Source: Verrucomicrobia bacterium SCGC AAA164-E04 | GTDB taxonomy: Bacteria > Verrucomicrobiota > Verrucomicrobiia > Limisphaerales > AAA164-E04 | Reading direction: 5' to 3' | Assembly (NCBI GenBank): GCA_000383715.1 | Contig: KB911851.1 | Span: forward strand, 10,997-74,996 | Length of the DNA: 64,000 nt | Part shown: positions 1 through 64,000 of the stretch, piece after piece | How positions within the stretch are numbered: the first letter of the stretch is position 1 | Layout: every line of letters begins with the position of its first letter | The notes under the pieces: model-generated | The model's database searches: none | Seen by the model: the letters and a program-made list of their open reading frames with translations, nothing else | Told to the model about the DNA's origin: nothing | Translations under genes and position numbers: made by a program

Positions 1-2
1 AG

Positions 3-185
3 GTGATTGCTGAAGAGTTGATGAGCCAGTTCGAACTGGAATTGGAGCGTCGTAAGATTCTGCTTCCAGAGCCGATTAAATTTGCAGGTGAGCATTTAAT
101 TGAAATTCGACTGCACACGGATGTCACTGCCAATCTCAAGGTAGTCATCGAAGGAAGTGCTCCTATGCTGACTGCTGCTGAGTAG
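3..185 (+). CDS. rplI: 50S ribosomal protein L9, C-terminal part (cut by window edge)
   Basis: This is the last 60 codons of a gene that begins before the window. The segment RRKILLPEPIKFAGEH followed by a hydrophobic strand ending in TANLKVVIEG matches the C-terminal domain of L9, where an I-x-L-P-E-P-I-K motif and a final L-K-V-x-V strand are conserved. L9 is a large-subunit ribosomal protein that binds 23S rRNA near the L1 stalk. The GTG at position 3 is not the start but an internal Val codon. The gene is followed within 30 bases by a strong hairpin terminator, so it ends its operon. The identification comes from recalled family sequence only; the N-terminal RNA-binding domain cannot be seen here. 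Confidence 0.88.
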   Translation: MIAEELMSQFELELERRKILLPEPIKFAGEHLIEIRLHTDVTANLKVVIEGSAPMLTAAE

Positions 186-215
186 TTCCTTTTCCTTGCT
201 CAATATATATTTCGT

Positions 216-245
216 AAAGCCCCGCTTCATATGAAGCGGGGCTTT
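216..245 (+). terminator. Rho-independent terminator after rplI
   Basis: A perfect 15-base inverted repeat (AAAGCCCCGCTTCAT and its complement, with no spacer) is followed directly by TTTTATCTTTATT. The GC-rich core and T-rich tail are those of an intrinsic terminator. It lies 30 bases after the rplI stop and 125 bases before the next gene. Because the stem starts with AAA, it could also work from the other strand. Confidence 0.88.
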
Positions 246-369
246 TATCTTTATTATTTTTAATGCCATGAATTCTGAGTCCTTTTCAGCAAATCGTAAT
301 ATGACAACGGCTTGAATCAGGATTCATCAAAAGCTTGACCATACTTCTTCAATCAAGGTCAATGAACCC

Positions 370-2088
370 ATGGTCAACATCAATCGACGGAAGTTTGCAA
401 AGCAAAGCGTTCAAAGCGCTTTGATATTCGGGGTGGATCATTCCGTGTGGTGCTCGTATTTAAGAGCTGATTCAAAACAATCAGGATTTAAGACTGATGT
501 TGCGATTATTGGTGGCAGTTTAGGCGGTTGTTCGGCAGCGTTTGCCGCCTTGCGAAATGGGCATCAAGTGGTTTTGACTGAAGAGACGGAGTGGATTGGT
601 GGGCAACTGACATCACAGGGAGTGCCCCCAGATGAGCATCGTTGGATTGAGTCATTTGGCTCCAACGCATCCTACCGTGAACTACGGAGACGGATTCGAA
701 ACTACTATCGAACAAACTATCCGCTAAAACATGCTCAGCGGCAGAAATGGCAGTTGAATCCTGGGAATGGCTCTGTTTCACGACTCTGTCATGAGCCAAG
801 GGTTGCGCTCGCCGTGCTTTTGGATTGGTTGGCTCCATATATCAGTTCAGGTCAGCTTATTATATTGAACCATTGTAGACCTGTTGGCGCAGAGGTGAAT
901 GGTGGTCGGATTCAATCTGTTGAAGTCTTCAGTGAAAAATCAGGAGAAAAAAGTGTCGTAGAAGCGCCTGTCTTTATTGATGCAACCGAGCTGGGTGATT
1001 TACTTCCACTCGCAAAAGTCGAATATGTTGTTGGAACGGAATCCAAAGCGCAAACGGGTGAAATGCATGCCAGCGAATCCGCCCGACCTGATAACCACCA
1101 AGCCTTTACCATGTGTTTTGCCATGGATCATATGGACGGTGAAAATCACGTTATTGCGCAGCCTGAACGCTATGGTTTCTGGCGCAAGTTCATGCCAGAC
1201 CTGAGCCCTGCTTGGCCAGGTCGTCTCTTGGATTGGACATACACTCACCCTCGCAGTTCGGAATCAAGGCTACTTGGTTTTAATCCTGGTTCTGGCGGTT
1301 ACAAGGGGATCATTAATCTATGGAATTATCGCCGAATATTAGCCCAGTCCAACTTTGAAACTGGCAGTTTCAAAAGCGATATTAGTTTGGTGAATTGGCC
1401 GCAAAACGATTATTTCCTTGGATCGATTATCGATGTTAAGCGAGAGGAGTTTCTTAAACACGTGTGGGAGGCAAAGCAATTAAGTTTGTCCTTGTTGCAT
1501 TGGATGCAGACGGAAGCACCTCGGCATGATGATGGTCAGGGGTATCCGGGCTTGAGACTTCGGCCCGATGTCATGGGGACCGAAGATGGTTTGGCAATGT
1601 ATCCGTATGTGAGAGAGTCACGAAGGATTCAGGCAGAATATACGGTAACGGAACAAGATTGTGGTCTTGAGCAACGCATGGCCTCAACCGGCACGGGAAG
1701 GGCTGATGTCCGCGCCGAATCCTATTCAGATGCAATCGGGATTGGAAGTTACCCGATTGATTTACATCCCTCGACAGGTGGTGACAACTACATTGATTTT
1801 GAAACCTTGCCTTTCCAAATCCCTTTAGGAGCGTTGATCCCCAAGCGCATCGAAAACTTAATCCCTGCCTGCAAGAATATAGGAACAACTCACGTGACCA
1901 ACGGCTGTTACAGATTGCATCCAGTGGAGTGGGGGATTGGTGAAACAGCGGGTCTTCTGGCTCATGAAGCTTTGAAATCCGGTCAGCCCATTCGATCTAT
2001 CAGGAACCAGAAAAAACATCTAAACAATTTTCAGGCAACTATCAAAAAACAAGGCGTGGAATCTGAATGGCCAGACATGGCTTTTTAA
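370..2088 (+). CDS. Exported FAD-dependent oxidoreductase (FAD_oxidored family)
   Basis: The 572-residue protein begins with a possible twin-arginine signal (NRRKFAKQS, residues 5-13). A Rossmann FAD-binding motif follows (DVAIIGGSLGG, about 43-53), then a second conserved block (EETEWIGGQLTSQG). The C-terminal part, with IPLGALIPKRIENLIPACKNIG and HPVEWGIGETAG, is typical of the FAD_oxidored family (PF12831), common in Verrucomicrobiota and Planctomycetota and often periplasmic. The substrate is unknown; sugars or other polyols are possible. The ATG start has only a weak upstream AAGG. The gene stands alone after the rplI terminator, with more than 600 non-coding bases behind it. The signal lacks a strong hydrophobic stretch, so export is inferred. 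A broken relative lies at 55182-55547. Confidence 0.82.
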   Translation: MVNINRRKFAKQSVQSALIFGVDHSVWCSYLRADSKQSGFKTDVAIIGGSLGGCSAAFAALRNGHQVVLTEETEWIGGQLTSQGVPPDEHRWIESFGSNASYRELRRRIRNYYRTNYPLKHAQRQKWQLNPGNGSVSRLCHEPRVALAVLLDWLAPYISSGQLIILNHCRPVGAEVNGGRIQSVEVFSEKSGEKSVVEAPVFIDATELGDLLPLAKVEYVVGTESKAQTGEMHASESARPDNHQAFTMCFAMDHMDGENHVIAQPERYGFWRKFMPDLSPAWPGRLLDWTYTHPRSSESRLLGFNPGSGGYKGIINLWNYRRILAQSNFETGSFKSDISLVNWPQNDYFLGSIIDVKREEFLKHVWEAKQLSLSLLHWMQTEAPRHDDGQGYPGLRLRPDVMGTEDGLAMYPYVRESRRIQAEYTVTEQDCGLEQRMASTGTGRADVRAESYSDAIGIGSYPIDLHPSTGGDNYIDFETLPFQIPLGALIPKRIENLIPACKNIGTTHVTNGCYRLHPVEWGIGETAGLLAHEALKSGQPIRSIRNQKKHLNNFQATIKKQGVESEWPDMAF

Positions 2089-2202
2089 CTCTATGACTAT
2101 CAGTATCTGCTTTGCTCAATTGATTCGTTGCCTCACCATCAAGTGCATCCTACCATTCGCCAAAAGTAGTAAATCAGGTTTCTGATGCAGACATGGCTTT
2201 TT
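2072..2202 (+). repeat. Pair of 15-base direct repeats (2072-2086 and 2188-2202)
   Basis: The string CAGACATGGCTTTTT occurs at 2072-2086, across the last codons and stop of the FAD oxidoreductase gene, and again at 2188-2202, 116 bases apart. It may be a remnant of a small tandem duplication or deletion. No transposon ends or target-site duplications are visible around it. Confidence 0.45.
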
Positions 2203-2736
2203 CGGCGTTGAGCCCTGTCAATGGCATGCGAAGATGGATTTCCATTTTGAATGGAACCACAATCGATGAGAGGGCCTCATTTATTCTCCATAACGGTCGC
2301 TCCATCTTGAGTGTTCCCTTTTTCGTTAATAATGTGCCAGGACTGAATCAATAAAAAATTTTGAAAACTATTCAAAAACCAAGTAATCTTTTCCACCAAT
2401 CCCGACGTTGGGGAAACAGAAGTCATAGTTTGATCACAGCAATGTATGCGTCTTCATAAACTAGATGAGAGCTAAAATATATCCTGATTGTGTGCTGCTC
2501 TTCAGTATGAATGTGTGCCTTGCGATGGGCCCAGTCGCGCAGGATCAAGATCTCCCTTCAGGGTTCCTGGCGAAGCCCCTCCAATGGAACAATCAAAGGT
2601 GAAGTCTCTTGATGAGTCATGAGAAGGCAAATGTTCGATTACTCCCACCCATCAATCATCCGGTGGAATAAACTTTTATTTTTAGCGGTCAGGAGGGGGA
2701 AATATCAAACTGAGCCCAGTTTTGGATTCAATAATT
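2089..2736. other. Long non-coding stretch (about 650 bases)
   Basis: No convincing gene is present. The only protein-like frame is a 53-codon ATG frame at about 2193-2354 with no ribosome binding site. A purine-rich AGGAGGGGG sits at 2691-2699, too far (over 20 bases) from either start of the next gene to be its usual binding site. The second copy of the 15-base direct repeat is at 2188-2202. The stretch may hold the promoter of the next gene and remains of a decayed gene. Confidence 0.4.
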
Positions 2737-3897
2737 ATGAGTGTAAACCAACTTAAACGATGGACCGCGCTGATCCTCTATGTAGCGAGTATTCTTTCGC
2801 TCAATGTTTCCGCGGTGGAGTCAGATGAAATGAGATCCCAGGTTTCCAAGTTAATTCAGCGTGGTACGACATGGCTGGAATCTTCTCAAAATCAAGCCGG
2901 ATGGTGGTCCACAGCGGATCACCCGGCTGTTACGGGCCTGGCTTTGGTGGCAATGAAGGGAGATCCTTCGGGGTTGTTTGAATCCAACGAACATCCTGCT
3001 ATTAAAAATGCCCTGAAGTATATTGACTCTTGTTACCACGAAGATGGAGGTATCTACCGAATTAATCTGATTACCTACAACACTGCCATATGTCTGATGT
3101 CAATGGTCGCGGCAGGAGATCCCTCCTTAGATGAACGCATTTTGAAATCACGAGAATACTTGATTGGAATGCAAAGTGATTTTGGGGATAAGGGAGTAAT
3201 GGACCATCCAATGGATGGAGGAATAGGCTATGGTTCTAAGTATGACCATTCTGATATGGGAAATACGCTTCAGGCATTGGAAGCATTGCATTACAGCCAG
3301 TACCTTGCGCAAGACCAGTCTTCTGCCAAAAATCAGAAGCTCGATTTTAAAGCAGCGATTCAATTCCTTCAAAATTGCCAAAACCTGACATCCGTCAACA
3401 AACAGGACTGGGTCTCGGATGATGAAACCAACAGGGGTGGTTTTATTTACTATCCAGGTCTCAGTAAAGCAGGTGAATACAAAGATCCCCAGACAGGTCG
3501 AGTCGCTTTGAGATCCTATGGGAGTATCAGTTATGGTGGCATGTTAGGCTATGCCTATGCCAAACTAGGCAAGGAATCTCCGCAGGTTCAAGCGGTTCTG
3601 GGTTGGTTGAAAGCAAATTATACCCTTGAAGAAAATCCTGCGATGGGTCTGCAGGGTTTGTTTTATTACTATCATACCATGGCCAAGGCACTGACAGCAT
3701 ATGGCGTTGACACCCTCCAACTCAAAAACGGAGAAACGGTAGATTGGCGAAAAAAATTAGTGAACAGGCTGGCATCCCTCCAAAACGAGGACGGCTCATG
3801 GATCAATGAGAATGGTCGTTGGTGGGAGCGAGATCCAGCTTTGGTGACAAGCTATGCCGTACTGGCGCTTGAAAAGATTTATTACAGCCTGGACTGA
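2737..3897 (+). CDS. Exported prenyltransferase/squalene-oxidase-repeat (alpha/alpha toroid) protein
   Basis: The 386-residue protein starts with a clear Sec signal peptide (MSVNQLKRW, then a hydrophobic run ending VSA). Tandem helical repeats of the terpenoid cyclase/prenyltransferase toroid fold follow, with QW-like motifs such as QAGWWSTADHPAVTGLALVA near the N-terminus and EDGSWINENGRWWERDPALVTSYAVLAL at the C-terminus. Such proteins are frequent in Verrucomicrobiota and Planctomycetota. They lack the DxDD or DCTAE catalytic motifs of true squalene-hopene cyclases, and none is seen here, so enzymatic activity is doubtful. I chose ATG 2737 over the in-frame TTG at 2722 because the signal peptide begins naturally there. 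The gene is alone and is followed by a hairpin. Confidence 0.8.
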   Translation: MSVNQLKRWTALILYVASILSLNVSAVESDEMRSQVSKLIQRGTTWLESSQNQAGWWSTADHPAVTGLALVAMKGDPSGLFESNEHPAIKNALKYIDSCYHEDGGIYRINLITYNTAICLMSMVAAGDPSLDERILKSREYLIGMQSDFGDKGVMDHPMDGGIGYGSKYDHSDMGNTLQALEALHYSQYLAQDQSSAKNQKLDFKAAIQFLQNCQNLTSVNKQDWVSDDETNRGGFIYYPGLSKAGEYKDPQTGRVALRSYGSISYGGMLGYAYAKLGKESPQVQAVLGWLKANYTLEENPAMGLQGLFYYYHTMAKALTAYGVDTLQLKNGETVDWRKKLVNRLASLQNEDGSWINENGRWWERDPALVTSYAVLALEKIYYSLD

Positions 3898-3915
3898 ATA
3901 GATTCCCTGCACGTA

Positions 3916-3952
3916 AGTGAAATTTAAGAACATATTGTTCTTAAATTTCACT
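3916..3952 (+). terminator. Hairpin, probable terminator between convergent genes
   Basis: A 17-base perfect stem (AGTGAAATTTAAGAACA and its complement) encloses a TAT loop, 18 bases after the stop of the toroid gene. A run of six T lies about 10 bases beyond the stem. The stem is AT-rich, so it is a weaker intrinsic terminator than the one after rplI. A second small hairpin (TGCTCCTCT/AGAGGAGCA) follows near 3999-4018. Both lie between genes that converge. Confidence 0.55.
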
Positions 3953-4142
3953 AGGTGTAAAAGTTTTTTCTAACAGGTTTCATTCAGACATATTCGTCTG
4001 CTCCTCTGAAGAGGAGCAAAGAAAATATCAAATAGGTGTCAGGTAAATCCCGGGTGAAAAGTTCAGGGCACGAGATGTTGAAAGAAAATTCTAATCAGCC
4101 TCATGAACCTGAAATTCCTGATAAGCAGCAGGCATCTGAGCC

Positions 4143-6026
4143 TTAAGACCTAGAGCTGATTCCCTGGCGTTTTGCCATGCTGGCGAAGACACCCCCTTTT
4201 TGAATCAGGCTGTCAAAAGAGCCATCTTCTACAATGGCTCCTTCTGCAAGGACAATGATGCGGTCCATCTGCTGCAGCGTGGAAAGTCGATGGGCAATGC
4301 AGATCACCGTTCGGTCTTTTGCTAATTCATCGATGGCATTTTGCACTTCACCTTCCGATGCTGAATCCAATGCAGCTGTCGCTTCGTCCAGAACCAGAAT
4401 GGGCGCATTTCTGACGAAAGCTCGTGCGATGGAAATGCGTTGACGTTGGCCACCCGACAAAGAAGTACCTCGCTCTCCCAGGATTGTCTCATAACCTTTG
4501 GGAAGGTTTTGAATGAATCCTTCTGCATGTGCATTCATGGCGGCTGATTGGATGGCTTCGTTGGAGCTTCCCTCCTTACCGCACCCAATGTTGTCAAAAA
4601 CGGTTTGATCGAATACGACCACATCTTGGCTTACCAAGGCCATCAGCTGGCGCAGTTCTTTTTGGCTGTAATCTCGAAAATCAACATCATCCAGTTTGAT
4701 AGTCCCTTCTGTGGGATCAAAAAAGCGAAAGAACAGATTGATCAGCGTACTTTTGCCGGATCCACTCTCACCAGCAATCCCTAATTTTTGACCGCGTGGA
4801 ATGTCAAGGTTTAGACGGTCGATCACTTTGGCTCGATCGTAGGCAAAAGAAACATTTTCAAAGGAAATGGAACGTTTGAATTGGCTCAAGGCAACCGCCG
4901 ATTCGCATTCGGTGACACTTGGTTTTTCGTCGAGAACTTTCATAAGTCGATCCACTCCGATGCTCGTTTTCTCAATCAGGACATGGAGGTTAGCCAGTTT
5001 CTTTACCGGTGAATAGAAGGTGGCCAATGCGCCAAAGAAGACGACCATGTCGGACATAGAGCGCTCTGTAGCAACCACGAAAAGAATCAATCCTCCCATA
5101 GCCGAAACCCCCATGAATTCAACCAAAGGGCCCACCTTTTCCTGAGATCGGATAGTTTTCATGGTGTGACCGAATAGGCGCCTTGAGAGAATGCCGAAGC
5201 GGCTTGTTTGCAGAGATTCAAGGCCGTAGGCTTTGACGATTCGGATGGATTGCAGCATCTCAACAATCAAACTGGATTGAGTGACATTGGTTTCTACTGC
5301 CTTGCGACTGGCTTTCCTGGCTTTTTTTCCGAATACAAGAATCGCAATGAGCACAAATGGTAGGATGAGAAAAAGCGACATCGTCAATTGCCAGTCGAGG
5401 ATAAGCATCAAAAAGAAAACCGATATTACGGTCATGGGAGAAGTAATACTGTTGCGAACACCCGAACTGAGGCAAACCTGAAGCATCGCCGTGTCTCCAT
5501 TGATGCGCGTCAGCATATCTCCCATTTTGGACCGATTGAAATAATCCATTGATAAGCCGCTTAATTTGCCGAATACCCGGATGCGTAGATCGTTAACGAC
5601 CCGTTCTCCCACCCAGCTGATCCCATATTTTGAGATAAATTCCATTCCTCCTCGAAAACCTGCTACGAGGGGAACGAGCAAACACGCTCCAAGGATCTGC
5701 CGCAGGGTGATTTCCTCTCCATACCCAGGAAGCCATTCATTGGATAATGCCTCAGAATATTTCTGCAAAGTTTCTTTCTTTGCCATCGCTCCATCGATCC
5801 ATTCGCTGGCAAAGCCCGCGTTTTGCGACAATGGTTCGATGTTGGATTCGACAACAATCTGAGTTTTTGGGGGTTCTAGTCGATGGAGTACTGCTTTGAT
5901 GGTCCAAAGTACAAAGGCATTTGAAACTCCAAAACACACAGCAGCGAAAACGGAAATCCAAAGACGCATTTTGTAGGGCCGAACAAAGGGCCAACTGAAT
6001 CGCAATATCGCAAGAGCTTTATCCAC
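4143..6026 (-). CDS. MsbA-like ABC exporter (fused membrane and ATPase domains)
   Basis: The 627-residue half-transporter has an N-terminal six-helix type I exporter domain (about 1-370) and a C-terminal nucleotide-binding domain. The ATPase shows Walker A GESGSGKST (residues 419-427), signature LSGGQRQR (about 523) and Walker B ILVLDEATAALD. It should work as a homodimer in the inner membrane. The order and length fit the MsbA family of lipid A or multidrug flippases, but the substrate cannot be read from sequence. An O-antigen ligase gene lies 2 kb away, which fits an envelope role. The start is GTG at 6026 with no strong ribosome binding site; the ATG 13 bases upstream is out of frame and stops at once. 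The loop after the first helix (SNIEPLSQNAGFASEW...) is longer than usual. Confidence 0.9.
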   Translation of the reverse strand: MDKALAILRFSWPFVRPYKMRLWISVFAAVCFGVSNAFVLWTIKAVLHRLEPPKTQIVVESNIEPLSQNAGFASEWIDGAMAKKETLQKYSEALSNEWLPGYGEEITLRQILGACLLVPLVAGFRGGMEFISKYGISWVGERVVNDLRIRVFGKLSGLSMDYFNRSKMGDMLTRINGDTAMLQVCLSSGVRNSITSPMTVISVFFLMLILDWQLTMSLFLILPFVLIAILVFGKKARKASRKAVETNVTQSSLIVEMLQSIRIVKAYGLESLQTSRFGILSRRLFGHTMKTIRSQEKVGPLVEFMGVSAMGGLILFVVATERSMSDMVVFFGALATFYSPVKKLANLHVLIEKTSIGVDRLMKVLDEKPSVTECESAVALSQFKRSISFENVSFAYDRAKVIDRLNLDIPRGQKLGIAGESGSGKSTLINLFFRFFDPTEGTIKLDDVDFRDYSQKELRQLMALVSQDVVVFDQTVFDNIGCGKEGSSNEAIQSAAMNAHAEGFIQNLPKGYETILGERGTSLSGGQRQRISIARAFVRNAPILVLDEATAALDSASEGEVQNAIDELAKDRTVICIAHRLSTLQQMDRIIVLAEGAIVEDGSFDSLIQKGGVFASMAKRQGISSRS

Positions 6027-6182
6027 GTTTTTTATGCATTGAGTTTTGTCTGATTGATACAGAAGGGCTGATTTTGTTGAGTAAAGATATCATTACATTC
6101 CTTGCTTCTCTCACAGCCTGCCATTTCATAAGCAGGCATCAGAACCAAACTTGAGGCGAAAAGCAACAAGCGTTTTGTGGCT

Positions 6183-7101
6183 TTAGTGATCAGAAGCTTG
6201 GATCGGGCCAATGCATTCCGCAGCCACGACGATTCGATCAAATCAAATTCGGCTGAGCTGCCTCTCTGTAGCCTTGGTGATATACAAGTATTTCCAGAGG
6301 TAGTTGATGTTTAATTCTGGGATCGATCGCCAGGCGAAACCTTCGAATGATTCCTGGCTTGTGGAATCAGCGCTCCACCCATCTCCTTTCCATTTACCTC
6401 AGGGAAATTCAGGCCCAATGTGACTGATAATCTGGCCTTCATGGCTTATTAATTTACCATCGATCCAGAAAGCTTGTTCTCCGTTTTTCCTTTCTGGTGG
6501 ATCGTTGAGTTTTATCATCATTTCGACACAAATCCATTTCTCCCTCAGGGATCCAAGGGCTGGGAGCATTCTGAATAAATGGCGTTCCCCAAAATGCTCC
6601 ATCCCCATGCCTTCGCATGCCGTGTCAGTAAGATTAGAAATTTCGGCCCCCTCCAGGATGGGTGCCGAAGTGGTGTATGGGCCAGCAATCGGAATCGATG
6701 CATACATACCAGCGTGCAAAAACCTGCTGAAGCCTTGAGGGGAGTCTCCGGTAAAGGAGACTGCCTGTTGCTCTTCCACCTTCGTGAGTGATTAATAAAG
6801 ATTGTTTTGACTCAATTTTGACAGGCGATTCAATCGATAAAGAAAGGTTTGTTGGATCGTTGATGCTTTCCCATCGTTCCAGGAACACATCCAAACCTTT
6901 TTCTGAAAAATATTCAGCGAAAAGCACCGATGGATCAGCCGCTGTGCCTTTGTCGTTCGAGTGCATTGAAACAATACCGGCGTTTTCTTCAGGAAGGGAA
7001 GCGCCGAATGCCTGGATGCTAAAAAACAGGCTGGGATCAGTAGCAGAAGAGAGGAAGGATTTACATGTGTGGGTTCTTTGAGATGATTGTGTCTGATGCA
7101 A
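6183..7101 (-). pseudogene. Decayed gene for a secreted Planctomycetota/Verrucomicrobiota family protein (lyase-like)
   Basis: Pieces of one protein are spread over three reading frames of the minus strand. They run in order: EENAGIVSMHSNDKG and WESINDPTNLSLS, then KQSLLITHEGGRATGSLLYRR and CWPIHHFG (frame ending 6634), then HGDGAFWGTPFIQNAPSPWIPEGE (a second frame), then KWICVEMMIKLNDP and QAFWIDGKLISH (frame ending 6399), then FEGFAWRSIPELNINYLW and FDRIVVAAECIGPI. This order matches a conserved, mostly unnamed secreted family that I recall from these phyla. Three TGA stops interrupt it, at 6625-6627, 6399-6401 and near 6246-6248, where Trp or Arg is expected. At least two frameshifts are needed, and part of the middle seems deleted. 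It starts just after the TlpA gene, which may have been its operon partner. The upstream limit is approximate. Confidence 0.72.
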
Positions 7102-7112
7102 ACCTGGACAGC

Positions 7113-7649
7113 TTACTGCTTAATCTCTTTATATGTGAGCGTTTTCAGCTTTTTCTCCAATGCTTCAAATTTCACAAGACCCTGAAATTGAGTATGAATG
7201 CGCCCTTCATCATCAATAATGAATGTTTGAGGGATGGCGGAGAAATTTCCCAGCTCGTCCACAAGTTTTCCGTTCCCCATGAGAACGGGGTAATTCAACT
7301 TCTGAGTGCGCACGAATCGTTTGACAGGACCCAATCCTGAATCAAGAGATATTCCCAGAACGACAACATCCTTGTCTTTGTAGTCATCGTGGAGCTTCAT
7401 GAAATCGGGTATCTCTGCACGGCAGGGAGGACACCATGTGGCCCAGAAGTTCAAGACCACAATCTTTCCCTCATACTTGGATGAAGAGACACTCTTTCCA
7501 TCCAATCCAACGAGTTCCCATGTGGGCGCTTTTTTGCCAATTTGAGTTTGAACCTCTGATGCTTTTGATGACATCAGGAAAAGGCACAAGGATAACCCAA
7601 CAAGGCTCATCCAAAGGGTTTCATTCCAGCGATGATGTGATTGTTTCAT
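7113..7649 (-). CDS. TlpA/ResA-like thioredoxin-fold protein
   Basis: The 178-residue protein has an N-terminal signal or membrane anchor (residues about 12-30), then a redoxin/TlpA domain with active site WCPPC (Cys73, Cys76) and a cis-proline region SAIPQTFIID. Such proteins act outside the cytoplasm, reducing disulfides for cytochrome c maturation or protein repair. The window encodes many CxxCH heme proteins, so a role in heme-protein maturation is plausible but inferred. The ATG start is clear. It is 309 bases downstream of the O-antigen ligase and directly upstream of the pseudogene. Confidence 0.9.
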   Translation of the reverse strand: MKQSHHRWNETLWMSLVGLSLCLFLMSSKASEVQTQIGKKAPTWELVGLDGKSVSSSKYEGKIVVLNFWATWCPPCRAEIPDFMKLHDDYKDKDVVVLGISLDSGLGPVKRFVRTQKLNYPVLMGNGKLVDELGNFSAIPQTFIIDDEGRIHTQFQGLVKFEALEKKLKTLTYKEIKQ

Positions 7650-7958
7650 ATATCAATATCCTACACTTTTGGTCATGCCAATTATTCTGCACCCTATCAT
7701 GAAACTGGATTCTAACCAGTTAATTATAATCGACAGCAGTGGCATGCGATGAGTTCTTTTTGGATGAGATTCGAAGCCAAAGGGCCGTCCATCCAAGATT
7801 TCATCAACATCATCCGGGGGAGGTAGATCGGATCGTTTCGATCCGTGTTGCGTCTTAGGAAAAGGGAATGGAGATGCGTCAGTTCTCCATGCCTTCATTG
7901 GTGCGGGAGCCGGAGGTATTCAAGCCACAATGATCTTGTGACGGAAGCGTCCCCGCTG
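7650..7958. other. Gap between O-antigen ligase and TlpA genes
   Basis: This 309-base stretch holds an 81-codon minus-strand frame (7653-7898) with an ATG start. Its stop is only a few bases before the TlpA start, so a small gene is possible. The product is proline-rich at first (LPPPDDVDEILDGRPFG) and has no recognisable domain or good ribosome binding site, so I do not call it. The promoter for the TlpA gene may lie here. Confidence 0.3.
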
Positions 7959-9521
7959 CTACACCTGCTGCGGTTTTTGAAACGGTGTGCTGCCAGCCTC
8001 GCTGGTCCCCCAAAGCCATCCCAGAAGCAGAAAATATGGCCATGCGATTGCTGGTATGTACAAGCCGAATTCAATGAAATTTTGCAACGCAATCGCCACC
8101 AAACCCAACCAGATGACTTCGCGAATGGGATGGTCTCCCAGTTTCTTCGGGCGTAACCAGTAAAGTGAACCAAACATCCACACCGCGTAGATGATCGCGG
8201 AAGGCCACCCGGCATCGGATGCTTGCTGGAGATAATCGTTATGGGTCAGTCGTGTCATTTCTGCTCCATCCGTTTTTGTTTTGGAAAATGCACGCATGAA
8301 TGTACCCGGACCTGTGCCAAGGACAGGGTGATCGAGACTGGTTTCCCACGCAGCTCTCCAATACTCAAAACGCGCTCCAACGCTTGTGGCTCCTTTTTGG
8401 AAATAGTCCTGATACTTCCAGGAAAAAAGTCCACCTCCGCCCATCAGCATGACGAAAACCAGCCCCACCTTTAAGGCTCTCGGGACTTTAGCAAAGAGAA
8501 ATGCCAGGCACATGACGATCATTGCAACCAGCCAGCCTCCTTTCGAGCCAGACCAGTAAATGCAGGCGATCGCCCAGAGGGCAAAGCAAGCCAGGATAAG
8601 TAAGCGTGATGGCGTTTGTAATCGCGATGTCGCATTCCACAGGCAGAAGAGCGATAATGGCAACAGGAGGAGAATGGCGGCTGCTAAGGCGTTTGGGTAA
8701 AAAAGCGTTCCGAAAATCCGGTCTTTTCCGATTTTTTCAAGAAATGCCAAGTCTCTTTCCAAGGGTGAATCCCCCTCACCTGCATACTCCACTCTGGAAC
8801 TGAATCCATATTCGGCGGCCGCATTTTGCAGCAGATTCGGATCGCGGGACACAGTTTGGAGCCACTGTTGATCTGTCATGGCTTTTTTGAGGAAAGCTTC
8901 GGGGTAGGATGTCTGCCAATAGCTCTGTTGGTAGATCATTTGGCGTGTCGCTTCCAGTCCCCCAAACTTCTGTTCGGTTCCTGACCACATGGTCATGACC
9001 AAGCCAATGGTTGCCATGATGGAGATTCCGCGAAGACTGTCACATCTGGACAATAAAAAATAACCCCCGTAAAACAATCCAATCAGCACGATGAAGTGTG
9101 CAAGTACGGCTTGAGTTAACGATTTGTCCACCGTGAATAAACCTGATAAAAACTGCCAGCCTAACCAGATCAGAGGTAGCCAAAGGAATTTTGGAAACGT
9201 CGACTTACGGAAGGGGAGGGCACGTATCCCTATCAGAACCCATGCAGCAAACAAGGCGTAAGCAGTTTCCATGGGCCATGCGAAAAAAATCCATCCAATC
9301 CATTCCTTTGGAGTCTGTAATTGCTCTTGCAGTATGATCGGAGTTCCAAGCTTGAGGATCCCCAGCATCACAAGAAGACCGGAGATCCAGGTGAAAGCAC
9401 GGATGCGAAATGATTTCAGCTGATCGTCTGGATCTTTGGTTTTTGAGTTGGACATCAAAGATGCAGGGTTCCTGTCTGAAGCCTTGCTGCTGTTTTTTGA
9501 ATTTCTGGGGGATTTCGGCAT
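7959..9521 (-). CDS. O-antigen ligase / polymerase family membrane protein (Wzy_C)
   Basis: The 520-residue protein has about ten to twelve predicted membrane helices, after a hydrophilic start rich in Ser and Lys. It carries the Wzy_C region: a GSKGGW motif leading into a helix, then a periplasmic loop with RFEYWRAAWETSLDHPVLGTGPGTF and THNDYLQQASDAG. This family joins or polymerises undecaprenyl-linked glycans (O-antigen ligase WaaL, polymerase Wzy) or glycosylates pilins. The large loop before LGTGPGTF fits either activity, and prepilin-like proteins are encoded nearby, so a pilin glycosylation role cannot be excluded. The ATG is 21 bases after the holB stop, so they are probably cotranscribed. 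Confidence 0.82.
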   Translation of the reverse strand: MPKSPRNSKNSSKASDRNPASLMSNSKTKDPDDQLKSFRIRAFTWISGLLVMLGILKLGTPIILQEQLQTPKEWIGWIFFAWPMETAYALFAAWVLIGIRALPFRKSTFPKFLWLPLIWLGWQFLSGLFTVDKSLTQAVLAHFIVLIGLFYGGYFLLSRCDSLRGISIMATIGLVMTMWSGTEQKFGGLEATRQMIYQQSYWQTSYPEAFLKKAMTDQQWLQTVSRDPNLLQNAAAEYGFSSRVEYAGEGDSPLERDLAFLEKIGKDRIFGTLFYPNALAAAILLLLPLSLFCLWNATSRLQTPSRLLILACFALWAIACIYWSGSKGGWLVAMIVMCLAFLFAKVPRALKVGLVFVMLMGGGGLFSWKYQDYFQKGATSVGARFEYWRAAWETSLDHPVLGTGPGTFMRAFSKTKTDGAEMTRLTHNDYLQQASDAGWPSAIIYAVWMFGSLYWLRPKKLGDHPIREVIWLGLVAIALQNFIEFGLYIPAIAWPYFLLLGWLWGTSEAGSTPFQKPQQV

Positions 9522-9542
9522 GAAGGTGGAATCGGCTTGAGG

Positions 9543-10583
9543 TCAAAGATTCAACTTGAGCAAATGAACCTCGAGAGCAAGGGTTTCCTGCACGTTGGAG
9601 TGAAGGACACGCTGAAGCTTTTCAATAAGGCGAATATTATCCAGCAGCTTCCCTGCATCCGTTCGTGTTGCCAGCGCATGAGTGGCTGGTGCGAGGTCGG
9701 GAAAGGTCAAAGTGGAGGTCTCGGCTTGCAGGGAAAGCAACCATGCATCCCGCAGCCACCACTCCAGTGCGTTGAACACATCCGTGCGTCGCCGTCGGTA
9801 TTGCCCCTCGATTGCAGCCTTGAGTTCCTTATCTCGTTTTTCACGGATTTTAGGTTCGACATCATTGGGCAAATCACCCAGAAAGCGGTCCTTCAATCCA
9901 TCTTCAATCTGATGCCTTGCCTCAGCAAGTTTCTCCATCAGGGTGTCCAATGCCTTGTATCGATCCAGCATCCCGGAATCTTTCACGGCGAGTTGTTGTG
10001 CAAAAACTTCCAGCCATGATTGATGTTCGGTTTTCATGGTCGACGAGGAGTCGCCGGGGAAATTCAAGCGGAGACATCGGCTTTGAATCGTTTCAAGCAG
10101 TCGATCTGGTTGGGTTGAAAGCAGGATCATCAACGAGTTTTCGGGAGGTTCCTCCAGTGTTTTCAGAAATGCATTCGCCGATTGCTGGTTCATTCTGTCT
10201 GCATCCGCAATCATCCAGACCTTGGTTCGCGCATCATTTGCCTTTAGATGCAGGGTCTCCATTAACTGACGTATTTGCGGCAGGGTGATCAGTCTCGACT
10301 TTGATTCAGGGCGGATCCATTGCACATCACCGTGGTGGTCGGCGCTGATCTGTTCACATGTCGTGCAATGATCACAATACTCGGCAACAGGACTGGGCAA
10401 GGGCTCACTGGCATGGGTTGCCTGGGTACAATTCACTGCTTTGGCGAAGGCCACGGCGGCTCGGTCAAGTGTCTCTCTGTCTGCGCCGGTGAACAGGTAA
10501 GCGTGCCCGATGCGTGCGCGCTCAATGCTCTTTTGTAAAACGCCCAAGGTTGGGATTTCCGATATGAGTTCTGCAAAAGCCAT
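9543..10583 (-). CDS. holB: DNA polymerase III clamp-loader subunit delta'
   Basis: The 346-residue protein has the delta' pattern: GHAYLFTGADR in place of a working P-loop, cysteines that bind zinc (Cys52, and Cys70-x2-Cys73-x2-Cys76), then RMNQQSANAFLKTLEEPPEN and the SRC motif (IQSRCLRL). Delta' is the rigid stator of the clamp loader that places the sliding clamp on DNA. The Walker A site is degenerate, as usual for delta'. It sits 19 bases after the TPR/SH3 gene and 21 before the ligase gene, so it is the middle of a minus-strand operon. The C-terminal collar region is present. Confidence 0.9.
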   Translation of the reverse strand: MAFAELISEIPTLGVLQKSIERARIGHAYLFTGADRETLDRAAVAFAKAVNCTQATHASEPLPSPVAEYCDHCTTCEQISADHHGDVQWIRPESKSRLITLPQIRQLMETLHLKANDARTKVWMIADADRMNQQSANAFLKTLEEPPENSLMILLSTQPDRLLETIQSRCLRLNFPGDSSSTMKTEHQSWLEVFAQQLAVKDSGMLDRYKALDTLMEKLAEARHQIEDGLKDRFLGDLPNDVEPKIREKRDKELKAAIEGQYRRRRTDVFNALEWWLRDAWLLSLQAETSTLTFPDLAPATHALATRTDAGKLLDNIRLIEKLQRVLHSNVQETLALEVHLLKLNL

Positions 10584-10602
10584 GACTTGAGCCGTGCTGC
10601 AA

Positions 10603-11421
10603 TCAGTGGATGGGAATGGCTTTGAGATGAGACATTTCCAGCCAGCCCAGTTCTCCCTTGGTGTTGCGGATTTGCCGCCATTGGTTCTTTTCTGCCAGCA
10701 GTTGCACCTCTTCGCCGGTTTTCATTTCGCTCAGATTCTTTGAGTCAGAAAAAGGGCTCGAATGAAGTGGAGCTCGGTCAGTAATGACCACTCCGATCCG
10801 CTGCCCTGAAATCGTCCAAGCAATGAGTGCCAACAAACAAGCGCCAGGGCCGATCATCCACCCCGATATGGATCTCACCCCCTCCCATTTTGCTGAAGCC
10901 GTTAATAATTGAGCGGTTTTTAAAACGCAATATCCCCAGAAGGGTAATGATGTCAGGATGAACCAGGTGTTCAGTGGAAGGGTGCGTATCCATTGACGCC
11001 AGGCAGAAGAGATGCCTCCTGAAGGTAAGCCCGCCGTATCTCTTGTGAATTTCAGGTTGGCTTGCACATCCGCATCGAGTGGGTCTAGCGTTTGAGCCAT
11101 CAAATAATGGTATATGGCCATTCCCGTTTTGTTCTGGCGAAAGTAAGCATTTCCCATATTGAAATGAACGGCAGGAGTTTGGATTCCTGACTCGATCAGG
11201 CTGTTGTATTCAACTATCGCGGTCTCATATTCACCTTGTTCGAATAATCCGTTGGCTTGATCGAATCTCGATTCATCTCCTTTCACACTCAACGCGATCA
11301 TTGCGATCGCAAACATCAATGTAAGACGTCCTAGGAAAACAGAAAGATGAATGCAGACATTCCCTTCAGCGCAATAATCCTGTTTCAGGGTTTTGAAATT
11401 ATGGGGGGAAGGATCAAGCAT
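10603..11421 (-). CDS. TPR and SH3-like membrane protein (BatE-like)
   Basis: The protein has a hydrophobic N-terminal segment (LMFAIAMIALSVKG), then TPR repeats (about residues 52-125, with NGLFEQGEYETAIVEYNSLIE and MGNAYFRQNKTGMAIYHYLMAQ). Two membrane helices follow (around 150-170 and 190-210), then a C-terminal SH3-like module (VVITDRAPLHSSP to GELGWLEMSHLKAIP). The order TPR, two helices, SH3 is that of BatE-type proteins of the Bat aerotolerance loci, but no BatA-D genes are present. The first ATG (11421) gives 272 residues with an odd hydrophilic start. An internal TTG/ATG pair about 36 codons later, after AGGA, gives a normal signal peptide and may be the real start. It is 25 bases after the prepilin-like gene. 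Confidence 0.75.
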   Translation of the reverse strand: MLDPSPHNFKTLKQDYCAEGNVCIHLSVFLGRLTLMFAIAMIALSVKGDESRFDQANGLFEQGEYETAIVEYNSLIESGIQTPAVHFNMGNAYFRQNKTGMAIYHYLMAQTLDPLDADVQANLKFTRDTAGLPSGGISSAWRQWIRTLPLNTWFILTSLPFWGYCVLKTAQLLTASAKWEGVRSISGWMIGPGACLLALIAWTISGQRIGVVITDRAPLHSSPFSDSKNLSEMKTGEEVQLLAEKNQWRQIRNTKGELGWLEMSHLKAIPIH

Positions 11422-11446
11422 TTTCTACACGAACAATCTGAAAAAT

Positions 11447-12244
11447 TTATCTTTGTCGGAAATACGGATCAAAGTATTTATCCTCGAATCGTCCCTTTTG
11501 GGCTTGAAGCACCTTTTCATTTTTCCAGCTTTCTATATGGCCATCAATAAACCCCATATTTATCCGCCCATTGTGTGTGATAAAAGCGCCTCTCGAAGCA
11601 GTTCCTCCTGGAGTGAAACTGGCATTGCGCATGGTTGCAGGGTCTTCGTTAATGAGTAATAATTTTTCCGAAGGGGTGGCCACCGCACCTGCTTTGACTC
11701 CTTTTGGGCCTGTATTGCGACCTTGAGCGAGCGACTCGTCTCTGTCGATTTTTGAGTTCATGCTGAAATTAACCCTCAATGCTCTTCCATGGGCCTTCGT
11801 ACTTGGGCAGCGGTAAACATCATAAACATTGGTGTGGCGCTCACTGTATGGTAACTGAGCCTGGCCGGTTACATAAGGAAAGACGGATCCTGATTCGGCA
11901 TGAAAACCGAAGCTTCGGGATTTCCACCGGTTGGGAGAATCGGCATAGGTGTCCGACTGCCCTCCATGCACCCAATCGGGCTTTAAATTGCGATCTACCC
12001 CCCCAGACCAAGGCAGAAAGTCGTTGTTGTCATCGATATACATCAACATGCCCAATGTGATCTGGCGCATGTTACTCTTGCAAACCGTGCTTCTGGCGCC
12101 TTCCTTGGCTTTGGAAAGAGCCGGTAACAACATGCCAGCGAGAATGGCTATGATGGCAATTACCACCAGTAACTCAATCAACGTGAAAGCAGTAATCCGT
12201 TGCTGATTCCAATGCATTTGTTTGGTGGATGAGTAACTGCTCAT
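11447..12244 (-). CDS. Prepilin-like protein with type IV pilin/T2SS N-terminal methylation motif
   Basis: The 265-residue protein has a short leader ending at the processing site before [18 protein letters not shown], then [21 protein letters not shown], the usual form in Verrucomicrobiota and Lentisphaerota. The C-terminal [11 protein letters not shown] is the variable-region D-G-H motif of this group. Prepilin peptidase should cut and methylate the Phe. These proteins resemble pseudopilins of type II secretion but are usually present in many scattered copies, and their function is unknown. The ATG is clear. It is the first gene of the minus-strand run leading to TPR/SH3, holB and O-antigen ligase, and is divergent from the gene at 12407. 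Confidence 0.88.
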
Positions 12245-12350
12245 ATTGGATCATTAGACTGTTAAAGCTGTCTATAAGACAAGAATAAAAGACTCAACGC
12301 TGGGACTCATTCGGTATTCCCCGATTCTTTGCCGAGCGATCCAATCCTAC

Positions 12351-12378
12351 TTGAAATCTTCCGACTTGAATGTAAAAT
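12351..12378 (+). promoter_or_regulatory. Candidate sigma-70 promoter for the gene at 12407
   Basis: TTGAAA (12351-12356), a 16-base spacer and TAAAAT (12373-12378) resemble -35 and -10 boxes. A transcript would begin near 12385, about 20 bases before the ATG at 12407. This also argues against the in-frame TTG at 12329 as the start. The match is by eye; no upstream element was tested. Confidence 0.45.
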
Positions 12379-12406
12379 TGGCATCAAATCTCTACCCCCT
12401 CGCAGC

Positions 12407-13195
12407 ATGAATGTTTTTACCAGAAAAGTAATTTTGGCTTGGCGATGGCCATTGACTTTGCTTCTTCTCGGAGGAATGGCGATGCTCATGGTGCTTCTAT
12501 GTTTTGTATTTGCCGGATCCTTGTTGAATCAGAATTTTCAAAATGGTCTCAAAACTTCACAAAAGGCCCTGCAAGACCTGAGCCAGCTTCTAGGGGGAGG
12601 CACACGGGTTTCATTGAAAGAATCGTTTCTGGCAGGTATTCCGGAGATCAGTGATGCCGGGGGGGGGCGTTTGGAATTAGCCAAGGTGGACCGTGTCGAG
12701 ATCCTGAAATCCGAAGATCGCATGTCTTTGTTCTGGGATCATTTTTCTCTGGGAACTTCCATTGCTGAAATTCGAGTACCCGTGACTTACCGTTACTATG
12801 TCCATTTGGACGGCCCTTGGGAAATTGAAGCCCAGGGAGATGTCTGTTATGTTCGAGCTCCCCGTCTGAGGGCGACGCTTCCTCCTGCGATTCATTTGAA
12901 CCGCATGGAAAAGCGAAGCCAGAATGGCTGGGCTCGCTTTGGCGCTGAGGACCAGCTTGATTCGCTTGAAAAGGATATGTTGCCAACGCTGGCCCAATAC
13001 GCGGAGAACGAAACCGTCATGATTCTAGTGCGCGATCAAGCGCGGAAATCAATGACACGATTCATCAGTAACTGGTTCTTGAATCAGTTTCCAGACGCCT
13101 ATGAAGAAATTAAGCTGGTAGAAGTGACATTTACAGATGAGCCTCCGACTGATTCTGGTTCAGGATCTCAGCCACTGATGATGCCCCATGAGTGA
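12407..13195 (+). CDS. Membrane-anchored protein of unknown function
   Basis: The 262-residue protein has one strong N-terminal membrane helix (about residues 15-38, LTLLLLGGMAMLMVLLCFVFAG) and a large domain outside the membrane with mixed strands (VPVTYRYYVHLDGPWEIEAQGDVCYVRAP). I do not recognise the family with confidence; it loosely resembles DUF4230-type proteins. A nine-G run (12659-12667) encodes Gly-Gly-Gly in frame. The start at ATG 12407 is preferred over TTG 12329 because the promoter-like boxes lie between them and the helix begins naturally. The end overlaps the sixA start by 8 bases, so the two are translationally coupled. Confidence 0.7.
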   Translation: MNVFTRKVILAWRWPLTLLLLGGMAMLMVLLCFVFAGSLLNQNFQNGLKTSQKALQDLSQLLGGGTRVSLKESFLAGIPEISDAGGGRLELAKVDRVEILKSEDRMSLFWDHFSLGTSIAEIRVPVTYRYYVHLDGPWEIEAQGDVCYVRAPRLRATLPPAIHLNRMEKRSQNGWARFGAEDQLDSLEKDMLPTLAQYAENETVMILVRDQARKSMTRFISNWFLNQFPDAYEEIKLVEVTFTDEPPTDSGSGSQPLMMPHE

Positions 13196-13668
13196 GTTGT
13201 TCATCATGCGGCATGGTAAGGCGGAGGATGCGAGCCGTCACACTGGGTATGCTGACCGGCCTCGCCGATTGACCCCTGAAGGGATTGCAAACATTCAGGC
13301 AATGATGCCAGCCCTTCCCTCGAGCTGCAGAGACAGCACGCATCATACATCAGGGACTCAAAGTCATTCATAGAGTGCAATGCATGGATGCCTTGGGAGC
13401 GGACCAATCCATTGTTGCTTTTTTTGAGAACAATCTGGCTTCTTTGCTGGAAAGTGACCAGCGTTTAATGATTGTAGGGCACGAACCTTGTTTGAGCGGA
13501 TTGGCAAGTCTCCTTATTTCCGGACGCATCGACACTCGTATTCAACTGAAAAAGGCAGGCATGATTCACCTTGAATGCCTCACAAGAGAAGGCAAATGCC
13601 GCGGAATTCTCAAAGGTCACTGGACCTCGAAGTTGCTGCGGTCGTTTCGCTTTTCCGGTTCGAGGTAA
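13188..13668 (+). pseudogene. sixA: Frameshifted histidine phosphatase (SixA-like)
   Basis: The first frame (13188-13373) encodes the start of a histidine phosphatase with the RHG catalytic motif (LFIMRHGKAEDASR). It stops early after MMPALPSSCRD. A second frame, readable from about 13320 to 13668, carries RAAETARIIHQGLKV and then the second half with VGHEPCLSGLASLL and KKAGMIHL. Joined, they make one SixA-like protein (phosphohistidine phosphatase), with His and Arg of both catalytic blocks kept. The join needs a frameshift, and the usual xSSPxxRAxQTA strand is partly missing, so a short deletion is likely. The ATG overlaps the stop of the upstream gene. A sequence error cannot explain the missing residues, though a shifted but functional gene in relatives is expected. 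Confidence 0.72.
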
Positions 13669-13673
13669 CTAGA

Positions 13674-14546
13674 TCAGTTTTCTCCTGCGGGTCTTAGTGG
13701 TGATTCGCGCTCTGCCGCATGTGCTTGAAGCCATTTGAGGTCTGGATTACCTTCTGAAGCTTCAAAATGCAGGATGGTTTTGTTGGTGATCGTTCTTTGA
13801 TCCTTCCATTTCAAAGTTTCGACATGGCCGTCGACAAAGGCAGCCGCTCCACGACCGTTGTGGTGAGCACCCGGGATGTGGAAAAATTGCTCGCTTGTTC
13901 CCATTTTCGTAATAAATCCCGAATAGCATATGCTGTCTGAATTGACATCGATGAATGTGAATACATCACTTGCCTTCATTCCCGCCAATTGAGACGGCTT
14001 AGCATAAGCGTGATAGCCAGCCCCATAGTTCACTGCACCTGGAAACACCCACCCAAAGAAAGCATTCAAAGAATAACTCCTTACCCCGCGGTAGTTTACT
14101 CCCTGGAAAAAAGTGGGTCTGCGATCTGCCGGGCATTTGTAAGTGTTGGCTGAGCCCACATAGCCCCCTTGAGCGAAAGCCGAGTAGGAAGGGTTTGTTA
14201 ACAATTGTGAGTTAGTGTGCATGAATCGTTCCACATGGGTGCCACCCGATACCCATGGGCGTTGGAGGCCAAGTGTGGCACTTTCAACATAGCCATTTGG
14301 TACCAATTTTCCGTGATCTTCTGCATACAGCAGCCATGCAATATTGAGCTGCCGCTGATTATTGATACAGTAGGCCTTGTGTGCTGCTCCTTTTGCTTTT
14401 GAGAGTGCCGGTAACAGCATGCTGGCAAGAATGGCAATCACACTGATGACGACAAGTAGTTCTATCAAGGTGAAACCTCGGGAAAGGTTTCGCCTCACTG
14501 CAACGAATGCGATGAATATCGATTGAATGTATGGGCTTCTTAACAT
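13674..14546 (-). CDS. Prepilin-like protein with type IV pilin/T2SS N-terminal methylation motif
   Basis: The 290-residue protein has a basic leader and the cleavage region [21 protein letters not shown], then [25 protein letters not shown]. It ends with the [14 protein letters not shown] motif of the same group as the gene at 11447. The middle carries aromatic and Gly-rich segments ([36 protein letters not shown]). It is an isolated gene: the sixA remnant converges on it and the sulfatase diverges from it. No pilus assembly genes are in the window. Function unknown; secretion pseudopilin or surface display are possible. Confidence 0.88.
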
Positions 14547-14682
14547 GTGTGATCCTGATCCACCCCTTGGTATGCCGGACTAAGAAAACGATTATCAATA
14601 ACAATCCAGCATGTTTTGTTCCATGTCAAAAACTGGTTTTGATTTTGATTGTTTTTCGGGGTGGTTCAATTTGAATATATAG

Positions 14683-16239
14683 ATGATGTTATCCAACCCA
14701 ATTTCCAACCGATCCCTTTCATCGGGTTGGAATTTTCTAATCGTCCTCCTCCTGACATTGGGAATCAATGGAATCATCCATGCGAAAGCCAAACCGAATA
14801 TTGTGTTGATCATGTGCGACGACATGGGCTGGTCCGATATAGGTTGCTATGGGGGAGAGGTGCGAACACCTCATCTGGATCGACTTGCCTCCGAAGGTTT
14901 GAGGTTTACTCAATTTTATAATAGTGCCAAGTGTACGACCACTCGTGCTGCGCTTTTGACCGGACTGTATCCCCGCCAGAAAAAGGGACCTTTGCTCAAG
15001 GAATCAATGGTGACACTTGGTGAGGCATTGCAGTTGGCTGGCTATCAGACTGCGATGAGTGGAAAGTGGCATCTGGGGTCAACCAAGCCCAGACGCCCTG
15101 TCGATCGTGGTTTTCAAGAATACTATGGATTAATGGATGGAGGTTGTCATTATTTCAATCCAGTGAAACCTGACCCTGATTTCAAAAAGAATCGCATACG
15201 CGTCTTCGGTCAGAATGAGACAATTATTACAGAATTTCCAAAGGATTTTTACACAACAGATGCTTTCACTGATCACGCAGTGATCAACATTCAGAGGATG
15301 GCCAAAAGCGATGCCCCTTATTTTATGCATGTTTGCTACACGGCACCGCACTACCCACTGCATGCGCCCGAAGAAGACGTTCAAAAGTATCTGGGCAAAT
15401 ACAAGGAAGGATGGGAAAAATTAAGGGGCGTTCGTCACAAAAAGCTGGTCCGGTTGGGGCTCATTGATGCGGGGTGGAAGTTGCCGTCAACTGACCCTGA
15501 AGCTGGTAACTGGGAGGATCAAAAAGACAAGGGTTGGCAGGATCGAAGAATGGCGGTTTATGCCGCTATGATCGACCGAATGGACCAAGGTATTGGCCGA
15601 ATATTGGATGCCATCGAGGAATCCGGAGAAACAGACAATACCATGATTCTTTTCCTTTCAGATAACGGGGGCTGCGGTGAAACATATTCACAAGATCGCT
15701 CCGAGAACGTTCCGGGCAGTTCTGAACATTACATGACCTGTGGGCCAGGTTGGGCATCTGCTCAAAATACACCGTTTCGACGTTTTAAAAGCTGGATGCA
15801 TGAAGGCGGTATTTCGACTCCGCTCATCGTTCGTTGGCCTGATGTCATTCAGCCCAACACCGTGACACATCAAGTGGGGCACATCATCGATTTCATGCCT
15901 ACTTTTCTTGAAGCGGCTCAGACGGATTACCCCAATGTTTTTAAAGGTAATTCCATCATCCCGTTAGAAGGCAAAAGCCTGATTCCCATCTTCATTGGTC
16001 AACAGCGGGAAGGACACAAAATTCTATGGTGGGAATTTATTGGCAATCGCGCCGTGAGAGAAGGGAATTGGAAATTGGTATGGGATCGGAAAATTCAAAA
16101 TTGGGAGCTTTATCACATGCGCCATGACCGCACTGAAATGGTAGATCTGGCATTGCAGTATCCTGATAAGGTCAGAAAAATGGCATCTTCCTGGAACAGT
16201 TGGGCCATCAATACGGGCGCGCTCTCTGGCCAGAAATGA
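14683..16239 (+). CDS. Exported sulfatase (formylglycine-dependent arylsulfatase family)
   Basis: The 518-residue protein has a signal peptide ending near HAKAK, then the sulfatase start PNIVLIMCDDMGWSDIGCYGG with the metal-binding Asp pair. The formylglycine site reads CTTTRAALLTG. The consensus is C/S-x-P/A-x-R, so Thr replaces Pro or Ala, a variant common in marine Planctomycetota-Verrucomicrobiota sulfatases. Later motifs include SGKWHLG, the substrate-site HYPLHAPEE, and FLSDNGG with the second metal Asp/Asn. It should remove sulfate esters from polysaccharides outside the cytoplasm after maturation by a formylglycine enzyme, which is not in the window. Its stop overlaps the MFS start as ATGA, which implies one operon. 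Confidence 0.9.
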   Translation: MMLSNPISNRSLSSGWNFLIVLLLTLGINGIIHAKAKPNIVLIMCDDMGWSDIGCYGGEVRTPHLDRLASEGLRFTQFYNSAKCTTTRAALLTGLYPRQKKGPLLKESMVTLGEALQLAGYQTAMSGKWHLGSTKPRRPVDRGFQEYYGLMDGGCHYFNPVKPDPDFKKNRIRVFGQNETIITEFPKDFYTTDAFTDHAVINIQRMAKSDAPYFMHVCYTAPHYPLHAPEEDVQKYLGKYKEGWEKLRGVRHKKLVRLGLIDAGWKLPSTDPEAGNWEDQKDKGWQDRRMAVYAAMIDRMDQGIGRILDAIEESGETDNTMILFLSDNGGCGETYSQDRSENVPGSSEHYMTCGPGWASAQNTPFRRFKSWMHEGGISTPLIVRWPDVIQPNTVTHQVGHIIDFMPTFLEAAQTDYPNVFKGNSIIPLEGKSLIPIFIGQQREGHKILWWEFIGNRAVREGNWKLVWDRKIQNWELYHMRHDRTEMVDLALQYPDKVRKMASSWNSWAINTGALSGQK

Positions 16240-17423
16240 TCGCTTTATTTCGATCTTCACGAACTGGAGTGAACCAAGCATTTGTTTATCTATTTGTTAA
16301 CTTTCTCCTTTTTGGCGGAATTGCAACCACGGTAGGCGCCACCTTGCCTTTGGTCATCCGCGAATTCGGCTGGAACTACCTTGCTGCAGGTTGGATTTTT
16401 GCTGGCAGTGCCGCAGGTTTTTTTGTGTCCACCTTTGTCACAGGCATGTTACTGCCGAGTTGGGGGCGGCGCAACGTGATGTTGGTGGGCTTGATCCTTC
16501 AAGGACTTGGAATTGGGCTTTTTGGATGTTTTGACTCCCTGGTTGCGAACTTGATCATTTTCATTGTATTTGGTTTGGGACAGGGGGCGGTGGAAGTCAC
16601 AACCAATGTTTCCGTAGTCAATATTGAAGCTCCAGGCAAAAGCCGCTTGATGAACCTTGTTCATTCAGCTTTCACGGTAGGAGCCATGATTGCTCCTTTC
16701 CTTGCAGGCTTTCTCGTTTGGTGGGATGTCTCATGGCGTGTTGTCTATATCGTCATGGCCCTTCTCTGCCTGTGCATGTTGGCTTGGACTTGGCAGGCTC
16801 GCTGGCTTCACGAGGCAAGCGAATCTTCCAGTGTATCCAATGAAGCTAACAAGAGAAAATTGTTTTGTGATCCTCTCCTGCTTTTATTGTCAGGAACGAT
16901 ATTTTTCTATGTGGGAGCCGAAATTGGGATTTCAAATTGGATCGCAGAGTATTTTGTTGAAATACATCAATCTTCAGCTTCGTTCGGTGCATTGATGGTT
17001 TCAGTTCTGTGGTTCGGCGTTTTTCTGGGGAGAATTGGGATTAGCGTTGGATACCGGGGCAATCAATTAGTCAAGTTGCTGGTCATCTGCTCTCTAGCGT
17101 CTTTTTTATTTCTTGGCTTGGCTGTCTGGAGTGTCAGCATATGGTGGTCCGGTTTATTTTTCTTTCTTACGGGGATGGGTTTCTCAATCATTTACCCCTG
17201 CGTGATGTCGATTATTGGTCTCAAGTTTAAAAAAGGCCAAAGCGCAGCGATAGGTCTCGTATCCACCAGTGGCGGTGTTGGAGTCTGCATCTTTCCTTTT
17301 GTCATGTCGGCGGTTTCTGAACAATCAGGTCTGATCACCGGTTTCTTGTTTTATTGGATGCTGACAGCCTTGATGTGTGTCTGTGCCTGGTTGGTGATAA
17401 TGCTTTTTAAGCGTCAGGTTTAG
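16236..17423 (+). CDS. MFS transporter (sugar/acid type)
   Basis: The protein of 395 residues has about twelve membrane helices of the major facilitator type, with loops such as GMLLPSWGRRNVMLVG between helices 2 and 3 and GVFLGRIGISVGYRGNQ in the second half. It has long stretches like those of FucP/NarK-like families. I chose ATG 16236 because it overlaps the sulfatase stop (ATGA), a usual coupling; the TTG at 16200 gives a hydrophilic extension inside the sulfatase. Coupling with the sulfatase suggests it imports a desulfated sugar product. It converges on mutL with a 32-base gap. Confidence 0.86.
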   Translation: MIALFRSSRTGVNQAFVYLFVNFLLFGGIATTVGATLPLVIREFGWNYLAAGWIFAGSAAGFFVSTFVTGMLLPSWGRRNVMLVGLILQGLGIGLFGCFDSLVANLIIFIVFGLGQGAVEVTTNVSVVNIEAPGKSRLMNLVHSAFTVGAMIAPFLAGFLVWWDVSWRVVYIVMALLCLCMLAWTWQARWLHEASESSSVSNEANKRKLFCDPLLLLLSGTIFFYVGAEIGISNWIAEYFVEIHQSSASFGALMVSVLWFGVFLGRIGISVGYRGNQLVKLLVICSLASFLFLGLAVWSVSIWWSGLFFFLTGMGFSIIYPCVMSIIGLKFKKGQSAAIGLVSTSGGVGVCIFPFVMSAVSEQSGLITGFLFYWMLTALMCVCAWLVIMLFKRQV

Positions 17424-17455
17424 TGGTTGTTGCGCAGACTCAGGTCATGTCACCC

Positions 17456-19468
17456 TCACCCTTGAATACGTCCGAATTTTTTCTCCAGCTCATTGAAACT
17501 CATCTCCATGAGAGTCGGTCTGCCGTGTGGGCAGGTGTAAGGCATATCGCAAACCTTCAAATCATCGAGCAATTTTTCAAGTTCCGGTCCGCGCAGCATG
17601 TCGTTGGCCTTTACCGCGTGCCGACAGACAGTCTTGGCAATGACGTCTTCGCCCAATCGCAGCTTATTGACATCACCGGATTCTTTCAATGTGTCGATGA
17701 CATCGAGAATGAACTGCCGCATGTTTTTTGTTTTCACAAAAGGGGGTAAGGCATCAAGGATGAAGGTTTGGTCGCCAAATTCTCTCAGTTCCACGCCTAG
17801 ATTCTGAAATTTGCTCATTACTCTATGAACAAATTGAGTGTCTCTTGGGTTGAGTTCAATTGTTTCAGCCAGAAGCAATCGCTGGGAAGGTGCTTCTCCA
17901 TGCTCCAATTCCTTGAGCATTTTTTCAAACAGGATTCGCTCATGAGCTGCATGCTGATCGAGCAGCACAAGGCCACGATCAGATTCCAACAGGACATATA
18001 ACTTGCCCAACACACCAATGATCCGCATGGGAACCGCCAGCAAGGGGGTCGGAGCCCCAATGTTCGATGAAATGGGTGGAGTCTCTGTTGCTGCCGAGGG
18101 TGATGGTATTTCGATGCTCGCTTCCTGATGTGTGCGAGGTTCCCAATCAGATGCTGTTTGGTTATCCGGTTGAGATTTAGGTTGGTTCAATGACCTGGAT
18201 GGATCTTTCGGAGAACTCTTGGGGGGTATGCCTTCGAAAGAAGGAAGAGAAATGACGTCCGATTTGGGTGTCATGGGGCTCGACGAAGACGTCGACTCAG
18301 TGCCCTGATGAATGTCTTTGCCTGGTTCAGTCGATGTTGATCCTGCGAGATCCCTTTCCTGTTGCTCGTTGCTTCCCGGTGCTGAGGGCGAAGACCCCAT
18401 GGAAAAGTGCAACAAAGTTCGCTTTACTGCCCTCACTGCACATTGTTTCACCGCATACTCATTATGAAATCGAATCTCTTTTTTAGCTGGATGCACGTTC
18501 ACGTCGACAAATGCTGGCGAAAGCTCGAAAAATAGACAGCATACTGGAAATTTACCTTTCATCAGAGAGGTATGATAAGCCTCCTTGAGTGCGAAATTCA
18601 GGGCCCGGTTTTCTATGGGGCGCTGATTGACAAAAAGGTGTTGGTCCGCACGACTAGATCTGGAGACGCCTGGTGCGCCAATGAATCCCCAGATGCGAAC
18701 AGGATGTTCTTCGAAATATTCCTTTTCCTCGTCCCGCACTTTCGTCTGGATGGCATCTGTGAATTCAGCAGGCAGGAGGCGAACCTCATCTGCATACAGG
18801 AATGTCAAACGTTCCTTGAGAGCCTGCATCCTCGATTCCATGGTATCTTCCATGGCAATGGGATTGAGTTGCCATACGGTGCGTTTGTCCTGAATGAACT
18901 TGAATCCAATTTGCGGGTGCGCCAGCATTGCGAGGGTCAAGTAATGTTGAATGTGGCTTTTTTCTGTTTCTTTTGTTCTTAGAAATTTGCGTCGTGCTGG
19001 CATGTTGAAGAATAACTGCCTGACTTCAATGCACGTTCCCACGGGGCTTGACGCAGCCTCAACATGAACCATTTTACCTCCCTGTAATACAATACGCGTC
19101 GCTTCACCATTTTCATTTTCACGTTCTCTGGTGGTCAGGGTAAATCGACTGACACTGGCAATGCTGGGCAGGGCTTCACCTCGGAAACCCATGGTTTGTA
19201 TCTCTGTCAGGTCGTTTGCCTCTCTGATCTTACTGGTGGCATGTCGCTCAAGACACATGAGCGCATCATCGCGCTGCATGCCTGCTCCATCATCGGTAAT
19301 GCGAATAAGACTGCGTCCTCCGGCATCGATCTCCACCGTGATGCGCTTGGCTTGAGCGTCGATGGCGTTTTCAACCAGTTCCTTGACAACACTGGCAGGC
19401 CTTTCAACCACCTCGCCGGCAGCGATCTGATTGGCAACATGGTCAGGCAGCATTCGAATGCGATTCAT
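17456..19468 (-). CDS. mutL: DNA mismatch repair protein MutL
   Basis: The 670-residue protein starts with the GHKL ATPase domain: IAAGEVVERPASVVKELVENAIDA, DDGAGM, and TMGFRGEALPSIASV. A long Ser/Pro-rich linker (about 360-460) joins it to the dimerisation domain. The C-terminal domain has the endonuclease motif DQHA-x2-E-x4-E (DQHAAHERILFEK, from residue 504) and CPHGRPTLMEMS. MutL links MutS mismatch recognition to strand cutting; the motif means this MutL nicks DNA itself, as in bacteria without MutH. It is divergent from rnr across 150 bases. The ATG start is conventional. Confidence 0.95.
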   Translation of the reverse strand: MNRIRMLPDHVANQIAAGEVVERPASVVKELVENAIDAQAKRITVEIDAGGRSLIRITDDGAGMQRDDALMCLERHATSKIREANDLTEIQTMGFRGEALPSIASVSRFTLTTRERENENGEATRIVLQGGKMVHVEAASSPVGTCIEVRQLFFNMPARRKFLRTKETEKSHIQHYLTLAMLAHPQIGFKFIQDKRTVWQLNPIAMEDTMESRMQALKERLTFLYADEVRLLPAEFTDAIQTKVRDEEKEYFEEHPVRIWGFIGAPGVSRSSRADQHLFVNQRPIENRALNFALKEAYHTSLMKGKFPVCCLFFELSPAFVDVNVHPAKKEIRFHNEYAVKQCAVRAVKRTLLHFSMGSSPSAPGSNEQQERDLAGSTSTEPGKDIHQGTESTSSSSPMTPKSDVISLPSFEGIPPKSSPKDPSRSLNQPKSQPDNQTASDWEPRTHQEASIEIPSPSAATETPPISSNIGAPTPLLAVPMRIIGVLGKLYVLLESDRGLVLLDQHAAHERILFEKMLKELEHGEAPSQRLLLAETIELNPRDTQFVHRVMSKFQNLGVELREFGDQTFILDALPPFVKTKNMRQFILDVIDTLKESGDVNKLRLGEDVIAKTVCRHAVKANDMLRGPELEKLLDDLKVCDMPYTCPHGRPTLMEMSFNELEKKFGRIQG

Positions 19469-19618
19469 GCCACCACTCTAAATAATCCGAGCCGCGGTGG
19501 GCAATCACCCTTTTGCATGGAATTGAGAGGGCGCTTATTCCAACTGTCTTTCTCTATTGTATGAAAAACCACAACAGGTATCTTCAGTGGAAGGTTCATG
19601 AGGGGCTTGTGCTAGATT

Positions 19619-21859
19619 ATGGATGATAAAATTTTAAAATTGTTAGGACGTCGTGACTATGTCCCGGCCAACATTCCCGAGCTTTTGCGCGGGCTTCGCC
19701 TGAGCGCCAATCAACAGCAACAATTGCAGAAGAACCTGCGCATTCTGGAACGTTCCGGGCAGGTTGCAAGAATCAAGGGGAATCGCTACATCTTACCAGC
19801 GGAAGCTGATTTGATCTCCGGGCGCATTCAGATTACACGTCAAGGCAGAGGTTTCCTCACGCCGGATGACCCCAGTATAAGTGAGATTTCCATCCCCGCC
19901 AACAGCACCTCCACCGCCATGCATGAAGATCTTGTATTGGTGCGGCGCGATATTCGTGTCAAGCACGGCAGCATTTCCCGCGAAGCTCCCTGCACTGGGA
20001 CTGTGGTGCGTGTTTTGGAACGACGGCGCAAGAATATTGTTGGTACCCTGAAACGCGGCAAGCAGTTCCTTTATGTCATTCCTGACGACACCCGGATGCC
20101 TCAGGATATCTATGTGCCGCCTCCCAAAGATGTGGGACGTTCGGCCAGGGAAGGGGACAAGGTCGTGGTTGAATTGTTACACTGGGAATCCCGGCATACC
20201 AATCCTGAAGGTCAAATCACAGAAGTGCTTGGGCCACCAACAGCCGAAGGTGTGGATATGCTGGGTGTGCTGCGACAATATGAACTCCCATTAAAATTTC
20301 CCCGCAAGGTTCTTCAGGAAGTGCGGCATTTCGGTAATGAAGTTGCTCCTTCAGAGTTTGCGGATCGTGTGGATTGCAGGAAACATCAGGTCATCACGAT
20401 AGATCCTCATGATGCCCGTGATTTCGATGATGCTTTCTTTCTTAAAAAAATAGAGACCGGCTGGAAACTTTGGGTCCACATCGCTGATGTATCGCATTAT
20501 GTGAAATCTGGCTCTGCTCTGGATGTTGAAGCTCGAAAACGTGGAAACTCAACCTATCTGGTTGATCGCGTGATTCCCATGCTTCCAGAGGCTCTGAGCA
20601 ATGAACTCTGTTCACTCAAACCTGAGGTTGATCGTTTAACGAAATGTGTTGAGTTTCAGCTCAATCAGCAAGGTCACGTGAAGCGCTTCACGTGTTATGC
20701 TGCCATCATTCATTCCAAAAGACGATACGCCTATGAGCAAGCACTGTCTATCATCCGGGCCAAGCCAAAGGATTCCATTGAACGAATGCTGCATGACGCG
20801 CACAAGCTGGCCCAAAAAGTGCGGCAGCTGCGCTTCAAGGCAGGTGCCTTGGAGTTGGATTTCCCAGAGACAAAGATCCGACTGAATGAGAAGGGATTTG
20901 TGCAGGATATTGAACTCAGCAGGAGTGATGAGTCACATCAATTGATTGAGGAATTCATGCTTCTGGCGAACGAGGCTGTTGCGTTGCGATCCAGTAAACT
21001 AAAACGGACAACCATTCATCGTGTTCATGAAAAACCGGACCCGATCCGTCTGCAGGAATATCGTGAGAATGTGCTGGCACATGACGTTCCTTGCGGCAAT
21101 CTGACGAAACCGATAGAGGTTCAGAAACTCCTGAAACGGCTGGGTAAATTGAGTATTGGTCCTGCCTTGAAGATCGGATTCCTGAAATCATTGATGCGGG
21201 CCTGTTACTCCGTGGAGTCTCTGGGGCATTACGGACTGGCTAAATCCAACTACACTCATTTCACCTCTCCAATTCGGCGCTATGCGGATCTGGTGGTGCA
21301 TCGGACTTTATTCGACTATTCCAAGACTCCCCTCACAGCCCTGAAGCAAACTGCCGAGCACCTTTCGGTCACAGAACGCAATTCTTCGGATGCTGAGCGC
21401 GACAGTAAAAATGTAAAACTTTTCGCTTACCTGACTTCCCAGCTCACGTCGGGTAAACTGGTGCATTATGATGCGATGGTTACCGAGATTCGTAATTTCG
21501 GGTTTTTTGTGGAGGTTCCAAACCTTGGGATGTCAGGTCTTGTGCCGCTCTCGATCCTTGATGATGATTTTTATGAAATAGATCAGCGAGGGACCCAGAT
21601 TACCGGGCGCCGTAACCGAAGGACCATCAGGCTTGGGCAGGATATCAAGGTTGTGATTGCCAAAGTGGATCCATTCAAAAAACAGGTGGATTTCCGACTG
21701 CTTCAGTCCGGTAAAAAGAGTTCAGGAAAAAGGAGATTGTCCGGCAATCAGCCCAAAAAGGTAAAAAAGAAATCCAGCTCTCAAAATCGTAGACGAACCG
21801 TTCCTGATAAAAAAACTGTAACAAAGAGGAAAAGTAAAAGTCGTGAGACATCATCCTAA
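19619..21859 (+). CDS. rnr: Ribonuclease R
   Basis: The 746-residue protein has an N-terminal winged-helix and cold-shock segment, then the RNB domain with TIDPHDARDFDDAF (about residue 260; the Asp cluster binds Mg2+) and HFTSPIRRYADLVVHR (about 546). An S1 RNA-binding domain follows (about 615-690). The C-terminal tail of about 45 residues is Lys/Arg/Ser-rich, as in RNase R rather than RNase II. It is a 3'-5' exoribonuclease that degrades structured RNA and helps tmRNA-linked quality control. The ATG lies 150 bases from the divergent mutL start. Confidence 0.94.
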   Translation: MDDKILKLLGRRDYVPANIPELLRGLRLSANQQQQLQKNLRILERSGQVARIKGNRYILPAEADLISGRIQITRQGRGFLTPDDPSISEISIPANSTSTAMHEDLVLVRRDIRVKHGSISREAPCTGTVVRVLERRRKNIVGTLKRGKQFLYVIPDDTRMPQDIYVPPPKDVGRSAREGDKVVVELLHWESRHTNPEGQITEVLGPPTAEGVDMLGVLRQYELPLKFPRKVLQEVRHFGNEVAPSEFADRVDCRKHQVITIDPHDARDFDDAFFLKKIETGWKLWVHIADVSHYVKSGSALDVEARKRGNSTYLVDRVIPMLPEALSNELCSLKPEVDRLTKCVEFQLNQQGHVKRFTCYAAIIHSKRRYAYEQALSIIRAKPKDSIERMLHDAHKLAQKVRQLRFKAGALELDFPETKIRLNEKGFVQDIELSRSDESHQLIEEFMLLANEAVALRSSKLKRTTIHRVHEKPDPIRLQEYRENVLAHDVPCGNLTKPIEVQKLLKRLGKLSIGPALKIGFLKSLMRACYSVESLGHYGLAKSNYTHFTSPIRRYADLVVHRTLFDYSKTPLTALKQTAEHLSVTERNSSDAERDSKNVKLFAYLTSQLTSGKLVHYDAMVTEIRNFGFFVEVPNLGMSGLVPLSILDDDFYEIDQRGTQITGRRNRRTIRLGQDIKVVIAKVDPFKKQVDFRLLQSGKKSSGKRRLSGNQPKKVKKKSSSQNRRRTVPDKKTVTKRKSKSRETSS

Positions 21860-21921
21860 CGTGGCAAGGGGAGCCAATACATTTCTTTTGAATGAGTGTG
21901 ATTTTGTGATTCCAACTATGG

Positions 21922-21950
21922 TTGGGTTAGATAGATTGATACCATATTTA
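21922..21950 (+). promoter_or_regulatory. Weak promoter-like boxes before the sialidase gene
   Basis: TTGGGT (21922-21927), a 17-base spacer and TATTTA (21945-21950) lie 16 bases before the sialidase ATG. The boxes are imperfect, and a start near 21957 would leave a leader of only about ten bases. The call is tentative. Confidence 0.25.
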
Positions 21951-21966
21951 TCCAAGAAATCGTATC

Positions 21967-23361
21967 ATGAAATCCTTTAAAGCCTCAACAAATTCGGTTG
22001 CCAGCTCATGGCCTGCCCGGCCGGCCTTACGTTACTTATTAGTCATTCTCCTGTATTCGATCTGCCATGTGGATACACTTTATGCCCAGCAGGTCCTTAG
22101 CCAATCCAAACTGGACGCTCAGGTTATCTTGGGTGTTGAGGATCCCATCACTCTATCATTGGAAAACTTACCACCATTCCTTGAAGCAGACAGTGCTTTA
22201 GGTTTGCTGCGGCACTCTTCTGTTCAAGGACAAGTCCTGCATGTCGCTCCCTCGAATGTCAGGGGGCTTTTCGAAACGCGAGCTGTGAGGACTCCCGAAG
22301 GGGATTTGATGGCGATGTTTCCGGTGGGAAATCACTACGCAGCTGGTGCAGGGAAAGTCAATAGCATGATCATGTATCGCTCTCAAGATGATGGTAAATC
22401 ATGGGAAGGACCAGCTGTTGCTTTTGATATTGAATACAGTCAACATGGGTTCATTCCTCTCATTCCCAAAGGGAGTAAACGCATATACGCATTCGGAACA
22501 CAACCTATCCCGAGTCAATACAGCCGAGAAAAAGGAAAGTTTGAAAATGCACCGATTGGTTTTCGGTGGTCTGATGATGATGGTTATACCTGGAGTCGGG
22601 TTTCACTCATTCAACCTGTGAATGATCCGGGTTTTCTTGGGATGTCTGTGACTCGCATGTGTGAAACTGCCAATGGCGCCTGGTTGCTAGGATCCCATGC
22701 TGCTGACTGGTCGAAAAAACCATTGGAGACGCAACAATATGTCCTGCGGAGTGAGGATCAGGGCGAAACCTGGCATCTCCTGCCAGGGGCTCGCAAAGCT
22801 GGGTGGTCTGTACCGGAGTACAACCGTATGGATGAAGGGCGCCCCATCTGGCTGCAGGGCAGTGAAGTGTTTTTTATGGCTCGCACACCCGCTGGACAGA
22901 TCTGGACGTCCCGAAGTCATGATGATGGGCAATCATGGTCTGACCCGAAACCTTCCTCACTGGTCCATCCCGACGCACCTCCCATGGTATTTCATTCAAG
23001 TGATCGAAAAACGCTCATCAACTTTTTTCACAATCGTCACACTGGAACCCAATACACGGGTTTGTCCGGAACGATGGACGGGATGAAAGACCGATCTGAG
23101 ATTTGGGTGACCCTCTCAAGCGATGGTGGTCGAAATTGGTCAGAGCCACGTTTTCTCTTCGCTAATGCTACTCAGATGAACCCAGAAAAAAATGGATGGT
23201 TCAATCATCAGGTGTCTTACCTCGACGCAGTCATAGACAAAGGAACGATTCATGTTTTCTGTCCACATCTTTGGAACCGAGCAGTCTACCTGACCTTGCA
23301 AGAGTCTGATCTTCAAAAGTTACCAACCAAAGAGATGCTGCAAAAGACTTTGCCACGGTGA
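21967..23361 (+). CDS. Exported BNR-repeat sialidase-like protein
   Basis: The 464-residue protein has a long signal region (hydrophobic run LRYLLVILLYSICHV, cut near YAQQ). Five Asp-box turns (S-x-D-x-G-x-x-W) follow: SQDDGKSW, SDDDGYTW, SEDQGETW, SHDDGQSW and SSDGGRNW. This is the six-bladed propeller of exo-alpha-sialidases (GH33) and related BNR proteins. It may cut sialic acid or a similar sugar from glycans, but the three-Arg cluster cannot be confirmed by eye. It is followed by a DUF1549 gene 118 bases later. Confidence 0.8.
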   Translation: MKSFKASTNSVASSWPARPALRYLLVILLYSICHVDTLYAQQVLSQSKLDAQVILGVEDPITLSLENLPPFLEADSALGLLRHSSVQGQVLHVAPSNVRGLFETRAVRTPEGDLMAMFPVGNHYAAGAGKVNSMIMYRSQDDGKSWEGPAVAFDIEYSQHGFIPLIPKGSKRIYAFGTQPIPSQYSREKGKFENAPIGFRWSDDDGYTWSRVSLIQPVNDPGFLGMSVTRMCETANGAWLLGSHAADWSKKPLETQQYVLRSEDQGETWHLLPGARKAGWSVPEYNRMDEGRPIWLQGSEVFFMARTPAGQIWTSRSHDDGQSWSDPKPSSLVHPDAPPMVFHSSDRKTLINFFHNRHTGTQYTGLSGTMDGMKDRSEIWVTLSSDGGRNWSEPRFLFANATQMNPEKNGWFNHQVSYLDAVIDKGTIHVFCPHLWNRAVYLTLQESDLQKLPTKEMLQKTLPR

Positions 23362-23478
23362 AAATGCTTTGGGTATTGATAAGCCGCAATCAGATGGGAC
23401 AGCCGACGGGATTTGAGGTTTGTAAAAACGGCTTCATTCAGGCTTGATCGACGCACCATATATTTGCAATATGGTGAC

Positions 23479-25680
23479 ATGCATCCAGACTCCGCTCGGA
23501 AACAAAATGGCCTGCTCATTCGGGCCTTTCATTACTTTTGCTGGGTTAACGTTTTTGTTTCTTTTGCATGTTTTGGAGAATCGAAGGAATGGCCTTTTTA
23601 TCCGCCTCAAGCCGTTGAGCCGCCTCAGGTTCAATCCAGTGGTCGAGTTCAAAATGGAGTTGATGCATTTCTTCTCGCCAAACTCGAAGATCAGGAACTG
23701 AGTTACTCACCCAAAGCACCCAGGGAGACACTTATTCGCAGACTCTATTTTGATTTGATAGGATTACCCCCTTCGCCAGATAAAATAGAAACTTTTGTAA
23801 ATAATGGCGATCCTGATGCCTACAAGGCCTTGGTTGATTCGCTCCTTGATGACCCTCGTCATGGTGAGCGTTGGGCCAAGTTCTGGCTCGATCTAGCTCG
23901 TTACGCCGATACCGCAGGCTACGAGGGAGATCCTGATTTGCCTCATGCCTGGCGATACCGTGACTATGTGATTGACTCTATCAACCGCGACAAACCCTAT
24001 GATCAATTCATCAAGGAGCAAATCGCAGGCGATGAGTTCAATGCTGTCATGGGGGCAGGTGAGCTTCCTCAACCCAAGCCCGAGCATATGGTTGCCATGA
24101 CTTTTTTGCGGCTTGCCCCTTTTACCGAACCTCGTGGAGATGAGACCCGCCACGAAATGCTCAGCGAGATGACTTCCACTGTGGGATCCGTTTTTCTGGG
24201 GCTGACGGTGGGGTGTGCGAAATGTCATGATCATAAATACGACAGAATTCCTACCAGAGACTTCTATCGAATGAAGGCTTTTTTCAATACGGTTCAGTTG
24301 ATGCCCCCTGAGCGTGGAGATGCCTTTCAGATCGGTGGATCACTTCCAGCAGCCTTTTATCGGAAAGGTGAGTCCGAATGGGCAGAGGCCAAGCGTAAAG
24401 AGATTCGATCCGACACGCAGAGATTTGAAGCTCTCAAGACGCGCCTTGAACTGCGTGCTCCAGCCCAAAAGGAACAAGATGAGAATGTATCAGAGGCCTC
24501 CGACGATGAGTTTGATTTTGAATCCTGGATCCTTTCTTCGACCAATAGGTCCATTACCTCAGAAGAGCGCCTTCAATATGTCAGGCTGAAACACAAAAAA
24601 GATTTTGCCGCTCAACAACTCAAGCGCCTGGCTCCACAGTCCATGTCCCTGCGGCATTCTTTTGGCCCTCCTTACGAACCCGGGGTGCCTGTTTCTCGAG
24701 TGATGATACGTGGTGAATATGATAGTCCAGGCGAAGTCGTCCTGGCTGGGTTTCCTTCTTGTATCACCGGGCATCAGAAGCCTGCAGAGATTCGTTTGGA
24801 CCCCTTTAAACGCTGGCCAACTCGAAGTCGAAGGATGACTCTGGCTAACTGGATTGCCTCGGACAAAAATCCCATGACTGCGCGCGTTATCGTGAATCGT
24901 CTGTGGATGCATCATTTTGGAGGGGGGTTGGTTGAAACACCCAGTGATTTCGGCGCCCTGAGTGGTGGGGTTTCACACCAGAGATTACTGGACTGGCTTG
25001 CCCTTAAATTGGTGAAGGAGAACTGGAGCTTGAAAGCGATTCACCGTCTCATTGTGCACTCATCCGCCTATCAACAAAGCTCAACACAATTTACCTCACG
25101 CTGTCTGGAACTGGATCCGGATAATCGTCTTCTGGGGCGATTTTCGCGTCGTCGATTGGAAGCCGAAGCCATTCGAGATTCCATTCTTCATGTGAGTGGA
25201 AGACTCAACCCGGAAATGTATGGGCTACCCATATTTCCTGCCTTGCCTGATGGGATAGAGGACAGTGTCAAGTATTCCAGGAGTAAATGGGCAACGACCT
25301 ACGGGGCTGAAAGTCGCAAGCGAAGTATTTACGTTTATCAGCAACGCACCCTTACCATGCCATTCATGCAGAATTTTGACAGCTTGGTGTGTGAAGATAC
25401 GGTGCCCAAACGGCAACTCTCTGTTACTCCATTGCAGGCACTGGCAATGTATAACGGAATCCTGGTCAACGAGGAGTCAGAACATTTTGCCAGAAGGATC
25501 GCAAAGGAAGGCAAATCTGATCCAGAGGCCCGTGTTGTCATGGCTTATCAGTTGGCGCTCGGTCGTCTACCTGATGATCAGGAACTTGGCTCGCTCATCG
25601 GATTCGCCAATTCGATAGAGGGACTCACCCGCATGACCCGAATTTTATTCAACACAAGCGAATTTATTTATGTCGATTAA
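23479..25680 (+). CDS. DUF1549/DUF1553 (PSCyt2/PSD1) heme-motif protein
   Basis: The 733-residue protein has a signal region, then DUF1549 (LIRRLYFDLIGLPPSPDKIETFV; HGERWAKFWLDLARYAD) with a c-type heme motif CAKCH at residues 246-250. A charged linker (KEQDENVSEASDDEFDFESW) and DUF1553 (NWIASDKNPMTARVIVNRLWMHHFGGGLVETPSDFG; FSRRRLEAEAIRDS; FAMYNGIL region) follow. The N-terminal PSCyt1 domain found in longer relatives is absent. The family is expanded in Planctomycetota and Verrucomicrobiota, with periplasmic redox or polysaccharide-related roles proposed and not proven. ATG 23479 is chosen over TTG 23413. Its stop overlaps the DUF1501 start by 11 bases. Confidence 0.86.
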   Translation: MHPDSARKQNGLLIRAFHYFCWVNVFVSFACFGESKEWPFYPPQAVEPPQVQSSGRVQNGVDAFLLAKLEDQELSYSPKAPRETLIRRLYFDLIGLPPSPDKIETFVNNGDPDAYKALVDSLLDDPRHGERWAKFWLDLARYADTAGYEGDPDLPHAWRYRDYVIDSINRDKPYDQFIKEQIAGDEFNAVMGAGELPQPKPEHMVAMTFLRLAPFTEPRGDETRHEMLSEMTSTVGSVFLGLTVGCAKCHDHKYDRIPTRDFYRMKAFFNTVQLMPPERGDAFQIGGSLPAAFYRKGESEWAEAKRKEIRSDTQRFEALKTRLELRAPAQKEQDENVSEASDDEFDFESWILSSTNRSITSEERLQYVRLKHKKDFAAQQLKRLAPQSMSLRHSFGPPYEPGVPVSRVMIRGEYDSPGEVVLAGFPSCITGHQKPAEIRLDPFKRWPTRSRRMTLANWIASDKNPMTARVIVNRLWMHHFGGGLVETPSDFGALSGGVSHQRLLDWLALKLVKENWSLKAIHRLIVHSSAYQQSSTQFTSRCLELDPDNRLLGRFSRRRLEAEAIRDSILHVSGRLNPEMYGLPIFPALPDGIEDSVKYSRSKWATTYGAESRKRSIYVYQQRTLTMPFMQNFDSLVCEDTVPKRQLSVTPLQALAMYNGILVNEESEHFARRIAKEGKSDPEARVVMAYQLALGRLPDDQELGSLIGFANSIEGLTRMTRILFNTSEFIYVD

Positions 25681-27133
25681 CGCCCATCCCGGTTCTCTCA
25701 TTCCAAGGAGGCAATTTTTAACAAACGCCTGGAATGGCATAGGAGCATTCGGTTTGGCAGGTTTGCTGGGCGAAGATCTTCTGGCAGGCCCGGTGACGCC
25801 CGCCAACGGTCCGCTCACACCCCAAAAACCGCATTTTCCTCGCAAAGCAAAGCATTGTATCTTTTTGTTTATGCAGGGGGGCGTTTCCCAAATGGATGCT
25901 TTTGAAAATAAGCCCTTGTTGCGAGAGTTGCATGGAAAACCTATTTCAGGAAATACTTCAGTCAAAGGCGAATTACAGGGGCGACTTTCATTTCCGCACG
26001 TGTGTGTAGGCAGTCCATTTGATTTCAAGCAATATGGGGATTCTGCAAGGTGGATGTCCGAACTCTTCCCGAATATGGCGCGTCGTGTGGATGACATGGC
26101 TTTCGTTCATGGTATCAAGACAGACAACCAGAATCACGGTCCTTCGACTTATCACGTGAACACCGGAAGCCAATTTCCCGGTAGTCCCTCAGTTGGATCC
26201 TGGATTCAATATGGACTTGGAACGCTCAACCAGAACATGCCAGGGTATATCGTCATTCAAGATCCCAGAGGTGCTCCCTGCAATGGTGCTGCGGTCTGGG
26301 CCAATGGCTACTTGCCAGCGGTGCATCAGGGAACTTTGTTGCGTGATCATGGCAACCCAATCCTTAACCTTCATTCGCCTGCAAACTTAAGCACTTCCCA
26401 ACAGCGAGAAGAATTTGATCTTATCCGGGAACTCAACGAAGGCCACCTGACTCATCGCCCATGGGACTCGGAGCTTGAGTCTCGTATTGCCGCTTATGAG
26501 TTGGCGTTCCGCATGCAAACGGCGGCTCCTGAGGCCGTTGATTTATCGGGTGAACCGGAATCGATTCGCAAACTTTACGGCCTTGATAAAGAGCATACCC
26601 GGGGATTCGGTAGGCAATGTCTGCTGGCAAGACGCATGGTGGAGCGTGGGGTACGCTACTCACTATTGATCCACGGTGTTCAGATTGGTTCTCATAGCTG
26701 GGATGATCATGGCAATGTGGAAGGCGGGATGAGGAAACACAGCAGAGAGGTTGATCAGCCGGTCGCGGCTTTGCTCGAAGATCTGGACAACCGAGGCTTA
26801 CTGGAGGAGACGCTGGTCGTCTGGGCATCAGAGATGGGAAGAACGCCGTTTGTCAACAGTCTCGAAATGCCCAAGAATCCAGGACGGGAGCATAACTCCT
26901 ATGGGCTTTGCATGTGGATGGCTGGAGGAGATGTCAAAAGAGGCGCCACTGTTGGGGAAACGGATGCATTCAGTCTGCGGTCTGTTGGAAAGCCCATCCA
27001 CATCCGTGATGTGCACGCGACCATTTTAGATTTAATGGGTTTGCATGACGAGGACCTTACCTTCCGTCATGCCGGTAGAATCCGTAAGCTCACCGATATT
27101 GGTGGCCATGTGCTGCATGATGTGATTGGCTGA
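25670..27133 (+). CDS. DUF1501 protein with Tat-like signal, coupled partner
   Basis: The 487-residue protein begins with a twin-arginine signal (IPRRQFLTNAWNGIGAFGLAGLL). The DUF1501 domain covers the rest: KHCIFLFMQGGVSQMDAFENKP, NHGPSTYHVNTGS, SEMGRTPF, HATILDLMGL and the final RIRKLTDIGG. DUF1501 belongs to the alkaline phosphatase/sulfatase superfamily by fold. The ATG lies inside the last codons of the preceding DUF1549 gene (11-base overlap), as in the other two pairs of this window. The two products probably act together outside the cytoplasm. It converges on the second pair with a 35-base gap. Confidence 0.88.
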   Translation: MSINAHPGSLIPRRQFLTNAWNGIGAFGLAGLLGEDLLAGPVTPANGPLTPQKPHFPRKAKHCIFLFMQGGVSQMDAFENKPLLRELHGKPISGNTSVKGELQGRLSFPHVCVGSPFDFKQYGDSARWMSELFPNMARRVDDMAFVHGIKTDNQNHGPSTYHVNTGSQFPGSPSVGSWIQYGLGTLNQNMPGYIVIQDPRGAPCNGAAVWANGYLPAVHQGTLLRDHGNPILNLHSPANLSTSQQREEFDLIRELNEGHLTHRPWDSELESRIAAYELAFRMQTAAPEAVDLSGEPESIRKLYGLDKEHTRGFGRQCLLARRMVERGVRYSLLIHGVQIGSHSWDDHGNVEGGMRKHSREVDQPVAALLEDLDNRGLLEETLVVWASEMGRTPFVNSLEMPKNPGREHNSYGLCMWMAGGDVKRGATVGETDAFSLRSVGKPIHIRDVHATILDLMGLHDEDLTFRHAGRIRKLTDIGGHVLHDVIG

Positions 27134-27168
27134 GCATCATCCGAGCTCATGTGCTCCTTTCAGAAGTC

Positions 27169-28611
27169 TCATGCCAGTATTTTGTGAGCCACGTAGCCTG
27201 ACACATCTGTGAGGCGAAACTCTCTGCCCAGATGGTTGTAAGTAAGTCGTTCGTGATCCAGTCCCATGAGATGAAGCAAGGTTGCATGCAGGTCGTGGAT
27301 AGTGCATCGGTCCTGCACCGCGTGATACCCGAAATCATCCGTTGCTCCATATCGCATGCCACCCTTGACACCGCCCCCGGCCATCCACATGGAAAATCCG
27401 TCTGGATGATGGTCACGGCCTACAGGCCCATCGCCTGCCTGGACCGATGGGGTTCGGCCAAACTCTCCCCCCCATAGCACAAGAGTATCATCCAGCATTC
27501 CACGTGATTTTAGATCCATGATTAAACCAGTGATAGGTTTGTCAATTTGTCTTACGTTGACGGAGTGCCCCTTCTCCAGATGTGAATGCTGATCCCACTG
27601 TTCGTTATTAAAGGGAAGACTATGTGCATGACTTACTTGAATGAAGCGCACCCCTCGCTCAGCGAGACGCCGCGCAAGGAGGCATTGATGGCCGAAATTT
27701 TCCGTCTCCGGCTCATTCAACCCATAGAGTTTTCGAGTTGATTGGGATTCGCCACTGATGTCCGTTGCCTCTTTGGCTTCGGTTTGCATGCGGAATGCCA
27801 GCTCGAAGGATTTGAGGCGTGTCTCAAGTTCTCTTTTTCCCTCCGATTGCATTGTCTTTTGAGTCTGAAGCTGATTCAACAATCTTAACTGTAGTTCCTG
27901 AACGGACCGATCTTTTGGAGAATTCTCCTCGACGTAATGAAAGCGGGCATTTTTGGCCAGAGTATTTGGATAACCTTGTGTCCCAAGAGCCACTCCTTGA
28001 TGTTCTCCTGGAAGAAAGGCTGCTCCAAAATTATCCACCCCCCCATGCAGGGAGGTAGGGCAAATAGTCACAAAGGAGGGGAGGTTTCGGTTTTCAGTGC
28101 CTAATCCATAACTCACCCAGGAACCCAGGCTGGGCCTCAACAGGGATTCATTTCCCGTGTGCAATTTCATGCATGCGCCTCCGTGGGCGACATTAGTCTC
28201 ACAAAGTGAGTTGAGCATGCAGATGTCGTCAGCCACCTTGGGAAGGTGCTGCCAAAGCTCCGACATCCAATGGCCACATTGCCCCACTTTCCGAAAGGAC
28301 CAGGGCGATTGCATGAGATTGCCACGCTTTGCAAATTGCACTTTGCGCTCAGGAAATGGCAGTGCTTGACCGTTATACTTCTCCAGATTTGGTTTGTAAT
28401 CGAAAAGATCCACATGGGAAGGCCCCCCATGCATGAAAAGGAAAATGACTCTTTTGGCCCGCGGAGGGAAATGCCAGGGAGCGGTGCCAGCCTGTGCTTT
28501 TGATTCATGGAATAACATGGCGTTGAGCGCCAGACCTCCAAAACCAACGCACAAGCGATCCAAGGCTTCTCTGCGTGTGAGGGATGATAATTGAAACGGG
28601 CTATTGGACAT
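27169..28611 (-). CDS. DUF1501 protein with Tat-like signal, second pair
   Basis: The 480-residue protein starts with LTRREALDRLCVGFGGLALNAML, a twin-arginine type signal. The domain has VIFLFMHGGPSHVDLFDYKP, VAHGGACMKLHTGNES, GGEFGRTP, HHPDGFSMWMAGGGVKGG and HATLLHLMGLDHERLTYNHLGREFRLTD. It overlaps the DUF1549 gene at 28601 by 11 bases, as in the other pairs. The product is expected outside the cytoplasm. The function of the family is not known. Confidence 0.88.
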   Translation of the reverse strand: MSNSPFQLSSLTRREALDRLCVGFGGLALNAMLFHESKAQAGTAPWHFPPRAKRVIFLFMHGGPSHVDLFDYKPNLEKYNGQALPFPERKVQFAKRGNLMQSPWSFRKVGQCGHWMSELWQHLPKVADDICMLNSLCETNVAHGGACMKLHTGNESLLRPSLGSWVSYGLGTENRNLPSFVTICPTSLHGGVDNFGAAFLPGEHQGVALGTQGYPNTLAKNARFHYVEENSPKDRSVQELQLRLLNQLQTQKTMQSEGKRELETRLKSFELAFRMQTEAKEATDISGESQSTRKLYGLNEPETENFGHQCLLARRLAERGVRFIQVSHAHSLPFNNEQWDQHSHLEKGHSVNVRQIDKPITGLIMDLKSRGMLDDTLVLWGGEFGRTPSVQAGDGPVGRDHHPDGFSMWMAGGGVKGGMRYGATDDFGYHAVQDRCTIHDLHATLLHLMGLDHERLTYNHLGREFRLTDVSGYVAHKILA

Positions 28612-30973
28612 AAATAAAGTCGTTGGAAATCATCAATACATGACAGAGCGTTTCCCAGGCTTGTGCTTCCTCCAGTAGCTCGGAAGTTTTGCTCACCAGC
28701 TCAAGGCATGCCGTCCTTTCTTTCTCGGATGGATGCCGGCTGAAAAGGATACGGTATAGTTCATCCAATCTACTTGCATTTGCTTTGCTTGAATGAAGCA
28801 CGCGACGGTTTGTCTGTTTGGCCATCTCTTTGACGAACGGGCTATTGAACATCATCAGAGCTTGAGTAGGCACAGTTGTAAGGGAACGTTTACCGATGGG
28901 AGCGGTGGCATTGGGGAAATCGAGAAGCGCAAGCAAATCGTAGATATGAGAGCGCACGACCGGAAGGTACACCGTTCTGTGCGGAAAAGATTCATAGGCA
29001 ATCCTGTTCTTGTCCAGATCTTCTGATGATGGATCCTGTGCTTTGACGTCAATTGGTTTCTTCAGGTGAGCATTGGCATTCAGCGAGCCTGACACAGCAA
29101 GCAATGCATCCCGAAAGGTCTCAGCATCCATGCGTCGCATATTTTTTTTCCAATACAAACGATTGGAGGGATCTTTTTTTTCGGCCGTTTGATTGAGGGA
29201 CACAGACGATAATTGGTATACGCTAGAGAGGAGTATTCGGCGATGCAGATGCTTTATTGACCATCCATGTCTGATGAAATCTGTGGTCAGCCAGTCCAGC
29301 AACTCAGGGTGGGAGGGAGCTTGTCCGGTGGTTCCAAAATTATCGGGAGTGTCGACCAGACCACTGTCGAAATGCCAATGCCAGACACGGTTGACAAAGA
29401 CTCTTGCGGTTAATGGGTGATGACGTGATGAAATCCATTTGGCAAGCTCGAGTCGACCACTTGAATCGGCATCGACAATGGGGTGTTCGAATTTTCCTAT
29501 TTCCAAAGGGAAGCGTCGCTGAATTTCTTCACCCAGCTGATGCGGGTTTCCACGGATGTTCAAGCGGACGTTTTGTATAGAGCCATCAGAAACCCCCATA
29601 ACCTTAGGTTGTTCAGGGTGATTCGATGCCAGTGCTTCGCGTTCCTTTGTAAGCCTTTTAATTTGCTGGATACTTGCAAGGGCTTCTTCCGGGTCGCTCA
29701 CAGAAATCAAGCGAATGCGGTCAATATGGGACATGAGCGGTTTGGATTCGATGCGAAGGACGTGCTCCCCTGATTTCAGCTCCAGTATACCTTCGATAAT
29801 CCATTTTTGGTTCTCCGGAAACCAGCCCCCTGTGGTCGCTGAAACTGCATTCTCAAAAACAGGGTTGCCGTCCAGAAGGATTTTTCCGGGGCGAGCTGTT
29901 TTTGCCGCATACCTTAATTCCAATATTGAAATATGCTCGTCTTTGACCGACAGATCATATTCGACAAAATTGTCCTGAGCACCAGGGTCGCCGATAATGC
30001 CGATTTCTTTGCCATACTGCTCACGATCAATAATGACATTACCCCGATCGAAATCCTCAGCCTGCCACTCGCGTGTTTGCCCAATATTGCGAAAATTTGA
30101 CAACTGGATTTCGGCTTTTGAAATGCGTTGATCCAAGTCCTCTATTTGCCTTTGCCAGATGCTTTTCTGAAGCACGCCCTCGGGTGTCTTGACTTCAAGA
30201 TCTTCGATATCCGTGCTGTAGAATATGCCAGCCAAAGCATAATAATCTCTCTCTGAAATGGGATCGAATTTGTGATCGTGGCATCTTGCGCAACCGATGC
30301 TCAGTCCCATGAAGGCGCGGCCAAGAGTGTCTAATTGTTCATCGATAATGTCCGCACGTTTTTTTACCGGATCTTGTTCAGCGAGGATTTTGGTTCCTAT
30401 TGCCAGGAAACCGGTGCCTGCCAAAGTGTGTTCATCACCCCAGGATACCAAATCGCCCGCCAGTTGTGCCTGCACGAATTGATCGTAGGCCATATCTTCA
30501 TTGAAGGCATCAATGATCCAATTGCGATACCTAAATGCATGAGGATAAGGGTGGTTCTCATCACCCCCGTTTGAATCGCCATACCTCGAGACATCCAGCC
30601 AATGGCGGCCCCACTTTTCACCATAATGCGGGGAAGCGAGCAACGCGTCGATCATACGTAAATAAGCCTGCTCGCTTGTATCCTGTAAAAATGCGGTCAG
30701 TGCTTGTTGTGAAGGGGGAATTCCCAAAAGGTCCAGCCAGACACGGCGCAGTAGCGTTGCTTTATCAGCTCGTGCCGAGGGCGACAACTCAAGGGCTTCC
30801 AGCCTTTGCAATATGAAAAGATCTGTCGGTTGTTTTGCCCAGAATGCATCCTTGACGGCTGGGAGTGAGGGAGTTTCGGGTGCTTCGAAAGACCAGTGGC
30901 GGTCATCAGCTAATGTTATATGCGAGATGGCGATTGCACACCAAACGATGATGTTGGAACACAATAATCTCAT
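28601..30973 (-). CDS. DUF1549/DUF1553 heme-motif protein with an inserted beta domain
   Basis: The 790-residue protein has a signal peptide, DUF1549 with LLRRVWLDLLGIPPS and HYGEKWGRHWLDVSRYGDSNG, and the c-type heme motif CARCH (about residue 229) in GCARCHDHKFDPISERDYYALAGIF. Residues about 325-420 form an extra beta-rich segment (FVEYDLSVKDEHISILELRYA; GKILLDGNPVF; LELKSGEHVLRIES) that resembles a carbohydrate-binding module and is not in the other two copies. DUF1553 follows (ELAKWISSRHHPLTARVFVNRVWHWHFDSGLV; RMDAETFRDALL; FNSPFVKEM). ATG is at 30973; divergent from the third pair across 137 bases. Confidence 0.87.
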   Translation of the reverse strand: MRLLCSNIIVWCAIAISHITLADDRHWSFEAPETPSLPAVKDAFWAKQPTDLFILQRLEALELSPSARADKATLLRRVWLDLLGIPPSQQALTAFLQDTSEQAYLRMIDALLASPHYGEKWGRHWLDVSRYGDSNGGDENHPYPHAFRYRNWIIDAFNEDMAYDQFVQAQLAGDLVSWGDEHTLAGTGFLAIGTKILAEQDPVKKRADIIDEQLDTLGRAFMGLSIGCARCHDHKFDPISERDYYALAGIFYSTDIEDLEVKTPEGVLQKSIWQRQIEDLDQRISKAEIQLSNFRNIGQTREWQAEDFDRGNVIIDREQYGKEIGIIGDPGAQDNFVEYDLSVKDEHISILELRYAAKTARPGKILLDGNPVFENAVSATTGGWFPENQKWIIEGILELKSGEHVLRIESKPLMSHIDRIRLISVSDPEEALASIQQIKRLTKEREALASNHPEQPKVMGVSDGSIQNVRLNIRGNPHQLGEEIQRRFPLEIGKFEHPIVDADSSGRLELAKWISSRHHPLTARVFVNRVWHWHFDSGLVDTPDNFGTTGQAPSHPELLDWLTTDFIRHGWSIKHLHRRILLSSVYQLSSVSLNQTAEKKDPSNRLYWKKNMRRMDAETFRDALLAVSGSLNANAHLKKPIDVKAQDPSSEDLDKNRIAYESFPHRTVYLPVVRSHIYDLLALLDFPNATAPIGKRSLTTVPTQALMMFNSPFVKEMAKQTNRRVLHSSKANASRLDELYRILFSRHPSEKERTACLELVSKTSELLEEAQAWETLCHVLMISNDFIYVQ

Positions 30974-31110
30974 ACGCTTGCATTCATTCTCTAAAGCCGC
31001 ATCACGCGTTGTGCAAGTAAAAATCAGAATCGCATTCCCGGCCTATTCTTCTTGAATATGGTCTGCGGCAAATTTACCGTTGTCCTATTCCATCTAATTA
31101 CCATGTTGTT

Positions 31111-33039
31111 ATGAACCACATCAGGGCCAAACGTGAAATTTCTTCAAGGAAGGCTGCTCGCCAGAGGTGGATGCCTTTTGCAATAAGCATATTGCTTCTG
31201 AGTTCTTTCTGGTGCTCCCATGCGGCATCTCAGCATCCAGATAAAACTCAGGATACTCAAAGTGTTGAGTGGTGGTCGCTTCAACCGATTCGGCAGGTTG
31301 ATTTACCTCCTTCAACTGAGAAAGCTCGAAACCCGATTGATTATTTTGTCCACCAGCGATTGCGGCAACATGGACTTCAGTCTTCCATTGAAGCGGATCG
31401 ATGGACCCTCATACGTAGATTGTATTTCGACTTAGTGGGTCTTCCTCCCTCGCCCCTTGATATTGATGCCTTTGTAACGGACGATTCTGACAGAGCTTAT
31501 GAAAACCTCGTGGATCGTCTTTTGGCATCACCCCACTACGGGGAGCGCTGGGGACGTCACTGGCTTGATGCCGTTCATTTTGGGGAGAGTAACGGATTTG
31601 AATACAATCAACCGCGCAATCACGCGTGGCATTATCGCAACTGGGTCATTGACGCCTTCAATCAGGACATGGCCTACGACAGGTTTGTCCGCCTGCAGAT
31701 AGCGGGTGACATCATCGCCTCAGAAAAAGAAGGGATCGTCGCTACTGGATTTCTCGTCACCGGGCCCCATAACACCACAAAACCCTCAAACGATGTGATG
31801 CGTCTAACCATGCGTCAGGACGAGATGGAGGACATGGTGGCATTAGTCGGGCAAACCTTTCTCGGACTCACGATCAATTGTGCACGTTGTCATGACCATA
31901 AATTTGATCCAATTTCGATGAAGGATTATTATGGCATAGCCTCTGCCCTGGCAGGTGTTGAATTCGGGGACCAAACTATCAACATGCCTGCTCCGGGAGT
32001 AGTCGAGGGGAATGCATCCAAGAGTGACGAGGGTGATTCACTCAAGGTGTGGGCAGTCACTTCCATTGATCCCGGGAAGACGCATCTGCTCAAGCGGGGT
32101 AATGTTGAAAACAAGGGCGAGCTTGTCTCACCTCGTGGCATTGCTGCTTTACGCATGCTGGACAGCGACTTCGGCTTGAATCCTGATTCAGACGGACGTC
32201 TTCGAAGGTTCAAGCTGGCTGAATGGATCAGCGGCGTGGATAACCCTTTACTTGCTCGTGTTATGGTTAATCGAGTATGGAAGCATCATTTCGGACAGGG
32301 AATCGTTCTTACTCCCAACGATTTTGGTTACAGTGGTGGACGTCCCAGCCACCCGGATTTGTTGGAATGGTTGTCGGACTATTTTAAAAAACATGATTGG
32401 CGTCTCAAACAGTTGCATCGCTTGATTGTTACCTCAGCGACTTATCGCCAGAAATCATCCCCGAACGCTCATGCTGCTGCGGTTGATGCAGGGAACCGGT
32501 ATCTCTGGCGTAAAAGCCCTTCTCGTCTGGAAGGTGAGATACTGCGTGATACACTATTGGTGCTATCTGGAAAGTTGGATCCTAAATTCGGTGGGCGAGG
32601 TTATCGCGATATGCGTGAGTATAAGTTCAAGGGGTCGCACTTTTATGATGTTATTTCTCAGGACCACCCGGAGCAATTCCGGCGGACAATCTATCGCTTC
32701 AGTCCACGGGGTGCCATGCGTACTCTCCTGGATACCTTTGACTGTCCAGATCCATCTGCCATTACCCCTCAGCGAGCTGTCACTACCACACCTCTGCAGT
32801 CTTTGGCGCTGATGAATAACGATTTCGTGGTCAATATGTCTCAAGCATTTGCCAGGCGCCTTGAAAGCCAAGCTGGGTTGAATGCTCAGCAGCAGGTATT
32901 TCTTGCATACCGGCTTGCGTATGGGCGCGGTGCGGAGGAACAGGCCATGAAGATATCAGTGCCATTTATTGAAAAACACGGTCTTGCGGCCTGGTGCCGA
33001 GTCATCTTCAACAGCAATGAATTGCTTTATGTCAGATAG
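31111..33039 (+). CDS. DUF1549/DUF1553 heme-motif protein, third pair
   Basis: The 642-residue protein has a signal peptide (hydrophobic run ISILLLSSFWCSHAAS). DUF1549 has LIRRLYFDLVGLPPSPLDID, HYGERWGRHWLDAVHFGESNGFEYNQ and CARCH at residues 257-261. DUF1553 has KLAEWISGVDNPLLARVMVNRVWKHHFGQGI, RLEGEILRDTLL and LALMNNDFVVNM. The segment between domains is about 100-150 residues shorter than in the other two copies. The stop overlaps the DUF1501 start by 11 bases. The ATG is used, with no strong ribosome binding site. Confidence 0.87.
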   Translation: MNHIRAKREISSRKAARQRWMPFAISILLLSSFWCSHAASQHPDKTQDTQSVEWWSLQPIRQVDLPPSTEKARNPIDYFVHQRLRQHGLQSSIEADRWTLIRRLYFDLVGLPPSPLDIDAFVTDDSDRAYENLVDRLLASPHYGERWGRHWLDAVHFGESNGFEYNQPRNHAWHYRNWVIDAFNQDMAYDRFVRLQIAGDIIASEKEGIVATGFLVTGPHNTTKPSNDVMRLTMRQDEMEDMVALVGQTFLGLTINCARCHDHKFDPISMKDYYGIASALAGVEFGDQTINMPAPGVVEGNASKSDEGDSLKVWAVTSIDPGKTHLLKRGNVENKGELVSPRGIAALRMLDSDFGLNPDSDGRLRRFKLAEWISGVDNPLLARVMVNRVWKHHFGQGIVLTPNDFGYSGGRPSHPDLLEWLSDYFKKHDWRLKQLHRLIVTSATYRQKSSPNAHAAAVDAGNRYLWRKSPSRLEGEILRDTLLVLSGKLDPKFGGRGYRDMREYKFKGSHFYDVISQDHPEQFRRTIYRFSPRGAMRTLLDTFDCPDPSAITPQRAVTTTPLQSLALMNNDFVVNMSQAFARRLESQAGLNAQQQVFLAYRLAYGRGAEEQAMKISVPFIEKHGLAAWCRVIFNSNELLYVR

Positions 33040-34453
33040 GAATCAATTGTCTCGTCGTGAATGGTTGAGCTGGGCAACACATGGATTGGCTGGTGCGGCC
33101 TTGACTGATCTTTTCGCTGCTGATCGCCCGGTTTCAGCAGGAGGGGGAGTTGGGCTTCATCACCTTCCTCGTTCCAAACGTGTGATCCACATCTGCCTGA
33201 TGGGGGGATTGAGTCACCTCGATTCCTTTGATTTCAAACCAGAGATTGCCAAATTTCACAATCAGTCGCTCCAGTATGATGAACGCCCTGCCACTTTCTT
33301 CAATCGCATAGGTTTGATTCGGAAAAATGATTGGGAATTCCAGCAACGCGGCAGAAGCGGTTTATGGATTTCAAATTTGTTTCCTCATATCGCTGGGGTT
33401 GCGGATGAATTGACGGTAATAAGGTCCATGGTTACTGATTCGGCCAACCACACTCCTGCGACCTTTCAGCAGAATTCTGGATTTCAGTTAAACGGTTTTC
33501 CGGTCATGGGTTCCTGGATATCCTATGGTCTGGGTATGGATACTGAAAATCTGCCGGCTTATGTAGTGCTCCCGGATGCCAGAGGCTATCCCGCTGGCGG
33601 CACGATTAATTGGTCAAACGGGTTCCTGCCCTCACTCCATCAGGGAGTGGCTTTTAATACCAAGGGAACGCCGATTCCTGATTTGTTTCCTCCATCGGGA
33701 ATTTCACCCGAAACGGATGCGGCGTCCCGTCAACTGTTAAGGCAACTCAATGCTCAGGATATTAATCGTCATGGCCGGGAAGACGCCGTTATGGCCCGCG
33801 TGCGGAGTCATGAATTGGCTGCTCGCATGCAGTTAACTATTCCTGAAGTCACTGCCATCGACGGTGAATCTGAATCCACCCGCGAGATGTACGGATTGAA
33901 CCAGGAACCGACAAGAGACTTTGGGAGAAATTGCCTGCTCTCACGCCGTTTGCTCGAAAGAGGGGTTCGTTTCATTCAGCTTATATCGGGTGGCTCCTTT
34001 GGCTCACCTCGCATCAACTGGGATGGTCACGAGGATATGAAGAAAAATCATTCCCGTGAAGCGCAACGAATTGATCAGCCCGTTGCCGCTTTGATCCGGG
34101 ACCTTCGCCAACGGGGTATGTTGGACGATACTCTGGTTTTGTTTACCACGGAGTTTGGGAGAACTCCCTATACGCAATCGAATGATGATGAACTGGGGGC
34201 GGGAAGGGATCACAATATGTATGGTTTTTCACTCTGGATGGCCGGAGGTGGCCTGAAACCGGGCGTTGCGTACGGTTCCACAGATGAAATTGGATGGAAG
34301 ACTGCAGAGAAACCAGTTTATTGGCATGACTTTCATGCGACAGTCTTGCATTTACTGGGCCTTGATCATGAAAAATTGACCTTTTATCATAATGGTATCG
34401 AACGTCGTCTCACTAATGTGCACGGTGAGGTCCTGCGCGAGATCATCGCTTAA
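33029..34453 (+). CDS. DUF1501 protein with Tat-like signal, third pair
   Basis: The protein of 474 residues begins with the twin-arginine signal QLSRREWLSWATHGLAGAALTDLF. Key blocks are VIHICLMGGLSHLDSFDFKP, NHTPATFQQNSG, TTEFGRTPYTQ, NMYGFSLWMAGGGLKPG and HATVLHLLGLDHEKLTFYHNGIERRLT. I start at ATG 33029, 20 codons inside the longest open frame. This gives an 11-base overlap with the preceding DUF1549 gene, as in the other pairs, and puts the signal at the N-terminus. The function of DUF1501 is not known. Confidence 0.87.
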   Translation: MSDRNQLSRREWLSWATHGLAGAALTDLFAADRPVSAGGGVGLHHLPRSKRVIHICLMGGLSHLDSFDFKPEIAKFHNQSLQYDERPATFFNRIGLIRKNDWEFQQRGRSGLWISNLFPHIAGVADELTVIRSMVTDSANHTPATFQQNSGFQLNGFPVMGSWISYGLGMDTENLPAYVVLPDARGYPAGGTINWSNGFLPSLHQGVAFNTKGTPIPDLFPPSGISPETDAASRQLLRQLNAQDINRHGREDAVMARVRSHELAARMQLTIPEVTAIDGESESTREMYGLNQEPTRDFGRNCLLSRRLLERGVRFIQLISGGSFGSPRINWDGHEDMKKNHSREAQRIDQPVAALIRDLRQRGMLDDTLVLFTTEFGRTPYTQSNDDELGAGRDHNMYGFSLWMAGGGLKPGVAYGSTDEIGWKTAEKPVYWHDFHATVLHLLGLDHEKLTFYHNGIERRLTNVHGEVLREIIA

Positions 34454-34491
34454 ACTGTTTTCGTGAGTCCTTTTCAAAATTGAGTTCATAC

Positions 34492-35298
34492 ATGTGCATG
34501 GAGCAAGAAAAGCTAAATGGTATGAGCACCGATAATTTGGCCCTGCGTCAACTGGAAGATTATGATCAGGGCAGACCAGGAACACTTTTTGCAGGTGGGA
34601 TTGAATTAAGTGTTGATCAGGCTTATGCATTACAATCAGCTGTCGTTAACTTGAGATGCAAAAGGGGCGAAAAGGTGATTGGTTACAAGGTGGGTTGCAC
34701 ATCACCTGCGATCCGTTCTCAACTGGGTATCGATCATTGTATCATGGGAAGGTTGTTCGAGTCGGAACAGTTTGTTTCTGGTGCAAGCGTTTCTGGTAAG
34801 GCCTATGCTGGGTTGGCTTGCGAGGGCGAGTTGGCCATTGAGTTATCCCGTCCACCAACTCCAAGGGATTTTCAAACGAAAGGTCTTCCTGATTGTGTGT
34901 CGCGTGTCTTTCCCGTAATTGAATTGCATCAATATGTGATTCGATCTCAAAAACCCGATGCGGCTGAGTTCATTGCAAACAATGCGTTGCATGCCGGGGT
35001 GGTTGCAGGGTCTGGGATAAAGGCTCTAGATCACGGAACCCCATCCCTTTCGCTTTACAAGGACGGCATATTGCTTGAAACATGTTCCAGCATCACATTG
35101 ACTACAACCATTGCTTCCTCGTTACGATGGTTGATGCATCACTTGAATGTCATGGGCATTGAGATGCGAGCTGGGCAAATGATTTTGACAGGTTCGGTTT
35201 TGGGATTGTTTTCGATCAAGGAAACTTGCTTCCTTCGTATGAAATCTCAACCCTTTGGTGAGGTCGAGGCTTTCATTGAATATGAGGACAAGGTCTGA
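34492..35298 (+). CDS. 2-keto-4-pentenoate hydratase / FAH-family protein (MhpD-like)
   Basis: The protein has about 268 residues and lacks a signal peptide, so it is cytoplasmic. It shows the hydratase pattern: VDQAYALQSAVVNLRCKRGEKVIGYKVGCTSPAIRSQLG, a metal-site region with LACEGELAIEL, and AGQMILTGSVLGLF. MhpD-type enzymes add water to 2-oxopent-4-enoate or related dienols in meta-cleavage and uronate-like pathways. The gene sits between exported DUF1501 and DUF1552 genes, so its substrate may come from the same breakdown route. Several in-frame starts exist (TTG 34480, ATG 34492, 34498, 34522), none with a strong binding site. Confidence 0.75.
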   Translation: MCMEQEKLNGMSTDNLALRQLEDYDQGRPGTLFAGGIELSVDQAYALQSAVVNLRCKRGEKVIGYKVGCTSPAIRSQLGIDHCIMGRLFESEQFVSGASVSGKAYAGLACEGELAIELSRPPTPRDFQTKGLPDCVSRVFPVIELHQYVIRSQKPDAAEFIANNALHAGVVAGSGIKALDHGTPSLSLYKDGILLETCSSITLTTTIASSLRWLMHHLNVMGIEMRAGQMILTGSVLGLFSIKETCFLRMKSQPFGEVEAFIEYEDKV

Positions 35299-35435
35299 AT
35301 TGGGGGCAGGGGATGTTTGTTCACTCCCAGCGCTGCGATTGTTGAGCTCTGTTGAAAAAGTCTTTAGTTTGATTTGTTTCCTGCACAATCGTGATCATAT
35401 TTTAAGAAATACTTACAGCATGTTTTTGGATTACA

Positions 35436-36701
35436 ATGAACTTGAAAGTCGATCGTAGGAAGTTTTTGAGAGGAACTGGAATTGGGTTGGCCCTTCCCTT
35501 GTTGGAGTCTTTCGAGACAGCAGCAATGAATGCCTCTTCTTCAGTTGAGCCTGTCAAGCGGCTTGTATGCATTGGTACTTACCTTGGCTTTCATCAGGCC
35601 GACTTTTTCCCAAAGCGTACTGGCAAATCCTATGAGATGCCTTTCGTGCTGGAGCCACTGACACCATTCAGGAATCAGTTCTCAATTTTTTCCGGTCTGG
35701 ATCATCGAGGCCGAAATGGACATGAAGGCTGGAAAGCCTGGATGAGTGGTTCTGCAACAGGCGCTGTCTCCATGGATCAATTGGTTGCGAGCCACGTTGG
35801 GCATCAAACACGATATGCATCCTTGCAACTCACCTGTGGTACGCCTCCTGATGCAGCACGATTAAGTTTTACCAGGGAGGGTGTGGCTTTACCAATGATG
35901 GGTCGTCCAAGCGTACTCTATCAAACACTTTTTCGCTCTGATAGCGACAAGTCCAGAATGGAATATGTATTGAGAGGCAATGGTAGCGTATTGGATGACT
36001 TGAAGGAAGATGCCAAATCAGTTCACCGACAAATTTCAAGGCGTGATCAACAGAAATTAGATGAATATTTGTCGTCTCTGAGGCAGGTGGAGAAAATACT
36101 TCAAAAACAGGAGGCCTGGTTGGAGAAACCATTTCCTGAAACAGATTATGCATTGCCTCTTTTTGACCCGGTATCTCCTGATCAGTCTTTGGAATGCGAG
36201 TCCATCATGTATGATCTCATGGCCTTGGCCTTGAGCACGGATTCGACGCGTGTGATGACTTTTCTTGTGCCAGGATGGAGTCAGGTTTTTGAAATTGAGG
36301 GGCAGCGACTGAGCGCAGGGTATCACGGTCTTTCACATCACGGAAATGAAACAAAGAAAATTGCCGAATACAATCTTGTAGGCAGGGAGCACGTGCGGCG
36401 TTTTGCACGATTCCTTGAAACATTGGGGAACTGCAAAGATCACCAAGATCGATCACTACTCGATTCCACAACCCTTGTTTACGGAAGCGGTATGGGGAAT
36501 TCGAATACACATGATAATAGCAATTTACCCACACTGATAGCCGGGGGTGATTTCTCTCACGGTAATCACTGGGCCATCGACCGCACCTCGTCCAAGTCAA
36601 GGCTTCTAGGCGATTTAATGCTGACTCTGATGCAGAGGATGGGAATGGGGATTGATGCGTTTGCTGGCGCGCGCCACAATATGAATGAATGCTTAGTTTA
36701 G
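35436..36701 (+). CDS. DUF1552 protein with Tat-like signal
   Basis: The 421-residue protein starts with VDRRKFLRGTGIGLALPLLESF, a twin-arginine signal. The body fits DUF1552: VKRLVCIGTYLGFHQADFFP, FSGLDHRGRNGHEGWKAWMSGS, and GSGMGNSNTHDNSNLPTLIAGGD. DUF1552 proteins are alkaline-phosphatase-fold relatives of DUF1501 and almost always lie next to a DUF1592/DUF1588/DUF1585 cytochrome, as here (7-base gap). Their role is unknown. The ATG is at 35436. Confidence 0.88.
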   Translation: MNLKVDRRKFLRGTGIGLALPLLESFETAAMNASSSVEPVKRLVCIGTYLGFHQADFFPKRTGKSYEMPFVLEPLTPFRNQFSIFSGLDHRGRNGHEGWKAWMSGSATGAVSMDQLVASHVGHQTRYASLQLTCGTPPDAARLSFTREGVALPMMGRPSVLYQTLFRSDSDKSRMEYVLRGNGSVLDDLKEDAKSVHRQISRRDQQKLDEYLSSLRQVEKILQKQEAWLEKPFPETDYALPLFDPVSPDQSLECESIMYDLMALALSTDSTRVMTFLVPGWSQVFEIEGQRLSAGYHGLSHHGNETKKIAEYNLVGREHVRRFARFLETLGNCKDHQDRSLLDSTTLVYGSGMGNSNTHDNSNLPTLIAGGDFSHGNHWAIDRTSSKSRLLGDLMLTLMQRMGMGIDAFAGARHNMNECLV

Positions 36702-36708
36702 GCTTTTG

Positions 36709-39366
36709 ATGAAAATTTTCCATTGGTGCCACTCGATTTGGTTGTCCGCTATTGTTCTTTCAGCCGACACATTGCCTCGTTCAGTATCGACTTTCATCGG
36801 ACAGCATTGTTTCGAGTGCCATGAGGGAAGTAATGATTCCCTGAAAGGTGATGTGGATCTTGGGCAAGCTTCCTTTGATTGGTCCTCCCCCGAAATCGTG
36901 GATTTGTGGACCACGATTCATGACGTCGTGGGTTCGAACGACATGCCCCCAAACGATGCTGGATCTTTCCCAGGAACACAGGAGCGCGATGAATTTTTGG
37001 GGTGGTTGAAAGAAAAGCTTACTCGGCATGCGCCCGTCGGTGGAACTTTGCCAAGACGACTCAATCGGGTGGAATATGAAAATACCATCCGCGATTTGTT
37101 TGCTTACCCGGAATTTGAAGTGCCTCCCTCATTTCCCTCTGACACTTCCAGACACGGATTTGATAATGTGGCGTCGGGGATGGTCCTGTCCCCCCCATTA
37201 TTGGCTCAGTATCTTGAGATTGCGACTGCCATTGCGGACGAATTTCTGCCTCAACCTATTTCCCTGCCCAAAGCGGAGCCTCTGGATTATTCCATTCCTA
37301 TGTCTGAATTGAGTACAGATGCAGGGGGTGGAGGTAGGCAAATGGGTAGTGTGTTCCGACTTGTTTCCTCTCGGAATATGGCGAGTGGAGCTGGTTGGAC
37401 TTCTTCGTTTGAAGCGCCGGTGAGTGGCATTTATCGTGTTCAGATTGAAGCCAATACCTTTCAAAGTGATCGCATGTTTTATGATCAGAGAAAGGTGCCT
37501 TTCAAATTGGCAGTTTATGCAAGGCAGAACGGGGAACAAAAATATGCACGATTTTCTGATCTAAGAAAAATCGGAGAATTTAAAGTTTCGACGGAACCCT
37601 CAGAAGGAGGCTTTGGAACTCTGGAAGCAGAACTTTTTCAGGGTGAGGTGTTGGGTTTTCGATGGGCGGATGGTCCGGTTTTTTCTGATCCCGGAAGAAT
37701 CGATCTTTCGCATGATTTTATCGATGACCGTTTGTTGAATGATCGCCCCTTTTACGCCGCAGCAATTGAATTGAACGGAGGAAAACGAGGTTCGACACAA
37801 ACGGAATTTTATGAGGCGATTCGCACACTTATTGAAAGCGGTCAACTTGACTTAAGCAATCCTGATTTGGATAAGCCTCCGGCTGTTTATGGTGGTGGAT
37901 TGTTTAATGGTCCGCACAATTGGTGTCAGTCTTACGCTCATGAACAGATGTATCGCTTTGGTCCAGCACTGGATATTGTGCGTGTTTCCGTTAGTGGCCC
38001 GAGTCGCACCGTCAGCAGCCAAAAAGAGCGTGCCAGGATGGTCAGATCGAAAGCATTTTTGAACAGGCGGTCAGATGAAGTATCGGATCTGGTATTTACT
38101 GAAAGGTTTCTCAGAGGTTTTCTCTCAAAAGCATTCAGGCGACCTGTAAGTTCATTACAGTTAGACAAATATTTAGATCTTGTCCGGGCACATCGGGAAT
38201 CTTTTCCTGACAAGCGTATCGAAGATGCACTCCACCTCGTTATCAGGAAAGCCCTTCTATCGTCACGCTTCCTGTTTCGTGAACTTGGATCAGGTAGTTT
38301 GGATGGTTTTGAATTAGCGAGTCGATTAAGCTATTTCCTAACAAGCGCTCCTCCCGATGATCGACTAATCTCCTTGGCGGTAAAAGGTAAACTGTCGGAC
38401 CCCATGACCTTGAAAAACGAAGCGCACCGTTTGTTGCGTCTGCCCCAGCGCAGAGCTTTCGTCCGTCACTTTACTGGTCAGTGGTTGGGCACAAGAAAGC
38501 TCACGGATATCATGCCTGATCCTCGATTGCTAAAGTTTTATGGCCCTGACCGTCAGGCTATGATCAACGAAACCGAACTCTTTTTTGAGGAGATGTTGGT
38601 TGAGAATCACAGTCTGGAATATTTTATTGATCCGGGATTCAGTTTCCGAAACCAAAACCTCAATAAGATTTACGGAGGAGAGATCACCGGAAACAAGATG
38701 CAACGTGTGACTTTTCCGAAGGGAGGGAAACAAGGTGGTTTACTTGGCTTGGCTTCCATCATGATGGCGACTGCAAATGGTGTGGATACGCACCCAGTGC
38801 ATCGAGGGGTATGGTTGCTGGAAAATGTCCTTGGTCAACCGACGCCGCCCCCACCAACTGATGTTCCTTCCGTGGCTCCGGATACAAGCGGTACGATAAC
38901 GATGCGTGAAAAAATGTTGGCACATCAAGCCGATGCTTCCTGTGCTCGCTGTCATACAAAAATTGATCCGCTTGGCTTCGTGATGGAGCATTATGACCCA
39001 GTTGGACGCTGGCGTGAGTATTATCCGGTTTACACCGAGTTAGCCTCCGCGCCGTTGAAAGAAGAATTCTATGCCAGTCAGGGGGAGGGAACCCAGAAAG
39101 GAAGGCATATCGATACGAGGGCAGTGATGCCTGATGGAACGGTTTTAAAAGATGTCACGGATCTCAAAGCCTACCTGGTCACCCATATTGATTTATTTGT
39201 GGAATGTCTGGCTGAAAAGTTATTGATATACGGCACCGGTCGTCCGCTGAGTTTCGGTGACCAACGAATCGCCCGTGCATTGTCGCAACAGATTACAGGC
39301 AACAAACGCGGGTTTCAGGATATGATTGTTTCCGTGATTTTGAGTGATTCATTTCTTTCTCGTTAG
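36709..39366 (+). CDS. PSCyt1 / DUF1587-DUF1592-DUF1588-DUF1585 heme protein
   Basis: The 885-residue protein has a signal peptide, then a small cytochrome-like domain with CFECH at residues 34-38 (HCFECHEGSNDSLKGDVDL). DUF1587 follows (PRRLNRVEYENTIRDLF), then DUF1595, DUF1592 (FELASRLSYFLTSAPPDDRL; FVRHFTGQWLGTRKL), and DUF1588 with CARCH at residue 745 (ADASCARCHTKIDPLGFVMEHYDPVGRWR). The C-terminal DUF1585 has LAEKLLIYGTGRPL. Two c-type hemes are expected in the periplasm. It starts 7 bases after the DUF1552 gene, so they are one operon. ATG 36709 directly follows a TTG codon. Confidence 0.88.
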   Translation: MKIFHWCHSIWLSAIVLSADTLPRSVSTFIGQHCFECHEGSNDSLKGDVDLGQASFDWSSPEIVDLWTTIHDVVGSNDMPPNDAGSFPGTQERDEFLGWLKEKLTRHAPVGGTLPRRLNRVEYENTIRDLFAYPEFEVPPSFPSDTSRHGFDNVASGMVLSPPLLAQYLEIATAIADEFLPQPISLPKAEPLDYSIPMSELSTDAGGGGRQMGSVFRLVSSRNMASGAGWTSSFEAPVSGIYRVQIEANTFQSDRMFYDQRKVPFKLAVYARQNGEQKYARFSDLRKIGEFKVSTEPSEGGFGTLEAELFQGEVLGFRWADGPVFSDPGRIDLSHDFIDDRLLNDRPFYAAAIELNGGKRGSTQTEFYEAIRTLIESGQLDLSNPDLDKPPAVYGGGLFNGPHNWCQSYAHEQMYRFGPALDIVRVSVSGPSRTVSSQKERARMVRSKAFLNRRSDEVSDLVFTERFLRGFLSKAFRRPVSSLQLDKYLDLVRAHRESFPDKRIEDALHLVIRKALLSSRFLFRELGSGSLDGFELASRLSYFLTSAPPDDRLISLAVKGKLSDPMTLKNEAHRLLRLPQRRAFVRHFTGQWLGTRKLTDIMPDPRLLKFYGPDRQAMINETELFFEEMLVENHSLEYFIDPGFSFRNQNLNKIYGGEITGNKMQRVTFPKGGKQGGLLGLASIMMATANGVDTHPVHRGVWLLENVLGQPTPPPPTDVPSVAPDTSGTITMREKMLAHQADASCARCHTKIDPLGFVMEHYDPVGRWREYYPVYTELASAPLKEEFYASQGEGTQKGRHIDTRAVMPDGTVLKDVTDLKAYLVTHIDLFVECLAEKLLIYGTGRPLSFGDQRIARALSQQITGNKRGFQDMIVSVILSDSFLSR

Positions 39367-39540
39367 CATCATCCACTTCATTGCAGGGGAGGAATAAGTG
39401 CGGAATCCGTTTACCAAATGGATGGCTTCATTGAAAAAGTATGGATCGAGACTTCAGTGCAAATTGTCTGGTCAGGTTTTCGGGCCATAATACGTTTTTT
39501 ATTTGTGGTCTGTTCATTAATCAAGAAATTTTCAATAAGG

Positions 39541-42500
39541 ATGAAACTCCCCGTTTTGAGGTTGGCATCAGGAATGCTTTTTTTCTTTATCGCATCCAAA
39601 AGCCTGGAGGCTCAGGATTACTCAGAAAAGCATGAGCCATCCATGACGAAACATCGTCAGATCGGTCACCCTGATTTTTTGAGCCCACATGCTCGCCCTA
39701 TCTTGCTGCATGACGGTAACGTATTTGTGGTCAATACCCGTGAGGATACGGTTGATGTGATTCAAGTGGGCAATTTTGGCATTGTCGCACGGATTCACGT
39801 GGGGGTTGACCCTGTCGGGTTGGCCCTGAAACCGAATGGGAAGGAAATCTGGGTATCTAATCACATATCCGACTCGGTGAGTGTGATCGACACCGATCCG
39901 GCCAGCCCTTTTTATTTGAACGTTCTGGCAACGATTCAGGATATCGACCCCAGAACAAAAGCAACCCGTTTTGATGAGCCTGTGGGCATAGCTTTTGCCA
40001 GCAATGAAAAGGCATATGTTGCTTTGTCCGCCGAGAATCAAATTGCCGTGGTCAATGTGCATACCCGGCAAGTAGAGAAAAAGTTAACTATTCATGCACA
40101 GGATCCTCGTGCCATCATGGTGCGTGAAGACCGTCTTTACGTCGTTCCTTTTGAATCAAATAACCAGACACAGATTTCTGGTGGCACTGGTGAGCTGGAT
40201 GGCAAATTGTCCACCTTTGACGCTCGAGAACATGTCCTCGATAATAACAACGTGCTTTCTCTTGGAGCCGTCGTGGATATCGTGAAACATTCCCAAATTC
40301 CTGATCGAGATTTGTTTATTTTTGATACATCGACTGATGAACTGATTGAAACAGTGGATTCTCTTGGGACCTTGCTCTACGGGATGACCGTCAACTCCCG
40401 CGGGACTGTTTACATTGCCCAGACCGATGCACGGAATGCGGTCAATGGTCAATCTGGCACCGCCCATCATGGTTTGGCTGAACTGGAAAACCGTGCTTTT
40501 TTGAATCAAATTACACAGATCGATTTCAAGGGTGACGTGCTCCATGCTCCCAGGTTTATCGACCTTGAACCGCTACTCCCAGAGCATCCCGGACCAGGTA
40601 TGGCCCTCGCGACACCGTTTGCCATTCAAGTCAGCGATGATGACTCGACCTTGGTGGTTTCCGCTGCCGGATCGGACAAGGTTTTTACCCTCAATGCCAC
40701 ATCGGGCGAAGTGCTTGGTCGCGTAAGCGTGGACCACGTGCCGCGGGGGATTGCCCTCGATTGTTCGAAAGACGGCTCGCTCTCGGCAGCCTGGGTTCTC
40801 AATGCCGTTGCAAACACGGTATCTTATCTGGATCTCTCTGACCCCCGGTACCCGAGAAATATTCACACTGTAATTTTGGAAGATTCAACAGATCCAGAAT
40901 TGAAACAGGGACGGATTGCCTTCAACGACGCGGATGCGTCCAGCACGGCGACCTTCTCCTGCGAAAGCTGTCATCCTGATGGACATACAGACCAGTTACT
41001 TTGGGTGCTGCAGACTCCCATCTCAACGGGAGGGAATCAGATCGTACCCCGCACCACGATGCCTGCCCGGGGTCTTCGGGATACGGCCCCCTACCATTGG
41101 GATGGAATCCCTGGCGATCCCTATGGTGGAATCAATACCGCCAGTACCAGGAATGCAGTTGAAGCCAACAGCAACAGGAATGATCCTGCGAGCAGCACGC
41201 GTCATTTGGTTGATGGTGCCCTGGCTTCCACGATGAAAAGGGTGGGTGAAGAAATCTTGAACAATGAAGGCAATGCGGGTGCTTTGAATGCTGACCAACG
41301 TGATGCGTTAGCAGCGTTTCTATTGACAGTTCCCTATCCACCGGCTCAGAGACGCGCCTATGACAACATACTTTCGTCAAAAGCTAGAAACGGATTTAGA
41401 ATGTTTCATGTTGTCGGGGATAAACAGGGTAACCCAGATGTGAATGTATGCGGGAATTGCCATCGAATGCCATTCTGGGTCAGTACTAATACGAGAGGGT
41501 CAGGGATGGATGCACCGACTTGGAGAGGCGCATATGATCGCTGGATGATTCTACCTCAGGGGCGTCTGAATCTGATCGACTTTGATTTCTACGCATCGAT
41601 GGCCGACCGTGGGATTCCTGAGCGATCCCTGTGGCGTCTCTCCTGGGGGAGTCGGCGGGAATTTGACAACGTGTGGGATATGGTGCTGGAAGGCAGTACC
41701 GGGTTTTCCGGTGCGTTTGCCCGACAGGTCACTTTGAATGAAATGGCCGTAAACGATCCGGTGTCTCTGGATTTGTTGAAAGCCCTTGAACAGTCCTCTC
41801 GCGAGGGTGGGGTGGTTTTGCAGGGCGAAGGAGTCTGGATGCATGATGGAAATCCAGTGCCCGCTGCACTGGAATTTAACGGGCAGTATTATGCAGATAG
41901 AAACCATCCCGGGAGGAACTATGAACTTCAGCAATTAGTATCACTTGCGACTGAGGGGGGATTTATTGGAACCTTTACCGGACGCTTGGGACAGAATGTC
42001 GGTTTGAATTATCCGCAACCGGCGCTCTGGACTTCAGGTAGGATTGAAAGGCAGCGAGGGCCTCAAGTTTTCCCTGCTTTGACTCTCGATAAACTTTCGA
42101 TGACGATGAGTGGACGCCATATCATGGAAGATGCCCATGTGATCATTAACGGACATAAAGTGCCCGGCACGCTTCGTGTGGAGAAGGCGGAGCACAGGGG
42201 CGCCGCAAGCTTTGATCAAAAGGTGACTGTTACTTTACAATCTCTTCCTTTAGGGAAACTCGAAACCAAGCTGGTCAGGGCGGGGGGGGCAGCCCATGGG
42301 TTCGTTCCAAAGGACGGAAGCCTGGGAACAAAATGGCGTCGATTAGGTTTTGATGACTCCGATTGGTTTTTTGGGCATACAGGCTTTGGTTATGAGAAAG
42401 GAGAAGGATATGGCGACATGATTGAGACAGATCTGGAAAATGCGATGCAAGATAATACCAGTGTCTTCATTCGTATTCCTTTTGTCGTGGAAAATCCCTC

Positions 42501-42885
42501 CAGTTACGACGGCCTCGAATTCAGGATTCAGGCTGATGACGGTTTCTCTGCTTACATCAACGGTAAGCGGATAGCGTCGAGGAACAGGCCTCGCCGATTG
42601 AGCTGGGACTCTCAAGCAACAGACTCAAGTGCTGAGGTGGTGGCTGATCGATTTGAAACTTATGACTTGAGCCACCTTCTGGATTCATTGAAGCCTGGAG
42701 AGAATGTATTGGCTATTCATGGGCTGAATCGAGGTGGAATCAGTAGCGATTTTCTCATTCGCCCTGAACTGGTTGCTTCGCGGCCGGCCAAAAAAAGCAA
42801 TGAGGCTGGAACTGGAATGCACTTGGTTCAGCTTCAAAACCCCGATGGGCTCTTCAGTAATGATTTCATTTTTTATGTACAGTAA
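39541..42885 (+). CDS. Large exported YVTN beta-propeller / di-heme cytochrome c protein
   Basis: The protein of about 1114 residues has a signal peptide (MKLPVLRLASGMLFFFIASKSLEAQ). A YVTN-type beta-propeller follows (VNTREDTVDVIQVGNFGIVARIHVG; VSNHISDSVSVIDT; LNAVANTVSYLDLSD), then a cytochrome segment with CESCH (about residue 474) and CGNCH (about 637). Near the C-terminus is a lectin-like module (WRRLGFDDSDWFFGHTGFGYE; AYINGKRIASRNR; GENVLAIHGLNRGG). It ends with LVQLQNPDGLFSNDFIFYVQ. Hemes suggest electron transfer or peroxidase-like chemistry near the cell surface. I chose ATG 39541 for its signal peptide; ATG 39418 gives a longer start with a second hydrophobic run. Confidence 0.82.
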   Translation: MKLPVLRLASGMLFFFIASKSLEAQDYSEKHEPSMTKHRQIGHPDFLSPHARPILLHDGNVFVVNTREDTVDVIQVGNFGIVARIHVGVDPVGLALKPNGKEIWVSNHISDSVSVIDTDPASPFYLNVLATIQDIDPRTKATRFDEPVGIAFASNEKAYVALSAENQIAVVNVHTRQVEKKLTIHAQDPRAIMVREDRLYVVPFESNNQTQISGGTGELDGKLSTFDAREHVLDNNNVLSLGAVVDIVKHSQIPDRDLFIFDTSTDELIETVDSLGTLLYGMTVNSRGTVYIAQTDARNAVNGQSGTAHHGLAELENRAFLNQITQIDFKGDVLHAPRFIDLEPLLPEHPGPGMALATPFAIQVSDDDSTLVVSAAGSDKVFTLNATSGEVLGRVSVDHVPRGIALDCSKDGSLSAAWVLNAVANTVSYLDLSDPRYPRNIHTVILEDSTDPELKQGRIAFNDADASSTATFSCESCHPDGHTDQLLWVLQTPISTGGNQIVPRTTMPARGLRDTAPYHWDGIPGDPYGGINTASTRNAVEANSNRNDPASSTRHLVDGALASTMKRVGEEILNNEGNAGALNADQRDALAAFLLTVPYPPAQRRAYDNILSSKARNGFRMFHVVGDKQGNPDVNVCGNCHRMPFWVSTNTRGSGMDAPTWRGAYDRWMILPQGRLNLIDFDFYASMADRGIPERSLWRLSWGSRREFDNVWDMVLEGSTGFSGAFARQVTLNEMAVNDPVSLDLLKALEQSSREGGVVLQGEGVWMHDGNPVPAALEFNGQYYADRNHPGRNYELQQLVSLATEGGFIGTFTGRLGQNVGLNYPQPALWTSGRIERQRGPQVFPALTLDKLSMTMSGRHIMEDAHVIINGHKVPGTLRVEKAEHRGAASFDQKVTVTLQSLPLGKLETKLVRAGGAAHGFVPKDGSLGTKWRRLGFDDSDWFFGHTGFGYEKGEGYGDMIETDLENAMQDNTSVFIRIPFVVENPSSYDGLEFRIQADDGFSAYINGKRIASRNRPRRLSWDSQATDSSAEVVADRFETYDLSHLLDSLKPGENVLAIHGLNRGGISSDFLIRPELVASRPAKKSNEAGTGMHLVQLQNPDGLFSNDFIFYVQ

Positions 42886-42992
42886 ACCGGGGCTTCACAG
42901 CTGTATTTGCGAACCTGTCGATCTCAGTAACAAAGATGGTCAGATCCAAAGCAAGACCATCTGAGCGGAAGCAACCTCTTGTTTGAATTGAC

Positions 42993-43742
42993 TCAAGGTC
43001 GCGAGCGGTTTTCGTCCTGTGATAATTCGTAGGTGTAGATGTATTTCTCTCTCTTGACCCATTTGGCACTCCCGTCGCACATCTGGAAGTTCGTGCCATC
43101 TTCGCCGTGATTGTCGTTGGGATCTGGGTAATTGTTTTGTGCTCCTGTTCCCTGACCGTCACCATCAAATATCAAATAAATATCTGACGGGCCAACCACT
43201 TGTCCCCTTAATCCCTGAGCAGAGCTCTTGTGTACCCAGCTCAGGACCGTTCGTTCAGTTTTTCTTGTCGTGTAATTCATGAACGCGTTGATCTCATAGC
43301 TAACTCCACGTAAATCTGCCTGTCGGGTTCGAGTGCCGCGCATGCGCTTATATGGAGCCTGGCGGCGTAAATCCTCCAGTATTCTTCTGCCTCGCACCGT
43401 GACTGTATTTGTACCGATAAAGTTTTGAGTGGATGGGCATACAAATATCGATTGGGCATTGGCGCTTGGGATGTAAGTTGGATGCAACCAGGACAGATCG
43501 TCACTATTATCGTCGGGAGTGCCTGATAACCATCCTTTTTCATTGTCCTGACCATACATCATGGATCCTAATCCCATCTGCTTGAGGTTGTTGATGCAAC
43601 TGATGCGGCGAACCTTTTCCTTGGCCTTGGAAAGCGCGGGTAAGAGCATGCCGGCCAGAATGGCGATGATAGCAATCACCACAAGTAATTCAATCAGTGT
43701 GAACCCTTCTCCGCATGGTTGGTTTTTCTTTGATAGTCTCAT
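42993..43742 (-). CDS. Prepilin-like protein with type IV pilin/T2SS N-terminal methylation motif
   Basis: This is the third copy of the family, about 249 residues from the ATG at 43742. The leader ends at [21 protein letters not shown], followed by [26 protein letters not shown]. The C-terminal part has [14 protein letters not shown], which replaces the usual D-G-H block. An in-frame GTG at 43802 would add 20 residues but makes an unusually long leader. It is isolated: it converges on the propeller gene and diverges from the glucosidase. Function unknown. Confidence 0.85.
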
Positions 43743-44186
43743 GATATGTTGAATATTGTCCAAAAGGATGGAGCGCGTCCATAATTTTTTAAAGTCTGGC
43801 ACTCATGGGAGCGGCGTCTTCATGAGTGTCAAAAGCTTTTTTTTTAGCAATGCGTTCTCCAGACTGGGTTCTGCCAAAAAATAGCATGCCAATCATACAA
43901 TTAGATATTCATCCAGGGGCATGTCATTTGCCACCCGCTAAGGTTGCAGTATTTAGAAAGGCTCTATCAACGATCACTTTTATCATATCCAGATCAAGGG
44001 AGTTATTATTGGAACCAGCTGCCTTGACGGTGGTGACGAAGATCTGTTTTTGAATCCAAAAAGACAACTGGTATTTCTTGATTATATGCTCGGTCCATCC
44101 GCACATGCTTTCTTCGCGGTCATAGTCCTTGAAATCTTGAGTTGATTTATTTTCAGTGTCGTGAACGTTCGAGTGTGTTTGTTTGA
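43743..44186. other. Divergent intergenic region, about 440 bases
   Basis: The region separates the prepilin-like gene (minus) from the glucosidase (plus) and should hold both promoters; no clear boxes were found by eye. A minus-strand 60-codon frame (43924-44106) with ATG is protein-like at its end (NNNSLDLDMIKVIVDRAFLN) but has no good ribosome binding site or known relative. A nine-T run near 43840 is the only simple repeat. Confidence 0.3.
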
Positions 44187-46820
44187 ATGGATCAAGTTAT
44201 GCAAAAAGAGATTGCATCGTCGTTATGGAAAAAATGGGGCCCTTACCTGAGTGAGCGTCAGTGGGGCACTGTGCGCGAGGATTATAGTTCCACAGGAGAA
44301 GCATGGGACTACCTCAGCCATGAACTGGCGCGCAGTCGGGCCTACAGATGGGGTGAGGATGGAATCGCTGGTTTCAGTGATGATCGACAATCGTTGTGTC
44401 TGGGGGTTGGTTTGTGGAATCACAAGGATCCAATACTTAAAGAGCGCATGTTTGGCCTGACTGGTGTCGAAGGCAATCACAGTGAAGATGTCAAAGAGGT
44501 GTATTATTATCTTGATGCCACTCCATCGCATGATTACCTCAAAATGCTTTATAAATATCCTCAGGCTGCTTTCCCTTATCAACAGCTCGTGGATGGCAAT
44601 CGAACCGGCAAAGAAAGCCCCGAGTATGAGTTGGTGGACACCGGGGTCTTCAAAGAGGATCGATACTTTGACGTTTTTATCGAATATGCTCGACCCCGGC
44701 CTGATGATACTTTGATTGAAGCAACGATTGTCAATCATGGGCCCGAGCCTGCTGCTCTGACTTTTCTTCAGCAGCTTTGGTTCCGTAACACATGGTCATG
44801 GGGGAACAATGATCAAGCCAAACCCCGCATGCATGGAGTGGATTCCATCGGTCTGGAGATTCATCATGAAGCGCTCGGTCATCTTTATTTCCATGCTGAA
44901 AATCCAGATGACCTAATCTTCACGGACAATGAATCACGCCCAGAACACAGATTGGGATCGAAGCCTCAAGGTTATTGGAAGGATGCATTTCACGAATACC
45001 TTGTTCATGGTAACTCAAAGGCGATCAACCCCAATGGGCAGGGTACTAAATGCGCCATGCTGCATCGTTTGAAGTTAGAAGCTGGAGAAACCAGAAAATT
45101 AAGGTTTCGCCTGACGTCACAAAAAGCGATCAAGCCATTTGAAGGATTTGATGAAACATTTCAGCAGATCAGGAATTCGGCAGATCGTTTTTACGGTCAC
45201 CTCCAGGAAAATATCGAAAGCCCTGATGAACGGTTAATCCAGAGGCAAGCTTTTGCAGGTTTGATCTGGAGTAAACAGTTTTATTATTACGACGTTGAAA
45301 AGTGGATTGCTGGGGATCCGGGGCAGCCAGCTCCCTCAGCTTCACGACACCATGGACGCAATCATGAATGGCTTCATTTAAAAAATGCCGACATCATTTC
45401 CATGCCAGATAAGTGGGAATATCCCTGGTATGCCGCCTGGGATCTAGCTTTCCATTGTGTCCCTTTCGCTCTGATCGATACCGAATTTGCCAAGGAGCAA
45501 ATGCTATTAATGCTCCAGGAATCATACCTCCATCCTAATGGGCAAATTCCCGCCTACGAATGGTCTTTTGGAGATTTGAATCCGCCTGTTCATGCTTGGG
45601 GTGCTTGGCGTGTCTACCAGATGGACCGTAAACGCAACGGATTTGCAGACCGTCGTTTTCTCGAACAAGTCTTTCATAAACTGCTCCTGAATTTTACATG
45701 GTGGGTGAACCGTAAGGACGTGGGCAATCGAAATGTCTTTCAGGGTGGTTTTCTCGGACTGGATAACATTGGGGTCTTTGACCGAAGCATTCCAGTTCCC
45801 GGAGGTGGGCAGTTGGATCAGGCAGATGGTACTGCATGGATGGCGATGTATTCACTCAATATGATGCGCATAGCACTGGAGCTTTCACTGCAGAATCCGG
45901 TCTATCAAGAAATCGCCATCAAGTTTTTAAATCACTTCCTGGCCATCGCAAAAGCCATGACCAATATTGGTGAGTCGGGCATTAGTTTGTGGGATGAAGA
46001 GGATGAGTTCTTTTATGATGTTTTACACTTTCCTGAAGAAAAACCGATTCACGTCAAAGTGCGTTCCATTGTGGGACTGATTCCCATATTCGCGGTGGAA
46101 GTGCTCGAACCGGAATTGCTTGAAAGGGTGCCGCGGTTCAACGAACACCTTGACTGGATACTTGAGAACCGACCGGAATTGGCCTCGCTTGTTTCACGTT
46201 GGAACGAACCTGGTAGAGGACATCGTCATTTGTTTTCCCTCTTACGAGGCAGTCGACTCAAATGTTTATTGCGGCGGATGCTGGACGAAGATGAGTTTCT
46301 TTCCCCATACGGTATCAGGTCAATGTCCAAAATACATGAGAAACATCCCTATGTCTTGCACTGTGAGGGGAAAACGAAGCATTGCAACGGTTCTTCAAAA
46401 GTGGATTATCAACCGGCTGAATCCAATACCCATATGTTTGGCGGTAATTCAAATTGGCGTGGTCCCATCTGGTTTCCTGTCAATTTCCTGCTTATTGAAT
46501 CTCTCCAACGCTTTCACCACTATTACGGAAGCGATTTTAAAGTCGAATCGCCTTCCAGCTCGGGTCAAAAGCTCACTCTTGAAGAAGTTGCTGAGGATAT
46601 TTCCACTCGTCTGGGGGATCTTTTCCGCAGGGACGATCAAGGGCATCGTCCTATTTACAAACATCATCCCGATATTCAGTTGAATCCACAATTCAAAGAT
46701 TGCATCTGGTTTTATGAATACTTTCACGGTGACAGTGGGCGTGGCGTAGGAGCCTGTCATCAAACGGGTTGGACAGCTCTTATTGCCAAATTACTCCAAC
46801 CCAGAGTCAAGGAAAACTGA
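44187..46820 (+). CDS. Glycoside hydrolase family 63-like glucosidase
   Basis: The 877-residue protein has no signal peptide. Its N-terminal half includes GTVREDYSSTGEAWDYLSHELARSRAYRWGEDGIAG and LNHKDPILKERMFGLTGVEGNHSEDVKE. The (alpha/alpha)6 catalytic half has EYPWYAAWDLAFHCVPFAL and SYLHPNGQIPAYEWSFGDLNPPVHAWG. It ends with a QTGWTALIAKLL block. This is the bacterial GH63 glucosidase group (MGH1-like), found in many Verrucomicrobiota and Acidobacteriota and thought to act on mannosylglycerate, glucosylglycerate or alpha-glucosides. The sequence does not say which. The ATG is at 44187; it is a single gene with a 221-base downstream gap. Confidence 0.87.
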   Translation: MDQVMQKEIASSLWKKWGPYLSERQWGTVREDYSSTGEAWDYLSHELARSRAYRWGEDGIAGFSDDRQSLCLGVGLWNHKDPILKERMFGLTGVEGNHSEDVKEVYYYLDATPSHDYLKMLYKYPQAAFPYQQLVDGNRTGKESPEYELVDTGVFKEDRYFDVFIEYARPRPDDTLIEATIVNHGPEPAALTFLQQLWFRNTWSWGNNDQAKPRMHGVDSIGLEIHHEALGHLYFHAENPDDLIFTDNESRPEHRLGSKPQGYWKDAFHEYLVHGNSKAINPNGQGTKCAMLHRLKLEAGETRKLRFRLTSQKAIKPFEGFDETFQQIRNSADRFYGHLQENIESPDERLIQRQAFAGLIWSKQFYYYDVEKWIAGDPGQPAPSASRHHGRNHEWLHLKNADIISMPDKWEYPWYAAWDLAFHCVPFALIDTEFAKEQMLLMLQESYLHPNGQIPAYEWSFGDLNPPVHAWGAWRVYQMDRKRNGFADRRFLEQVFHKLLLNFTWWVNRKDVGNRNVFQGGFLGLDNIGVFDRSIPVPGGGQLDQADGTAWMAMYSLNMMRIALELSLQNPVYQEIAIKFLNHFLAIAKAMTNIGESGISLWDEEDEFFYDVLHFPEEKPIHVKVRSIVGLIPIFAVEVLEPELLERVPRFNEHLDWILENRPELASLVSRWNEPGRGHRHLFSLLRGSRLKCLLRRMLDEDEFLSPYGIRSMSKIHEKHPYVLHCEGKTKHCNGSSKVDYQPAESNTHMFGGNSNWRGPIWFPVNFLLIESLQRFHHYYGSDFKVESPSSSGQKLTLEEVAEDISTRLGDLFRRDDQGHRPIYKHHPDIQLNPQFKDCIWFYEYFHGDSGRGVGACHQTGWTALIAKLLQPRVKEN

Positions 46821-47115
46821 CTTGGAATGGGCTTCTGGAGTTTTCCCTGCGGGTTATTTCTAACATTGAAATGATCTGGATAGAGCTGGCACCTACTCCT
46901 CCAAAAATTTAATGTCCTTAGGTGTTTATCTAGTTCATTAACGATTGCTGTTGAGTCTGGAATTATCATTAATCATGCACCTAAAGCGCTTTCCGCGATG
47001 CTTCTATCTCCATATTGCTTTGTAATACTGACTTTGCTTTTTGTATGAAACCGTCTACGATCGATCTCATGTTGAGCAAGGATTCCTGCGGTATATTGGG
47101 CCTCTCGAAAGTAGT
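46821..47115. other. Gap after the glucosidase gene
   Basis: Nothing gene-like is seen in these 295 bases. Base composition is AT-rich near 46900-47040. The in-frame TTG at 47041 upstream of the esterase could extend that protein by 25 residues but makes no sense as a signal. No hairpin with a T-run was found. Confidence 0.3.
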
Positions 47116-48192
47116 ATGAAAATTAGACTCCAGATGATACTGATTGTTGCGCTGCACGCGTGCGCGTGCACCTGTATTGTGTCGGGTTCCGGACCGTCAT
47201 TGCCTGATCCTGACGGTCAATCGCCAGATATGACGAAGCCGGTCAAGGTTTATATCTTGATGGGGCAATCCAATATGTTGGGTTTCGGTCGTATTGAGCC
47301 GGGTCGAAAAGGCCCCGAAGGCTCCTTGTCTCACGCGGTAAGGGAAAAGGGGCTGTATTCTTACCTCATGGATGAAGATGGGGCTTGGACAGTGCGCAAT
47401 GATGTTCGCAATGTGCGAGTCATGGGAAGTGGGCTCGGCGGGATGCAGGTTTTTGTCAATGACTGGTTGACCATCGGACAAAGCAATATCGGACCGGAAA
47501 TTGGCATAGGCCATTACCTGGGCCAAGCAATCAATGAACCTGTTCTGCTGCTCAAGAGCTGTATTGGTAATCGAGCTCTGGGTTGGGATTTGTTGCCTCC
47601 GGGCAGCGAAGGATATGAATTCACCGATTCCAAGGGTGTGACCTGGGTGCATCCGGGTTACGAAGGTTCACCCGAGCGTTGGCAAAAAGGCACCGATCCC
47701 AAGAAGATTACTTGGTATGCAGGTATGCAATATGATGGGGACATTGCGAGAGTCAAAGAAGTATTGAGTGAACTCGATACGTATTATCCCGGCGCAGAGA
47801 AATACGAGATTGCAGGTTTCTTCTGGTGGCAGGGGGATCGTGACAGTCGAAGCGAAGCGCTCTCCGCCCATTACAAAACAAATCTTGTCCATCTCATCAA
47901 ACAATTGCGTAAGGATTTCAACGCGCCCGAAGCAAAATTCGTTTGTGCTTCCCTGGGGCAAACGAATAAGGACGACACAGGCAAAGGAAGGAAAATACTG
48001 GATGCCATGTTAGCCGTGGATAGCCGCTCCTCCAGTTATCCTGAGTTCAAAGGCAACGTAGCGGCAGTCTACAGCCACCCATTGTCCAAAGGCGGTAGTT
48101 CTGGCGGCCATTACAACGGCAATGCTGAAACCTACATGAACATCGGGGAAGCCATGGGGCTCTCTATGGTTGATCTGCTCAATAATTGGTAA
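47116..48192 (+). CDS. SASA/DUF303-family carbohydrate esterase (sialate O-acetylesterase-like)
   Basis: The protein of 358 residues has a signal peptide (MKIRLQMILIVALHACACTC). A non-canonical Cys-rich stretch might be a lipobox. The SGNH-type nucleophile block is LMGQSNMLGFG, with Ser at about residue 52. Later blocks are PEIGIGHYLGQ, FFWWQGDRD and the catalytic-His region GGHYNGNAETYMNIGEAMG. This family removes acetyl groups from sugars such as sialic acid or xylan. ATG 47116 is preferred over TTG 47041. The T7SS-like operon starts 118 bases later with no link in function that I can see. Confidence 0.84.
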   Translation: MKIRLQMILIVALHACACTCIVSGSGPSLPDPDGQSPDMTKPVKVYILMGQSNMLGFGRIEPGRKGPEGSLSHAVREKGLYSYLMDEDGAWTVRNDVRNVRVMGSGLGGMQVFVNDWLTIGQSNIGPEIGIGHYLGQAINEPVLLLKSCIGNRALGWDLLPPGSEGYEFTDSKGVTWVHPGYEGSPERWQKGTDPKKITWYAGMQYDGDIARVKEVLSELDTYYPGAEKYEIAGFFWWQGDRDSRSEALSAHYKTNLVHLIKQLRKDFNAPEAKFVCASLGQTNKDDTGKGRKILDAMLAVDSRSSSYPEFKGNVAAVYSHPLSKGGSSGGHYNGNAETYMNIGEAMGLSMVDLLNNW

Positions 48193-48294
48193 AAATGCTC
48201 CCTCAAAACTGATGTTGCCAAGTGAACCCAAATGTGTCCAATTGGTCTGATACTTGCTCCCATCCATTGCTGGAAGGGATTTTAGAAAACAAAT

Positions 48295-48301
48295 GGAAAG
48301 G
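48295..48301 (+). promoter_or_regulatory. Ribosome binding site of the first T7SS-like gene
   Basis: GGAAAGG lies 8 bases before the ATG at 48310. It decides the start and supports translation of this short protein. Confidence 0.6.
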
Positions 48302-48309
48302 CGACGCTG

Positions 48310-48582
48310 ATGTCAAAAGCAATCATGGATCCGGAAGAAGTTCGACGCTTCGCGAAGGAGTTGAAGCACTTTAATGCAGGCCTTCAGCAGGGAATGACTT
48401 TGCTGGATGCGCGGTTCAAGGCGCTTGGCGACAGTTGGCAGGATCAGGAACACCAACGCTTTGCAGAGGAATTCAGTCAGACCATCCGGGCTTTGAAGAA
48501 ATTTGTTGAAGTGTCGAACGAACATACTCCCTTCTTGCTTCGCAAAGCGCAGCGGATCGAGGATTATCTGGAGCAACGATAG
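48310..48582 (+). CDS. WXG100-like small helical protein
   Basis: The 90-residue protein is predicted to be almost all helix. A central turn GDSWQDQEHQRFAEEF (Trp at residue 43) separates two helices. Size, helical hairpin and a W-x-x turn with a following F-x-x-x-F are those of WXG100/ESAT-6 secretion substrates; here the turn is W-Q-D, not W-x-G. No signal peptide is present. It has a good ribosome binding site and ends 2 bases before the next gene. Together with the 69-residue protein at 49166 it could form an Esx-like heterodimer. Assignment is by pattern, not by search. Confidence 0.72.
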   Translation: MSKAIMDPEEVRRFAKELKHFNAGLQQGMTLLDARFKALGDSWQDQEHQRFAEEFSQTIRALKKFVEVSNEHTPFLLRKAQRIEDYLEQR

Positions 48583-48584
48583 CC

Positions 48585-49169
48585 ATGCCCTCAAAGGCTC
48601 AGATACATTCGGTGGACGCTTTGGAATTGTTCCGGGTGAAGCTAGTTCAGTACCTCGAAAAGTCGATCACGACCATGGATGAAGTCGGTAGCGATCTCAA
48701 GCGGACGCTGATCTGGCTGGAAGAACAGCAAAAACCTTTTTGGGAACATCAAGTGCGTCTCAAACGGCGTGCTCTGGAGGAGATGCGAAATGAAATCTTT
48801 GCAGCCAAGCTCTCACAGATGCGTCATTCCAGCGATGCACAGCAAGTAGCCCTTCAACGCGCCAAGCAAGCCTTTGAGGAAGCCGAAGAAAAGCTTCATC
48901 GAGTAAAAAAGTGGTGTCGTCGATATCAAAGCGACGTGGAACCGCTGGGGCGTGAAGTGGAAAAACTCCAAGCGGTCATGTTTCAGGACCTGAAACAAGG
49001 CGCCGCTCTCCTTGATCGAATCATTCGTACTTTGGAGGATTATGCGGATCGACGTAAATCGCTTGATTCGGATCGATCGGACATAGTTGAGGCTTTGGAG
49101 GGGGGAACTGGTTTGCCGGATCAGCGGGCTAGCGAAGTCAACAAGGAGTTGGGAGGGTCGGAATCATGA
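48585..49169 (+). CDS. Coiled-coil protein of T7SS-like operon
   Basis: The 194-residue protein has no signal peptide. It starts with VDALELFRVKLVQYLEKSITTMDEVGSDLKRTLIWLEEQQKPFWEHQVRLKRRALEE, then a long charged helix (about 55-150, rich in Gln, Glu, Lys and Arg). I recall similar proteins next to FtsK/WXG-like genes in Planctomycetota and Myxococcota, but no name exists for the family. The position between two WXG100-like genes suggests a chaperone, adaptor or LXG-like substrate. The start is 2 bases after the previous stop, and its stop overlaps the next ATG. Confidence 0.75.
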   Translation: MPSKAQIHSVDALELFRVKLVQYLEKSITTMDEVGSDLKRTLIWLEEQQKPFWEHQVRLKRRALEEMRNEIFAAKLSQMRHSSDAQQVALQRAKQAFEEAEEKLHRVKKWCRRYQSDVEPLGREVEKLQAVMFQDLKQGAALLDRIIRTLEDYADRRKSLDSDRSDIVEALEGGTGLPDQRASEVNKELGGSES

Positions 49170-49375
49170 GTTTGCACGCACGCAATCAATTAATGGCATT
49201 GACCAAAGATCTTCTTCGAACATGGGAACGAACCCGATCGGTTTGGAAAGATAGCAAGGCGGACGCATTCGAACGCGACTACATCAAGGAACTTGAATCA
49301 AGCGTGAACCGAGCCGTGCATGGGATGGAAAAGCTGGATGTTATCTTGAAGAAAGTGAGGAAAGATTGTGGCTAA
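49166..49375 (+). CDS. Second WXG100-like small helical protein
   Basis: The 69-residue protein is a predicted helical hairpin. The turn region is RSVWKDSKADAFERDYI, with W27-K-D where WXG100 proteins have W-x-G, and a following aromatic at the usual spacing. It is shorter than typical members (about 100 residues). The start has GGGAGGG upstream and overlaps the coiled-coil gene stop (ATGA). The stop lies inside the ATPase start (GTG 49368), so translation is coupled. Confidence 0.65.
   Translation: MSLHARNQLMALTKDLLRTWERTRSVWKDSKADAFERDYIKELESSVNRAVHGMEKLDVILKKVRKDCG
49357..49360 (+). promoter_or_regulatory. Ribosome binding site that points to GTG 49368
   Basis: GAGG at 49357-49360 lies 7 bases before the GTG at 49368. 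It supports translation beginning in the frame MAKILTAGQSISTLEKLRQTMEELG rather than at the TTG at 49366, which lies in the frame of the ATPase body. This is the key sign that the long gene needs a frameshift. Confidence 0.6.
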
Positions 49376-52300
49376 AATACTCACAGCAGGTCAATCGATC
49401 TCAACCTTGGAAAAGCTCCGCCAGACCATGGAGGAGCTGGGGGGGGCGCGAGAAGGCGTTGATCGCATCACGCGATCGCGAATTAAAGTCCATTCAGCAA
49501 AAATCTGCGTTGGAAAACGCGCGCTTCAAACGACAGGCTGAAGCTGAAACACAAAAGGCGATGGAAGCTCTGAATGAGGAGCGCATTCGACTCGAATCCC
49601 ACTTTGCCGCGCGCAAGGTTCGTATTGATCATGCTTATGAGAATGCGCAGAAGGCATTGAATGAGACCGCCGAGCAAACGCGCAGTCAACAGAAGTATGA
49701 AAATCAAAAAGAACTTTTGCAGGCCAATCGCGCGCATGAAGCGGACCTGCAATCGGTGGATCATGCCGGGAAATCTTTTTCGGCTGAATTATCAAATGAG
49801 ACCCAGCGTCTTGAGAGTAGTGGTGGGCTTGGTTGGAGGGTTTTCAAAGGTTATGGTAATTTCAGGAAGTGGCTGCGAGATGGAGGACAACCTTCTCCTG
49901 GCGAAGTAAGCATCCAAGATGAGCATGCATTGCTTGAGTCATTGAAATCCCAGTTGACTGAGCTCGAATCGTCTCTCGCTTTTTCCGTTCACAACGCTCT
50001 GGCCCGCATCTTCTCCTTCGTCTCCATCTGGCTGATCCTGTGTTGCCTTGGCATTGGCGGAGTGATTGTATTCCTGTTACCACAGGTATCCGATGCCATT
50101 GGTGCAACTCAGAACCGGATCTTGATGGGGTTCGGGGGTATGGGGGGGCTGGTAATGATTGTATACGCGATGGGCTACATCCTGGCCCAAGGTGCCGCAC
50201 GCTCCTTCGTGAATTTATTCGCAAATTGCACCGGCTTGATCGAACAATGCCAAGTTGCCGCCAATCGAAGTCGTGAGGATGCCACGGCCTCTGCGCGCGA
50301 AGTTCTTCAGACCATTGAAAGCCGTCTCGAAGTCGCATGGCTTGATGCCGATGTTTCGGCGACAGAACAATGTGAACGCGGACTCAACAAGCTGTTACCC
50401 CAGCGAAACCGTTTGGTGGCGCGGCATGAATCGATGCTTGCCACTGCGCTGAAACGCTTGGGTGAGAGCAGGTCCTCAGGATTGGATGATGGAAATTTTG
50501 CTTTCCACGAGAAGGATGAAAAAGGTGAAAGGGATCAACAGGACTTGCAGACTGAGGTCATACGTCGTTTTGATCAGGAAATCGGAGACGTCGTTTCTGA
50601 TTGGAATCGATTGATTCCTGCGTGGTGTTCAGACCTCAACACAAGTCGGGAATCCGTTCGGCAGATGGAACAGACGTGGAATACCGCATCCACGCAGGGA
50701 TGGGAAGTTCCGCTTTCAGGGGAACCGGCTGGCTGCTTTGCTCAAATCACAATCGATTGGAAAGAATTTGCCCCATCGGTTCCTGTTGATTCGAGCATGC
50801 ACTTGCCAAAAGGCGCATGTTTGCAAGTACCCATGGTCTTCAAGATGCCCTTGGGAGAATCGGTTTTGTTTGAATCAGAAGGACCAGCTCCTGAGCAAAT
50901 TATCGAGGCCATCAATCATACCGCGCTGGAGCTCCTGTTGACCGCTCCTGCAGGGCGGATGAGGTTTACCCTGATCGATCCGGTCGGTCTGGGTAAAAAC
51001 TTTGCAGGGTTGATGCACCTTGCCGATTATGACGATCAGTTGATCAATCGACGTATCTGGACCCAACCGAATCAAATTGAACAGTGCCTGCTCGATTTGA
51101 CGGAACACATGGAGAAGGTGACACAAATGTATCTCCGCAATGAATACGACACGCTGGCCGAATACAATCAAGTCGCAGGCAATATCGCGGAAAAATATCA
51201 TGTGCTGGTCGTTTCTGATTTTCCCACGGGATTCAGTGAATCTGCCTTGCGTAAATTACATAATATCGCCGTCAGTGGAGCCCGCTGCGGGGTGTTCTTG
51301 CTTCTGCATCGTGACCGTCGTCAGGCAATGTCCGAAGACGCTGTGGTTCACGACCTGCGCGAACATTGTGTTTGGATTCAATCACAAAAGAAGGGATATC
51401 GATTAGGGGCGCATGCATGGACGGGCGTTCATTTGAATTGGATGGATCGAGTCAAATTTCAGGACACGGTTCATCTTATCCATCAGATAGGTCAAGCCAA
51501 TGTCGATTCGAATCGCGTGGAGGTTCCGTTCTCGCAAATCACTCCCAAGCCTGATGCATGCTGGACTCAAGATACCAGCGCTTCATTGAAGGTTCCCATT
51601 GGGCGGACAGGTGCTTCGAAATTGCAGTATCTGACGCTCGGTAAAGGCACTCAGCAGCATGCCCTCATTGCTGGGAAAACTGGTTCAGGTAAGTCAACTT
51701 TATTTCATGTCATCGTCAGCAATCTTGCACTTTGGTGTAGTCCAGACCAGGTCGAGTTCTATCTCATCGATTTCAAGAAAGGCGTTGAATTCAAGTGTTA
51801 TGCTGCGCATAAACTGCCTCATGCCCGCGTGGTTGCGATTGAGAGCGATCGTGAATTCGGCCTCAGCGTGTTGGAGCGAGTGGACCAGGAACTCCGTCGG
51901 CGTGGAGACTTGTTCCGTGAAAAAGGGGTCCAGGATCTAGCGAGGTATTGTTCCGCTGAGGATACACAGCCCCTGCCTCGCACACTCCTGATGATTGATG
52001 AATTTCAGGAATATTTTGTCGAAGATGATCACGTGGCTCAAAACGCAGCGGTTTTGCTGGATCGTATTGTTCGCCAAGGGCGCGCGTTCGGGATTCATGT
52101 GATTCTGGGATCGCAGACGCTGGGGGGCGCCTACACCCTGGCTCGCACTACTTTTGCCCAGATGGCGGTTCGCATTGCACTTCAATGTGATGAGGCGGAT
52201 TCTTATCTGATCATGGATGAGAACAATGCCGCACCCAGACTTCTCTCCCGTCCTGGTGAAGGAATATACAACAACAGAAACGGCGCAGTGGAAGGAAACA

Positions 52301-53301
52301 GTCCGTTCCAGACGGTCTGGCTGAATGACGACGAGCGAGACACATATCTACAACAGGTGAGCACCCTGGCTCAAAACCATGCGTCGAAGGAAACGGGTCC
52401 TGTGGTCTTTGAGGGGAACGCCCCCGCCGATATCAGGGATAACCATGAGCTTGCCGTCGCCCTGGGGATCGAACCTTCCGGCGGTCCAGAAGAGACCTGC
52501 GCCTGGCTGGGGGCTCCCAATTCCATTAAGGGTCCGACAGGCGCTGCCTTTGGTGCGCAAAGCAGCAGTAACCTTCTGATCATCGGTCAGAATGAAGAGA
52601 TGGCCTTTTCAATGATCATCAGTAGTTTGATTTCGCTTGCGGCACAACAATCCTCAGATCGGGCCGAGTTCATTGTTCTGGATGCCTTTCCAGATCATTC
52701 TGCCAAGCGTGAGATGATGGATCAGGTCATCGCCATGCTGCCGCATCGAGTCAGGTCATTGAAGGATGAGCGACTTGAGGACATCATGGAGCGACTTGAA
52801 ACCCATATGGATCAGCGTACCGAGCATGGAGCCGTTCATGGCGAAATATACTTCATCGTGATTGGACTTCAGTTGTTCAAGAAGCTAAGGCCCGAGGACG
52901 AATTCAGTTTTTCCGTAAATGACGAAGAAGGTGACTCAAAGCCTGGTGCCGTATTGGATCGAATCATTCGTGAAGGATCCAGCCTTGGGGTTCGGGTTTT
53001 AGCGACGATGGATTCCTACAACAGTAGTCAACGATTTCTAAACCGAAAAGCACTCTCGGAATTTGAGATGCGCGTGCTTTTTCAGATGAGTGCGAACGAT
53101 TCAGCGGCGTTGATCGATCATACCAAGGCCAGTCAATTGGGACTTCATCGGGCTCTTTTCTACAACGAACGACGTGGATATACTGAGGTGTTTCGCCCCT
53201 ATGCCATGCCCGATGGATCCTGGCTATCCAATGTACGAGACCATTTTGGAAAACGTTCGGCGCGCCTCAGTAAAAGCTCCGGAGATACCTGCACTCCCTA
53301 G
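49368..53301 (+). CDS. FtsK/SpoIIIE (EssC/EccC-like) secretion ATPase with apparent frameshift at a G8 tract
   Basis: The body (about 1310 residues) has an N-terminal coiled coil, two membrane helices (near residues 215-240 and 254-278), more coiled coil, then three ATPase-like modules. The first lacks a P-loop (MRFTLIDPVGLGKNFAGLM). The second is complete: Walker A GKTGSGKST (51673-51699, about residue 770) and Walker B LLMIDEF (about 874). The third is degenerate (NLLIIGQNEEMAFSMI). This is the layout of T7SS motor EssC/EccC. GTG 49368 with GAGG upstream opens a frame (MAKILTAGQS...EELG) that stops near 49541. The body lies in the frame +1 to it, and the switch falls at eight G (49439-49446). 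One G less restores one protein. Confidence 0.8.
49439..49446 (+). repeat. Eight-G tract at frameshift point
   Basis: Eight consecutive G residues lie in codon 24-26 of the ATPase gene. Reading the GTG-started frame past it gives a stop about 30 codons later; reading with one fewer G enters the ATPase frame. Similar G-runs occur at 12659-12667 (nine), 42282-42289 (eight) and 53829-53835 (seven), but those keep their genes in frame. Confidence 0.6.
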
Positions 53302-53532
53302 TTCTGTGGCTTTCCACATGGCTTGCTCCCAACTCATGAACGTGGGACGTGAAAAGACTTCGCTCAAGAGAGTGCATGAAAACGGTTCACGTATTTGCAA
53401 ATGAATGGCCACGAACTCCGAGAAGAGAAATGGATTCACTGATCCAGGCATCAATCTTAAGTTTTCATTGGGTTCCAAAATGTATACTCGCCTTTGATTT
53501 ACATTTGGATTAATGTGGATGCTATTGAGAGT

Positions 53533-55023
53533 ATGAAACAGATTAGCACTTCCTCAGCAAGTTTCGCATCAGCGAAAAAAACACGACGGCATTTCTTGAA
53601 GGACGGCCTGGTAACGCTCGCCACCATCAGCATCTTACCCAGCCATGTCATTCGCGGGCAGTCCGAGCTCAGGGATAAGGACGGGAAACTTGTTCGTGCT
53701 CGCTCAGTTGTTCCCAGTGAACGCGTGCGACTGGCATGCTGTGGAATTGGTAATCAAGGCGGTAGTGACCTGCGTGCGATGCACCAGACAGGTTTGGCCG
53801 ACATTGTTGCTCTTTGTGATGTGGATTTGGGGGGGCCTCATACACTCAAAAGCCTCAAGGCATTTCCAGATCTTCCCAAGTTTCAGGATTTCAGGGAAAT
53901 GTTCGATCAGATGGGGGATTCCATCGATGCTGTCACGGTTGGGACGCCTGACTTCTCACACTTTCCAATCGCGATGCTTGCGATGTCCATGGGGAAACAT
54001 GTTTACGTGGAAAAACCGCTCACGCGCACTTTTCAGGAGTCAGAGCTTTTGATGCGTGGTGCCAAAAAATACGGTGTTGTCACACAGATGGGCAATCAGG
54101 GGCACTGTCAGGATAACTATTATCAGTTCAAGACATGGGTGGAAAAGGGGATCATTCAGGATGTACGTGAAATAACCGCGCACATGAACGGAGGGCGTCG
54201 TTGGCACGGATGGGACACATCCATGACTGCTTTTCCAAAGGGGCAATCGATTCCGGATACGCTGGATTGGGACACCTGGCTGATGACCGCTCGCCATCAC
54301 GATTACCATCGGGATTTCGTCCGTGGTCAATGGCGTTGCTGGTATGATTTCGGTATGGGAGCCCTCGGAGATTGGGGTGCGCATATCATGGATGGCTTCC
54401 ATCAATTTCTGGACCTTGGTTTACCTGAAGAAGTCACTCCCATCAGGATTGATGGACACAACCCATTGATCTTCCCGCAAGCTTCCACACTTGAATTTAA
54501 ATTCCCAGCTCGAGGCAAAATGCCAGCGACAAAAGTCACTTGGTATGATGGAAAAGAAAACCACCCAATGGTTCCTGAAGGTTATGGTGACATTAAGATC
54601 GACCGCGATGTCAATCCCGTAAATGGACGTGTGATGCCTGCACAGGAATTACCTGCAGGAAAGGAAATCTACGGCAAGGATCTTATATTCAAGGGGCATT
54701 CACACGGGAGTACCCTGTCGATCATCCCCAAAGAAAAAGCAGCCGATCTCTCGACTGATTTGCTGAGTTATCCGAGAAATACAACTAATCATTACGAAAA
54801 TTTCCTGAAGGCATGCCAAGGCCTTGAACCCACCCTGTCCCCGTTTGAAGTTTCCGCGCCATTGAGTCAGGTCTTCTGCCTAGGTGTGATCGCCCAAAAA
54901 TTGAACACCCGACTCAAATTTGATCGGCAAAATAAGCAGATAACGAATCATGCGGTTGCGAACCACTGGCTAAAAGGAGCGAGCCCCAGGAAAGAATGGG
55001 AAGAGTTTTATCGCCTTGCTTGA
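53533..55023 (+). CDS. Gfo/Idh/MocA-family oxidoreductase with Tat-like signal
   Basis: The protein of 496 residues begins with a twin-arginine signal (KKTRRHFLKDGLVTLATISIL). The NAD(P)-binding fold follows: VRLACCGIGNQGGSDLRAM, then ALCDVD, DAVTVGTPDFSHFPIAMLAMSMGKHVYVEKPL (the catalytic Lys motif). Later blocks are QMGNQGHCQDNY and WYDFGMGALGDWGAHIMDGFH. Members oxidise or hydrolyse sugars by an NAD-dependent route. Tat export with bound cofactor is known for glucose-fructose oxidoreductase. Start is ATG 53533; the longer TTG 53494 adds a hydrophilic extension. Monocistronic by gaps. Confidence 0.87.
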   Translation: MKQISTSSASFASAKKTRRHFLKDGLVTLATISILPSHVIRGQSELRDKDGKLVRARSVVPSERVRLACCGIGNQGGSDLRAMHQTGLADIVALCDVDLGGPHTLKSLKAFPDLPKFQDFREMFDQMGDSIDAVTVGTPDFSHFPIAMLAMSMGKHVYVEKPLTRTFQESELLMRGAKKYGVVTQMGNQGHCQDNYYQFKTWVEKGIIQDVREITAHMNGGRRWHGWDTSMTAFPKGQSIPDTLDWDTWLMTARHHDYHRDFVRGQWRCWYDFGMGALGDWGAHIMDGFHQFLDLGLPEEVTPIRIDGHNPLIFPQASTLEFKFPARGKMPATKVTWYDGKENHPMVPEGYGDIKIDRDVNPVNGRVMPAQELPAGKEIYGKDLIFKGHSHGSTLSIIPKEKAADLSTDLLSYPRNTTNHYENFLKACQGLEPTLSPFEVSAPLSQVFCLGVIAQKLNTRLKFDRQNKQITNHAVANHWLKGASPRKEWEEFYRLA

Positions 55024-55181
55024 GTTGGGTGCGACCTGATCCCATATTTCCTCAGGTATACTGCGGATCAATCAATGTTGAACGCGGGAAGCCCTTGGCT
55101 CCTGGTTGATTGCTGGCTTACTTTTGATGAGGTCAACATTGAAACGTTCCTGACCCCCTGAGGGAAACGAGGTATCGTGAC

Positions 55182-55547
55182 CTAGTAATTTTTTTTTCTG
55201 GCAATAGGGATCTTTAAGTGTGCCCTCACCAGTGGATCATTGGCCAGCTCGCTGCGGTGGTATGTACGGACCCGTTGTCGAAAAGATTCGATGACTCCAC
55301 TGTTCAAAGCCAAATAATAGTCATCCAGCCGAATGACAACGGAAGAAAGAACACCGTCAAGTACGGAAGACTGCTCAAGGATGATGACTTTCTTATCAGA
55401 TTTTGCCGCGGCAATGCCAGACGGCGTGCCTCCGACAATGATCATATTCTAGGTTGTGGGGCTTTTCGGGGCAGTTTGGCCGTCAAGGGCTGCATCCTCG
55501 GGCTGGATATTGCGAAACAACACCAAGGCCAGCACCATGTTTAACAT
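55182..55547 (-). pseudogene. Remnant of an FAD-dependent oxidoreductase gene
   Basis: A minus-strand frame reads a signal-like start (MLNMVLALVLFRN, ATG at 55547), then a TAG stop, then MIIVGGTPSGIAAAKSDKKVIILEQSSVLDG in the same frame. This is the start of an FAD_oxidored protein (GxGxxG-like motif) with a short deletion after GIAAA and with Tyr or similar replaced by a stop. The frame ends at 55182 after about 100 codons of a protein usually near 500 long, so most is deleted. The intact relative at 370 is of the same superfamily. The next genes on both sides are unrelated. Confidence 0.7.
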
Positions 55548-55805
55548 CTGAATACAACTTTTCATGGAGTCAATTCATGCACAATTTCGGTGGTCCTTAT
55601 AAGGCCAGTGTTTTATTTCTTGTTCAATTTCAATTCCATACCGCAGTTTCCATTTTGTTTGTTCCCCCTCAGCTCATTCATTTTCCATTGATGGAAGGAC
55701 TGCAATGAAGGCAGCGGACGGAAGTATACCCATGGCACGATCGCAGATCTTTTTTCTTATGCTTACTTTTCAAATATGGATTGTGGCTTATTCTCTGGCC
55801 AGCTT

Positions 55806-56381
55806 ATGTCAGACAAATTTTTTAAATCATGGATCGTCTCATTGATGCGAAGCCAACGACCCCTTTGGATTCTTGTTCTTTTGCCCCATGTATCCGCCAT
55901 GCATGCTGATTCTCAGTCAACTATTTCATTCCCGGAGGTTAAAGGCAAGAGCCTGCAAGGAAACGAAGTATTGTTTCCAAGCGTCTTCAAGTTTCAGGAT
56001 TATCATATGGTGATGGTAGCTTTTGAGCAGGACCAGCAATTGGACGTCAATACTTGGCTTCCTCATCTTGAGACATTGGCTGCATCTCGCAATGATCTTG
56101 ATTTTTTTGAATTGCCCACCATTAGTCGCATGAACGTTTTGATGCGCTGGATTATCTATCGGGGCATGCGCTCAGGAATCAAGGAAGACTCTTCCAGAAA
56201 GCGCACGGTGACGCTTCACATCGACAAACAACCTTTCAAGGAATCATTGGAAATTGAAACTGAATCCTCGATTTACGCTTTCCTGGTTGACTCCAAAGGC
56301 ACCGTTATCTGGAAAGGGGAGGGGGTTTGGAGTGAAAATTTGTGGGAGGAGCTTCTTGAAGTTTTGCCAGCAGAGAAGTGA
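55806..56381 (+). CDS. Exported thioredoxin-fold (ATP10-like) protein without CxxC
   Basis: The protein of 191 residues has a hydrophobic N-terminal signal (MRSQRPLWILVLLPHVSAMHA is one possible start region). The domain includes FPEVKGKSLQGNEVLFPSVF, MVMVAFEQDQQLDVNTWLP, FFELPTISRMN, MRSGI and the end IYAFLVDSKGTVIWKGEG. The pattern recalls ATP10/thioredoxin-like proteins, with no redox Cys pair. The ATG at 55776 would add 10 residues; ATG 55845 is also possible. No operon partner is seen. Confidence 0.65.
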   Translation: MSDKFFKSWIVSLMRSQRPLWILVLLPHVSAMHADSQSTISFPEVKGKSLQGNEVLFPSVFKFQDYHMVMVAFEQDQQLDVNTWLPHLETLAASRNDLDFFELPTISRMNVLMRWIIYRGMRSGIKEDSSRKRTVTLHIDKQPFKESLEIETESSIYAFLVDSKGTVIWKGEGVWSENLWEELLEVLPAEK

Positions 56382-56843
56382 TTTACTCAACAATCGGGGC
56401 ATGTTGATATTTTTCGCACCTCATCAGTTTTTCTTTGATTTCATACAAACATGGACATCGGTAATGTTCAGCCAGCAGGCATGCATGAACTTGCTCGGTA
56501 TAACGTGAGCTGTTGAATATTTTCATTTATTCACTTAGCAGCCAATGGATCCAGGGCGGTAAGAAAAGATGACTGATTCTTATCAAAGCGTCTTTCAGTA
56601 ACGAAATGATTGAAAGTAAGAGCGGAAAAGTTGTTAGGAGGGAGCAGTTGCAGCAAGGACAGTGTTATCTGACTCGATCAAAGGATGATTGTCTATTGAA
56701 TTTTATAAGTGTTGCCGAACCCTTGTTGAATAAACGTAGATGGTATGTATGCCTCCAAATAAAAGAAAAAAAGATGGTCAATTGACTTAACCATCTTTAA
56801 TTCGCTACCTGCATGCCCGCCTTAAGCTGGTAATTTGTTCAGC
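56382..56843. other. Convergent gap before the FAS1 gene
   Basis: No gene is seen in these 462 bases. It has short ATG frames with no binding sites. It ends with a good minus-strand terminator for the FAS1 gene (56770-56798). Confidence 0.35.
56770..56798 (-). terminator. Rho-independent terminator of the FAS1 gene
   Basis: On the minus strand the stem AAAGATGGT...ACCATCTTT (9 base pairs, with a further short GTCAATTGAC palindrome in the loop) is followed by TTTTTTCTTTTATTT. It lies about 45 bases after the stop of the FAS1 gene. Confidence 0.75.
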
Positions 56844-58559
56844 CTACAACGTGTGGCCGGTCAGTGTGGAATATGTCTTGTCAAGCGCGTAGCGATAAAT
56901 CCATGCACTCTCATCCGCAGACTTACTCTCGGACATCTTCAGGCTGCGGTTCAAGCTTGCCTTGATGACACCGTTCAAATCCGTGCGCACTGCGAGCGAC
57001 TTGATGCAATCCCTGTAGACATCAGCGCAGGCTCGGGCGTCGCCCTGATTATACAGGGGCACACCTTGCTGGATCGCTGCTATGATGCTTGCCTGAGGGC
57101 TTACCGATTGATCGCTTACTTCCAAATCTGCCCTGTCTTCATTTTCTTCAAATAAAATGACTTCATCCACCACGTGAATTATCCCATTCGAGCAGACTAG
57201 ATCCACTGTATCGATACTTATTCCATTTACCTCAAAACGTCCCCCTTGAATTTTGAATGTGAGCGTCTGATTTCCCAATGTTTCAGCCGTTCCTTGGCTC
57301 AGGGCAGTGCCGGCTCCCACCGAGCCTTGCAAAGCGTGATTGATGAGGATGGTTTCCAGCTTTTTTCTGTTTTCAGGTTTCAGGAGCTGCTCCACAGTTC
57401 CTGCAGGCAACTTATCAAACGCTGCATCTGTTGGAGCAAAAATGGTTACCGACTCACCGGACTCCAAATACTCTCCCAATCCTGCTGTCTCAACAGCTGC
57501 CAGCAACGTCTTGAATGAGCCCGCTTTGCTTGCTGTCTCTAAGATAGATGTTGGCCCCTGCTTGGTTGGGATGAGGACAGAATCAATGATGTGGACTATT
57601 CCATTGGACGTTGACACATCTGCCTGTTGGAGGACTGCATCGTTTACCCTGACGTTCCCTTCCGAAAACGTTACTTTGAGCGTGTTGTTTTCGAGGTTGG
57701 AAATCGAACCTGCACCCAGCGCAGAAGATAAATCTGTGCTTCCCGAAACCACGTGGTTCTTGAGTATTGAAATCAGACTCGTTTTTCCTTCCTCGGCGAG
57801 AAGAGCTTCAACAGTTCCTTCTGGAAGACTCTCAAAAGCTGCATCTGTTGGAGCGAATACAGTGAACGGACCCTTTCCACTCAGGACTTCGTTCAGTCCA
57901 GCAGCACCTATCGCAGCTGCCAAGGTTTTGAAATTTGCATTCGCACCCACCAAATCCATGATCGTGTTGGATGACTCACCGCTGTATGCGCTGATGGAAT
58001 CAATCTCCACCTCAAACCTGCCAGGCTTTTTGTCCCCGAGTAATATCCCCAAACGTCGTATTTTCGACGGATCAAAGCTAACTTGATTCAGTGAGCGACC
58101 ACGGAAACCCGCCTTGAAATCACTGAAAGGTATTTGCACGTTTACCCAGGTGTCTTTTTTTGTCTGGAACCCGGCGCTGAATGAAACATCCCACGATCTG
58201 TAACGAGCCTCTGTTCCCAGTCTCACTTGATATTTCCGGCCGTCTCCCTTCACCCTCAGTGCCAAGCCTTCACTGTCACTCAAATCGAAACTGACTCCAC
58301 CACTTCTCACTGACGAGAAACCACCGTTATTATCCAAAGACAAATTCCCGCTGAAACGCATGGTGTCTTGCTTGGTGATCTCGAATTTACCCTGAGATCT
58401 GCCACCCATTACTCTGTCGTCGGTGATTCTCCATTTCAAACTATCAGCCCCATCTCCAGAGAAGTTTGTAATCATGTTTTCCTTCGCCGTTGCTGTGATA
58501 TTCGAGACCACTGTCAGCAGCGCTGCGAATGTTACCCATACACGTTTGTTTATTTTCAT
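56844..58559 (-). CDS. Exported CIA30 domain + two fasciclin (FAS1) domains protein
   Basis: The 571-residue protein has a signal peptide (MKINKRVWVTFAALLTVVSNITATA). Residues about 30-195 form a CIA30/NADH:ubiquinone complex I intermediate-associated domain (ITNFSGDGADSLKWRITDDRVMGGRSQG; FSSVRSG). Two FAS1 repeats follow, at about 200-335 and 340-475, each with FAPTDAAF and a NGIVHIIDSVLIP or NGIIHVVDEVILF end. A last segment (about 480-571) has a CADVYRDCIKSLA motif. FAS1 domains mediate adhesion in eukaryotes and bacteria. The combination is unusual. Two small membrane proteins lie just upstream and could be in one operon. Confidence 0.85.
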   Translation of the reverse strand: MKINKRVWVTFAALLTVVSNITATAKENMITNFSGDGADSLKWRITDDRVMGGRSQGKFEITKQDTMRFSGNLSLDNNGGFSSVRSGGVSFDLSDSEGLALRVKGDGRKYQVRLGTEARYRSWDVSFSAGFQTKKDTWVNVQIPFSDFKAGFRGRSLNQVSFDPSKIRRLGILLGDKKPGRFEVEIDSISAYSGESSNTIMDLVGANANFKTLAAAIGAAGLNEVLSGKGPFTVFAPTDAAFESLPEGTVEALLAEEGKTSLISILKNHVVSGSTDLSSALGAGSISNLENNTLKVTFSEGNVRVNDAVLQQADVSTSNGIVHIIDSVLIPTKQGPTSILETASKAGSFKTLLAAVETAGLGEYLESGESVTIFAPTDAAFDKLPAGTVEQLLKPENRKKLETILINHALQGSVGAGTALSQGTAETLGNQTLTFKIQGGRFEVNGISIDTVDLVCSNGIIHVVDEVILFEENEDRADLEVSDQSVSPQASIIAAIQQGVPLYNQGDARACADVYRDCIKSLAVRTDLNGVIKASLNRSLKMSESKSADESAWIYRYALDKTYSTLTGHTL

Positions 58560-58664
58560 TTTAATGATCTTTACTGAATTGATTTGGTTAAATTTTTGGG
58601 GTTCGGCCCTGATTGGATCATCACCATGACAACCCTGACCTCATGCCCTCTGTGTGACCCGCGC

Positions 58665-58820
58665 TTACTTTGGTCCGTCGGCCTGAAAATCGGTTGCCCG
58701 CTGTCGTGTTCTCAAGTCTCTGGCGTTGATTAAACCGAGGGACACTATGAATGAAATGATGATACCGAAACCGAATATTACTAGAGAAGTTAGCATGATG
58801 TTTTGTTCATTTTGAATCAT
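58665..58820 (-). CDS. Small membrane protein (51 residues)
   Basis: A 51-codon frame begins at ATG 58820 and overlaps the stop of the 82-residue protein by 14 bases. It has one hydrophobic stretch (LTSLVIFGFGIIISFIVSLGLI) followed by a charged tail (NARDLRTRQRATDFQADGPK). An internal ATG at 58796 is a second possible start. Overlap with the upstream gene, the shape and the direction toward the FAS1 gene make it likely to be real, though function is unknown. Confidence 0.5.
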   Translation of the reverse strand: MIQNEQNIMLTSLVIFGFGIIISFIVSLGLINARDLRTRQRATDFQADGPK

Positions 58821-59055
58821 TGACTCGACCACGGATCCCGCACCACAGCGAAAGAATACTCGGAACCCATATTCCCACGAAAACCCCAGACAGCTGGTCT
58901 ACCAGAAACCACAAGCTGACGCTTGCCACCAAACTCATGAATGCTGCAGCAAGGAATGGTGTATCGACCTTGTTTAGTGTCAATGATCCATGGTCTGCTT
59001 CTTCTGCATCTAGCATTGACCTGTCTGTGTCTTCTTTTGAATACGCTCTGTCCAT
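58807..59055 (-). CDS. Small two-helix membrane protein (82 residues)
   Basis: The frame starts at ATG 59055 with an acidic lead (DRAYSKEDTDRSMLDAEEADHG), then two hydrophobic helices (about 33-52 and 56-75, with PFLAAAFMSLVASVSLWF and GVFVGIWVPSILSLWCG). I recall similar small proteins with a GIWVPSILALG block in Planctomycetota, Verrucomicrobiota and Bacteroidota, of unknown function. The 13-residue extension upstream to 59094 is less likely. The AT-rich region before it (59056-59170) probably holds the promoter. Confidence 0.55.
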   Translation of the reverse strand: MDRAYSKEDTDRSMLDAEEADHGSLTLNKVDTPFLAAAFMSLVASVSLWFLVDQLSGVFVGIWVPSILSLWCGIRGRVNDSK

Positions 59056-59302
59056 GTCCAAAATATGATTTAAAAATAAACAAAAACAAGACAAAAAATG
59101 AACAAAAAGTAAATAAATGAGGGGATTCCGTTTTTTTGTTTATGTTTAGGTTAAGTTTTGGGATAGTTATCTATTGAACATGAATGGTTTAAAGATTTAG
59201 GGTTTTGGGTTTCCGTCAGGAAATAAAAATATGATCACCTGGAGTTCTCGCTCCGATTTACTTTCTTGTTCATCTGTTGAAGTTTGTCTAACCTGTACAA
59301 TC

Positions 59303-60481
59303 ATGAAACGTAGACACTTCATTGGATCTTTTGCAATTGGTGGTCTTGGGACAGCATTGGCTGAGGGGGATCCGTCGGTTATCAAGCCATCGCTTGCGAC
59401 GACGCCTTTGTGTGTCATGGCAGCGCGTTGCGATGGCTTTGAAGCCGTTTGGGGAGTGAATCGCTTGAGCCGAGGTTGGTTGGAATGGAAATTGGAAGAC
59501 GGGCATGGTGGCCTGGCCAAAGCAGATGCTTTTGGATTTACGCCTCAGGGAAAAGATGTGTTGCGTGTGCGTCTTGAGGGATTGAAAACCAATGCAAAAG
59601 GGCGCGTAAGATCGCATACCATTGCTGCTGATGACGGTGAAATCACCATTAGCCCGTGGAAGCCTTTCCACATCCTTGATCCGGAAGCAAAAAAAACAAG
59701 ATTTGTCATGTGGAATGATACCCACGTTCACAATGAATCCATTCAAGCACTGCATGAGGTGACTCCAGCTGCTGACTTTTTGGTCTGGAATGGGGATACC
59801 TGCAATGATTGGACCCGTGATGACCAGCTGACTCCTACTCTGCTAAATCCTGGTGGTTGCGATATCACGAATAGTCGTCCATTGTTCATTACCTGGGGGA
59901 ATCATGATTCGCGTGGGGCGCATGCTTTCAGAATGCCTGGAGTCGTTGCCACTCCGAATGGAAGACCGTTTTATGCTTTCCGATCAGGCCCGGTGGCTGT
60001 CATTTGCCTCCATACCGGCGAAGACAAGCCCGATGACCACCCTTCATTCCGAGGTCGTGTCGCTTTCGATGAACTGAGGAGAGAACAGGCGGAGTGGCTA
60101 GCGGAAGTGATTCATCAGCCCGATTTTCGAGATGCCCCATACCGCGTGGTTTTTTGTCATATACCATTACGCTGGATTGATGAGCGACCGCAGGACTATT
60201 CCAAATCCGGTTTCGACAGGCATAGTGGACGCAGCCGCAGCGCATGGCACGAGTCTTTGGTTGAATGGAAAACTCAAGTCATTCTATCAGGTCACACTCA
60301 TAGATCCCGTTGGTTGCCTCCCACCAAAGCGCATCCATATGGTCAATTGACTGGGGGAGGGCCTAAGTTGCATCAAGCGACCTGGACCGAAGGCCGCGCT
60401 GACGGTTCTCGATTGCATCTCAAAGTGAACAACCTTGAAGGAGACATTCTCCATGACATTCAAATCCGCCCACTTGTGTGA
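59303..60481 (+). CDS. Exported metallophosphoesterase (calcineurin-like)
   Basis: The protein of 392 residues starts with a Tat-like signal (MKRRHFIGSFAIGGLG). The calcineurin-like domain shows the five metal blocks: NDTHVHN, WNGDTCND, WGNHDSRG, CHIPLRW and SGHTHRS. It may cleave phosphate esters or nucleotides outside the cytoplasm; an N-terminal beta-rich part (about 45-110) precedes it, as in purple acid phosphatases. The ATG at 59303 is chosen over ATG 59231 for the signal. Divergent from the FAS1 operon. Confidence 0.85.
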   Translation: MKRRHFIGSFAIGGLGTALAEGDPSVIKPSLATTPLCVMAARCDGFEAVWGVNRLSRGWLEWKLEDGHGGLAKADAFGFTPQGKDVLRVRLEGLKTNAKGRVRSHTIAADDGEITISPWKPFHILDPEAKKTRFVMWNDTHVHNESIQALHEVTPAADFLVWNGDTCNDWTRDDQLTPTLLNPGGCDITNSRPLFITWGNHDSRGAHAFRMPGVVATPNGRPFYAFRSGPVAVICLHTGEDKPDDHPSFRGRVAFDELRREQAEWLAEVIHQPDFRDAPYRVVFCHIPLRWIDERPQDYSKSGFDRHSGRSRSAWHESLVEWKTQVILSGHTHRSRWLPPTKAHPYGQLTGGGPKLHQATWTEGRADGSRLHLKVNNLEGDILHDIQIRPLV

Positions 60482-60549
60482 TGTCGGCTAACGGGAAATG
60501 ATGACTCCCTTTCATTATTCATCTTTTACCAGCAAGAGCCATACAATAT

Positions 60550-63174
60550 ATGATCAGTCCAAGCCATACTCTATCATGTGGACACCGTGATTACGACTCA
60601 ATCCAGGTTCGCCGTAAACTTTATCTGAGGTTTTCTTTTTTTCTTGGGGTGATCACGGGTAGCCTTGGCATGTTGTCTCTCGTCCATACTCAGCCTTTAC
60701 TGCATGACGATGAAGGTTTGAATGCCGGTGATGAGATTTCGCTGAAATTGATCATGTCCGATCAGGAATGGTTGGGGCGGCGCCCCAGCAACGCCTACTG
60801 GGGTGATTTAAGCGAGCACTTTTACTACACTCAAAAGCGGCTTGGTGTATCCATCGATGACCTATATCGAGCGAGTGTGGCAACAGAGGGGCAGGCTACT
60901 CTTGTGACGCCTGATCATGCAGCCTTGGAATCGGTCGCCGGAGGTGTCTGGCGCTATGATCCTGACTCCGAAAGCTACTCTGAAAAAGTCTATATTCGGA
61001 AAGGCGATGTCTATCATCGTGATATCGCAAACGGTCAAATCACTCAACTGACGAGAACGACCTCTTCTGAATCTCAGCCATTGTTTTTGAACGATGGTTC
61101 GATTGGTTTTCGACGGGGAGATCAGTTTTTGGTGCGTAATCTTAAAACTGGATTGGAATCAGAGCCGTTTCCTTTCGTCTTCGCCCCGGACCCCAGTGAA
61201 AAAAAGATCGATGAAGCGAAGAAGCAATCCCTGCTGTCGCGACAACAGGAGAGGGTCTTTGATTCCATCAAGCGCAATAAAAAGCAAGAGAGCCTTCAAG
61301 ACGAAGAACAAAGGCGTGTCCGCCGTGAGGATCCGAGTTTGCCCGGTACGCCTTTCTATCTTGGTAAAGATTTTGAGTCAGGGCCTATAGCCCTCAGTCC
61401 TTCAGGGCGTCATCTCGTGATGGTGCTGCTTCCCAAGAAGCGTTCCAAGTCCTCCAAAACTAAAATGCCATCGTGGGTCACCCGGAGTGGTGATATTGAA
61501 ACTCGGGATGTGCGCTCCAAAGTCGGTACACCTGAGCCTTTTTATTCCAAGCTTGTACTGCTCGACCAAGAGACTCGGAAAATATGGGAGATCAAAGTGG
61601 ATTTGCTTCCCGGCATAAGCAAGGATCCTCTGGAGCAGTTAAGAGTATCAGCAAAGAAGCGTGAAGAGAATCGTCAGCAAGCCATTGAAGCATCTGTCAG
61701 TTTATCCGCAGGGAGAAATTCGATAGCAACGGATAAACCGGAAGAGCCAAAAGAAAACGAGAGCGAGACAAAATCGAAACCGCGGCCTATTCAGTTTCGG
61801 TCTCTTGCCTTCAATCACGACGGATCTGCCCTGGTATTTCAGGCCTTTTCATTTGATAACAAAGATCGTTGGCTGGCTTCTGTTGATTTAAAAACAGGCA
61901 AATGTCGTCCACTCCACCATCTTCATGACCCTGCATGGATCAACTGGAGACATAACAACTATGGTTGGTCACGTGATGGTCAAAGTCTCTGGTTTCAATC
62001 TGAAGAGACTGGATTTTCTCAGCTCTACATGGTTTCGTTGAACAACGCTGATGAATCTCAAGTTGAGCTACCCGGACGGATCGCATTGACTCAAGGCAAT
62101 TTCATTGTCACTGAACCGCAGCTTTCAGTCGATGGAAAACACCTCTATTTCCGTGCCAATAGAAAACATCCCGGGCAATATGAAATCTATCGCACGGCGC
62201 TGAGGGGCGGGATAACGCAACAGATCACGAATCTGGGTGGTATGTCGTCGGCGCGTTTGTCGCCTGACGGAAAGCAGTTGCTCATCACTCATTCGAAATC
62301 CACAAGTCCACCGGAATTATTCATTCAGCCAGCAGAACCCTCAGCCTCGGCTATCAAGCGTACAGACACGATCAGTGCTGCCTTTAAACGTCGCAATTGG
62401 AACACCCCCAGATATGTTGCTGTTCCCTCAACTCACACGGAAAGCCTCATTCATTCAAGACTCTATCTTCCCTCGGGGAATCGAACTCAAAAAAGTCCAG
62501 CAGTGATGTTCATTCACGGCGCTGGTTATTTACAAAATGCGCATCAAGGTTGGTCCGGGTATGCACACGAATTCATGTTTCATTCCTTTTTGGCTGAGCG
62601 TGGGTTTGTCGTCCTTGATATGGATTACAGGGCCTCAGCAGGTTATGGTCGAGATTGGCGAACTGCCATTTACAGGCACATGGGATCAGTCGAGCTGGAG
62701 GATTTGCGTGACGGTGTGAATTGGCTGGTCGAGCACCATGGAGTAGATCGTGGACGGATAGGCGTTTATGGTGGGTCCTATGGTGGTTTTTTGACCTTGA
62801 TGGCACTGTTCAATGAGCCCGATCTTTTTGCCGCTGGTGCTGCGCTTCGCCCAGTTACCGATTGGGCTCAATACAATCATAGTTACACTTCCAGGATCCT
62901 TAATACACCTGAACTCGATCCTGATGCCTATGCGAAGAGTTCACCGATTGAATTTGCCCACGGACTTCAAAAACCTTTATTGATCTGTGCCCCAATGCTC
63001 GATGATAATGTGTTCTTTCAAGACAGCGTTCGGCTCATTCAGCGATTGATCGAGCTTGAGAAAGAAGACTGGTGGATTGCTCCCTATCCGGTCGAACCTC
63101 ATGGGTTCAGGGAACCCACGAGTTGGCTCGACGAATACCGAAGAATATGGGGTTTGTTCGGGCGTTATTTATAA
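60550..63174 (+). CDS. S9-family peptidase (prolyl oligopeptidase/DPP-IV type)
   Basis: The 874-residue protein has a signal or anchor (about residues 23-45), a propeller domain, and a C-terminal alpha/beta-hydrolase with GVYGGSYGG (nucleophile Ser743), Asp818 or Asp819 in MLDDNVF, and His851 in EPHGF. The propeller contains two charged inserts (KRNKKQESLQDEEQRRVRRED and KKREENRQQAIEAS...ETKSKPRP) that are unusual in length. Members cleave peptides after proline or act on short peptides outside the cytoplasm. The next gene starts 58 bases later, so they may be one operon. Confidence 0.87.
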   Translation: MISPSHTLSCGHRDYDSIQVRRKLYLRFSFFLGVITGSLGMLSLVHTQPLLHDDEGLNAGDEISLKLIMSDQEWLGRRPSNAYWGDLSEHFYYTQKRLGVSIDDLYRASVATEGQATLVTPDHAALESVAGGVWRYDPDSESYSEKVYIRKGDVYHRDIANGQITQLTRTTSSESQPLFLNDGSIGFRRGDQFLVRNLKTGLESEPFPFVFAPDPSEKKIDEAKKQSLLSRQQERVFDSIKRNKKQESLQDEEQRRVRREDPSLPGTPFYLGKDFESGPIALSPSGRHLVMVLLPKKRSKSSKTKMPSWVTRSGDIETRDVRSKVGTPEPFYSKLVLLDQETRKIWEIKVDLLPGISKDPLEQLRVSAKKREENRQQAIEASVSLSAGRNSIATDKPEEPKENESETKSKPRPIQFRSLAFNHDGSALVFQAFSFDNKDRWLASVDLKTGKCRPLHHLHDPAWINWRHNNYGWSRDGQSLWFQSEETGFSQLYMVSLNNADESQVELPGRIALTQGNFIVTEPQLSVDGKHLYFRANRKHPGQYEIYRTALRGGITQQITNLGGMSSARLSPDGKQLLITHSKSTSPPELFIQPAEPSASAIKRTDTISAAFKRRNWNTPRYVAVPSTHTESLIHSRLYLPSGNRTQKSPAVMFIHGAGYLQNAHQGWSGYAHEFMFHSFLAERGFVVLDMDYRASAGYGRDWRTAIYRHMGSVELEDLRDGVNWLVEHHGVDRGRIGVYGGSYGGFLTLMALFNEPDLFAAGAALRPVTDWAQYNHSYTSRILNTPELDPDAYAKSSPIEFAHGLQKPLLICAPMLDDNVFFQDSVRLIQRLIELEKEDWWIAPYPVEPHGFREPTSWLDEYRRIWGLFGRYL

Positions 63175-63231
63175 AAGGGGCAAGGACTTCGTGGCGCGCT
63201 ATCTTTCTTGCAGAATTGCCACATTCGGATC

Positions 63232-64000
63232 ATGCTCACCGGATACCCTATGTTCAGATCGATATCAGTTTTTATCATGACATCCATTCTCATGGCGACC
63301 AGCCTTGCGGGAGGTTCCAATCCCTTCTACGAACATCAGCAAGATGTGGTCTATCATCAAGCTCATGGAGTTGCGCTGGTTGCTGATATTTTCATACCCA
63401 AAAAAAGTGTGAACGGCCATGCCGTCGTCGTGGTTGCCAGTGGAGGCTGGTCCTCTGATCGAGGTAAGGTCCGGGATCTCAATCGCGCAGGATTATTCGA
63501 GGAATTGTGTGAGCGGGGGTTTCATGTGTTTGCCATGCGCCCAGGGTCTATCAGTCGGTTCTCAGCTCATGATATGAAGGCTCATGTGGAGCAGGGAATC
63601 ATATGGGTGAAAAAACATGCGAGTGATTATGCGATTAATAAAAACACCCTTGCCTTATTCGGGGCATCAGCTGGAGGTCACCTGGCCAGTCTGGTAGCGC
63701 TTGATAATGCCGTGGGTCCATCCGAAGCTTCAGTGGCTGCCGTTGGGGTCTTCTTCCCTCCTGCAGATTTTCTTGATTATGGAGGTATTGCAATTGATCC
63801 CCGAAAAGGAGGGCATATGCATCAAGTCATTGAAAAACTTGCTTTTGGCAGCGGTACAAAAAATCTCACGGATCAACAAATCCGAGAGCGGTTAATCGCC
63901 ATTTCTCCAGTCAAGCTCGTTACGAATCAAGCACCGCCATTCCTCGTCTTTCATGGCGATGCGGATCCTGTTGTGCCTTTGCAACAATCACAATCCCTGG
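63232..64000 (+). CDS. Alpha/beta hydrolase (esterase/lipase-like), cut by window edge
   Basis: The open frame runs from ATG 63232 (or 63250) to the end of the window without a stop. It has a signal peptide (MFRSISVFIMTSILMATSLAG, from 63250). The domain has VVVVASGGWSSDRGK, the nucleophile elbow FGASAGGHLASL (Ser about 146) and FLVFHGDADPVVPLQQS near the cut with the catalytic Asp. It resembles BD-FAE and carboxylesterase-like families. The C-terminus with the catalytic His is outside the window. Confidence 0.75.
   Translation, partial: MLTGYPMFRSISVFIMTSILMATSLAGGSNPFYEHQQDVVYHQAHGVALVADIFIPKKSVNGHAVVVVASGGWSSDRGKVRDLNRAGLFEELCERGFHVFAMRPGSISRFSAHDMKAHVEQGIIWVKKHASDYAINKNTLALFGASAGGHLASLVALDNAVGPSEASVAAVGVFFPPADFLDYGGIAIDPRKGGHMHQVIEKLAFGSGTKNLTDQQIRERLIAISPVKLVTNQAPPFLVFHGDADPVVPLQQSQSL

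What the first reader, a model, noticed from the sequence alone, without database searches (positions are those of the whole stretch)
48310..53301. Type VII secretion-like operon in a Gram-negative bacterium
Two short helical proteins with W-x-D turns (at 48310 and 49166) flank a coiled-coil protein. A membrane-anchored FtsK/SpoIIIE ATPase of three tandem modules follows. The gaps are 2 bases, then overlaps of 4 and 8 bases. This set is like the EsxA/EsxB-EssC core of Firmicutes and Actinobacteria, but in a bacterium with an outer membrane and without EssA/EssB/EsaA or EccB/D/E homologues in view. The coiled-coil gene has no named family that I know. It could be a separate lineage of T7SS, or a related FtsK-driven machine with another task.
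Basis: partly seen in the sequence, partly recalled or inferred. Interest (0 to 1): 0.9.

Follow-up and report, generated by a model that had tools for sequence, protein, structure and literature searches.

The report
Stand-alone type VII-like motor operon
This is a conserved four-gene operon of Verrucomicrobiota (bacteria with an outer membrane) that encodes two small type VII-secretion-like hairpin proteins, a long helical carrier without any toxin part and a membrane-anchored pump motor; it looks like a toxin-less, membrane-bound branch of a poorly studied relative of type VII secretion, and no function has been shown.

Summary
The four genes are real, at the stated coordinates. Protein 1 is WXG100 by Pfam's cut-off. 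Protein 3 (69 aa) is predicted as a short W-x-D hairpin and resembles WXG100 proteins by profile and fold. Protein 2 is a long two-helix hairpin. The ATPase has an N-terminal coiled coil, two TM segments and three FtsK-like modules; only the central one keeps a P-loop. The operon is intact in all 67 loci long enough to show it, across Verrucomicrobiota, single-copy, without conserved neighbours. Its ATPase groups not with the EssC/EccC core but with the Gram-negative WXG100/FtsK family (HP0062/HP0066, TerY-P/CoCoNuT loci). There, the place of protein 2 holds a coiled-coil protein with an extra, nuclease-like domain; here that domain is missing and the ATPase has a membrane anchor. WXG100+FtsK pairs in Gram-negatives were noted before (2011, 2012, 2024) but never tested. 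Best reading: an inner-membrane motor handling a WXG100 pair and a helical carrier. Export is plausible but unproven: no YxxxD/E signal, YukD or YukC was found. The window's ATPase carries a one-base frameshift in a G8 tract (G7 in the nearest relative).

The parts
48310..48582 (+). Gene 1: WXG100 protein, 90 aa, W43-Q-D45 turn
   Evidence: Pfam WXG100 39.9 bits vs cut-off 27.3; nearest solved structure HP0062 of H. pylori, E 2.7e-10; one per genome in 34 of 58 relatives
48585..49169 (+). Gene 2: helical hairpin 'carrier', 194 aa, with a variable low-confidence tail (about residue 173 on)
   Evidence: AlphaFold2 pLDDT 83, H8-76 and H83-172; no Pfam family above cut-off; hhalign to the N-terminus of a Rhodococcus 314-aa multidomain protein 85-88%, decoys at most 2.5%; one per genome
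49166..49375 (+). Gene 3: short WXG100-like hairpin, 69 aa, W27-K-D29 turn, conserved C-terminal Cys68
   Evidence: AlphaFold2 pLDDT 90, H3-26/H30-68; top Foldseek hits EsxE/EsxF, also ESAT-6/CFP-10, EsxB, HP0062; hhalign to WXG100 of TerY-P loci 90%
49366..53301 (+). Gene 4: membrane-anchored FtsK/EccC-type ATPase, 1311 aa as an open frame; natural start GTG 49368 is out of frame with the body in this assembly
   Evidence: T7SS_EccCa 122 bits, FtsK_SpoIIIE 105 bits; full-length homologues in about half of 97 relatives
49439..49446 (+). G8 tract carrying a +1 frameshift relative to relatives; the GTG 49368 frame stops at 49539-49541
49987..50175 (+). ATPase hydrophobic segments (residues 208-245 and 252-270), putative TM pair
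   Evidence: hydropathy; at least one such segment in 68 and two in 57 of 70 full-length homologues
51565..52245 (+). Central, probably active ATPase module: Walker A 770-777 (51673-51696), Walker B D878-E879 (51997-52002)
   Evidence: both motifs invariant in the 25-sequence alignment; single P-loop motif in 61 of 70 homologues
52483..53235 (+). C-terminal degenerate FtsK-like module without Walker A
   Evidence: EccCb profile spans residues 736-1152; no P-loop motif in it

Best explanation
It is a stand-alone WXG100/FtsK machine of Verrucomicrobiota. Gene 4 makes an FtsK-class motor (hexameric by analogy) anchored in the inner membrane by two TM helices, with a long coiled coil in front and one active ATPase module. 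Genes 1 and 3 make two WXG100-type hairpins, one full-length and one short, that probably pair with each other or with gene 2. Gene 2 makes a long helical hairpin that derives from, or corresponds to, the N-terminal docking part of the nuclease-like effectors carried at the same place by TerY-P/CoCoNuT and Helicobacter relatives; here the effector domain is absent. The most likely action is that the hairpins dock on the motor and are pushed through or into the inner membrane using ATP, as in type VII secretion. Shown: the genes, their conservation, the predicted folds of proteins 2 and 3, the kinship of the ATPase and of proteins 1 and 3. Inferred: hexamer, docking, translocation, topology.
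For: Gene 1 is WXG100 above the curated cut-off. Gene 3 is WXG100-like by fold and by profile. The ATPase is closest to EccC/EssC among named families and closer still to FtsK genes beside WXG100 genes in Gram-negatives. Four-gene unit in 67 of 67 loci and in deeper branches of the phylum, with no shared flanking genes. Helicobacter carries a colicin-DNase/WHH protein plus SUKH immunity in the same place; Verrucomicrobiota themselves carry TerY-P-type copies with a large coiled-coil protein in that place. Hairpin-to-effector link: Rhodococcus 85-88% against decoys of at most 2.5%. TM segments are present in nearly all stand-alone ATPases and absent in all four TerY-type copies of the phylum.
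Against: YxxxD/E export signal in 0 of 67 and 0 of 71 homologues of proteins 1 and 3. No YukD or YukC in 12 genomes. No outer-membrane or periplasmic partner and no effector gene found. P0002 is not clearly similar to the coiled-coil nuclease-like proteins of the TerY-P loci themselves (6%). All function is inferred.
Confidence: 0.5

Rival explanations
1. An intracellular stress or anti-phage machine, as proposed for TerY-P/CoCoNuT loci: the motor and hairpins act on nucleic acid or on other proteins at the membrane, and nothing is exported.
For: The nearest relatives sit in TerY-P/CoCoNuT loci with CARF, kinase, phosphatase and nuclease genes; no export signal.
Against: The stand-alone operon has none of those partner genes as conserved neighbours, no nuclease domain, and a TM pair that the TerY-type copies lack; PADLOC gives only generic FtsK/HerA-type matches for the ATPase and weak matches for gene 2.
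Confidence: 0.27
2. A toxin-delivery system whose effectors are encoded elsewhere and dock on the hairpin of gene 2.
For: Kin operons carry nuclease-like and immunity genes in this place.
Against: Only one gene-2 homologue and one WXG100 per genome, so no family of effectors with the same docking domain.
Confidence: 0.13
3. A true type VII secretion system of the EssC/EccC lineage (T7SSa/b-like) moved into a diderm.
For: WXG100 and EccC-type hits.
Against: The ATPase lies with the Gram-negative WXG100/FtsK family, apart from EccC/EssC-type and SpoIIIE (98/93 support); one P-loop as a rule against three in Streptomyces EccC; YukD/YukC absent; no YxxxD/E.
Confidence: 0.08

Closest known systems
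WXG100/FtsK module of TerY-P and type III-A CoCoNuT loci (Anantharaman 2012, as cited in PMC11090510; PMC4978471)
   Same: WXG100 protein with W-x-D turn, second small helical protein, coiled-coil protein between them, three-module FtsK ATPase with N-terminal coiled coil and only the central module active; ATPase in one clade
   Different: Here no nuclease-like domain, no kinase/phosphatase/VWA/CARF genes, two TM segments in the ATPase, and a gene 3 that is WXG100-like and not detectably related to the small protein of the TerY-P loci
H. pylori HP0062/HP0066 and the Helicobacter plasmid operon
   Same: WXG100 (HP0062 is the best PDB match of gene 1) and FtsK ATPase in one operon
   Different: The Helicobacter plasmid operon carries a colicin-DNase/WHH protein with SUKH immunity; its ATPase has no TM pair
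Type VII secretion (EsxA/EsxB + EccC/EssC)
   Same: WXG100 hairpins and an FtsK-class motor; EccC is the nearest solved relative
   Different: No YukD or YukC, no YxxxD/E, one P-loop as a rule, separate ATPase branch
WXG100+FtsK pairs reported in Verrucomicrobia, Lentisphaerae, Proteobacteria, Cyanobacteria (Sutcliffe 2011, as cited in PMC6471051, PMC10765036)
   Same: Very probably includes this system
   Different: The original was not held; the papers that cite it say function was not confirmed, and they do not describe the four-gene unit

Membership tests
WXG100 family (gene 1) | Pfam PF06013 above gathering score | tested here: met
   39.9 vs 27.3 bits
WXG100 family (gene 1) | W-x-G in the turn | tested here: not met
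   W-x-D in 67 of 67; HP0062 has WRD (PMC3397514)
WXG100 family (gene 3) | Pfam PF06013 above gathering score | tested here: not met
   no match for P0003; one weak match (E 0.08) among 26 homologues
WXG100 family (gene 3) | Helix-turn-helix with the W motif at the turn | tested here: met
   Foldseek top hits EsxE/EsxF, though E-values are above 1 as for any short hairpin
Type VII secretion system | EccC/EssC-family ATPase with WXG100 gene | tested here: inconclusive
   EccCa profile 122 bits, below the equivalog cut-off of 509; ATPase falls in a separate branch
Type VII secretion system | C-terminal YxxxD/E or HxxxD/ExxhxxxH on a WXG100 protein | tested here: not met
   YxxxD/E 0 of 67 and 0 of 71; extended pattern absent in P0001, present by simple match in P0003
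Type VII secretion system | YukD/EsaB and YukC/EssB | tested here: not met
   0 of 12 genomes each, B. subtilis control positive
Type VII secretion system | EccB | tested here: inconclusive
   0 of 12, but no control genome rang
Type VII secretion system | WXG100 protein secreted depending on the ATPase | not testable with these tools
   needs experiment
Gram-negative WXG100/FtsK (TerY-P/CoCoNuT/HP0066) family | ATPase grouped with that family, apart from EccC and SpoIIIE | tested here: met
   98/93 support; 204-457 bits vs at most 108
Gram-negative WXG100/FtsK (TerY-P/CoCoNuT/HP0066) family | Coiled-coil protein with nuclease-like domain between WXG100 and FtsK | tested here: not met
   gene 2 is 166-200 aa in 70 loci, too short for a C-terminal domain
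TerY-P / CoCoNuT system | VWA, kinase, phosphatase, McrBC/CARF partners nearby | tested here: not met
   no shared neighbours in about 60 flanks per side

The most novel reading that the evidence does not exclude
A minimal diderm type VII-like exporter: four genes only, with a membrane-anchored motor, two different W-x-D hairpins and an effector-free helical carrier, related to a family whose other members carry nuclease-like effectors, and kept as a single-copy trait across Verrucomicrobiota.
Probability: 0.35. Interest if true: 0.85.

Novelty: new variant of a known kind. Interest (0 to 1): 0.62.

Why it matters
WXG100+FtsK pairs in Gram-negative bacteria have been listed since 2011 without any tested function. 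A compact, invariant four-gene unit in many Verrucomicrobiota genomes, cultured isolates among them, makes the question of whether type VII-like export exists in a diderm directly testable. It would also show how a nuclease-carrying machine and an effector-free, membrane-bound one derive from each other.

Tried and rejected
Foldseek of protein 2 in PDB: no match under E 0.001, only generic coiled coils. Viral contigs: no relative of the ATPase, so no sign of a phage origin. PADLOC: no system assignment. Profile comparison of gene 3 with gene 1 of the same operon: no signal (0.7%; 1.6% with more sequences); the link to WXG100 came only through the TerY-P WXG100 proteins. Gene 3 against the small protein before FtsK in TerY-P loci: no signal (0.2%). 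Gene 2 against Caballeronia, Helicobacter and Deinococcus coiled-coil proteins: no clear signal. An effector family encoded elsewhere with the gene-2 domain: not found in 58 genomes. The first ATPase tree, with EccC modules 2 and 3, had very long branches and was rebuilt without them.
Full report
OBSERVATION. In the window's assembly the natural ATPase start (GTG 49368) is out of frame with the body. Relatives G002 and G003 (96-97% identical ATPase) read straight through a 7-base stretch (G7, and G5+TT) where the window has G8; in the window the GTG frame ends after 57 codons at 49541. The rest of the frame is open and 96-97% identical to those relatives, so this is an assembly error, a very recent mutation or a phase-variable tract. 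Which one cannot be told here.

WHAT THE PROTEINS ARE. Gene 1 passes Pfam's WXG100 cut-off (39.9 vs 27.3 bits); a family profile finds HP0062 of H. pylori (E 2.7e-10) and Bacillus EsxB. Gene 3 has no Pfam match. AlphaFold2 gives a helix-turn-helix (3-26, 30-68, pLDDT 90) with W27-K-D29 at the turn. Its four best Foldseek matches are EsxE/EsxF chains, followed lower down by CFP-10/ESAT-6, EsxA:EsxB, EsxB and HP0062; E-values are above 1 for so short a hairpin, so the enrichment, not the E-value, is the evidence. Its profile reaches WXG100 proteins of TerY-P loci (hhalign 90%; HMM E 8e-5 to 3e-3; 250 helix-rich decoys at most 7.6%, the top one being a gene-2 sequence). Gene 2 is a long two-helix hairpin with a low-confidence tail and no Pfam family. 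Gene 4 matches T7SS EccCa (122 bits, below that model's own cut-off) and FtsK_SpoIIIE (105 bits); its nearest solved relatives are EccC and YukB, ahead of FtsK. It has an N-terminal stretch with coiled-coil composition (read from the sequence), a TM pair near residues 208-270, and three FtsK-like modules with one P-loop.

DISTRIBUTION. A full-length ATPase homologue occurs in about half of 97 relatives. WXG100 and gene 2 each occur once per genome in 34 of 58, gene 1 beside the ATPase. A scan of named genomes gave at least 557 related stretches; the best 80 are nearly all labelled Verrucomicrobiota. Of these loci, 67 hold all four genes, in the same order. Deeper branches of the phylum also have the four-gene unit; a broad sample of the phylum at 90% completeness or more has a gene-1 match in only 27 of 384, so it is patchy. 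Flanking genes are not shared: the commonest neighbour family occurs in 11 loci. dN/dS is 0.05-0.20.

KINSHIP. The ATPase profile scores 204-457 bits against FtsK proteins of related loci in Rhodococcus, Caballeronia, Deinococcus, Helicobacter and TerY-type loci of Verrucomicrobiota, 99-108 against EccC/EssC-type proteins and 49 against SpoIIIE. In the tree of the active module the stand-alone operons form one clade (98/90), and with the TerY-type set they are split from EccC/SpoIIIE (98/93); several rows have long branches and the root is arbitrary. In Caballeronia and three Verrucomicrobiota loci the place of gene 2 holds a 399-453 aa coiled-coil protein with a C-terminal domain; by position and layout this matches the coiled-coil plus restriction-endonuclease-like protein described in PMC11090510, although Pfam found no named domain in the two that were scanned. 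In the Helicobacter plasmid the place holds a colicin-DNase/WHH protein followed by a SUKH immunity protein. One genome (G270) has both a stand-alone and a TerY-type operon (L126, L127). Gene 2 aligns over its whole hairpin with the N-terminus of a 314-aa Rhodococcus protein (85-88%, reversed 0.6%, 300 decoys at most 2.5%). Against the TerY-type proteins the signal is only 6%. So 'effector without its effector domain' is supported by one clear profile match and by position, not proven.

MECHANISM. By analogy with EccC and FtsK (family knowledge), gene 4 should form a hexamer driven by its central module. What sets this branch apart is a TM pair (57 of 70 with two segments, 68 with at least one; none in the four TerY-type copies of the phylum) together with the absence of the effector domain. 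That combination argues for work at the membrane, most simply moving the hairpin proteins. Against it: no YxxxD/E (0 of 67, 0 of 71), no YukD or YukC, no known route across the outer membrane. EccB absence is not shown, because no control rang.

PRIOR KNOWLEDGE. WXG100 in Verrucomicrobiae and other Gram-negatives goes back to Sutcliffe 2011 (cited in PMC6471051 and in PMC10765036, which says functionally unconfirmed). HP0062/HP0066 and TerY-P associations are in PMC4978471. PMC11090510 describes three-module ATPases with an active central module, an N-terminal coiled coil, no TM, and two WXG100 proteins, one without WxG, and cites Anantharaman 2012 for stand-alone versions. T7SSc-j (PMC11217815) cover Gram-positives only. 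What appears new here, within the papers held, is the invariant four-gene, nuclease-free, TM-anchored unit spread over Verrucomicrobiota.

Noticed in passing
window 49439-49446: G8 tract with a one-base frameshift just inside the ATPase gene; 7 G in the nearest relative. Sequencing error or phase variation.
   Followed up: partly
L116 9001-13403 (Helicobacter sp. NHP19-012 plasmid): WXG100 - coiled-coil protein with colicin-DNase/WHH domain - SUKH immunity - 77 aa - FtsK: a toxin-immunity pair inside a diderm WXG100/FtsK operon.
   Followed up: partly
L127 7654-16134 and L129 5604-15070: TerY-P/CoCoNuT-like loci with VWA genes, WXG100, large coiled-coil protein and FtsK within Verrucomicrobiota; G270 has this and the stand-alone operon.
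   Followed up: partly
L130 6476-7936 and L131 2825-4102: WXG100 sequence sits at the end of a 426-487 codon open frame, in frame with an upstream domain of unknown kind; fusion or internal start not resolved.
   Followed up: no
L118 4472-12689 (Rhodococcus pseudokoreensis plasmid): Hsp70, TPR and GrpE genes directly before a related FtsK gene; PMC4978471 lists a DnaK homologue in the H. pylori WXG100 cluster too.
   Followed up: no
L048: MAG titled Proteobacteria whose ATPase lies within the Verrucomicrobiota clade; probably a mislabelled record.
   Followed up: no
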